From positions 1 through 34,460 of the forward strand of contig QKCC01000096.1 in assembly GCA_003245835.1 (NCBI GenBank): DNA of 34,460 bases, written 5' to 3'. This DNA is from Spirochaetales bacterium. Its GTDB lineage: Bacteria; Spirochaetota; Spirochaetia; UBA9216. Each line of letters begins with the position of its first letter. Within the stretch, counting starts at the first letter, position 1. Of the stretch, positions 1 to 34,460 are shown piece by piece. A program made the translations under genes and the position numbers. The notes below the pieces were generated by a model. That model was not told where the DNA came from, did not search any database, and saw nothing but the letters and a program-made list of their open reading frames with translations.

Positions 1-803
1 CGGCAGTCGGGAGAGATTCCGGCTTTAAGCATTGCCGCTTCTACACGATCACTCCCAATCCTCGCTGCGAGCCTGCCCCTCGAGAGATTATTACTTATCT
101 TTTTTCTTCTGGCAAGGAACAGGTCATCAATGAGCTCATAATAGATATCTGCAGCGCCCGGATTGAAATGCCCGTGAGGACACATCTCAACGATAGCGGA
201 CTGAACTGCGGGGCGGGGATAAAACGATCCCGGCTTCAAATCTCCGCGCAGAAAAACATCATACTTGGACTGACATACCAGCGAGAACCCCGAATATTCG
301 CTGCTGCCCGGTTTTGCCGCCATACGCTGGGCGACCTCTTTCTGGAGGGTGAACACCATTCGACGGGGGGCAGCATCAGATTTGACAATCTCGGCGATCA
401 TCACGGATCCTGTTACATAAGGAAGGTTTCCAAGGATATAATCGGGGAAGGATTCAGGGCTGTTGCGCATCTGCCTGAATGATTTCAGAAAATCTCCCTC
501 GACTATCCGGAAATTATCAAGATGCCCGTAAAATTTTCCAAGATTTTCGATAAATCCATGGTCAATTTCAAACACGGTTACGTTTGCCTGCAGTTCAACA
601 AGATGCCAGGTCATCGCTCCGAGCCCCGGACCAATCTCCCATACATCATCACCCGGTTCGAGCGGCAGGCATGATATGATCTTTTCCCGCCCGCCCCTGT
701 TAACCAGGAAATTCTGTCCAAAACGTTTTTTCATACTGAGACTTCCGGATTCAAGAAAAGCCTTCAGCTCGGCCGGGGAATCATAATTAACCGGATATTC
801 CAT
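1..803 (-). CDS. rsmA: 16S rRNA (adenine1518/1519-N6,N6)-dimethyltransferase RsmA/KsgA, 3' end outside window
   Basis: This gene would dimethylate two adjacent adenines near the 3' end of 16S rRNA during late 30S assembly, using SAM in the cytoplasm. About 267 codons are visible and the C-terminus runs off the left edge. Conserved landmarks are KKRFGQNFL near residues 26-34, the SAM-binding EIGPGLGAM near residue 57, and the catalytic motif NLPY near residue 124. The residue after NLPY is Val, where many homologues have Asn. The ATG at 803 is chosen because AGGAGA lies about 8 nt upstream. The start overlaps the end of comEC by 17 bp, so translation is probably coupled. RsmA with comEC upstream makes it the last visible gene of the PilZ-HEAT-ComEC-RsmA unit. 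Family assignment is firm; the 3' end cannot be judged. Confidence 0.93.
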   Translation of the reverse strand, partial: MEYPVNYDSPAELKAFLESGSLSMKKRFGQNFLVNRGGREKIISCLPLEPGDDVWEIGPGLGAMTWHLVELQANVTVFEIDHGFIENLGKFYGHLDNFRIVEGDFLKSFRQMRNSPESFPDYILGNLPYVTGSVMIAEIVKSDAAPRRMVFTLQKEVAQRMAAKPGSSEYSGFSLVCQSKYDVFLRGDLKPGSFYPRPAVQSAIVEMCPHGHFNPGAADIYYELIDDLFLARRKKISNNLSRGRLAARIGSDRVEAAMLKAGISPDC

Positions 804-2193
804 CAGTCTTTCTCCTGTACAAACTATAACATACCAGCAGGCATACAAGCACTGTGCATACAATCAGCGGTATTGCAGCCCCTTCAGTTTTAACCGCGGG
901 CAGCGCTGCAGCCTTTCCGGCGACGCCGAAAATTAACCGGTACAGGATTCCCGCAGCCTTCGCGATTATCCCCGCACCGGAAACAAGATAGATTATACCG
1001 ATCCAGATAAAGACCGTCACCATGGGAGCAAGCAAAAGTCCGCTGAATAATCCCGCGGGATAAATTTCACCGAACAGTACGGCAAGCAGCGGTATGACAA
1101 ACAGCTGGGCGCCGGCCGAAGCCGATACAGCCATGCTGATTACCGGGGGCAGCCGGGCGGCAAGCAGCCTGTTCACAACAGGCGAAAGCACAAGGATCCC
1201 GGCAACGGCCAGAAAAGACAGCTGAAATGCGGCAGAATAAAACGAAGCGGGTTCAGCCGCAGTCAGGATTACAAATGTCAGCATCAGCACATCGATGCCG
1301 CGGAATTTTCTGCCGGATGCGGCGGCCGCACCGCAGAGAAAATACATCACGGCTGCTCTTACAAGCGACAACCCGAAGCCTGTCAGAAATAAATAGGCGG
1401 CAATCACCAGGCAGCTCAGCGCGAATGCCGGCTTTTTCCACGGCAGCGGTTTCAAAATCAGGAGCAGAATACCGGACAGAATCCCGAGGTGCATTCCAGA
1501 AAGGGCAAGGATGTGCGAACAGCCTGATTCCCTGAAAATTCGGGTCTCTTCCTCCGTCAGCCCGTCGCGGTTTCCCATAAACAGGGCCGAAAACAGGCCG
1601 CCGGCCTCGGGCCCCAGCTCTTCGCACCTGTCAAGAAGAATACGGACTATTCCGGCCCTGTACCTGTATACCGGCGAGCTCCAGCCGGTTCTGTTCAGGG
1701 TTTCCGCAGCCGGATACACAATAAAAACCGGCTGCTCCCTTAGCATTGAAAAATCACCAGCATGCTGATGCTCAATCACCCGGCGATATTCCGCAGGAAC
1801 TGAAAGCCTCGCTTCAGCCGTAAAGGTTTCGCCCGACAAAATACCCGGGTCGGAATCAAAAAAAAGCAGTATTCTGCCGCCGGCTTCAGCACGCAGGCCG
1901 TGCTTTGCACAGGCTTCATGAAGCTCCGCCTCAAGCATAAACCTGCCGCCCGCAATCTTTCTGCTGTCGCCTGAGGCTGTTGCGGCAACGGACATAACCT
2001 TTTCTGCAGGAATTCCGGTCCAGGGGTAATCACTGTAACCGAAGCCGGTACTCAAAAGAACTCCGGCAGCAGCCGTTATAAGAAACAAAGCAGCTTTCAG
2101 TTTGCCGCCCCGCAGCCTCTTTGAAATTATGCCTAAGCCGGAAGCAGCGGCCGCTATAGATATTGTAATTATATAGGAATACCTTAATAACAA
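787..2193 (-). CDS. comEC: ComEC/Rec2-family competence membrane protein, short form without C-terminal metallo-beta-lactamase domain
   Basis: ComEC forms the inner-membrane channel for single-stranded DNA during natural transformation. The core competence-domain signature is clear around residues 185-245, with FMGNRDGL, a Cys-containing FRESGCSHILALSGMH stretch, and many hydrophobic helices to the C-terminus. At 468 residues it is well below the roughly 700-800 of full-length ComEC, and the C-terminal metallo-beta-lactamase-like domain is absent; the stop lies inside rsmA. The annotated TTG start at 2193 has no convincing ribosome binding site. The same frame stays open upstream to a TGA at 2308-2310 and reads as a hydrophobic segment, so the true N-terminus may lie further upstream at a rare codon such as CTG at 2283, just after the stop of the HEAT gene. 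Family is confident; transformation competence is not shown. Confidence 0.85.
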   Translation of the reverse strand: MLLRYSYIITISIAAAASGLGIISKRLRGGKLKAALFLITAAAGVLLSTGFGYSDYPWTGIPAEKVMSVAATASGDSRKIAGGRFMLEAELHEACAKHGLRAEAGGRILLFFDSDPGILSGETFTAEARLSVPAEYRRVIEHQHAGDFSMLREQPVFIVYPAAETLNRTGWSSPVYRYRAGIVRILLDRCEELGPEAGGLFSALFMGNRDGLTEEETRIFRESGCSHILALSGMHLGILSGILLLILKPLPWKKPAFALSCLVIAAYLFLTGFGLSLVRAAVMYFLCGAAAASGRKFRGIDVLMLTFVILTAAEPASFYSAAFQLSFLAVAGILVLSPVVNRLLAARLPPVISMAVSASAGAQLFVIPLLAVLFGEIYPAGLFSGLLLAPMVTVFIWIGIIYLVSGAGIIAKAAGILYRLIFGVAGKAAALPAVKTEGAAIPLIVCTVLVCLLVCYSLYRRKTDGISG

Positions 2194-2287
2194 GCCGAGA
2201 TGCTCATATATAATAAATCGGGATAAAAAAGCAGCGAAGAGTCCGAAGACTACAGGATTATCATAAATTTTTGAAATAAACAGATCT

Positions 2288-3487
2288 TTAAATGTTTTTA
2301 AGATTTTTCAGTGCCTCCCTTGCGGCCCTCTGCACGGTACCGGAATAATTCAGATAGCCGGTATAAAGAAGATAATCAAAAGCCGTATTGTCTCCAAGTT
2401 CTCCAAGATTCCTGATTACACCCAGGATTATCTGCTCGTCGACTATCTGCCCGTTCTCTGTATACGAATTCAGCACCTCAAGATACAGCGTCAGCCTTAC
2501 TGCCGCATCATGTGTGCCGGAATTACCAAGTGCATCAATTGCCTCAATAAGGTTTACCTTGCGGCAAAGTCCCTGTTCAAGTTCAAAAACTGTATTGTCA
2601 AAATGTTTAACGAGGTTATCCGTCTCACCCGCCCAGTTCAGCGCGGTAAGCTCCCGTACAGACTCATAACGGAGTTCCCTTAAAACCCCCTCCTCCGCAG
2701 GCACCGCCGGTTCGGAGTAGAGGCCGATATCGAGGGCTACAAGCGCAATTGAAGCCTTGTCGTCACGGGACAGGTTGCCCTGTGAATACGCGGCCTTCAG
2801 AGCGGCGAGCTTTTCGTCCGGTATGCTTGTACGTATAACCTGGATAATATGATCCGTAAAATACCCGTTTATCTTGCCGAGCGCTTCGGTTGCTGAAAAA
2901 TTCACTATATCTGCATAGCCGATAGTTCCTGTAGTAAATACAATCGGGAATGAGGTCGGATCTCCGAGCTTGCCAAGCGTAGATACAACCTCGGCAACAA
3001 GCTTGTTGTCCGGAGTTTTACCGGATTTGAAGGCCGTATTGTAATTCCTAAGCCATGTATTAATCCCGTAGATTATATCCTGCTTTCCTGCCGCAGTTTC
3101 ACCGAGGGCGTTCATAACCTCAATCCTGACCTGGGAATCGTCGGTCAGGTTGAAAAAATTCCATAAATTATCGGCCGCGTTTTTTATCCCGCTGGTCCCA
3201 ATCAGCCTGATTGTAAAAAACATCAGGTCGCGGCCTATTGTGTCGTTTTGAAGCATCCACGAATTATTGATTATAAAATCCAGAGAAAGTGTGTAAAGCG
3301 GAGACATGTCGGCGTCTTTATACTCGAGCGAATCCTGAAGGACCCTGACCTTGGTGGAAAGTGAACCCCGTGTAAAATTCTTCCTGAAGGCTTCAACAAC
3401 CTCCTGGCTGTCAGCACTGAAAACAGGTGCAATATTCAATACAAGAAAAATGATCAAAACAGCTGCCGCTGCGGGAATTCTTTTCAT
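2288..3487 (-). CDS. Exported HEAT-like repeat protein of unknown function
   Basis: This encodes 399 residues with a typical signal peptide, MKRIPAAAAVLIIFLVLNIA, and a likely cleavage after VFSA, so it is periplasmic. The mature part consists of repeated amphipathic helix pairs with phrases such as VMNALGETAAG, VVSTLGKLGDPTS, AIDALGNSGTHDAA, VIRNLGELGDNTA and AAREALKNLKNI, which is the look of HEAT/PBS-lyase-like scaffolds. No catalytic motif is visible. The start at 3487 is preferred over an in-frame ATG at 3559 because AGAGGA sits about 7 nt upstream and the signal peptide begins there. The gene starts 7 bp after the PilZ stop, so the two are almost certainly co-transcribed. A scaffold or binding role in the periplasm is inference. 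Confidence 0.8.
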   Translation of the reverse strand: MKRIPAAAAVLIIFLVLNIAPVFSADSQEVVEAFRKNFTRGSLSTKVRVLQDSLEYKDADMSPLYTLSLDFIINNSWMLQNDTIGRDLMFFTIRLIGTSGIKNAADNLWNFFNLTDDSQVRIEVMNALGETAAGKQDIIYGINTWLRNYNTAFKSGKTPDNKLVAEVVSTLGKLGDPTSFPIVFTTGTIGYADIVNFSATEALGKINGYFTDHIIQVIRTSIPDEKLAALKAAYSQGNLSRDDKASIALVALDIGLYSEPAVPAEEGVLRELRYESVRELTALNWAGETDNLVKHFDNTVFELEQGLCRKVNLIEAIDALGNSGTHDAAVRLTLYLEVLNSYTENGQIVDEQIILGVIRNLGELGDNTAFDYLLYTGYLNYSGTVQRAAREALKNLKNI

Positions 3488-3494
3488 AGATCCT

Positions 3495-4529
3495 CTAATA
3501 GCTGGTGACCCTTCGTACATTGCTGGGCTGTTCGCGTTCACCGAAGATGTTATATACATACGAGAGCAGCTGATTGCGGATGACAGGATGAAGGGGTGCT
3601 GCCTGCATATGAAGTACGGACTGATTCTTTTTCGGGTTAAAATTTACCCCCCGCACAATACCGGACATCCTGATTTTATACGGTCCAAGCCTGAACTGCA
3701 GTTTGATATTTATTCCGACCTTCGCCCTGCCGCCGATAATCAAAGCTGCTCCGCCCTCGGAAACATCCATCAGCCGGCACCGTAAACCTGCTGATTTTTC
3801 CTCTACGTCGTTGGTCTCGGTTACGTTCTTCAGCAGGTAAAGCTGGGCGGGGTTGTTGACATCGATCCGGACCGAAGAACGCTTCTGATTCCTTACCAGG
3901 TTGTCGGAATGTGTAATGTGAAGAATTGCATAATTTTTCTCGGAATAATCATCAAGAACATTTGAATCAAAAATATAGCCTGCGTCGTCACCACGCCAGA
4001 ATGAAACCGCAATCTCCTGCCCCTTCCAGTCGAACCCCTCGGGCAGTACCGGCCCTTCCGGGTATGATACGGCAATATATTTACGGAGATTTTCGACAAC
4101 GCTTGACATATAGGTTCCGGCGCCGGGCAGGTTGATTTTGATCTTCTGGTGGGTCGCAATTTTCCTGCTGCTTTTCAGTCCGAGTTTATACTTCGGAAGA
4201 TTCAGTTCAACCCTCCGTCTGAAATCGAACAGCTTTCCGATAAAAGCAACGTTACTGTCGTCGATAGTAGTTCCTTCGTTACGGAATTTGGTAATCATCC
4301 CCCTTATTGACCGATCAAGCTGCTTGATCGACCAGAAAAGCGAGGTAGGGTTTTCAAGCCTGTTTTCTACCGCGACTTTGCGCAGCAGATGGACCTCTTT
4401 CATGCTGAAGCCGGACTCCCGCCCCTTCGCATAGAACTGCACCCAGGGAAAGTTTCCGCCGCCCATCCTCCTCATTATAATAAGGAGAGCAACGAGAAGA
4501 ACAAAAATTGTACCAAGAATAATCCACAT
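3495..4529 (-). CDS. Membrane-anchored PilZ-domain c-di-GMP receptor
   Basis: The protein has 344 residues. Residues 2-20 form one N-terminal membrane segment, followed by a basic stretch, a long middle domain (about 30-205) and a C-terminal PilZ domain (about 213-330). Both parts of the c-di-GMP motif are intact: RxxxR as R217-SSV-R221, and DxSxxG as D255-V-S257-EG-G260. It should therefore bind c-di-GMP and act on motility or envelope functions from the inner face of the membrane; the target is unknown. It is the first gene of the minus-strand unit leading to comEC and rsmA. No Shine-Dalgarno precedes the ATG; instead GATAAT lies at 4541-4536, 6 nt before the start, so the mRNA may be leaderless. 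The fold call is confident, the output is not known. Confidence 0.87.
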   Translation of the reverse strand: MWIILGTIFVLLVALLIIMRRMGGGNFPWVQFYAKGRESGFSMKEVHLLRKVAVENRLENPTSLFWSIKQLDRSIRGMITKFRNEGTTIDDSNVAFIGKLFDFRRRVELNLPKYKLGLKSSRKIATHQKIKINLPGAGTYMSSVVENLRKYIAVSYPEGPVLPEGFDWKGQEIAVSFWRGDDAGYIFDSNVLDDYSEKNYAILHITHSDNLVRNQKRSSVRIDVNNPAQLYLLKNVTETNDVEEKSAGLRCRLMDVSEGGAALIIGGRAKVGINIKLQFRLGPYKIRMSGIVRGVNFNPKKNQSVLHMQAAPLHPVIRNQLLSYVYNIFGEREQPSNVRRVTSY

Positions 4530-4535
4530 AATTTT

Positions 4536-4607
4536 ATTATCGATCTTTATACTTATTAACTATAACTGCCTGAATTTTCTTGCAATTAAGCCGAATATGA
4601 ATAATAT
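4536..4607. promoter_or_regulatory. Divergent promoter region between PilZ gene and CPBP protease gene
   Basis: On the plus strand, TTGCAA (4580-4585), a 16-bp spacer and TAATAT (4602-4607) end 8 nt before the GTG at 4616. On the minus strand, GATAAT (4541-4536) ends 6 nt before the ATG at 4529; no good -35 is seen for it. TTGCAA is its own reverse complement. Neither gene has a Shine-Dalgarno sequence, so both starts fit leaderless transcripts. Confidence 0.45.
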
Positions 4608-4615
4608 TCTACTGT

Positions 4616-5323
4616 GTGAATGACTTTTTTTCCAGTAGAAACCTTAAAAAAATCGATATTACGCTTTTTGAACCCATACTTTTGTTCTCGGTGTTCTTCC
4701 TGCCCGGTTATATTTCACAGGGAATTCAGGAAGCAGCTCCGGATATGTTCGAAAGCGCCTATTTCAACGTTTTCTACCTTGTTTCGATTGTCCCCCAGAT
4801 ACTGCTGACTCTGTATATAATCGTTCTCAAACCCGGCCGCAGCCTTGCAGACTTTGATATCGGGCCGATAAAAAAATTTGATATACCAAAATCTCTGCTG
4901 GTTTTCGCAGGAATATACGGATGCGTTATACCGATAGGATTGATTGCATCATTAATCGAGCCCGAACTTACAAATCAGATTGTTTACGGTGCAGGCTGGC
5001 AGTTTACTAACCGCCGGATTATCCCTCTTGTGCTTCTGACCTGCCTGACAACAGGCTACGCAGAGGAAATATTCTTCAGGGCTTACCTGTTCAAACTGCT
5101 CTCACGTGCCGGGGCCGGACTTCTTCCGGCAGTGCTGATCACGAACCTGCTGTTCGGATCGGGACATCTGTACGAGGGCTATTACGCATTCGCGGCAACA
5201 GCTGCAATCGGGTTATTTTTGTCGTTCATTTTCATAAAAACAAAATCGATTCATATTATCTCAATCGCGCACGGACTGTACAACTTTTCCGTGCTGATGA
5301 TTGCCATGACGGGGGATCTATGA
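4616..5323 (+). CDS. CPBP-family (CAAX/Abi) intramembrane metalloprotease
   Basis: This 235-residue multi-pass membrane protein carries all three motifs of the CPBP glutamic-type intramembrane protease family: EExxxR as E150-E151 to R155, FxxxH as F180 to H184, and HxxxN as H219 to N223. Catalytic competence is therefore likely; the substrate cannot be told from the sequence. In other bacteria members process prenylated or lipidated proteins, modify toxins or bacteriocins, or act in self-immunity. The GTG at 4616 follows a plausible promoter by 8 nt and has no ribosome binding site. The 3' end overlaps dsbD by ATGA (4 bp), so the two are co-translated, which hints at a shared role in envelope protein maturation. 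Confidence 0.85.
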   Translation: MNDFFSSRNLKKIDITLFEPILLFSVFFLPGYISQGIQEAAPDMFESAYFNVFYLVSIVPQILLTLYIIVLKPGRSLADFDIGPIKKFDIPKSLLVFAGIYGCVIPIGLIASLIEPELTNQIVYGAGWQFTNRRIIPLVLLTCLTTGYAEEIFFRAYLFKLLSRAGAGLLPAVLITNLLFGSGHLYEGYYAFAATAAIGLFLSFIFIKTKSIHIISIAHGLYNFSVLMIAMTGDL

Positions 5324-7011
5324 GAATAATTAAAAAAATCATACCTGCACTGCTGCTGACAATTCTTGCGGTTTCAACGGTCAATGCCCAGGTTCCGTCC
5401 GCAGAGGTAACCGCCGAAATTATAAACGGCGAAAACGGCGGGTACAGGATTGTAGCCGTATATACCTTTCCTGAAGGCTACCACCAGACTTTTCAGCAGG
5501 ATTTTTTTAAATTTGAGATATTATCTCCGGAACACCTGAGTATTGGACCGATCAATTACCCGGAACCCGCAGATGCCGACGAAACATCCCCCGGGAATTT
5601 TTACGAAACGGTCTTTATCGACGCGGAACTTATCGGGTTCAACCCGTCCGTAGATAAAACCGTTACGATTAGAGCGCACTACCAGCTGTGCAATGAAGAC
5701 GGCCTCTGCCTGTTTCCGGCCAGTACGGTAGTTGAGGCAGCCGCAGATTACACCGCTCCGGCTGAAACAGCAGGCGGATTCGGAAAAAATCCTGCATTCT
5801 TCCTTATTCTGGCATTCCTCGGGGGGCTTCTGCTGAACGTCATGCCCTGCGTTCTGCCTGTACTGTCAATTAAGGCGCTCAGCCTTGTTAAACAGGGCGG
5901 AGAGGACCGTAAACAGATATTAAAATCATCCATGCTCTATACGGCAGGTGTGCTTCTTTCTATGGCCGCCCTTGCTGCAGTAATCATTGTTATAAAAGCC
6001 TCCGGCGAACAGGTCGGATGGGGATTTCAGTTCCAGAACCGCGGTTTCGTGCTGGTACTGCTGACGGTAATTTTTTTGTTCGCGCTTTCGCTTTTTGAAG
6101 TATTCACTATTTCCGCACCTGTAATCCGGACGGGCTCGCCGATAAAGTCTTCCGGCAGCGCAGCATCCCATCTGCTGAGCGGAGTACTGGCCGTACTGCT
6201 TGCGACTCCATGTACAGCTCCCCTGCTGGGGACCGCCGCAGGCTTCGCTTTTTCGCAGCCGGCACCCGTAATTGCGGCTGTTTTTATCATGGTCGGCCTG
6301 GGTCTCGCGTTTCCGTTCATACTGATAGGGTTTGTCCCTGCCGTTGTTTCGCGGCTTCCGAGACCTGGTGCGTGGATGAATATATTCCGCGCGGTTATGG
6401 GCTTTTTATTAATCGGCACCTCGGTCTGGCTGCTCGACGTTCTGATTTACCAAAGCCCGGCCGGGTACCTGACCAGAGTACTGATTTACCTGACGGCGGC
6501 AGCTTTTGCCGCCTGGCTGTACGGCAGATTATCCGCCCCGGGGGCATCAACAGGCAGACGTTTAACAGGCCTGGCGGCTGCTGTCTTAATTATTGCAGCT
6601 TCGGCAGCGCTGCTGCTCGGGGGAACATCCGCCGACACACAGCAAGCCGCTGCAGTTGAGGATAACTCAGGCTATTCCGGCTGGATAGACTTCGCGCCGG
6701 ACACTGTCAATAAATACATCGGAGGCGATCGACCGGTCTTTGTGGCGTTCTCGGCCAAATGGTGTATGACCTGCAGAACGAATGAAAGCACTGTAATTTT
6801 CACGGATGAAATACAGGATTTTTTCAAATCAAATGATGCAGTACTGATACACGGTGATTATACGCTTAAAAACCCCGACATTGACCGCTGGCTTAAAAGT
6901 TTCGGCCGTGCAGGAGTTCCTTTCTATACATGGTATCCGGCCGGTTCAACCGAGGCGATCCTTCTTCCGGAGATAATCAGCCGAAAAACAATAAAGGAAC
7001 TGCCGAAATGA
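5320..7011 (+). CDS. dsbD: Thiol:disulfide interchange protein DsbD (three-domain, complete cysteine set)
   Basis: DsbD carries electrons from cytoplasmic thioredoxin across the inner membrane to reduce periplasmic disulfides and feed cytochrome c maturation. The 563 residues show the full order: signal peptide (about 1-23, ending VNA), periplasmic alpha domain with C124 and C130 in LCNEDGLC, an eight-helix membrane domain with C177 (NVMPCVLP) and C298 (ATPCTAP), and a periplasmic thioredoxin domain with C482 and C485 (KWCMTC). Spacing of the three pairs closely resembles E. coli DsbD, so electron relay should be intact. The ATG overlaps the stop of the CPBP protease gene. The partners of this reductant are not in the window. 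Confidence 0.95.
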   Translation: MRIIKKIIPALLLTILAVSTVNAQVPSAEVTAEIINGENGGYRIVAVYTFPEGYHQTFQQDFFKFEILSPEHLSIGPINYPEPADADETSPGNFYETVFIDAELIGFNPSVDKTVTIRAHYQLCNEDGLCLFPASTVVEAAADYTAPAETAGGFGKNPAFFLILAFLGGLLLNVMPCVLPVLSIKALSLVKQGGEDRKQILKSSMLYTAGVLLSMAALAAVIIVIKASGEQVGWGFQFQNRGFVLVLLTVIFLFALSLFEVFTISAPVIRTGSPIKSSGSAASHLLSGVLAVLLATPCTAPLLGTAAGFAFSQPAPVIAAVFIMVGLGLAFPFILIGFVPAVVSRLPRPGAWMNIFRAVMGFLLIGTSVWLLDVLIYQSPAGYLTRVLIYLTAAAFAAWLYGRLSAPGASTGRRLTGLAAAVLIIAASAALLLGGTSADTQQAAAVEDNSGYSGWIDFAPDTVNKYIGGDRPVFVAFSAKWCMTCRTNESTVIFTDEIQDFFKSNDAVLIHGDYTLKNPDIDRWLKSFGRAGVPFYTWYPAGSTEAILLPEIISRKTIKELPK

Positions 7012-7037
7012 GATATGCTGATATTTTAGTAATCAAA

Positions 7038-7066
7038 TAGACAATTGCCATATCATCTGCTATTCT
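7038..7066 (+). promoter_or_regulatory. Candidate promoter of the acyl-CoA synthetase / Omp85 operon
   Basis: TAGACA (7038-7043, five of six matches to the -35 consensus) is followed by a 17-bp spacer and TATTCT (7061-7066). The spacer ends with TGC, giving an extended -10 element. Transcription would start near 7073 and leave a leader of about 66 nt before the TTG start, unlike the leaderless-looking starts elsewhere in the window. Confidence 0.5.
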
Positions 7067-7083
7067 GAATTAAAGTTTAGAAT

Positions 7084-7111
7084 CCCGGTAATATAATTCC
7101 CCGGGTTTTAT
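7084..7111 (+). promoter_or_regulatory. Small hairpin plus T-rich tract in the acyl-CoA synthetase leader
   Basis: CCCGG (7084-7088) can pair with CCGGG (7101-7105) across a 12-nt loop, followed directly by TTTTATATTT. It lies after the candidate promoter and before the ribosome binding site, so it could be a weak attenuator, or alternatively the end of the dsbD transcript. A 5-bp stem is too weak to be sure. Confidence 0.3.
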
Positions 7112-7138
7112 ATTTCATATTTTTCGGAGGATGCAGGA

Positions 7139-9046
7139 TTGAAAAGCAGTAAGGACACATTAGCGCAGAGGCTTAAAACAGTATGCGCTCAATATGCGGA
7201 TCTGAATATCTTTTTAATCAAGGACGAAAACAAGGATTTTCGACCGCTAACGTTCAGAGAATTCTGGGAAGACCTTAAAGTATACGCCGCCGGACTGAAG
7301 GCTGTCGGGGTTGAGCGAGGCGCTCACATCGGTCTCATTTCAGAAAACCGCAGAGAATGGATAATGACGGATTTTGCCCTGTCAGGCCTTGGAGCTGTTG
7401 ACGTTCCGCGCGGCTGCGATTCCACCGCCGACGAAATAGGTTATATTCTCAATCATGCAGACTGCCCAGTTACCTTTGCCGAAAATAAAACCCAGGCTGA
7501 GAAGATAATTTCAAAAGCAGATAACCTTCCGCAGCTTAAAAAGATAATTCTGTTTGACGAACAGGGAATGGAAACTCTGCCGAAAACGGGAAATATTGAA
7601 TACCTCAGCTTCAAGCAAGTGATAGATCAGGGCAGAAGCGGATACGCAAAGGACCCCGGATTCTTTGATGAAGAGATCGCGAAGGGCGATTGCGAGGAAC
7701 TTGCGACAATTATCTATACATCAGGGACAACCGGAAAACCAAAGGGAGTCATGCTCACGCATAAAGCCTTTCTGTTTCAGGTAGACCGGATCAAACCTCA
7801 CCTTAATCTTCTTCCGGGAGAAATTATGCTGTCGGTTCTTCCGATCTGGCATTCTTTCGAGAGGGCCTGTATGTATATCTGTGTTTTCCTCGGCCTCAGC
7901 ACCGCGTTCTCAAAACCGGTCGGTGCTGTAATGATGCCGGATATGGAAAAAGTCAAACCGCAGTGGCTCACATCGGTTCCCAGAATCTGGGAGAGCGTAC
8001 ATGCGGCAGTAATCAGAAATATCAACTCCGGAAGCGCCGCAAAAAAAGGCCTCTTTTATTTTTTCCTGAGTGTTGCGGAGATTCAGACCTACCTCAGCGA
8101 TATGTTTACCGGAAAGCTTCCGCAGTTTTCAAAGCGGAACAGGGTTGTAGACGCGATTATCAGTATAATACCGCTCATCGTACTGACTCCATTCAAAAAA
8201 CTCGGCGATGTGCTTGTATTTGCAAAACTTAAAAACAAACTGGGCGGGCGCTTCAAAGCAGGAATCTCCGGAGGCGGGGCCCTTCCCTCGCATGTAGACA
8301 AGTTCTTCAGGGCCGTCGGAATATCGGTCCTCGAAGGTTACGGACTGACTGAAACCGCACCGATTCTTGCAGTCCGGATGGATACAAAGCCGATTCCGAA
8401 TACGGTCGGCCCCCTACTTGAAGACATTGATCACAGGGTGATCGGCAGGGACGGCGAGATTATGACAATCGGCCACAAGGGCGAGCTGCATGTAAAAAGC
8501 GAACAGGTTATGCTCGGTTATTACAAGGAACCTGAGCTGACTGCCGCAATCCTTAAAAACGGCTGGCTTAATACAGGTGATATAGCCGTCTTTACGCATA
8601 CCGGCGAATTCAAGATACTCGGCCGCTCCAAGGAAACGATTGTTCTTCGAGGAGGAGAGAACGTAGAACCGGTACCCATTGAGGACAAGCTAGGTGAATC
8701 AAAATTTATTGCCCAGGTTATGGTTGTCGGTCAGGATCAGAAATTCCTCGGCGCGTTAGTCGTCCCGAATGTTGAGGAACTTGAAAAGCTCGCAATAGAA
8801 AAGGGAATAACCTACCTCGAAAAAGAGGAGCTGATAAACATTCCGTTTATTCAGGAACTCATGAATACTGAAATTCAGGGCCTCGTTTGCGCAAAAACCG
8901 GGTTCAAAACATTTGAACGCGTTTTCAGATTCAGGCTTCTGCCCAAAGAATTCGAGGTAGGACGAGAACTCACCCAGTCACTTAAACTGAGACGGAATGT
9001 AATCGAAAAACTCTATAAAAATGAAATAAAAGACATTTTCAAATAG
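7139..9046 (+). CDS. Long-chain acyl-CoA synthetase (AMP-forming)
   Basis: This enzyme would activate long-chain fatty acids to acyl-CoA by way of an acyl-adenylate. It has 635 residues, the size expected of FadD/FACS-type ligases. Hallmarks are the phosphate-binding motif IYTSGTTGKPKG near residue 192, GYGLTETAP near 400, TGD near 478, and the hinge region GRSKETIVLRGGENVEP near 495-511. The C-terminal part has the insertion-rich pattern of the bacterial long-chain branch rather than acetyl-CoA synthetases. The start is TTG at 7139, supported by CGGAGG ending 8 nt upstream; a nearby ATG at 7131 hits a stop at once. The next gene begins with no gap. Long-chain substrate preference is inferred from family resemblance. 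Confidence 0.92.
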   Translation: MKSSKDTLAQRLKTVCAQYADLNIFLIKDENKDFRPLTFREFWEDLKVYAAGLKAVGVERGAHIGLISENRREWIMTDFALSGLGAVDVPRGCDSTADEIGYILNHADCPVTFAENKTQAEKIISKADNLPQLKKIILFDEQGMETLPKTGNIEYLSFKQVIDQGRSGYAKDPGFFDEEIAKGDCEELATIIYTSGTTGKPKGVMLTHKAFLFQVDRIKPHLNLLPGEIMLSVLPIWHSFERACMYICVFLGLSTAFSKPVGAVMMPDMEKVKPQWLTSVPRIWESVHAAVIRNINSGSAAKKGLFYFFLSVAEIQTYLSDMFTGKLPQFSKRNRVVDAIISIIPLIVLTPFKKLGDVLVFAKLKNKLGGRFKAGISGGGALPSHVDKFFRAVGISVLEGYGLTETAPILAVRMDTKPIPNTVGPLLEDIDHRVIGRDGEIMTIGHKGELHVKSEQVMLGYYKEPELTAAILKNGWLNTGDIAVFTHTGEFKILGRSKETIVLRGGENVEPVPIEDKLGESKFIAQVMVVGQDQKFLGALVVPNVEELEKLAIEKGITYLEKEELINIPFIQELMNTEIQGLVCAKTGFKTFERVFRFRLLPKEFEVGRELTQSLKLRRNVIEKLYKNEIKDIFK

Positions 9047-10399
9047 GTGAAAATGCTGAAAAGATTTTTATTATTGAGTTCTCTTCTCTTTGCTGCAGTG
9101 AATGCAGCATTTTCCGACACTGAAGAAGTATTTATAGAAAAAATTGCTGTTGAACCGAACGGCCGTAATACGACTGAACCCGAAACATTAAAATCATACC
9201 TTCAGATTTACGAAGGGCAGATCTTTGATTCTGAAGCGGACCTGTCAAAGGCAGTTGAAATCGAGCTGCAGTCGTTAAAAAATACAAGATATTTCAGCTA
9301 TGTTGAAATCCGGATCTCCGGGTCAGCTGAAAACGAGAACGGATATATTCTGACTTTGGAATACGAAGATGACTGGACCTTTTTACCAATACCCTACCCT
9401 CTGCCGGAATCGGATATCGGAATAAACGGGTGGCGGTTCGGCCTTCAGATTAACTACGATAACTGCTTCGGAACAATGACCGACTTTTTAATAGACGGGG
9501 ACGCCGGGTTCGCATTCGGAGAAGCCGATAAACTGAAAAAATGGGAGATTGAATCCAGTATAAAAAACCTCAGATTAGGAAAACAGCGCTTCTCGGTGGA
9601 ATATAACCAGCTGTACAGCACCACTGAGGTGATCGATCCTAATGCTGCCGAGGGATATCAGCTGCTGCAGCATTATACAAATCACAGCAGTTCGTTAAAA
9701 TTGGCGACATCTTTTAAGATAGCGCCGTTACTGACCTATGCGGTTTACCCTGAAGCCGGCATGAAATACCTTTACGACTACCACTCATCCTTTGAAGGAG
9801 CATCTGTACAGAATAATTCGGACGTCATCGAAGACCGGCTGTCTTTGATATTCGGACAGGAAATCCGTTATTCGGATGTCGACTGGATAAACCGCGTCAG
9901 GGACGGTTTTGAAGTAAAACTGCTGAATAATCTGAGGCTTTTGAACTCGTATGATAACGGTACGACGGTGGAATCCATGCGTATAGCCTCGGATTTCAAT
10001 CTTACAGCAAATTACTATCTTAACCTGACAGACAGCATTTACTACTATACCGAAGCAGCTGCGATTGTTGTAATCAATGATTACGAAACAGGCCTCGGCG
10101 ATAAGCTGCGGGGAGTAAAGAACAGCTCAATGTACGGTGATTTGGGGTTTTTCTGGAAGAATACACTTGGAATTGAAGTTTTCGGATTCGATTCTTTATT
10201 TATTCAACTGCATCCCTACGTAGATGTGGGCGCCGCTTTTTATACGCCGGAGATGCAGTCTATAGGGAACGCTTTCAGGGTCGGGTTCGGCACTGACATT
10301 GTTATAATGTTCGGAAGTGTCGATCTAAGGGCGACAATAGGATACGATCCTGTATCAGGATATATCGACATAGGTTTCTCGAACGAGCTTGAGTACTGA
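9047..10399 (+). CDS. Small Omp85/BamA-TamA-like outer-membrane protein with one POTRA domain
   Basis: The 450-residue product starts with a signal peptide ending near NAAFS, then a single POTRA-like unit (about 25-110) with the tell-tale stretch from YEGQIFD to NTRYFSYVEIRI, then a beta-barrel rich in alternating aromatic strands. Within the barrel, GDKLRGVKNSSMYGD resembles the (V/I)RG(F/Y) lid motif of Omp85 proteins, and the chain ends in an aromatic residue, as barrels do. It is much shorter than BamA and has one POTRA instead of several, so it is not the main assembly factor. GTG 9047 directly abuts the acyl-CoA synthetase stop; ATG 9053 is an equally possible start. The gene pairing suggests a lipid- or envelope-related export role, which is inference. 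Confidence 0.75.
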   Translation: MKMLKRFLLLSSLLFAAVNAAFSDTEEVFIEKIAVEPNGRNTTEPETLKSYLQIYEGQIFDSEADLSKAVEIELQSLKNTRYFSYVEIRISGSAENENGYILTLEYEDDWTFLPIPYPLPESDIGINGWRFGLQINYDNCFGTMTDFLIDGDAGFAFGEADKLKKWEIESSIKNLRLGKQRFSVEYNQLYSTTEVIDPNAAEGYQLLQHYTNHSSSLKLATSFKIAPLLTYAVYPEAGMKYLYDYHSSFEGASVQNNSDVIEDRLSLIFGQEIRYSDVDWINRVRDGFEVKLLNNLRLLNSYDNGTTVESMRIASDFNLTANYYLNLTDSIYYYTEAAAIVVINDYETGLGDKLRGVKNSSMYGDLGFFWKNTLGIEVFGFDSLFIQLHPYVDVGAAFYTPEMQSIGNAFRVGFGTDIVIMFGSVDLRATIGYDPVSGYIDIGFSNELEY

Positions 10400-10408
10400 A
10401 AGGAAGTC

Positions 10409-10438
10409 ATGTCCGGAAACATTACTGAATCCGGACAT
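10409..10438. terminator. Hairpin between convergent genes, possible two-way terminator
   Basis: ATGTCCGG (10409-10416) and CCGGACAT (10431-10438) form a perfect 8-bp stem with a 14-nt loop. It lies between the stops of two convergent genes, where a shared terminator is expected. No run of T follows on either strand, so it is not a classic intrinsic terminator. Confidence 0.4.
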
Positions 10439-10461
10439 TGATGCATTAGTAGGGAACTTTT

Positions 10462-11544
10462 CTAAAAACGATAGCTGTAAGAGAACGCTATCCTGTTAAA
10501 CTTGAGGTAAGTTGCTTCATACTGCCGGTTCTGATAATACCGGTTGAAAATGGTGGAGTCGGTATAATCTTTTCCGTTTTTAAACTGCAAAAGTACCGTC
10601 AGGCTGTTGTGATCATCAAACGAAAAATTTGCGACCGGTCCGAATGATACCGATACAAAATCGGAACCCCAGCCGTTATCGGCAGTCGTACTTACATCGC
10701 CGTCTGCTCCTGCCATCGGTGAAGCGGAACCCTCAGGTCCAATCTGCTGTGAGGTTTCTACCAGAACTCCGACGGTATCAATCATAACCGGCATCTGGTA
10801 ACCGAGAAAATATGTTCCGCTGAATTTCCAGCCGTTGACGTTTTCACCGCTGTCGGCAAGCCACTGCCACGGCAGCCCCGAGATCGCTTCAGGTGTTGAA
10901 AAATGTGAGTAAGCAACCTTGGCATTAACCTGCGTAACAATATGGTTCCAGTCACCGGGAACTACAGCAGCAAGGTCAAACTGAAAGGTTCCGGAACCGA
11001 AAAGTTCTGTCACAACCCCGGGGAAAGATGTTTCTTCAATAGCACCGTTGTCGTTGTTGCCTACCCCGTTAAAAATAACGGCGTTCCAGCCTGTCCCGGC
11101 CATTGCTCCAAGATTAAAATTTAAAAAGGCGATCGGAGTCAGCGTAGCCGAAACCTTTGAATAGGCTGCTACCGGAGCCGCATACAAATCAAAATTAAAC
11201 TGCACATTATTATCTTTTACGAGAGCGCCTTCACCCTGCAGGAACGGCATTTTAATTCTGTGTTTAAGAAATGCCTGAAGCTCTACCGCTCCCCAGCCTG
11301 AACCAAGAGTTCTGCTTTCAGTCGCGGAGTAGTCTCCTGCTGCGGGGGTAAAATCCGGCGGCGTCTGAACCGGCGTATATGACGGCAAAACAAATCCGCC
11401 CGTCTGGCCCCATCCTGCATTATCATCAAAGTAGTACGCAAACTCCGCCCCGGTTGAGGTTGTCGATTCAGTTTCCGCACTGAAAGCAAAAACAGCAATA
11501 CTGAACAGCAGAAAACCTGCCAATAAAATTCTAAGACCTTTCAT
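10462..11544 (-). CDS. Unrecognised outer-membrane beta-barrel protein
   Basis: I do not recognise the family. The 360-residue product has a clear signal peptide (about 1-23, ending VFAFSA). The mature chain is rich in Gly, Asn, Tyr, Phe and alternating hydrophobic residues, and ends IAFSYSYRF, the terminal aromatic strand typical of substrates for the BAM machinery. The 3' half contains repeated strands such as AFLNFNLGAMAGTGW and FVSVSFGPVANFSF. No Cys-based lipid anchor is present. The ATG at 11544 has GAGAGG about 6 nt upstream. It is a single-gene unit between convergent and divergent neighbours, with an AT-rich upstream region and a TATTAT at 11577-11572 as a possible -10. A porin-like role is a guess. 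Confidence 0.7.
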   Translation of the reverse strand: MKGLRILLAGFLLFSIAVFAFSAETESTTSTGAEFAYYFDDNAGWGQTGGFVLPSYTPVQTPPDFTPAAGDYSATESRTLGSGWGAVELQAFLKHRIKMPFLQGEGALVKDNNVQFNFDLYAAPVAAYSKVSATLTPIAFLNFNLGAMAGTGWNAVIFNGVGNNDNGAIEETSFPGVVTELFGSGTFQFDLAAVVPGDWNHIVTQVNAKVAYSHFSTPEAISGLPWQWLADSGENVNGWKFSGTYFLGYQMPVMIDTVGVLVETSQQIGPEGSASPMAGADGDVSTTADNGWGSDFVSVSFGPVANFSFDDHNSLTVLLQFKNGKDYTDSTIFNRYYQNRQYEATYLKFNRIAFSYSYRF

Positions 11545-11571
11545 GTGTACCTCTCAAATTATCCTTAGACA

Positions 11572-11577
11572 ATAATA
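11572..11577 (-). promoter_or_regulatory. Possible -10 element for the 10.5-kb outer-membrane protein gene
   Basis: TATTAT on the minus strand (five of six matches to consensus) would give a leader of roughly 20 nt containing the GAGAGG ribosome binding site. No good -35 is visible, so this is weak. Confidence 0.3.
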
Positions 11578-11676
11578 AACAGCATTTACCTTTATTAAAA
11601 GAAAAATTTACAAAAAAACGACCATCAGTTAACCCGCAAGCTTTTACACAAACTTCAAACAAACCTCAGCCGCTTA

Positions 11677-11704
11677 TTGACATTTTAATTTTTTCAAATA
11701 AAAC
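11677..11704 (+). promoter_or_regulatory. Promoter of the pseudouridine synthase gene, consistent with a leaderless mRNA
   Basis: A consensus -35, TTGACA (11677-11682), is separated by 16 bp from TAAAAC (11699-11704). The ATG begins 7 nt after the -10, at about the expected transcription start. There is no Shine-Dalgarno sequence before the ATG. Confidence 0.5.
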
Positions 11705-11711
11705 TTCGCCT

Positions 11712-12386
11712 ATGACACCAGTATATGTTGATGAACAAATCATCGTAATTAATAAAACAGCGGGACAAGCCGTGCAGTCCGCCCGGCCGGGTGATGAAAC
11801 AGTTACCGCTATGCTTGAAAAGGAATACGGAAAAATCGGAATTGTGCACCGGCTCGATTCACCGGTGAGCGGGCTGATTGTTTTCGCGCGCACAAAAAAG
11901 GCTGCCGCCGGGCTCAGCAGACAGTTCAGTGAACATCTTGTCAGAAAACGTTATTTATGCGCGGTTGACTCCGCCCCGCCGTCCGAGGAAGGCGTATTGA
12001 AGAATTTCATGCGGATTCCCCCGGGGACCGGGGTCAACAAGGTTTATATAGCCGAAGAAGGCGGTAAGAACACCCGCGAGGCTGTACTCGAATACAAAAC
12101 GGTTTACCGCACTGAAAAGTATTACATTCTGATGATTGAACTTAAAACCGGAAGAAAGCACCAAATCAGGGCCCAGCTTGCTGCAGCCGGCTGTCACATC
12201 AAGGGTGATGTAAAGTACGGCGCGCGGCGGGGAAACCCCGGCGGGGGAATTCATCTTCATGCCTGGTCGCTCGAATTCGCCCATCCGGCAACCGGCAAAA
12301 AAATGTCTTTTACCGCGCCGCTGCCCGATGACCCGATATGGAACGCCGCAGCTGCCGGCGGAGCTTTATCCGCCGATACGGATTAG
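11712..12386 (+). CDS. RluA-family RNA pseudouridine synthase, short form without S4 domain
   Basis: The enzyme isomerises uridine to pseudouridine in rRNA or tRNA. It has 224 residues and begins directly with the catalytic domain: VDEQIIVINKTAGQAVQ is the usual first strand pair, HRLDSPVSGL (near residues 46-55) contains the catalytic Asp, and LKTGRKHQIRAQLAAAGC is the conserved C-terminal core. The N-terminal S4 RNA-binding domain of RluC/RluD is missing, as in RluA and many short family members, so the target cannot be told. The last 21 bp overlap the convergent zinc-ribbon gene. The start has no ribosome binding site but sits 7 nt after a -10-like element. Confidence 0.9.
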   Translation: MTPVYVDEQIIVINKTAGQAVQSARPGDETVTAMLEKEYGKIGIVHRLDSPVSGLIVFARTKKAAAGLSRQFSEHLVRKRYLCAVDSAPPSEEGVLKNFMRIPPGTGVNKVYIAEEGGKNTREAVLEYKTVYRTEKYYILMIELKTGRKHQIRAQLAAAGCHIKGDVKYGARRGNPGGGIHLHAWSLEFAHPATGKKMSFTAPLPDDPIWNAAAAGGALSADTD

Positions 12387-12713
12387 CAGCACCAGAAGGA
12401 TTATGATTACCGCGACAAGAACCGGTATGGCCCGGCTGTAGAAAAGGTCCGAAAACCGTTTTGCTTTTTTACCTGCAAGGCGGCCGGACCGGCTGCCGTC
12501 ATTTGTACTGCCGAAATCATAAAAATCCTGGTTTTCATAGAGTCTTTCCTCTGCGTAACCGCAGGACGGGCAGCCGTTAACAAACATATCGGGACTTCCC
12601 GATGTTCCGCATTTCGGGCATTTAACGGACCTGAAATAGCGACCGCATTTAGGGCACCTTGTTTCGTTCTTGTCGACCTGTGTTCCGCAGTTGTCGCAAA
12701 AGAATTTCTGCAT
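12366..12713 (-). CDS. Small double zinc-ribbon protein with C-terminal membrane anchor
   Basis: The 115-residue product has two cysteine clusters in its first half, with CxxC pairs CDNC and CPKC, then CPKC and CPSC, giving two likely zinc ribbons. A charged linker (about 60-90) follows, and then one hydrophobic segment, ending LVAVIIILLVLLIRIGG, so it is probably tail-anchored in the inner membrane with the ribbons in the cytoplasm. Its ATG overlaps the stop of the SpoIIE phosphatase gene as TAATG, so translation is coupled. The 3' end overlaps the convergent pseudouridine synthase gene by 21 bp. A role as partner or adaptor of the phosphatase follows from position only. Confidence 0.75.
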   Translation of the reverse strand: MQKFFCDNCGTQVDKNETRCPKCGRYFRSVKCPKCGTSGSPDMFVNGCPSCGYAEERLYENQDFYDFGSTNDGSRSGRLAGKKAKRFSDLFYSRAIPVLVAVIIILLVLLIRIGG

Positions 12714-15700
12714 TATTTTTTATTGATCCCGAGAATTGTCAGGTCGTCAAACTGAATATCTTCCTTCAGATGTGTAAAAGTCAGGTACTGATCCTCTTCG
12801 GCAGCCGGCAGCGGATGAGCAAAATAATCCTTCCAGCCTTCAAAATGCTCCTGCAGAAATGCTGCGATTGCCTTATCTATAATTATTCTGTCATCGGATC
12901 CGGTATCAGGAGTGCGGTACATTCTGAAGATTCGTTCAACAGAAATACAGGCTAAAACAATCTCTTCGATCGAACCTGTACAGCCGGTAAAATTGAAGTA
13001 CAGTTTTTCATCCGCAATCGGGTTTTTGTATTTTTCAAGATTGTATTTTCCGCCTTCTTTCAGCGCGTTTATCATTTCCTGCATCCGCTTAAGGCTGAAT
13101 TCTTCAAACCCGTCCGTTGCCGAAACATTGTCAGGAATATTCTTCGCTTCATCTTCGGAAGGCTGCCACTTCAGCACATTGTAGGAAGAATCCCTAAGCA
13201 GCCGCTGGGCCTCTTCCAGACCGTCAGTGAACATCATCAGGTCATCGCCCGGGTTGAGTTTGTCCTTAATCTGGACAAATCCTGAACCCATTCTAACCAT
13301 ATCCGAATCAAAAACACCGGCTGCAGGCGCTTCCGGCAGTGTTTTTTTAATCATTTTCCGCTGTGCGCTGTCGTACATATGGACCAGGTTATCACCCGCA
13401 TGACAGAATAAGGTGTCACCTGTATCTTCGTTCACAATCACTATTGTCAGCGCCGCGAAACGTCCTTTAAAACCCACCTGCTCTACGAGGTCGTTAATGC
13501 TGTAGGTCAGTTCCGAGATATTCGGCGGCAGCGATTTTCCAGATTTGCTTTTCGGGGCCTTCCAGTTTCTGAAATAACTCAGAAAGATAGTGGCTACCTC
13601 TACCATGATCAGCGAGGCTGGAACACCCTTGCCTGCAACGTCGCATTTTATGACCGCCCAGTGCACATCGTCAATCTTTCTGAAATCAAAATAGTCCCCG
13701 GAAACTCCCCTTGCACCTTCGTAGTAGCCGAAAAAGGCGATTTTATCATTCTCGGCACTTCCTATCGAAAGTTTTTTCCCGGTAAAATCGGAGTTCAGCG
13801 GAATAAAGTTTTTCTGAACAGCCTTACCACCCATCAGCATTTCATTTGCCTCGGCGGCTTCAACAAGCCCTTCGGTCATCTGGTTTACGGTATCGGCAAG
13901 CAGTGCCAGCTCATCGCGGGTTTTTATGTTGATCTCATGGCCCTTAAGATCCGCTTTGTCTTCGGTATCACGGATTAATTCAACACCCTTTACCAGCTTG
14001 TTTATCGGGCTGATCATCATCGCGGCCAGAATGAGTGCGCCGACAATTCCTAAGACAACTGCCGCGAGGGCGATAGCCGAGATGAGCTTTATCAGCTGGC
14101 GGGTCGACTCTGCTATGCTCGCAAGAATTCCATCCGTAGAAACACCGAGGCGGACGATTCCGCGGAAGTATACATCATCGTTCTGGCTTCTGAAAACGAT
14201 CGGTTTATAAAAAATATAATTCGTATTGTCCGCGGTCAGCTGTTCGGAGTTGTATTCCGGAAAGCTCGCGACCTGGTTTCCGATTTCATACAGCCGCGTA
14301 TTGAGTTCAGTATCGAGAGACCGGAGTTCATCCTGGATCTGGTTGATCGCATCTTCCGTTTCCTTGTTGCCTGTTCTGATGAACTGTTCTACAAGCGGAT
14401 TTACCTGGTTGTTCAGGCGCTGGATTTCTTCAACAATTCCGCCTACCCTGGCAGCAGCCTGCTCGTTTATACGCTGCGCAAGGCTGTCAGTAACTGTCGA
14501 GACATCATCGGTCATCAGGTAGGTGCCGGCGGTTCCGAAATCCGCCCTGATATTGCTGTCGTTGGTGGCCCACACGTAGTCATATTTGGCAGGATCATAG
14601 TTTTCCGTCCCCTGCACCCCTGAACCGGTTATTGTAACAAACACGGCATCTTCCTTCAGGGCCGACATCTGCGACGGAAGAGTGCTGAGCTCGATTATAT
14701 TTTTGGCGGGAAGGAAGGTCCGGGCCCCCGAGGTAAGACTTTCAAGCAGAACTCCGGCCCGCTCTTCAAGCCCCGAGGCCATAATAACCCTCTGGTTGTC
14801 CGTCGTGATGAATGCAATCGGTATCGCGATCATTGCAACAATCAGCATAACAAGAATTGTTATCAGCAATGCGAATTTAACCCTGAGTCCCATACGTATC
14901 TTTGCCATTTGAGCTATCCTCTTTCGTTTTTCTTCAGCATCGAATGCAGTCCCCGGTACAGGCCCGCCTTCTATCAGTGCGACAGCCTGCCTATGCAGAA
15001 TTCTTGCCTCCGAAACAAGCACTGTTGTTCTTCTGAGTGTAAACACAAACAGAAAAACAAGAAGTACCATAATAAGGCCGAGCAGAATGTATCTGAACGG
15101 AACGGTAAATCTCCGTTCCGGAACAATTTTCATTACAGGAACCGGAATTGAAGAAAAGTCTCCAAGCTTCACAGTTCCGGATGATTCTATGCCGATTGCA
15201 GACCGCGTAAAATATAATCCACGCGCCGGGTGGACCAGACCAATCCGGTAATTCCCGGCATCGATATTTTCGATCACCGGTCCGGTAATATAGCGGTCGT
15301 TTACGACAGAATACAGTCCGTCTTCAAGCCTGTAGGTATAGTCGTAAGGCGCCTCACCGTCACGGTCGAGTATCACTTCCTGTACAAGGCCGCCTACGGA
15401 AAAACCGCGGCCAGTCAGCTCCAGCGTAACCGCACCGAGCGAGTCGGTTTCACTGTCTATTACGGTAATATAGGTGACCGGAATATATTTGTTCAGCCTG
15501 AAAAAGATCACCTCGGGTTCACCGGTATTGCCTACATAATCAACAGCACGAACGCTCAGAGCCCATAGACCGTTGTCGATATTTCTGAAGCCGTATGAAG
15601 TCTGTTCCGTCATCAATTTTGCAGCGGGAATTTTTACAGTCTGAGGCCCCGGGAGATCCCTGTTCCACAGACCAATAAACTGCAGGACGTATGAATACCC

Positions 15701-17350
15701 TGCAACGTCTGTATCGGATTCCGAGGGATTCCACCCGATTGAAGCAGTATTCGAGAGCATAGTCCCGTTATCATCAAATGCGGGTTCAATAAAAACAACT
15801 TTACCGGGAGGAGTGGTATCGCGTACTATCCGGATAACAGCCGGATCGGACCAGTTGCCTGCGTAGTCCTGCGCAATAACCTGAAAATACCATTCACCGT
15901 CTTCCGGAATATCAATTGTAATGCTCCGGTTTCGGTCGAGCATCATCAAATCGTGTTCTGGAGCAGCCTCTGGGTCACCGCCCCAGCTGTATGAATAACC
16001 CGCAATTCCGGAAGAATCTTCCGGCGAATTCCACCGTATAGTGTAGCTGTCCTGCGAAGAAGCCCTTCCTGCAACAAAATCAGCGGCGCGAAGAACAGGC
16101 TTCACGATAGTTTTATCGGGGGCAAGCATCATCAGTCTGTTGCGGCTGCCGAGTTCGTTCTCCCAAAGCACGAACATATCTTCGCCGCTGACGAGAAGGC
16201 TTCCGAAAACAGATACCCCGTCTGTCAGGTAATTCAGATCCTTATCGCTCCAGTACAGGCCGTCGCGGCTTGCAAGAATGTTGTGATAATCTCCGACCCG
16301 GTTGTCAAACCAGATTATGTAGTCATTGCCCCGGTAATTGGTAAGTCTCGGTGAGCGGCATTCAGCATCACCGCGACTGACCTGCTCAGGGGGCTGAGTC
16401 ATTTTTCCGTCAAATCCGAGGCGGCTGTAGTATACCTGCGGGTTATTTCCCGCGTAGCTGCGCTCCCATACCAGGCTGATTCCGTCGTCTGTAGCAAGAA
16501 TGAAAGGCCGCTGGTTGTCGAAAAAGCTCGGGTCGCCCGACCAGAAGGCATTCTCGGTGTCATCAAAGCCTGAGAGGTACTGAGGTGCGGACCAGCTGAG
16601 TCCCCCGTCGGTGCTGTATTTCAGGTACAGCTGAAAGGTCGACGCGGCTCCGACATTGAAAGCCTGAAATGCTACATACTCGCGGCCCCGGTACGAGGTA
16701 TGGGAAGGAAGAAAATTGCCGTTAAGCGAAGGTTCCGGCGCAAGCGCTTTGTACTCGGTCCAGTTCGTTCCATTATCGGAGACAGAATAATAGATTCCAA
16801 GCGAACCGAACTCCGTTCTTGCTGATTCCTGCGTTACGAAAAGGATTAATCCGCCGTCTTCACGCTGGGAAAGCCTCGGGCTTGTCCTAAGCAGAAAAGC
16901 CGGGGAACGGTATATCTCTTTAAAATCTGTCCCTGCATTTTCAGATTTCATTATGCTTACCGAATTATCATTATTGGATACGGCAAGCGTGATCACCCCG
17001 TTCTCGTCGACCACAAAGGAAAAAAAGTAGCTTTCTTTGCCTGAATATTTATATGGACCCGAAAAACGCCTGAGGGTATTCCAGGCAGTACCATTTTGTG
17101 AGGTAACAGCCGACAGGTAGAATTCACCGCCGTCTTCGGTTGTGGTAACAGATTCCTGCCAGATTGAGGCAATCAAACCTCCGCCGGCTGCTTTTCTTGA
17201 AAAATCCGCGCCGTTTGAAACAAGAACCTGCTCGGCTTCCCAGTAAAAATCCTGGGCCGAGAGCATTGCTCCTGTGAAAAAAATGAACATTGTCATTAAA
17301 AGTGAGAATATTACAGCTCTGACCCTTTTTCGGCGCTGAATCCTTATCAT
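12713..17350 (-). CDS. Giant transmembrane SpoIIE/PP2C-family phosphatase with exported beta-propeller and FN3-like domains and HAMP
   Basis: This is a 1545-residue signalling protein. Order: signal peptide or anchor (about 1-31); a propeller-like region (about 35-415) with Asp-box-like turns, the clearest being STDGGLSW; two FN3-like modules (about 420-640), each with an AxDYxGN phrase; a further exported domain; TM1 (about 753-773); a cytoplasmic helical linker; TM2 (about 825-850); an exported sensor segment with a long helix; TM3 (about 1085-1110) running into HAMP; and a C-terminal SpoIIE/PP2C phosphatase from about 1200. The phosphatase metal-site motifs are intact: SGDYFDF, CDVAGKGVPA, HAGDN and TDGLEEA. 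It should dephosphorylate a cytoplasmic Ser/Thr-phosphoprotein, classically an anti-sigma antagonist, in response to an envelope signal. Its ATG overlaps the TPR gene's stop (ATGA) and its stop overlaps the zinc-ribbon start. Substrate and ligand are unknown. Confidence 0.88.
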   Translation of the reverse strand: MIRIQRRKRVRAVIFSLLMTMFIFFTGAMLSAQDFYWEAEQVLVSNGADFSRKAAGGGLIASIWQESVTTTEDGGEFYLSAVTSQNGTAWNTLRRFSGPYKYSGKESYFFSFVVDENGVITLAVSNNDNSVSIMKSENAGTDFKEIYRSPAFLLRTSPRLSQREDGGLILFVTQESARTEFGSLGIYYSVSDNGTNWTEYKALAPEPSLNGNFLPSHTSYRGREYVAFQAFNVGAASTFQLYLKYSTDGGLSWSAPQYLSGFDDTENAFWSGDPSFFDNQRPFILATDDGISLVWERSYAGNNPQVYYSRLGFDGKMTQPPEQVSRGDAECRSPRLTNYRGNDYIIWFDNRVGDYHNILASRDGLYWSDKDLNYLTDGVSVFGSLLVSGEDMFVLWENELGSRNRLMMLAPDKTIVKPVLRAADFVAGRASSQDSYTIRWNSPEDSSGIAGYSYSWGGDPEAAPEHDLMMLDRNRSITIDIPEDGEWYFQVIAQDYAGNWSDPAVIRIVRDTTPPGKVVFIEPAFDDNGTMLSNTASIGWNPSESDTDVAGYSYVLQFIGLWNRDLPGPQTVKIPAAKLMTEQTSYGFRNIDNGLWALSVRAVDYVGNTGEPEVIFFRLNKYIPVTYITVIDSETDSLGAVTLELTGRGFSVGGLVQEVILDRDGEAPYDYTYRLEDGLYSVVNDRYITGPVIENIDAGNYRIGLVHPARGLYFTRSAIGIESSGTVKLGDFSSIPVPVMKIVPERRFTVPFRYILLGLIMVLLVFLFVFTLRRTTVLVSEARILHRQAVALIEGGPVPGTAFDAEEKRKRIAQMAKIRMGLRVKFALLITILVMLIVAMIAIPIAFITTDNQRVIMASGLEERAGVLLESLTSGARTFLPAKNIIELSTLPSQMSALKEDAVFVTITGSGVQGTENYDPAKYDYVWATNDSNIRADFGTAGTYLMTDDVSTVTDSLAQRINEQAAARVGGIVEEIQRLNNQVNPLVEQFIRTGNKETEDAINQIQDELRSLDTELNTRLYEIGNQVASFPEYNSEQLTADNTNYIFYKPIVFRSQNDDVYFRGIVRLGVSTDGILASIAESTRQLIKLISAIALAAVVLGIVGALILAAMMISPINKLVKGVELIRDTEDKADLKGHEINIKTRDELALLADTVNQMTEGLVEAAEANEMLMGGKAVQKNFIPLNSDFTGKKLSIGSAENDKIAFFGYYEGARGVSGDYFDFRKIDDVHWAVIKCDVAGKGVPASLIMVEVATIFLSYFRNWKAPKSKSGKSLPPNISELTYSINDLVEQVGFKGRFAALTIVIVNEDTGDTLFCHAGDNLVHMYDSAQRKMIKKTLPEAPAAGVFDSDMVRMGSGFVQIKDKLNPGDDLMMFTDGLEEAQRLLRDSSYNVLKWQPSEDEAKNIPDNVSATDGFEEFSLKRMQEMINALKEGGKYNLEKYKNPIADEKLYFNFTGCTGSIEEIVLACISVERIFRMYRTPDTGSDDRIIIDKAIAAFLQEHFEGWKDYFAHPLPAAEEDQYLTFTHLKEDIQFDDLTILGINKK

Positions 17351-20300
17351 CTTGTTCGCTCAATCCTTTCCTTCAGGTCAATAAGTTTGGGATTACGTTG
17401 ATTGTCGGGATTTTTGAGCAGATTTTCCACTATAATAAGTGCTTTCAGGTAATTTCCGGCGGTAAATTCACTTACAGCCTCGTTGTAAAGCTGCTGATCG
17501 GCACTCGACATAACAGCGGATGCAGTTCCGCCGACATCGGTAGAGATCCTGTCCTTCAATCTTATCGCGTCATTATTGTTCGGGTTCAGGCTGATTGCCT
17601 CATCGAGGTAGCTCAGTGCAACATTAAACTCTGATCGGACATTCCTGCTTACAATATCATACGCAAGTTTATAGAGTTCGGTGCTGCGTGCGAGTTTCTG
17701 CGGATCCGGCGGTCTAACCTTGATTCCGGCGGCATACTCGGCTTCGGTAATGGCTGCCTTCAGACCCGGGTAATTCGGGTAAATTGCTGCAAGGTCCCTG
17801 AGATCGATATATGCCTTCTGCGGGTTCGAAGAAATCAGGCTGCGTGCAGTTCTGAAATCATTTCCGAAAACCTCTTCAAACTGCTTGGGATCCCTGTACT
17901 GGTTGATCTTCAGGTTAAGAACCCTTGCATCCTCATTGAACGGGAAGAACTGCTGAACATACAGAAGGCTCTGCTCGGCACCGGCAAAGTAGGTATCGGC
18001 ATCGGAAGTCCGGCCGCTGTCGTACGCGGCTTTTGCTTTCTGGAAATCATCCCTGGCCTGATTCAGATACTGGTTCATTTCAACATACAGCGGGTCCGTG
18101 GACGCTATAACACGGCCGGATGTAACCGACAATGCAGTCTGGGTCAGGGTCAGCCAGTATTCGACCTCGGGGTTGGTTTCAACGTTGGTGTCCGCCCACC
18201 GGCTCTGTGCCTTGATGAGAATCGACTGGGCTACCGGGAAAGCTCCCTGGGAATAGCTCGATTTGGCCTGTGTCAGATATTCACGGACCTGCTTAACAAC
18301 AAGGTTATTTTCGGCAACTTGTATTTCGCTGTACAGCCGCGGAATTTCAACGTCCCGGTAGTTCCGGAGGACTGGATTTTCAAGGTACGATAGTGAATCG
18401 TCGAATTTTGCGGCAGCCTGTTCGAGACGTTCCTTAGCCGCGGCAAACTGGGCACGCTGCGTAAGGGTCCTGGAATCTTCAAGTCGCCGTTCTCCTTCCT
18501 GCCTGAGTTTTTCGGCTGTAAAGATCTGCTCGCGCGCCTTCGTAATCAGGCTGTCGCTCCGGGCAAGCAGGGCGCTGCTTCTGCTTTTAAGATCATCCGA
18601 ATGGTCCGATGCGGCTGCTACTTCGCTGCTGTTCCGTATTTCTGCGCGCTCCGCGATAATTGCGGTATCTACTCCTGAAATATCCGTAAGCAGCCGGTTG
18701 ACAGTATTTTTCACTTTCTGCAGCTGTTCAAGAGCCTTGTCCGGATATCGATAGAGTGCCTGAAAATCCACGGTATTTTCGGCGTCCCCGTTCGCGGCAG
18801 CTGAAGCCTGGGCGTCATCTGCCGGAACTCCTGAAATAAGGTCGGAACTTTCAGTCACCAATGTTTCCGCCGCAAGATAGGCTTTTTCATAACCTGCCAG
18901 CCTTAGTTCGGCCACTTCCGATACGAGGAAAATTTCGGTATCCAGCAGACTGCCGGCCATCGAACTGAATTCTCTAACCGGAAGATTGACTGCCGCGACA
19001 GTTTTATTTTTTATCGTTTCGTCGCCAGCCGTATTCTGCACCTCGCCAAGCCTGTTTGACCACAGCTCTGCCAATCCCGAAATTTCGGAATTCTCGGTAG
19101 AGATTCTGTCTTTGAGGAACTTCTGCACTGTATAGTAATCAGATTCAGCAGGATCGAGCGCATCTATCTGTGCCGAAAGCGATGCTATGACCTGCCGCTT
19201 TTCGATAATTGTTTTGAATACTTCAGCCACAGTACTGCACTGCTCAAGATAATACAGATTCGATTCAAGCTTCTGCTTATCGGAAAGGTACAGCCCGTCT
19301 CTTTGAAACTGTGAATCGGATTCTAAATATTCCGTACCGAAACGCAGCGCATTTATCCCGCTCCGGGCTGCGATCGTGAATGCAGCAAACGCGCTTTCCG
19401 CACCGCTGTAGTTCCCGTCTTCGTAAAGCCCGGCAGCCTTGTTGAACAGTTCTTCCGCAAACTGAACTGAACTATCGGCAATGCCGTTGTATATTCCGTT
19501 CCAGAATAATTCAACAGCACCTGAAATCCCCTCGGGCTCATCAACCGTGGTACGCCCGTTGATCAATCTGTCCATGTAAATAAGGTAGTGAATCTGTTTA
19601 TCTTCACCGCTTGCGGTCCTGATTAAATTCTCCTGGACGATGAAATAATCGGCAATATCTTTCAGAAGCTCTCTAATCTCGGCCGCACGCTGCAAATCAG
19701 GCATAATAGCTGCGGTATTTGAGATGTAGTCCTCAAGTTTTCGGCCTGTAAAGCTGGCGGAAACTGCAGAAGACTCTTCAGACAGCTTGGGAAAAAGACT
19801 GATGAATTCTTCGGACAGACTGCTCATCTCGTCGGCACGGCTGAAGACATCATTGACGACAATGTTTCCGTAACCGCCGTCATTGAAAATATCGCGGCTC
19901 AGATCGAACCCGGTCTCATAGGTCTGAACTGCAGCCGCATATTCTCCGCCCGCAATCTGACCTGAGGCAGTTTCCATGATTCCCACCCATCGCTTGTTGT
20001 TGAATACGAATCCGGCGGTTTCACGGGCAAGCACCAGCGATATTCTTGTCGCTTCGTTGGGGTTGGGATCGAGGTCTTCGAGTTCCTTTATGATCGGATA
20101 GGCAGCTTCAACTTCATCACCGCCGTAAACATTGAGAAGTTCTTCGTATTTGTCATTATAATACTCTTTATCTTTCCGAATCTCTGTCAGCAGGATCTGA
20201 ACATCATCCATCCGCTCAGGGTGCTTCTTCAGGACTTCAATAAGGATCAAAAGAGCTTCATTATATTCTTTCGATTCAATAAGAGTCCGGGCTGCAGTCA

Positions 20301-20400
20301 GACTGTCCTCCTGCGAACCTCCTGCCCAGACCGCCCCCCCTGCTGAGAATGAAAAAATGAGTAGTATAACAACAAATAACCCTAATCCGGTTTTATACAA
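17347..20400 (-). CDS. Large exported TPR/coiled-coil protein
   Basis: The product has 1017 residues with a signal peptide cleaved near AVWA-GG and no lipobox Cys, so it is periplasmic. The N-terminal 40 residues after the signal are a TPR (ARTLIESKEYNEALLILIEVLKKHP). The middle (about 580-680) is a charged, Ala/Glu-rich coiled coil. Further TPR-like pairs occur through the second half, such as SYSQGAFPVAQSILIKAQ, YDSGRTSDADTYFAGAEQ, EFNVALSYLDEAISLNPNN and FTAGNYLKALIIVENLL near the C-terminus. The TTG at 20400 is chosen because AGAGG lies 9 nt upstream and an in-frame stop lies just before it. It overlaps the SpoIIE phosphatase gene by ATGA, so it is a strong candidate periplasmic partner or ligand-sensing arm of that protein. 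No enzymatic motif is visible. Confidence 0.82.
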   Translation of the reverse strand: MYKTGLGLFVVILLIFSFSAGGAVWAGGSQEDSLTAARTLIESKEYNEALLILIEVLKKHPERMDDVQILLTEIRKDKEYYNDKYEELLNVYGGDEVEAAYPIIKELEDLDPNPNEATRISLVLARETAGFVFNNKRWVGIMETASGQIAGGEYAAAVQTYETGFDLSRDIFNDGGYGNIVVNDVFSRADEMSSLSEEFISLFPKLSEESSAVSASFTGRKLEDYISNTAAIMPDLQRAAEIRELLKDIADYFIVQENLIRTASGEDKQIHYLIYMDRLINGRTTVDEPEGISGAVELFWNGIYNGIADSSVQFAEELFNKAAGLYEDGNYSGAESAFAAFTIAARSGINALRFGTEYLESDSQFQRDGLYLSDKQKLESNLYYLEQCSTVAEVFKTIIEKRQVIASLSAQIDALDPAESDYYTVQKFLKDRISTENSEISGLAELWSNRLGEVQNTAGDETIKNKTVAAVNLPVREFSSMAGSLLDTEIFLVSEVAELRLAGYEKAYLAAETLVTESSDLISGVPADDAQASAAANGDAENTVDFQALYRYPDKALEQLQKVKNTVNRLLTDISGVDTAIIAERAEIRNSSEVAAASDHSDDLKSRSSALLARSDSLITKAREQIFTAEKLRQEGERRLEDSRTLTQRAQFAAAKERLEQAAAKFDDSLSYLENPVLRNYRDVEIPRLYSEIQVAENNLVVKQVREYLTQAKSSYSQGAFPVAQSILIKAQSRWADTNVETNPEVEYWLTLTQTALSVTSGRVIASTDPLYVEMNQYLNQARDDFQKAKAAYDSGRTSDADTYFAGAEQSLLYVQQFFPFNEDARVLNLKINQYRDPKQFEEVFGNDFRTARSLISSNPQKAYIDLRDLAAIYPNYPGLKAAITEAEYAAGIKVRPPDPQKLARSTELYKLAYDIVSRNVRSEFNVALSYLDEAISLNPNNNDAIRLKDRISTDVGGTASAVMSSADQQLYNEAVSEFTAGNYLKALIIVENLLKNPDNQRNPKLIDLKERIERTR

Positions 20401-20636
20401 TCAATCAGCCTCTAAACTTTTACAATAAAAGCAATTCCCATAATTCGCATCTGCGCCTGGGCAGAATATACCTGTTCCTATTGTCGGCAAAAAACGAAAC
20501 CCAAATGAGCTGTCATTACAGGCAATTCAACTTAAATGTAACACATAAAAAGAATATTTTCGTCGTGTCAAGCCGCTTCCCTGCCGTTAATAAAACTGAA
20601 TAGAAACGTGTGGATTTTTGTAGTATATTTAACATG
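20401..20636. promoter_or_regulatory. Divergent intergenic region between TPR/SpoIIE operon and PorV-like gene
   Basis: On the plus side TATATT (20624-20629) lies 7 nt before the ATG at 20637, with no clear -35 and no ribosome binding site. On the minus side a TATATT (20470-20465) could start a leader of about 60 nt, but its best -35 (TTGCCG, 20490-20485) is only 14 bp away. I see no RNA gene or strong hairpin in the rest. Confidence 0.35.
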
Positions 20637-21860
20637 ATGAGGCGTATTTTTTTCGCTATACTGCTTTTTCTTCTCTCTACTTATACCTGGGCAACGGCTC
20701 TTGAGGATTACTACAACCTTATGATGTCGGTAGACTTTCTTACCGGAGATCCGAACACGGGAACAACTGTTTTCCCGCTGCTGCGTATACCGGCAGGCGG
20801 AAAGGCTGAAGGAATGGGTACTGCGCAGACCGCGGTTGCCTCCGATTCTTCATCGGTTATTTACAATCCGGCGCTGTCATCCGTTCTTGACCTGACCGAG
20901 CTCACATTCCTGCACAACAACTGGATCGCCGATTCCAGCATCGAAAGTGTAAATTTCACTGCCCGCTTCGAGGACCTCGGTATAGCCGCAGGGATGAAAA
21001 TGCTTTACCTGCCCTTTACCGAATACGACAGCTGGGGTGATGAAAAAAACAGGGGATTGCCTATCGAGACGATTCTGATGCTGAATACATCATACAATTT
21101 TTTCAGAAACTACTATTTCAGCGGGGTCTCCGCCGGTGCCTCGCTCAAGGCAGGGTACCGTCATGTACCGGCTGTATTCGCTGAAAACCAGTCTTCATTT
21201 GCGATAATGGCTGATGTAGGGCTGTACAGCAGCTTCGATTTTCTGAAATTTTATGATTCAAGAGACGACAACCTTTCAATCGGCGTTGTTTTCAGGAATG
21301 CCGGGGTCGAGACGCTCGGAGAGGCACTTCCGACAGAGTTTTCAGCCGGTTTCGCCTATTCCCCGGTCAGACCTTTCAAACTTGCATTTGATTTCAACCT
21401 GCCTGTGAATCTTCTGGGTGAAGATGCGGAAAAATGGTATCTGGCCGGAGGCTTCGATGCGGTACTGACCGATTTCTTCTCTTTTCAGGGGGGATTCAAC
21501 TACCGGGGAGCAAACCCGCGGCTGTCTCTTGGAAGTACAATCAACCTTGCCGAGGTCGCGTTCAACCTGAATTATACCCTGGATCTGACTACCGGATCGG
21601 AAATAGCAAACCGGCTCAGTCTTGAAGCCAAGGTTAAGCTCGGGGATGAAGGACGGTATGCAAGGGGACAGCGCGTGGACGAACTTTACATTGCAGGCCT
21701 TGAAGCGTACGCTGCCGGTGATCTTGAAAAAGCGATCTCGTACTGGCAGGCAGCACTCGATATGGACAGCAGTTTCACCCCGGCTGAGGAATTCATCGCA
21801 AGCGCATCGAGATCAACCGAACTGCTGAGCAGAATGGAAGAACTTAATAAGGTTGAATAA
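20637..21860 (+). CDS. UPF0164/PorV-FadL-like outer-membrane barrel with C-terminal TPR
   Basis: This protein of about 407 residues has a signal peptide (ending TWATA) and the family opening YYNLMMSVDFLTGDPNTGTT, followed by RIPAGGKAEGMGTAQTAVASD and IYNPALSS, which is the PorV/UPF0164 signature of spirochaetes and Bacteroidetes. The barrel runs to about residue 340. The C-terminal 60 residues contain a clear TPR (AGLEAYAAGDLEKAISYWQA). Family members are outer-membrane proteins related to FadL; roles in lipid uptake or, in Bacteroidetes, type IX secretion are known for relatives, and neither can be claimed here. Two adjacent ATGs exist; 20637 is preferred over 20634 because it lies 7 nt after a TATATT. 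It is divergent from the TPR/SpoIIE operon, which encodes another TPR protein. Confidence 0.82.
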   Translation: MRRIFFAILLFLLSTYTWATALEDYYNLMMSVDFLTGDPNTGTTVFPLLRIPAGGKAEGMGTAQTAVASDSSSVIYNPALSSVLDLTELTFLHNNWIADSSIESVNFTARFEDLGIAAGMKMLYLPFTEYDSWGDEKNRGLPIETILMLNTSYNFFRNYYFSGVSAGASLKAGYRHVPAVFAENQSSFAIMADVGLYSSFDFLKFYDSRDDNLSIGVVFRNAGVETLGEALPTEFSAGFAYSPVRPFKLAFDFNLPVNLLGEDAEKWYLAGGFDAVLTDFFSFQGGFNYRGANPRLSLGSTINLAEVAFNLNYTLDLTTGSEIANRLSLEAKVKLGDEGRYARGQRVDELYIAGLEAYAAGDLEKAISYWQAALDMDSSFTPAEEFIASASRSTELLSRMEELNKVE

Positions 21861-21865
21861 AACCG

Positions 21866-22639
21866 TTACTCGTGACGGGACATTTTTGCGTATACGGCAA
21901 ACAGAAACGGATCGACCTTCCGGCTTGACATCCACCTGAGCATTCTTGATCTTCCCGATTCGGACCCTTCAGCCTCTGAAAGCCTGATCAGAAGTTTTTC
22001 ATGCTTTTTGAAATCACCCTCGTCAAAAAGAAGCCTTATGCTCTGAATCAGTTCGTAAACCTTTTCTTTATCAGTGTAGTCGAACATGCTCCCGTTATCG
22101 TCTTTCGTCATATTAAGCAGCAGCTGCTCCATATCGGTGCTTGTTTCACATAACTGAAGGTACTGCTCTACATCCTTCGTAAACTGATCTTCATTGAAAA
22201 CAATCCCGTCAACCTTGGTTCTGAGCTTCACCTTCAATTCAGTTGCCGCTTTTGAATCGGAATCGCGTTTGGAAAGAAACAGGTATAACAAAACCGACCC
22301 GACTGTACTGATGACTATTTCATCGACCATCGGTAGAGGATCCCGGATTACAACAGATGTAAAAAAATAAAGGACCAGAAAGCAAAGCGTTGAAATCAGA
22401 AACCTCGGAATAAACTTCTTCTCGGCGGACCAGTCTTTTACAGCCTGTTCGATCAGCCGGTACAATTCATTTCGAAGCAGCGTTAGAGATTCCACCCTCG
22501 GCTCCCGTCCGTAAAAACCGGCAATGTCATTTTTATCAAGAATGTTTATAAGGTTCTGCTTTTTATTGAAAGGATACAGAAATATCGAAGTACCGTTTTT
22601 TCTGTAGATATGAAATATTGTTATCCTGTTTCCGTCCAT
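21866..22639 (-). CDS. Unrecognised membrane protein with two TM helices
   Basis: I do not recognise this family. The 257 residues divide into a soluble N-terminal part (about 1-78), a hairpin of two membrane helices (about 79-101 and 106-126), and a charged, mostly helical C-terminal cytoplasmic part ending at AVYAKMSRHE. The N-terminal region has the phrase YRKNGTSIFLYPFNKKQNLINIL. No catalytic motif is evident. It follows the ankyrin gene by 54 bp and has its own candidate promoter, TTGACG (22677-22672), 18 bp, TATTTT (22653-22648), ending 8 nt before the ATG, and no ribosome binding site. It converges on the PorV-like gene with a 5-bp gap. A functional link to the ankyrin protein is possible. 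Confidence 0.7.
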   Translation of the reverse strand: MDGNRITIFHIYRKNGTSIFLYPFNKKQNLINILDKNDIAGFYGREPRVESLTLLRNELYRLIEQAVKDWSAEKKFIPRFLISTLCFLVLYFFTSVVIRDPLPMVDEIVISTVGSVLLYLFLSKRDSDSKAATELKVKLRTKVDGIVFNEDQFTKDVEQYLQLCETSTDMEQLLLNMTKDDNGSMFDYTDKEKVYELIQSIRLLFDEGDFKKHEKLLIRLSEAEGSESGRSRMLRWMSSRKVDPFLFAVYAKMSRHE

Positions 22640-22647
22640 CTAAGTTT

Positions 22648-22677
22648 AAAATACCCCCTGCGCCGCCGGACCGTCAA
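22648..22677 (-). promoter_or_regulatory. Promoter of the two-TM protein gene, consistent with a leaderless mRNA
   Basis: TTGACG (five of six -35 matches), an 18-bp G+C-rich spacer and TATTTT (four of six -10 matches) on the minus strand. The ATG at 22639 starts 8 nt after the -10. Confidence 0.45.
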
Positions 22678-22693
22678 GATGATTCTTGCCGAT

Positions 22694-23602
22694 TCAGGCT
22701 TCCAGTTTTTTCTGTATATCAGCCAAAGAGAACAGCTTTGCATAATCATAAGCTGACATCCCCAGACTGTCCCTGATTGTTAAATCCGCGCCCTTGTCTA
22801 TCAGCAGATTTGAAATTTCTTCCATCCTTGCCCCGATAGCTACAATCAATGCGCTCTGACCGTTTCTGTTTTTAAAATTTAAATCGGCTCCGCCGTCAAT
22901 CAGCAGCTCCGCAATCCCCGGCTTCACCGCAATAACGGCATCGAGGACCGGGCTTGAACACCTGTCTCTCGCGATTATATTCATTGAAGCCCCATAGCTC
23001 ATAAGCAGCCGGCATATTTCGATATCGCCGTTTCGTACCGCCAGGCTCAAAAGCGGAACCCCTTCACCATTCTCGGTTTCCGTTGAAAAACCGGCCTGAA
23101 GAAAGGCCTGAGTTTCCCTGTACATACCGTATTCAACAGCTTCGACAAATCCCTTGCTGCTGAAACTCAGGTGGGCCTCCGAAATTATTCTGCGTGCGTC
23201 ATGCATCAGCTTGTTGTTTTCGGAAATTCTCTTCTCGCGCCTGACATGCGCAATAGCCTCACCTATGGATTGAACAGCAGGTTCACCGTAATAGACATCA
23301 CCGAGCAGGGACGGATTGGTTGAATAAATTACAAAATGACCCTTATTGGCCGACAGGTATCCCGCAGCTATAGCCTCAAGCATCTCCACCGTGCAGTCGG
23401 CAGCCGGCTCATCATCAGCGGCTTTAACACGTTCCGCACAAAGCAGATAAAGCTCCGCGCTTTTCAGTTCCCTGATCAGCTGCTTTTCGGTACAGTCGTC
23501 TATATACAGGGCGCCGTATTCCATTTTTTCAAGCTCAAGGAGCCTACCAAGCGTGCTGATCACCCTGCTGTGTTTTTTTCGTCCAAGCATCAATAATTTC
23601 AA
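22694..23602 (-). CDS. Ankyrin-repeat protein with a Rossmann-like (TIR/deoxyribosyltransferase-like) N-terminal domain
   Basis: Of 302 residues, the C-terminal half (about 185-300) contains four ankyrin repeats, for example LLSLAVRNGDIEICRLLMSYGA, AVIAVKPGIAELLIDGGADLN and ALIVAIGARMEEISNLLIDKG. The N-terminal 130 residues alternate strand and helix: KLLMLGRKK, YGALYIDD, AELYLLCAE, a helix containing VEMLEAIAAGY, then GHFVIYSTN. That order resembles the TIR / nucleoside 2-deoxyribosyltransferase fold, in which a Glu on such a helix is catalytic; this is a hypothesis from pattern only. The TTG at 23602 has AGAGG about 8 nt upstream, and an ATG at 23590 is an alternative. A perfect 15-bp inverted repeat sits directly before the ribosome binding site. 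Confidence 0.75.
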   Translation of the reverse strand: MKLLMLGRKKHSRVISTLGRLLELEKMEYGALYIDDCTEKQLIRELKSAELYLLCAERVKAADDEPAADCTVEMLEAIAAGYLSANKGHFVIYSTNPSLLGDVYYGEPAVQSIGEAIAHVRREKRISENNKLMHDARRIISEAHLSFSSKGFVEAVEYGMYRETQAFLQAGFSTETENGEGVPLLSLAVRNGDIEICRLLMSYGASMNIIARDRCSSPVLDAVIAVKPGIAELLIDGGADLNFKNRNGQSALIVAIGARMEEISNLLIDKGADLTIRDSLGMSAYDYAKLFSLADIQKKLEA

Positions 23603-23614
23603 ATCAGACCTCTG

Positions 23615-23655
23615 GGCATTTCTGATAACTCTTTATGCGGGTTATCAGAAATGCC
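23615..23655 (-). promoter_or_regulatory. Perfect 15-bp inverted repeat in the leader of the ankyrin gene
   Basis: GGCATTTCTGATAAC (23615-23629) and GTTATCAGAAATGCC (23641-23655) are exact reverse complements with an 11-nt loop. On the minus strand the stem ends 12 nt before the TTG, and the AGAGG ribosome binding site follows it by one nucleotide. A candidate promoter TTGTCG (23692-23687), 17 bp, TAAATA (23669-23664) would start the RNA 1-2 nt before the stem, making a 5'-terminal stem-loop. No T-run follows, so it is not an ordinary terminator for dnaE. Confidence 0.7.
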
Positions 23656-23753
23656 TTGGAGTTTATTTATTTCCTTGTTGTATTTTCGACAATACGGCTG
23701 ATAATTGCAATAGCCCGGAAAAAAACTATGCGGAATGCACAGGAAATCCCTGA

Positions 23754-26700
23754 TCAGACCGCGCTTCTAACCCTGTTCAGGCATAAGAGTCCGCTTACAT
23801 TTATATATTCTGCCCCCAGCTCTTCTTCGACCCTTCCGCGGATTAGAAAAGCAAAGCCGGAAGCCAGAACAGGTTCAAATTCATTCCATGAATGAGGAAA
23901 AAAGATCGTTTCGAAGATGGACCAGCAGTCTTCAAAACTTACAAAACTCATTGGTTTTCGCGAGGAGGTCAAAACCTCCTTCTCAGCTGCAAGGGTGCCG
24001 ACAATAGTAATGCTTCGGCCCATGTGTTCACGAAGATTTCTGGAATCGATTATTTCCGGGGCACGCGCGTGCGCCCTGCCGATAAAAAAATCTACAGGGT
24101 GTTTCGAAAAGAATAAATCAAGCGTATCGATTTCATCAATCAGGCATCTGGACGAACTGTAACCCTTAAGCTGGGGAACGGGCAGCCTGTCGAAATCGCC
24201 TCCAAGCCCCGGGTTCCTGGAAACTCCGCCCCGCCCTGCATGATAATACAGCCAGAACATCTGGGGCCTGTTGCAGGAACCTGAAATACTGTCCAGGCAG
24301 CCGCTTTTTATCATCATCCGGATATACCGGTATGAAATATTCACCCGGCTTAACAGATCGATAAAACCGGTATAATCTCCGGCGCTTTTACGTTCTTCGA
24401 TAATCGTTTCGATAAGCTCCGCCGGAACATCCCTTATCTGCTGAAGTCCCGCACGCAGACATTTGATTCCGCCCTCCGCTTCGATCAGATACTGTCTGCC
24501 GCTTTTATTGATATCGGGCTTAAGTACGGGGAACCCCATCCTGCGGACAATATTGAGATATACCTGCCGTGCATAAAACCCGCCGCCGTTATTAATTACC
24601 GACACCATAAATTCAAGCGGGTACCGCAGCTTCAGCCAGGCAAGGCGGTATGAAACAAGGGCATACGAAGCGCTGTGCGATTTGCAGAATGAGTACCCGT
24701 CAAACGAAAGAATCCCCTGCCAGAGTGTTTCGGCATCCGCACATGAAGTCCCGAAGGCTTCGGCCCCCTGCATGAAGCGTTCACGCCATTTGACAAGTTT
24801 TTCGGCCCGGTTCTTTTTTGACAGGGTCTTGCGCAGCTGGTCGGCCTCGCCGGGATTGAACCCTGCCGCCGCAATAGCGACCCGGGCGACATCCTCCTGG
24901 TAGACCATTATACCGAAAGTCTCGTCGAGCACCCCCTCAAGGCGGGGACTGAGCGGGCTGTAACTGCCCCCTTTCAGCCGGCGGACGTATTCGTTGATCC
25001 ATTTATTTGCCGCCGGCCGAATTATTGAACTGGCCGAAACAACATGCTCAAAATCAGCACAGCCCATTTTTTTAAGCAGCTGCCTTGTGGCCGGTGATTC
25101 GATGTAGAAGATCCCTGTGGTGTCGCCCGACTCGATGAACCTTCTTGTCCGGACATCCGAGTACGGCTGAAAGCTTTCCCATTCGATCCTGTTCTCGCGT
25201 TCGCTGTTGACCAGACTGATTGTATCGCGCAGGACAGCAAGCGAGCGGTTGCCGAGCAGGTCGATCTTCACAAGCCCGCAGGCCTCGGCGCCGTCCTTTT
25301 CCCAGGCGATTACCGGCACTCCCGAAGCGGAGGTCTGTACGTGAGTATATGAAGTAATAGGCCCGGGGGTAATTATGACCCCGCCCGGGTGCGTTCCGAT
25401 AAAACGCGGGCGGCCGTAAAGCAGGGCCGCCGCCGAGGCAATTTCACGAGGGAGTTCTTCTCCGCGGCCGCCGCGCCACTTTTTCATCAACTCATTCGCC
25501 TGCATATCGGTCATACCGAGGGCCTTTGCGGCTTCACGGGCGGCCCCGCGCCTTTTAAAGCAGACATGATCGGCAACCATCGCGGCCTGCCCGGGATAGG
25601 TCTCAAAAACGTAGTTCAGTGCGGTTTCACGCTCGTCCCAGGGGAAGTCGACATCAATATCGGGAGGATCGGCCCGATACATATTCAGAAAGCGTTCAAA
25701 GAAGAGGTTGTAGGCCAGCGGATCGACATGGGTTATTCCCAGAAGATAGGACACGATGCTTGACGCGGCGCTGCCCCTGCCGCAGGTCCGCGGGGCCCTG
25801 ATGACTATGTCGCGGACGACCAGAAAATAGGCGGCGAACCCCTTGCGGCAGATGATGTTCATTTCATAAGCCAGTCTTTTTTCCACGGCAGCGCTTTTTT
25901 CCGCGCCGGGTTCCGTTCCGTACCGTCTGCGGATCCCTTCCCGGCACAGCCTGTAAAGTTCCCGGCCTGCCTCATCATCCGGCATATTCCTGTACCGGGG
26001 AAAAACCCAGCCCGGGGGCAGCAGGCTGTGCAGATCGGCCGCGGCCTCAGCTATCTCGATATTGCCCTGGAGGGCCTCGGGTACGGCGGAGAAATAATCT
26101 TCAAGGCGGACGTCCTCCGCCGTGCCGGAAAACCCTGTACATGCAGGCCCTGCCCCTTCCGGTACCGCTGCGGCGGCCCCTGATGCCGGAAAGGCCGGAA
26201 AATCCAGCCTCGCGGCCGGAATGCCCGTGTCCACGGAACGCAGCAGCCTGAGCGTTTCAAAATCTCCGGGGGCCGAGGCAATTGCCTCTTTGACCGCTGC
26301 GGTTTTTATGCCGAGGCAGCGGGCCGTCCGTTTGAGCCCGGCAAAAGGAACACCCTGAAAAAGCGCCGCGTAAAGCCCGCTGCCGCCGCCTTCCCTGAGC
26401 CGCCCAAGAACATCCGGCCTGCTGCTGAGGATCAGAAGTCCGTTCCGGCCGTTTTCAAGCAGGTCATGAACGGGATCATAGCTGTAATCGGTACCTCTGT
26501 AAGGGGAAAAATCATGCTGCAGTCTGGTAATTATCGTATTAAGCCGCCCGAAACCGGTTTTATCAAGGCAGTAAGCGGTAAAAAGATATTTTCGGTTTTC
26601 CGACGGGGCCGAATCTGTTATAACGGCGGCGGCGATCGCCTTCAGCCCGTATTTGTCGGCAGCATCACGGAAGGCCGGCAGCCCGTACAGATTATTGACG

Positions 26701-26834
26701 TCCGTCACAGCCGCGGCGGGGACACCTTCTGCGGAGGCCGTCCGGCATATATCTTCAGCGGAACGTACCCCCTGAAGAAGGCTGTATTCGGAGCGGCAAT
26801 GTATATGATGATTTACCCTGATATGCTTTTTCAT
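23754..26834 (-). CDS. DnaE-type DNA polymerase, resembling error-prone DnaE2/ImuC
   Basis: A C-family DNA polymerase of 1026 residues. Polymerase carboxylates are present: PDIDVDF at 391-397 (Asp394 and Asp396) and Asp525 in KIDLLG. An OB fold follows near the C-terminus (SITIVGTLAAEKEV to RGRVEEELG). The chain ends just after it, without the tau-binding tail of replicative DnaE1 (about 1160 residues). Length, PDIDVDF followed by ERETALNYVF, and the GGGFYARQVYLNIVRRMGFPV stretch point to the DnaE2/ImuC branch. The PHP domain keeps HIH at 10-12, but the usual TDH is TDV, so its metal site looks degenerate. ATG 26834 is chosen because the polymerase-like N-terminus begins there; an upstream in-frame start at 26870 adds only a hydrophobic tail. 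No ribosome binding site and no imuA or imuB is nearby. The middle of the gene is visibly richer in G+C than its neighbours. Confidence 0.85.
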   Translation of the reverse strand: MKKHIRVNHHIHCRSEYSLLQGVRSAEDICRTASAEGVPAAAVTDVNNLYGLPAFRDAADKYGLKAIAAAVITDSAPSENRKYLFTAYCLDKTGFGRLNTIITRLQHDFSPYRGTDYSYDPVHDLLENGRNGLLILSSRPDVLGRLREGGGSGLYAALFQGVPFAGLKRTARCLGIKTAAVKEAIASAPGDFETLRLLRSVDTGIPAARLDFPAFPASGAAAAVPEGAGPACTGFSGTAEDVRLEDYFSAVPEALQGNIEIAEAAADLHSLLPPGWVFPRYRNMPDDEAGRELYRLCREGIRRRYGTEPGAEKSAAVEKRLAYEMNIICRKGFAAYFLVVRDIVIRAPRTCGRGSAASSIVSYLLGITHVDPLAYNLFFERFLNMYRADPPDIDVDFPWDERETALNYVFETYPGQAAMVADHVCFKRRGAAREAAKALGMTDMQANELMKKWRGGRGEELPREIASAAALLYGRPRFIGTHPGGVIITPGPITSYTHVQTSASGVPVIAWEKDGAEACGLVKIDLLGNRSLAVLRDTISLVNSERENRIEWESFQPYSDVRTRRFIESGDTTGIFYIESPATRQLLKKMGCADFEHVVSASSIIRPAANKWINEYVRRLKGGSYSPLSPRLEGVLDETFGIMVYQEDVARVAIAAAGFNPGEADQLRKTLSKKNRAEKLVKWRERFMQGAEAFGTSCADAETLWQGILSFDGYSFCKSHSASYALVSYRLAWLKLRYPLEFMVSVINNGGGFYARQVYLNIVRRMGFPVLKPDINKSGRQYLIEAEGGIKCLRAGLQQIRDVPAELIETIIEERKSAGDYTGFIDLLSRVNISYRYIRMMIKSGCLDSISGSCNRPQMFWLYYHAGRGGVSRNPGLGGDFDRLPVPQLKGYSSSRCLIDEIDTLDLFFSKHPVDFFIGRAHARAPEIIDSRNLREHMGRSITIVGTLAAEKEVLTSSRKPMSFVSFEDCWSIFETIFFPHSWNEFEPVLASGFAFLIRGRVEEELGAEYINVSGLLCLNRVRSAV

Positions 26835-26946
26835 AATACCAAACAAAACTACTATACATATGTTTAGCATTAATAATATCAGTGTTCAAGCTTTAAATCA
26901 GCAATATGAGTTACAGCCGCTTCTTAATTAATTGCATTTGCGGTCA

Positions 26947-27228
26947 TCAGCTAAGATCTATCATCTTCTTGAAGGCGGATTCCTCTTTCTGCAGTTCCTT
27001 TGAGCCCCGGGTTATCTTGCAAAGACTCAGCCCCAGTTCGGAAGCGATGTTTCGCTGACTCATTCCCTGATCAAGCATTTTGACCAGCGCCCAGCGGCTG
27101 GCAACCTCGCTTAATTCATTTTGAGTCAGAAGGCATTCAAGGAAATTATATATGAGTGCCTTATCGTCGGTTTTTGACAAGGCTTCACTCAGTTCTTTCA
27201 GATTTTCTTTAACATCCTTTGTTTCCAT
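26947..27228 (-). CDS. trpR: TrpR-family transcriptional repressor
   Basis: The 93-residue, all-helical product matches TrpR in its core: LLTQNELSEVASRWALVKML, then the helix-turn-helix MSQRNIASELGLSLCKITRGS. Against E. coli TrpR, the tryptophan-contact residues Thr44, Arg54 and Arg84 correspond to Thr35, Arg45 and Arg74, with one residue fewer in the turn before MSQR. The ITRGS ending is closer to true TrpR than to the YerC/YecD relatives. TrpR binds DNA as a dimer when tryptophan is bound, and often represses its own gene. No trp biosynthesis gene is in the window. The gene is divergent from hisJ, and the shared intergenic region contains repeated AACAGT elements. The start has no ribosome binding site; TGT-TATATT lies 6 nt upstream. 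Confidence 0.85.
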   Translation of the reverse strand: METKDVKENLKELSEALSKTDDKALIYNFLECLLTQNELSEVASRWALVKMLDQGMSQRNIASELGLSLCKITRGSKELQKEESAFKKMIDLS

Positions 27229-27234
27229 GGTTTA

Positions 27235-27287
27235 AATATAACAGTTTTTTCTACATATAGAAACAGTATTTATAATGATTAAACAGT
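27235..27287. promoter_or_regulatory. Divergent trpR-hisJ control region with candidate operator repeats
   Basis: The trpR promoter on the minus strand is an extended -10, TG-T-TATATT (27243-27235), 6 nt before the ATG. A perfect TATAAT (27271-27276) on the plus strand could serve hisJ. AACAGT occurs three times in the same direction, at 27240-27245, 27262-27267 and 27282-27287, spaced 22 and 20 bp. Between the first two lies the dyad TTTCTA-CATA-TAGAAA (27248-27263). The first repeat overlaps the trpR -10, and the last falls at the expected hisJ transcription start, which fits repression of both genes. Confidence 0.45.
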
Positions 27288-27368
27288 ATGAAATACTAAC
27301 CCTGAAAGCGGTTGCAGAATCCTTGGAAGATCATTGACACAGACGTTAATAATGTGAAGAGTGTCGGT

Positions 27369-28184
27369 ATGAACAGCAATAAGATACCTCAGAAATACAA
27401 TCTGCATACACATACATACCGCTGCCGGCATGCTTCAGGAGACACCGCCGACTATGCCGCGGCTGCAGCAGCGGCCGGGGCCGAACTCCTCGGCTTCACC
27501 GAGCATCCGCCTTTGTTCAGTAATGCTGCATGGGATCCTTTCAGGATGACTGCAGAAGAACTGGATGGATATTTCAATTCAATTGCAGAGACTGCAGAAA
27601 AATACCCCTCGATGAGAATTCTGACCGGCTTTGAGATGGACCTTCTTCCGAGATTCAAATCATACTATGAAGACAATTTACTGTGCAGGGAAGGTATCGA
27701 TTACCTGATCGGCGGCGTCCACTGGATCAACTACCATGGTGACTGGTTGTGGATCCAGGAAATGAACAGCGCCGGACATTTAAGAGAATATGTGAACGAG
27801 ATTGCAGGGCTGATGGAAAGCAGACTAATGAGCTTCATAACCCATCCCGACATGTTTGCCTCCGGGTATACAAGATGGGACGACAACTCCCGGGACTGCA
27901 GCAGGGACATTCTTGCCGCGGCCGAAGAATACAGCGTTCCGCTGGAAATAAACGGCAACGGTTTCAGAAAGCCTGAAATAAGCACCCCCGACGGTCCGCG
28001 CTATGCATACCCGCTTCCCGAATTCTGGGAACTGGCGGCAGGTTACGATATTACCGTGGTCTGCAATTCAGACGCACATAAGCCGGAAAATACTATGTCG
28101 GATCTTGATAAATGCCATGATATTATAAACAGATTCAATCTGAAGCATCATCCTGTTCAGTCAATGTTCTCAGATGCCTCCTGA
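27369..28184 (+). CDS. hisJ: PHP-family histidinol-phosphatase
   Basis: This would remove phosphate from L-histidinol phosphate, the next-to-last step of histidine synthesis. The 271-residue PHP domain shows the metal ligands in order: HTHTYRCRHASGD near the start, GFTEHPP, GFEMDL, GGVHWI, THPDM and NSDAH near the C-terminus. HTHT followed by CRHASG and the THPDM phrase match the HisJ/HisK type rather than polymerase PHP domains. The start is uncertain: ATG 27369 lies closest to the conserved NLHTHT, but a GTG at 27354 and a TTG at 27312 are in frame, and no clear ribosome binding site is seen. The 3' end overlaps the convergent sigma-like gene by 50 bp. No other his gene is nearby. A related PHP phosphoesterase activity cannot be excluded. 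Confidence 0.85.
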   Translation: MNSNKIPQKYNLHTHTYRCRHASGDTADYAAAAAAAGAELLGFTEHPPLFSNAAWDPFRMTAEELDGYFNSIAETAEKYPSMRILTGFEMDLLPRFKSYYEDNLLCREGIDYLIGGVHWINYHGDWLWIQEMNSAGHLREYVNEIAGLMESRLMSFITHPDMFASGYTRWDDNSRDCSRDILAAAEEYSVPLEINGNGFRKPEISTPDGPRYAYPLPEFWELAAGYDITVVCNSDAHKPENTMSDLDKCHDIINRFNLKHHPVQSMFSDAS

Positions 28185-29016
28185 GGTGGTACAGGCCTGA
28201 ATCAATTGAGCCTTTCGGCAGCTGCATGACATCGGCAATTTCACGGTTGGTCGGGGTCATTGCCACGGAGTTAAGATTTTCCCTGGCGGTCTGCATCCGG
28301 ATCTTCAGTTTGCTGAGTTTTTCAAGCAGGCCGAGGCGTTCCCGGCTGCTTTCACAAATACCCAGTTCACGATGTACCTGGCAGATCTCCATATAAGCCT
28401 TATTGATGCGCCGGCAGTATTTTTCATAGCGCTCCCTTCTTGCTTCGCTAATCAGCCGGAGTTCGTCAATGCAGGCTTCGAGCCATTCAATACTGCATCC
28501 TGTAATCCCGGCAATTTTGCTGATGTAAGCGTCACTGATATGGTTCGCATTTTTGAGGGTCAGAATTATAATTCGCTTGTTCAGGGCGGAATTGCAGATT
28601 ATCCCGTCCTTTTTCATTCCCAGGTTTGATCTGAACTTTTCAGAGATTTCCGGTTGCGGCGCCTGGGTACTGTCGCTGACGCTTTCAGCCTCGATGATGC
28701 TGTTGAACCTCAGGCAGTACTCCATCTTCCGGGAAGTCCTGGTATGCCGGTAGAATGAATTTACCTGCCATGAAACTGTATTACGAAGAATCGCGTGGAA
28801 TGAAAGTCCCTTGTACTCGAAATTCTGAATCAGCCGCGACAGTTTGGGATAAAAAAACAGGTAGAAATCCGCTGCCCTGTCCCGGTTCCAGCCTGGAATC
28901 CGCATAACTATGTCGAGTACTGCCTGCGATGCAAGGCCGAAGGCTTTATCGTAGTCTTCACCCCTGGCCTGCCAATTAATAATTAATTCGGTAAGTTTGT
29001 CCGGTACTTTTTTCAT
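28135..29016 (-). CDS. Divergent sigma-70-like (or sigma-derived) helix-turn-helix protein
   Basis: The protein has 293 residues, with no assignable catalytic motif. The N-terminal third has a region-2-like layout: FGLASQAVLDIVMRIPGWNR, then DFYLFFYPKLSRLIQNFEY, then SFHAILRNTVSWQVNSFYRH. The middle is a long, basic, probably coiled helix (about 170-240). The C-terminal 45 residues resemble a region-4 helix-turn-helix: TPTNREIADVMQLPKGSIDS followed by GLYHLRRHL. The spacing of the two modules fits a small sigma factor with an enlarged linker, but promoter recognition is not proven. The ATG at 29016 has no ribosome binding site; TTGACC, 15 bp, TAAATT precede it. It follows the HrpA-like gene by 108 bp containing competing hairpins. 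The 3' end overlaps hisJ by 50 bp. Confidence 0.6.
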   Translation of the reverse strand: MKKVPDKLTELIINWQARGEDYDKAFGLASQAVLDIVMRIPGWNRDRAADFYLFFYPKLSRLIQNFEYKGLSFHAILRNTVSWQVNSFYRHTRTSRKMEYCLRFNSIIEAESVSDSTQAPQPEISEKFRSNLGMKKDGIICNSALNKRIIILTLKNANHISDAYISKIAGITGCSIEWLEACIDELRLISEARRERYEKYCRRINKAYMEICQVHRELGICESSRERLGLLEKLSKLKIRMQTARENLNSVAMTPTNREIADVMQLPKGSIDSGLYHLRRHLRTLTEQDDASD

Positions 29017-29030
29017 ACCGGTTCATATGC

Positions 29031-29057
29031 AATTTATGTGCCTGAATCCGGGGTCAA
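29031..29057 (-). promoter_or_regulatory. Possible promoter of the sigma-like gene
   Basis: TTGACC (29057-29052), a short 15-bp spacer and TAAATT (29036-29031) on the minus strand give a predicted leader of about 8 nt before the ATG at 29016. The -35 sits in the loop edge of a hairpin. Confidence 0.35.
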
Positions 29058-29095
29058 AAATCCCCCGGATGTTACAATCTGTTACAATTTCCGGG
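29046..29095 (-). promoter_or_regulatory. Mutually exclusive hairpins and tandem TTGTAAC repeats before the sigma-like gene
   Basis: In the minus-strand RNA, CCCGGA (29095-29090) can pair with TCCGGG (29069-29064), or the latter can pair as part of ATCCGGGG (29070-29063) with CCCCGGAT (29053-29046). The second pairing is 8 bp and stronger. Between the first two segments ATTGTAAC occurs twice (29088-29081 and 29078-29071) with a 10-bp period. A further hairpin with GCAGT and ACTGC arms lies upstream near 29101-29117. Confidence 0.45.
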
Positions 29096-29124
29096 CTGAA
29101 GCAGTTACCGGTACTGCTCAGGCA

Positions 29125-31620
29125 TCAGGATTCCAGCATTTCGGTGAGTTTGCGGTATACCTTTCCTATCCGTTTCTGCGAATTCTTGTCCGTCAGCTCG
29201 TCGGCAATAACCTCAAGGCTCGAGAGGCTCTCTTCGAGTGAAGCAGTAAAGCTGCTGCCTGACGTGAACCAGTAGCTGCCGAAGCCGTCAGTATGAAGCG
29301 TAATAAAACCCAACCCCTTCTTGCTTTTGGGTTTGCGGTAAAGGTACATAATCATATTGATGCCGTTGAAGACAGCGTCATTGTCAAAATCTGCCCTGGT
29401 ATAAAAAGCCGGCGGCATCTTCCCGGTCTGGCTTTTTTCAGGGTCCATCAGCCGGCAGATCTTGATGATATTTACAAGCTTTACACCGCTCAGGAACTCC
29501 CCGGATGAAAGAAGGACTGTACCACGGAGCTTTTTGAATTTGGCATTTTCAGAGGGCTGCACAGAGGAGATTACCGTCCGGAATTCCTCCCACGGCAGGA
29601 TTACCATCTTCTTGCCGCCCTTGTAGGGTTTTGCAGTAAAAAGCCTTCCCCCGATCCGGATTTGATGCTCTTCCTGCTTTTCGGCAGCACTGCCCGAACG
29701 CCCGCCGCTTTTAACCGGCGCAGACGGCTCCACAAGCTCGTGGTAGAGATCTTCAGAAATAATCTTGAGCCACTCGCGCCGCAGCGGAGAAACCGAACGC
29801 GCAAACATTCTTGACGTTCTGACGACCTCGCCGGCAACGATGTATTTCGGACTTTCCCTGAACATCACCGAACCCGGATGGATTGAAATCTGCTCGGCTG
29901 TCAGGCTGCTGTAGACACCCCTTCCCGACCTGCTGCATACAAACTGCATCAGTCCTGCGGAAACCGCGCAGAGGTAATCAGGAATCCTTCCTCCGCCCGA
30001 TACAGGTACGCCCAGCTCACGCACTATATCTTCAAGCTGAAGCTTGATATTGGCAATCTCGGCCATTATCCGTTCATCAAGATAGTATTTTTTACAGAAC
30101 TCGTCCTTCTTCTCAGCTTCCACATAGGATTCGTACAGCTTCAGGTATGAAACAAAATCACCGTCCGGGTCCCTGAATGAATGATGGGCGTTTCGTGCGG
30201 CCAGTTCTTCTCCCTGCGGAAGCGTATACGGGGTATGAGCCGTCAAAAATGATGCGGCGGTAATCGTTTCTTCTATTACATCCGGGTAGCGGTTTATGGC
30301 TTCCACAATCATACGCGAATGGCGCGGCAGCATAGGAAAGGCAGCCATCATTTTACCTATCGGGGTGAGCGTATTTTCGTCATTAATCGCGCTGAACATC
30401 CTGAGGGTTTCGACGGCGGCAATAATTCCGTCCTTTCCGGGCGGCGAGATAAATTCGAAACTGCTGAAATCGGCTATTCCGAGTTCGGCCATCCGCAGAA
30501 CAACCTCAGACAGATCGGTCCTGTATATTTCTTCAGGAGTGAATAGCTCGCGATCGGTGAAATCTTCCTTCGTATAAAGCCGGTAACAGTCGCCGGCCTG
30601 AGTCCGGCCGGCCCTGCCCTTTCTCTGGTTGCATGAGGCCTTCGAGACGGGGCGCTCCACCAGCGAAGAGGTATAGGTTCTCGGGTTGTAGAAGTTGATC
30701 TTGGCATATCCTGAATCAATAACCGCTGTTATACCGTCGATTGTGATACTTGTTTCTGCAATATTGGTGGCTATGACCACCTTGTTTTTTCCGGGGGGTG
30801 TTTCTATAAACACCCGCTCCTGCTCTTCCTTGCTCAGGCGGCCGTAGAGCGGAATAATAAAAAGCTTTTTGCGCATTGAACATTCAGAAAGAAGTTTCGC
30901 GCAGTCGTTGATGATCTTTTCGCCCTGCAGGAATATCAGTATATCGCCTTCCTTCTCCCTTGCATGCCGCTCAACAATCTCGGTAATTTTGGCGAGCATG
31001 GATTCATCGGAAGACTCTACAATAGGAGGCTCATAATGAACTTCAACTGTGAAGGTTTCAGTATCGATATGAATAACGGGACATTTGTTGAAATATTCCG
31101 AAAAAACGTCAGTATTAATTGTTGCTGACGATATTATGACCTTAAGGTCCTTTCGGGTTTCGATAAGCTTCTTTAAAAGACCCAGTATAAAATCTATATT
31201 GAGGCTGCGCTCATGCGCCTCATCAATCATTATAACGCTGTAGCGGCTCAGGTACGGATCAGCCTTCAGCTCCTGCAGAAGGATTCCGTCGGTCATAACC
31301 TTTACATGCGTTTCGGGTGTAGTCACATCCTCGAACCGCATCTTGTATCCGACAAAGCCGCCGACCTTTTCATTCAGCTGCTCCGAAATGTAATCGCAGA
31401 CAGAAAGGGTTGCGATCCTGCGCGGCTGTGTCACCCCGATTATACCGGATTGTGAATAGCCGGCCTCATGAAGGATAAGCGGCAGCTGGGTCGTCTTTCC
31501 TGAGCCCGTCGGACTCTCAACAACTACTACCTGCTCCCTGTCCAGTACTTCAAGAATTCGTGCCTTCTCGCGGTAAACGGGAAGTTCTTCAGGATTTATA
31601 TGTCTTCGTGTATTCGTCAA
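29125..31620 (-). CDS. hrpA: HrpA-type DEAH-box ATP-dependent RNA helicase
   Basis: A DEAH/RHA-family helicase of 831 residues, shorter than E. coli HrpA (about 1300) and close to HrpB in length, but with the HrpA-like core. Motifs: Walker A SPTGSGKTT (36-44), DEAH at 133-136, SAT at 165-167, NIAETSITIDG, and QRKGRAGRTQAGDCYRLY (motif VI). HA2-like and OB-like regions follow. The C-terminal 200 residues are Lys/Ser-rich and not recognised. Family members remodel RNA or ribonucleoprotein; in several bacteria HrpA acts on stalled or colliding ribosomes. The start is TTG at 31620, inside the last codons of nudC (32-bp overlap), with only a weak GCGAG upstream, so translation probably depends on nudC. 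Family is certain, orthology to HrpA rather than HrpB less so. Confidence 0.88.
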   Translation of the reverse strand: MTNTRRHINPEELPVYREKARILEVLDREQVVVVESPTGSGKTTQLPLILHEAGYSQSGIIGVTQPRRIATLSVCDYISEQLNEKVGGFVGYKMRFEDVTTPETHVKVMTDGILLQELKADPYLSRYSVIMIDEAHERSLNIDFILGLLKKLIETRKDLKVIISSATINTDVFSEYFNKCPVIHIDTETFTVEVHYEPPIVESSDESMLAKITEIVERHAREKEGDILIFLQGEKIINDCAKLLSECSMRKKLFIIPLYGRLSKEEQERVFIETPPGKNKVVIATNIAETSITIDGITAVIDSGYAKINFYNPRTYTSSLVERPVSKASCNQRKGRAGRTQAGDCYRLYTKEDFTDRELFTPEEIYRTDLSEVVLRMAELGIADFSSFEFISPPGKDGIIAAVETLRMFSAINDENTLTPIGKMMAAFPMLPRHSRMIVEAINRYPDVIEETITAASFLTAHTPYTLPQGEELAARNAHHSFRDPDGDFVSYLKLYESYVEAEKKDEFCKKYYLDERIMAEIANIKLQLEDIVRELGVPVSGGGRIPDYLCAVSAGLMQFVCSRSGRGVYSSLTAEQISIHPGSVMFRESPKYIVAGEVVRTSRMFARSVSPLRREWLKIISEDLYHELVEPSAPVKSGGRSGSAAEKQEEHQIRIGGRLFTAKPYKGGKKMVILPWEEFRTVISSVQPSENAKFKKLRGTVLLSSGEFLSGVKLVNIIKICRLMDPEKSQTGKMPPAFYTRADFDNDAVFNGINMIMYLYRKPKSKKGLGFITLHTDGFGSYWFTSGSSFTASLEESLSSLEVIADELTDKNSQKRIGKVYRKLTEMLES

Positions 31621-32386
31621 TTAATTTTCTCGCTATTGTTCCGTGACCGGGAATTGACGGAAAGCTGTCCGGGTTAAACCATCCCGCGTCTGTAATTTCA
31701 ATTCCGTCGGGTTTTATATCTCCCGATCTGTATTCAGCTGAGAGTCCAAGCATCAGGGAATCGGGAAAAGGCCAGCTCTGACTGGCTATGTATCTGATAT
31801 TCCCTATCTCTATTCCGACTTCTTCTCTCACCTCCCGTGCGGCGGTCTGTTCTATTGTTTCACCCATCTCCATAAAGCCCGCAAGCAGACTGTAGCGGCC
31901 TTCAGGAAAGCGGCAGTTGTGCGCAAGCAGAACCTCACCCTCTTTCTGGATCATTATAATAATTGCCGGTGAAATCCGCGGAAACTGCAGGCTGCCGCAT
32001 GACGGGCAGAGCTTCGCGCGTTCTTTCGGATGCCATCCATTCTCTGTTCCGCACCGGCCGCAGTACCTGCTGTGCCTGTCCCAGTGCAGCATATGCGAAG
32101 CGTATCCGGCGGCGGAATTGATAAAATCATCAAGCTCACCGACATACCGTCTAAGCAGTACAAACTGCTGAGAACTGCCGCCGTCCGCGGCGGAAGCTGT
32201 AAATTCAGCCGAATTGAAACCGGCCGGCATGTTGAAAGCAATACAGCCGGTACCGTTTACTGTACCGAAATAAGAGCCGCCGCTCATCGAATTGATTCCG
32301 CTGCCGTCTATCAGTTCTGAAACTTCGGAGAGCCGCGGAACTGTCTGTTCCTTGACAAGAAGATCATCACCGCAGAAAAAGTTCAC
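31589..32386 (-). CDS. nudC: NAD(H) pyrophosphatase / NAD-RNA decapping hydrolase NudC
   Basis: NudC cleaves NADH to NMNH and AMP, and removes NAD caps from RNA 5' ends. The 265-residue product has the four-Cys zinc ribbon typical of the family (C109, C112, C127, C130), a complete Nudix box starting at G170 with E176 and the catalytic R184-E185...R187-E188-E189 run, and the NudC-specific SQxWPFPxS motif at 203-211, here with Ser205 where E. coli has Pro. The start is GTG at 32386 with a weak AGG upstream. It lies 42 bp after aroB and overlaps the hrpA-like start by 32 bp, so the three are likely co-transcribed. Confidence 0.93.
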   Translation of the reverse strand: MNFFCGDDLLVKEQTVPRLSEVSELIDGSGINSMSGGSYFGTVNGTGCIAFNMPAGFNSAEFTASAADGGSSQQFVLLRRYVGELDDFINSAAGYASHMLHWDRHSRYCGRCGTENGWHPKERAKLCPSCGSLQFPRISPAIIIMIQKEGEVLLAHNCRFPEGRYSLLAGFMEMGETIEQTAAREVREEVGIEIGNIRYIASQSWPFPDSLMLGLSAEYRSGDIKPDGIEITDAGWFNPDSFPSIPGHGTIARKLIDEYTKTYKS

Positions 32387-32428
32387 TGCCTGTTCTTAAT
32401 TTTTTTTCATCATATTCGGGAATAAAAC

Positions 32429-33472
32429 TCACAGGTCAAGCACCTCTTTGATCACAGACGGCTCCAATGTCTTTATTTCAGTTACCCCGGCCTTTTTCTG
32501 AAGAATAAACCGGATTTCTCCGTCCTTTTTTTTCTTGTCAGAAGCAAGAGCCTCCATATAAAGTTTATGATCAAAACCATTGAAATCAATATCGTAATTA
32601 TAAGATCTGAGTATTTTTTCAACCCTCGCAGCGTATTCTGCCTCGGTAAACCCGACAGCCTTCCCGGCGGCCACAGCCCGTCCGATTCCCCAGGCAACTG
32701 CTTCACCGTGTGTAAACCGGCCGAGTCCGGCGGCAGTCTCGAGCGCATGCCCGAATGTGTGCCCGAAGTTAAGGTGCGCCCTTACTCCTGCTTCACGAAA
32801 ATCTTCTTCAATATACGAGGCCTTGACCATGAGGCTTCTGCATATGATGTCGGCCATCACAATGTGGTCACGGCTCAGAATCTGGGAAGATGAGTTCTCT
32901 AAATCATCAAGCAGGTCCCCGCCTGTGAGAAAACCGTGCTTGATAACCTCCGCAAGCCCGCTCATATACTCGCCGTCGGGCAGCGTATCAAGAAATTCAG
33001 TAAACACCGCAACCTTCTCTGCCGGAAAGAAACTGCCTATCAGGTTCTTGCGCTCGAGAAAATCAACACCGGTTTTACCGCCGATTGAAGCATCTACCAT
33101 AGACAGAAGAGTCGTGGGAACAAGAACAAGCCTGCAGCCCCTCATATATACTGAAGCGGTAAAAGCCGCCATATCGCAGATTACGCCGCCGCCGAGTCCT
33201 ATAATCAGCGCATTCCTGTCCAGCCCGAGACGGACCGCCTCGGCCGCTATTTTTTCTATCGAACCGAGATGCTTATGCTTTTCGCCTGAACCGAGAACAA
33301 CAAACCTGACGCCCGCAGACTGAAGGTGCCGGGCAGCCGCCGAATGAATCATGTTTTCATCGGTAACAAGAAGACTGTTTTCGGGCTTGATTTCAAGGAC
33401 TCCGAAATCAGGGACTTTCCCGATAAAAACTTCTGTTGTTCTGCCGTCAAGATTGACCGTAAAATTTTTCAT
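32429..33472 (-). CDS. aroB: 3-dehydroquinate synthase AroB
   Basis: AroB converts DAHP to 3-dehydroquinate in the second step of the shikimate pathway, using NAD+ and a divalent metal. The 347 residues contain the NAD-binding LGGGVICDMAAFTASVYMRG (20 residues), VPTTLLSMVDASIGGKTGVD, LAEVIKHG with a metal-ligand Glu, and HxxxFGHALE near the C-terminal half (AHLNFGHTFGHALE). ATG 33472 is preferred over an in-frame codon at 33496 because the conserved start MKNFTVNLDGR lies there. There is no ribosome binding site; a perfect TATAAT (33485-33480) ends 7 nt before the ATG, so the mRNA may be leaderless. It is the first gene of the aroB-nudC-hrpA set. Confidence 0.95.
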   Translation of the reverse strand: MKNFTVNLDGRTTEVFIGKVPDFGVLEIKPENSLLVTDENMIHSAAARHLQSAGVRFVVLGSGEKHKHLGSIEKIAAEAVRLGLDRNALIIGLGGGVICDMAAFTASVYMRGCRLVLVPTTLLSMVDASIGGKTGVDFLERKNLIGSFFPAEKVAVFTEFLDTLPDGEYMSGLAEVIKHGFLTGGDLLDDLENSSSQILSRDHIVMADIICRSLMVKASYIEEDFREAGVRAHLNFGHTFGHALETAAGLGRFTHGEAVAWGIGRAVAAGKAVGFTEAEYAARVEKILRSYNYDIDFNGFDHKLYMEALASDKKKKDGEIRFILQKKAGVTEIKTLEPSVIKEVLDL

Positions 33473-33479
33473 CAAGGCG

Positions 33480-33485
33480 ATTATA
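33480..33485 (-). promoter_or_regulatory. -10 element of aroB
   Basis: A perfect TATAAT on the minus strand is 7 nt before the ATG of aroB. No convincing -35 is visible at 17 or 18 bp. The distance predicts transcription starting at or next to the ATG. Confidence 0.5.
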
Positions 33486-33789
33486 CAGAAAAACACCCGG
33501 AGAGGATAGCATTATCAATAATTCGAAATGTAAACCTCGAAAGCGGTTGTTGTATTATTTGAGGCACAGATCCTTTGAGTAATCTTCTTTGCTGGATTTA
33601 TATTTTCTCCCGAACACCGCTTTCAAGACGACAGTTACATGAATTACAGCTGCAATTACTTCGATCACACTTGCGAGCAGTAACGGCGACGAAAAAATCC
33701 TCCATTTTTTCGTTGATGTTAATGTTAGCAAGTGTAATAGTTATAAACAGCAGCTATAATGATATGTTGTTGCCGTATTCTATAAAACG
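33486..33789. other. Intergenic region without a gene: inverted repeat and long imperfect hairpin
   Basis: The 353-bp gap between aroB and the export gene holds no convincing coding region; a 72-codon open frame at 33575-33793 overlaps the hairpin and has no ribosome binding site. GAAAGCGGT (33539-33547) is inverted as ACCGCTTTC (33616-33624). From about 33629 to 33774 the DNA is a long imperfect palindrome. I see no tRNA or T-run terminator. Confidence 0.55.
33629..33774. repeat. Long imperfect inverted repeat centred near 33701
   Basis: The core stem is CGACGAAAAAAT (33687-33698) with ATTTTTTCGTTG (33704-33715), 12 pairs including one G-T, around a 5-nt loop. Further out, ACACTTGC (33667-33674) pairs with GCAAGTGT (33728-33735), AGCTGC (33648-33653) with GCAGCT (33750-33755), ATTA (33643-33646) with TAAT (33757-33760), and ACAT (33637-33640) with ATGT (33764-33767), separated by similar-length mismatched loops. 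It could be a folded RNA, a cruciform or a small mobile-element remnant. Confidence 0.6.
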
Positions 33790-33819
33790 TTGACCAGAAC
33801 AGCTGTTCACTGATATTAT
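33790..33819 (+). promoter_or_regulatory. Promoter of the SLBB/polysaccharide export gene, consistent with a leaderless mRNA
   Basis: TTGACC (33790-33795), an 18-bp spacer ending TGA, and TATTAT (33814-33819) form a good -35 and extended -10. The ATG at 33826 begins 6 nt after the -10 element, at the expected transcription start. There is no Shine-Dalgarno sequence. Confidence 0.6.
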
Positions 33820-33825
33820 TCGGAC

Positions 33826-34460
33826 ATGAGAAAGCTAATATTTTCGATAATCATATTCACAGTAATTCTGCTTCCGGTTTTTTCCGAGGCTTCATCTGAT
33901 AATTCCGCAAACGGAGAACTCAGCTTCGGTCTACAGTCCAGTATTTTTAAATATGTACTCACAAGTTCCAATGCAATTCTGAACACCGCAACCGGCGTAC
34001 CTACAAATTTTGCGGAACTGAACAACTACCCGCTCATGCCGGGAGACATTTTCACACTCGTAATCAACTACGGTGCGAACTCGGAGAGAAGCGCCGATTA
34101 TATAACAACATACACAATTCAGCTTCAGCCCGATTACTCAATGATTATCCCTTTTATCGGAAAAACAGATGCAAAAGGAAAAAGCATCGCTCAGCTTCGC
34201 GAATCAATAGCAAAACAGATCAGCAGTATGATGCCTGTCCAGTACGTCTCTTTCAACCTGACATCACCCGCCACATTCAGTGTTTTTATCTACGGCGGGG
34301 TCAATATATCAGGCTACATAAATGCTACCCCGGTCACCACCGTAATCGACGCAATAGCCGCATGCCAGGGATTCAAAGACAATGCGTCATACCGTGACGT
34401 ACGGATCATCCGCGGCGATCAGACCATAAGCGTTGATATATCCGATTTTTACAAGAACGC
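33826..34460 (+). CDS. Polysaccharide export / SLBB-domain protein, 3' end outside window
   Basis: The first 211 codons are visible and the gene runs off the right edge. A signal peptide ends near PVFSEA, with no lipobox Cys, unlike Wza. A Poly_export-type domain follows (about 63-135): YPLMPGDIFTLVI, then IQLQPDYSMIIPFIGKTDA and SIAQLRESIAKQI, the usual dG-x-IxxPxxG and helix pattern. An SLBB-like domain then begins (about 145 onward), with FSVFIYGGVNISGYI and VIDAIAACQGF. Such proteins form or gate the outer-membrane/periplasmic channel for polysaccharide export. Whether a capsule or matrix cluster follows cannot be seen. A strong promoter lies 6 nt upstream. Confidence 0.83.
   Translation, partial: MRKLIFSIIIFTVILLPVFSEASSDNSANGELSFGLQSSIFKYVLTSSNAILNTATGVPTNFAELNNYPLMPGDIFTLVINYGANSERSADYITTYTIQLQPDYSMIIPFIGKTDAKGKSIAQLRESIAKQISSMMPVQYVSFNLTSPATFSVFIYGGVNISGYINATPVTTVIDAIAACQGFKDNASYRDVRIIRGDQTISVDISDFYKN

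Follow-up and report, generated by a model that had tools for sequence, protein, structure and literature searches.

The window analysed here, the whole stretch of 34,460 nucleotides, comes from a genome (G000) of class Spirochaetia that is 96.7% complete in 318 contigs. The ORF list of the window places four ORFs at the positions that an earlier note on this DNA had assigned to an envelope-sensing unit, and these flank one divergent intergenic region:

12366..12713, minus strand: zinc ribbon gene, 115 aa, double zinc ribbon plus C-terminal TM helix (Pfam DZR 4e-7); accessory
12713..17350, minus strand: phosphatase (PP) gene, 1545 aa, exported-sensor SpoIIE phosphatase; apparent TP0854 counterpart
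17347..20400, minus strand: TPR-type protein gene, 1017 aa, exported; apparent TP0855 counterpart
20401..20633, no strand: divergent intergenic region between the TPR gene and the UPF0164 gene
20634..21860, plus strand: UPF0164 barrel gene, PorV/FadL-like outer-membrane barrel with C-terminal TPR; listed ORF from GTG 20610

The three minus-strand genes overlap in the way previously described, the TPR and phosphatase genes by 4 bp (ATGA) and the phosphatase and zinc ribbon genes by 1 bp (TAATG). Homologue N-termini together with the sequence suggest that the UPF0164 gene probably starts at ATG 20634 or 20637 rather than at GTG 20610. The divergent TPR and UPF0164 genes are separated by a median of ~120 bp in relatives, and a promoter scan of the region in the window (20401..20633) gave scores no better than shuffles. 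At window 12366-12386 the zinc-ribbon gene runs 21 bp into a convergent gene for a pseudouridine synthase (11712-12386), and window 9047-10399 encodes a possible ShlB-like protein (19.7 bits vs a Pfam cut-off of 22.7 bits). A DnaE-type DNA polymerase III alpha subunit gene (window 23754-26870) is often found near the barrel/TPR/phosphatase unit, in company with genes for an ankyrin protein and a small membrane protein (window 21866-22639).

Pfam searches confirmed the earlier reading that HAMP and SpoIIE domains lie on the same polypeptide, and also gave a BNR_2 match (1e-4). From N- to C-terminus, PP is laid out as follows:

17255..17323, minus strand: signal peptide, residues 10-32 (hydropathy)
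16085..17230, minus strand: single beta-propeller, residues ~41-422, ~seven blade-like strand groups (AlphaFold2 secondary structure, Foldseek)
15116..16075, minus strand: FN3/Ig-like domains and last beta domain, residues ~426-745 (profile matches, AlphaFold2)
15011..15112, minus strand: TM1, residues 747-780 (hydropathy)
14795..14899, minus strand: TM2, residues 818-852 (hydropathy)
14105..14794, minus strand: second exported alpha/beta domain with inserted helices, residues 853-1082 (hydropathy, AlphaFold2 secondary structure)
13991..14104, minus strand: TM3, residues 1083-1120 (hydropathy)
13862..14029, minus strand: HAMP domain, residues 1108-1163 (Pfam HAMP 3e-5)
12716..13768, minus strand: SpoIIE/PPM phosphatase domain, residues 1195-1545 (Pfam SpoIIE 3e-17; metal aspartates intact)
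12764..13204, minus strand: class-specific insert of ~145 aa, TDG-to-DDLT, residues 1383-1529, kept in class Spirochaetia

Residues 28-800 were modelled by AlphaFold2 at a mean pLDDT of 89 as propeller-type and then beta-sandwich-type strands followed by TM1, the blade count being taken from strand order rather than coordinates, and Foldseek returned sialidases and propeller lectins among the best PDB matches of the exported part. The earlier note had described this half as Asp-box propeller and FN3-like modules. The propeller, which is seen when the exported part is predicted alone, and the FN3 modules are borne out by AlphaFold2, Foldseek and profile matches, but only two Asp-boxes fit the scanned pattern. 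Because three TM segments follow the signal peptide, a second exported domain (~853-1082) lies between TM2 and HAMP; it had no Pfam match, and none of the PDB matches listed was specific to it. The part spanning this domain, HAMP and PPM was modelled at a mean pLDDT of 83.5, with Foldseek matches of the SpoIIE/PPM domain to RssB, SpoIIE, RsbX and SiaA. The catalytic motifs, previously read as intact, are indeed so: across 41 sequences, D1219, D1237, D1376 and D1535/D1536 show conservation of 95% or more, and the metal-binding aspartates sit in GDYFD, DVAGKG, TDG and DDLT motifs. Profile matches outside class Spirochaetia end near position 1355, before the insert. The second exported domain and the class-specific catalytic insert are additions to the layout known from the earlier note.

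The TPR-type protein has a signal peptide and no further TM segment, and its gene lies directly 5' of PP in nearly all loci, in agreement with its proposed role as a periplasmic partner. Pfam recognises the TPRs of the window protein only weakly, but those of shorter relatives strongly (TPR_2 1e-28). The barrel protein matches Pfam UPF0164 at 1e-42 and 146 bits vs a curated cut-off of 21.4, and it ends in a TPR as had been noted (C-terminal TPR_2 match 0.0018). Its earlier label of "PorV-like" is apt at a distant family level, but the NCBIfam PorV_fam profile scores 74 bits, below its cut-off of 90, and the T9SS PorV profile 17.8 vs 250 bits.

Full-length PP relatives occur across class Spirochaetia. 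When 248 Spirochaetia genomes were surveyed, counting only strong PP matches, PP, TPR and UPF0164 were all present in 143 and all missing from 93, leaving 12 mixed genomes; profile relatives of the TPR protein occurred in 151/248. Weak phosphatase matches (e.g. G011, G056, G161; up to ~1e-11 to 1e-16) were taken as other proteins. Eight of the 12 mixed genomes are PP-positive MAGs, 73-90% complete, without a TPR or UPF0164 match, one (G030) has a weak UPF0164 match only, one (G096) has TPR and UPF0164 but only a short PP match, and two (G238 and G246) are near-complete with a truncated phosphatase. Since co-occurrence follows lineage, Fisher p-values overstate independence and are descriptive of this table only.

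Gene order was compared in two sets of loci, 40 chosen to span many families and 80 from a named collection, the latter counted only where the contig was long enough; the sets share genomes, so their figures are kept apart and not summed. The TPR gene was directly 5' of PP in 40/40 and 68/69 loci, UPF0164 was divergent in 37/39 and 50/54, and the exact 4-bp TPR/PP overlap occurred in 18 and 53. Conserved order among spirochaetes had been chosen beforehand as the test on which the proposed unit would stand or fall, and TPR-PP-UPF0164 came through it. The zinc ribbon, proposed as a core component, did not: it is absent or non-adjacent in most lineages, lying directly after PP in 12/40 and 18/65 loci, and has no match in most Treponema loci. 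The UPF0164 barrel, the TPR protein and the phosphatase are one old unit, and the zinc ribbon is accessory.

The two truncated phosphatases come from different families, one genome (G246) being 100% complete on one contig and the other (G238) 99% complete. Profile searches found no TPR and no UPF0164 matches in either. The proteins, 873 and 813 aa long, lack the propeller and FN3 domains, with PP matches beginning about TM1, and keep an N-terminal hydrophobic signal-peptide-like stretch, TM1, the second exported domain, HAMP and PPM. Thus, the exported half of PP is gone where its presumed TPR and barrel partners are gone, and the catalytic half is kept. This joint loss is telling but not numerous, as it is seen in two genomes only. 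Across 38 loci, TPR distances tracked those of the PP exported half given HAMP-PPM (partial r 0.73) and were uncorrelated with HAMP-PPM given the exported half (partial r -0.02). For neighbour genes taken as controls, partial r was 0.28-0.52 against the exported half and 0.15-0.34 against TPR; because these controls also correlate, part of the TPR/exported-half signal is general, and we count it as supporting only.

A STAS search of 19 genomes found an ORF of ~185-199 aa in 11/11 PP-positive ones, consisting of a STAS domain (2e-24) with an SSTGIG serine motif plus a zinc ribbon. Ten other genomes carry copies 63-79% identical to that of the window genome. Within class Spirochaetia the gene is unlinked to PP, as in these two copies:

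L191:5081-5635 (G000:C168): STAS-zinc-ribbon gene, unlinked to phosphatase
L192:4866-5411 (G077): STAS-zinc-ribbon gene, unlinked to phosphatase

The protein is encoded in 139/155 class genomes with any core gene and in 8/93 without, and both genomes with truncated phosphatases retain it. Three near-complete Treponema-like genomes (G119, G173 and G179; L205, L206 and L207) lack the unit, yet each encodes a STAS-zinc-ribbon protein, which the tree places on a long branch. We considered whether these copies are the paralogue of G209/G227, and the tree does not show it.

Outside the class, seven loci (L242-L248) carry a fused PP followed by a STAS protein and then a kinase-like gene of ~141 aa, which matches Pfam HATPase_c_2 in L243 (1.8e-16) and has profile matches in the others. 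A TPR-type gene precedes PP in L243-L248, and the STAS protein lacks the zinc ribbon in L247 and L248. The order TPR then PP recurs in L250-L253. Eight further loci (L254-L261) distribute propeller, TPR and SpoIIE over three neighbouring genes, towards which a STAS gene (107-108 aa) is convergent. UPF0164 in genomes outside the class lies on contigs other than that of the phosphatase. The same parts are therefore found fused (L242-L248) or separate (L254-L261), keeping company across the phylum. In L254, the cluster is followed by genes for a CoxE-like VWA protein and an AAA ATPase. To judge from gene content, the set of TPR, phosphatase, STAS-zinc-ribbon protein and RsbW-like kinase outside the class represents a putative full partner-switching module. 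The L242-L248 clusters would be good models for biochemistry.

Because it adjoins the phosphatase in clusters outside the class, the STAS-zinc-ribbon protein is the likely substrate of PP in class Spirochaetia. The path to a cytoplasmic phosphoprotein that the earlier note had envisaged now has a concrete STAS candidate from these gene clusters. The genome search for STAS and anti-sigma partners that it had recommended was productive on the STAS side, but the window genome yielded no orthologous kinase. A profile built from the cognate kinases had no match in G000 or G077 and none in 227/248 class genomes, with only weak matches (best 1.8e-16) in the other 21. Two candidates for a kinase were rejected: profile-profile comparison with cognate kinases gave no match for the C-terminal PP insert as a degenerate RsbW, and the sole HATPase_c_2 match in G077 overlaps what reads as a histidine-kinase-like ORF beside a response-regulator-like ORF. 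No relatives were found in viral contigs.

G077, which we take to be T. pallidum (Nichols) and on which the TP gene numbers used here depend, has the unit in the same order. Three tandem UPF0164 genes lie beside it, the third keeping the TPR tail and the first two without, and there are five UPF0164 genes in all, equal to the number of published FadL-like proteins. The T. pallidum counterparts appear to be TP0854 (PP), TP0855 (TPR) and FadL-like TP0856/0858/0859 (barrels). TP0854 is a SpoIIE family phosphatase that was listed with sialidases by structure modelling (PMC10600179), and proteomics places TP0855 among the high-abundance hypothetical proteins, with a listing as putatively located in the outer membrane (PMC11668736). 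The available portion of PMC8407342 presents the T. pallidum UPF0164 proteins as FadL-like, proposed transporters and vaccine targets, reports a C-terminal TPR tail for TP0548, TP0859 and TP0865, and suggests a TRAP transporter as partner of that tail; the same portion neither mentions the SpoIIE/TPR locus nor ties the barrels to a phosphatase. In a literature search with subscription journals mostly outside its scope, a proteome list was the only item joining Treponema, FadL and SpoIIE.

We consider it likely that the propeller-FN3 phosphatase, the TPR protein and UPF0164 form one envelope-to-cytoplasm signalling unit that would act on STAS switching. Support comes from the conserved linkage, the co-occurrence, the joint loss in two genomes and the fusion and separation of parts across the phylum. 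Weighing against it are the failure to find a cognate kinase in G000, G077 and most class genomes, the long-branch STAS-zinc-ribbon copies in G119, G173 and G179, and UPF0164 genes that outside the class do not share a contig with the phosphatase. TM1 would hold the propeller-FN3 half of PP outside the cytoplasmic membrane, where this half, the periplasmic TPR protein and TPR-tailed UPF0164 may report on the state of the periplasm or the outer membrane. If PP behaves like other HAMP-linked PPM phosphatases, the signal would run from TM1 by way of the cytoplasmic loop and the second exported domain to HAMP, and from there to SpoIIE/PPM. The gene clusters suggest that the SpoIIE/PPM domain would dephosphorylate a STAS protein, in class Spirochaetia most likely the conserved, unlinked STAS-zinc-ribbon protein. 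Both linker control of PPM phosphatases, HAMP included, and STAS substrates have been described (PMC12143880, PMC11418112). A more specific model, which we offer tentatively, places the FadL-like barrels in a trans-envelope receptor (barrel tail - TPR - propeller) that would control the serine phosphatase and the STAS-zinc-ribbon regulator, the dedicated kinase having been lost. The earlier interpretation is partly supported: its direction was largely right, but the zinc ribbon loses its core role, a second exported domain joins the layout and a substrate is now proposed.

The same envelope unit might act in the class on a target other than the STAS-zinc-ribbon protein, either another STAS protein or a different phosphoprotein after kinase loss, with the insert marking the changed substrate. 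Such a target would fit the failure to find an orthologous kinase in most of the class, the unlinked STAS gene, the class-specific insert and the further SpoIIE and STAS genes in the same genomes. However, the STAS-zinc-ribbon family adjoins the phosphatase in L242-L246, and the protein co-occurs with the unit, is the only STAS match in near-complete G071 and is kept alongside both truncated phosphatases, so we regard a different target as unlikely. The earlier version of the output, in which the tail-anchored double zinc ribbon beside the phosphatase is the cytoplasmic element, is very improbable given that direct adjacency is confined to the minority of loci counted above and most Treponema loci have no match, even though its gene and that of the phosphatase do overlap in the window, as they do in several relatives.

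A different view of the exported half makes it a sialidase-like enzyme or lectin acting on host or environmental glycans, with the barrel linkage reflecting nutrient uptake rather than envelope sensing. The profile and Foldseek matches to sialidases, the structure-based listing of TP0854 with sialidases (PMC10600179) and the transporter role proposed for the FadL-like proteins (PMC8407342) are in its favour, but the exported half goes with a cytoplasmic phosphatase in all lineages observed, occurs in sediment and gut MAGs alike and has few fitting Asp-boxes (two by the scanned pattern); we judge it improbable. That adjacency reflects common expression or an old chromosomal location, with no joint function, is the least credible reading: unrelated genes (DnaE-type polymerase, ankyrin gene) are partly conserved around the locus too, but TPR and UPF0164 persist where those neighbours have disappeared; outside the class the parts turn up again, either fused or side by side as individual genes; and the exported half, TPR and barrel are lost together.

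Taken as a signalling unit with a STAS target, the locus provides a common working hypothesis for three largely uncharacterised, widely conserved spirochaete proteins, covering TP0854, abundant TP0855 and the FadL-like vaccine candidates in T. pallidum. It also offers a possible partner for the TPR tail, so far unexplained, of the FadL-like proteins, and the STAS-zinc-ribbon protein becomes a named substrate candidate that is testable with purified proteins. A clear puzzle is posed by a STAS protein that is very conserved, and by its likely phosphatase, when no orthologous kinase turns up in most class genomes searched.

Several known systems share parts of this design. As in RsbU/RsbV/RsbW and SpoIIE/SpoIIAA/SpoIIAB, there is a SpoIIE-type PPM phosphatase and a STAS protein with a conserved serine motif, joined, in loci outside the class, by a HATPase_c_2 kinase encoded alongside; PMC12143880 discusses HAMP-linked control of PPM phosphatases. 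Unlike those switches, the unit here has an exported propeller-FN3 half, a periplasmic TPR protein and an outer-membrane barrel as presumed partners, and a STAS protein that carries a zinc ribbon, and the search of class genomes turned up no orthologous kinase in most of them. An exported propeller before a membrane signalling protein recalls the Bacteroides hybrid two-component sensors BT3049 and BT4663 (PDB 3v9f, 4a2m), which were low-scoring Foldseek matches, but their output is a histidine kinase whereas ours is a phosphatase; the Pfam search of PP gave no Reg_prop or Y_Y_Y match. The barrel belongs to a family related to PorV/PorQ of the type IX secretion system (PorV_fam 74 bits), but it differs in scoring below that family's cut-off of 90 in a comparison made by family profile. 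It shares the UPF0164 family with T. pallidum FadL-like TP0548/0856/0858/0859/0865, and whereas the published view is of transporters and vaccine targets with a TRAP partner, we propose here that these barrels belong to a signalling unit.
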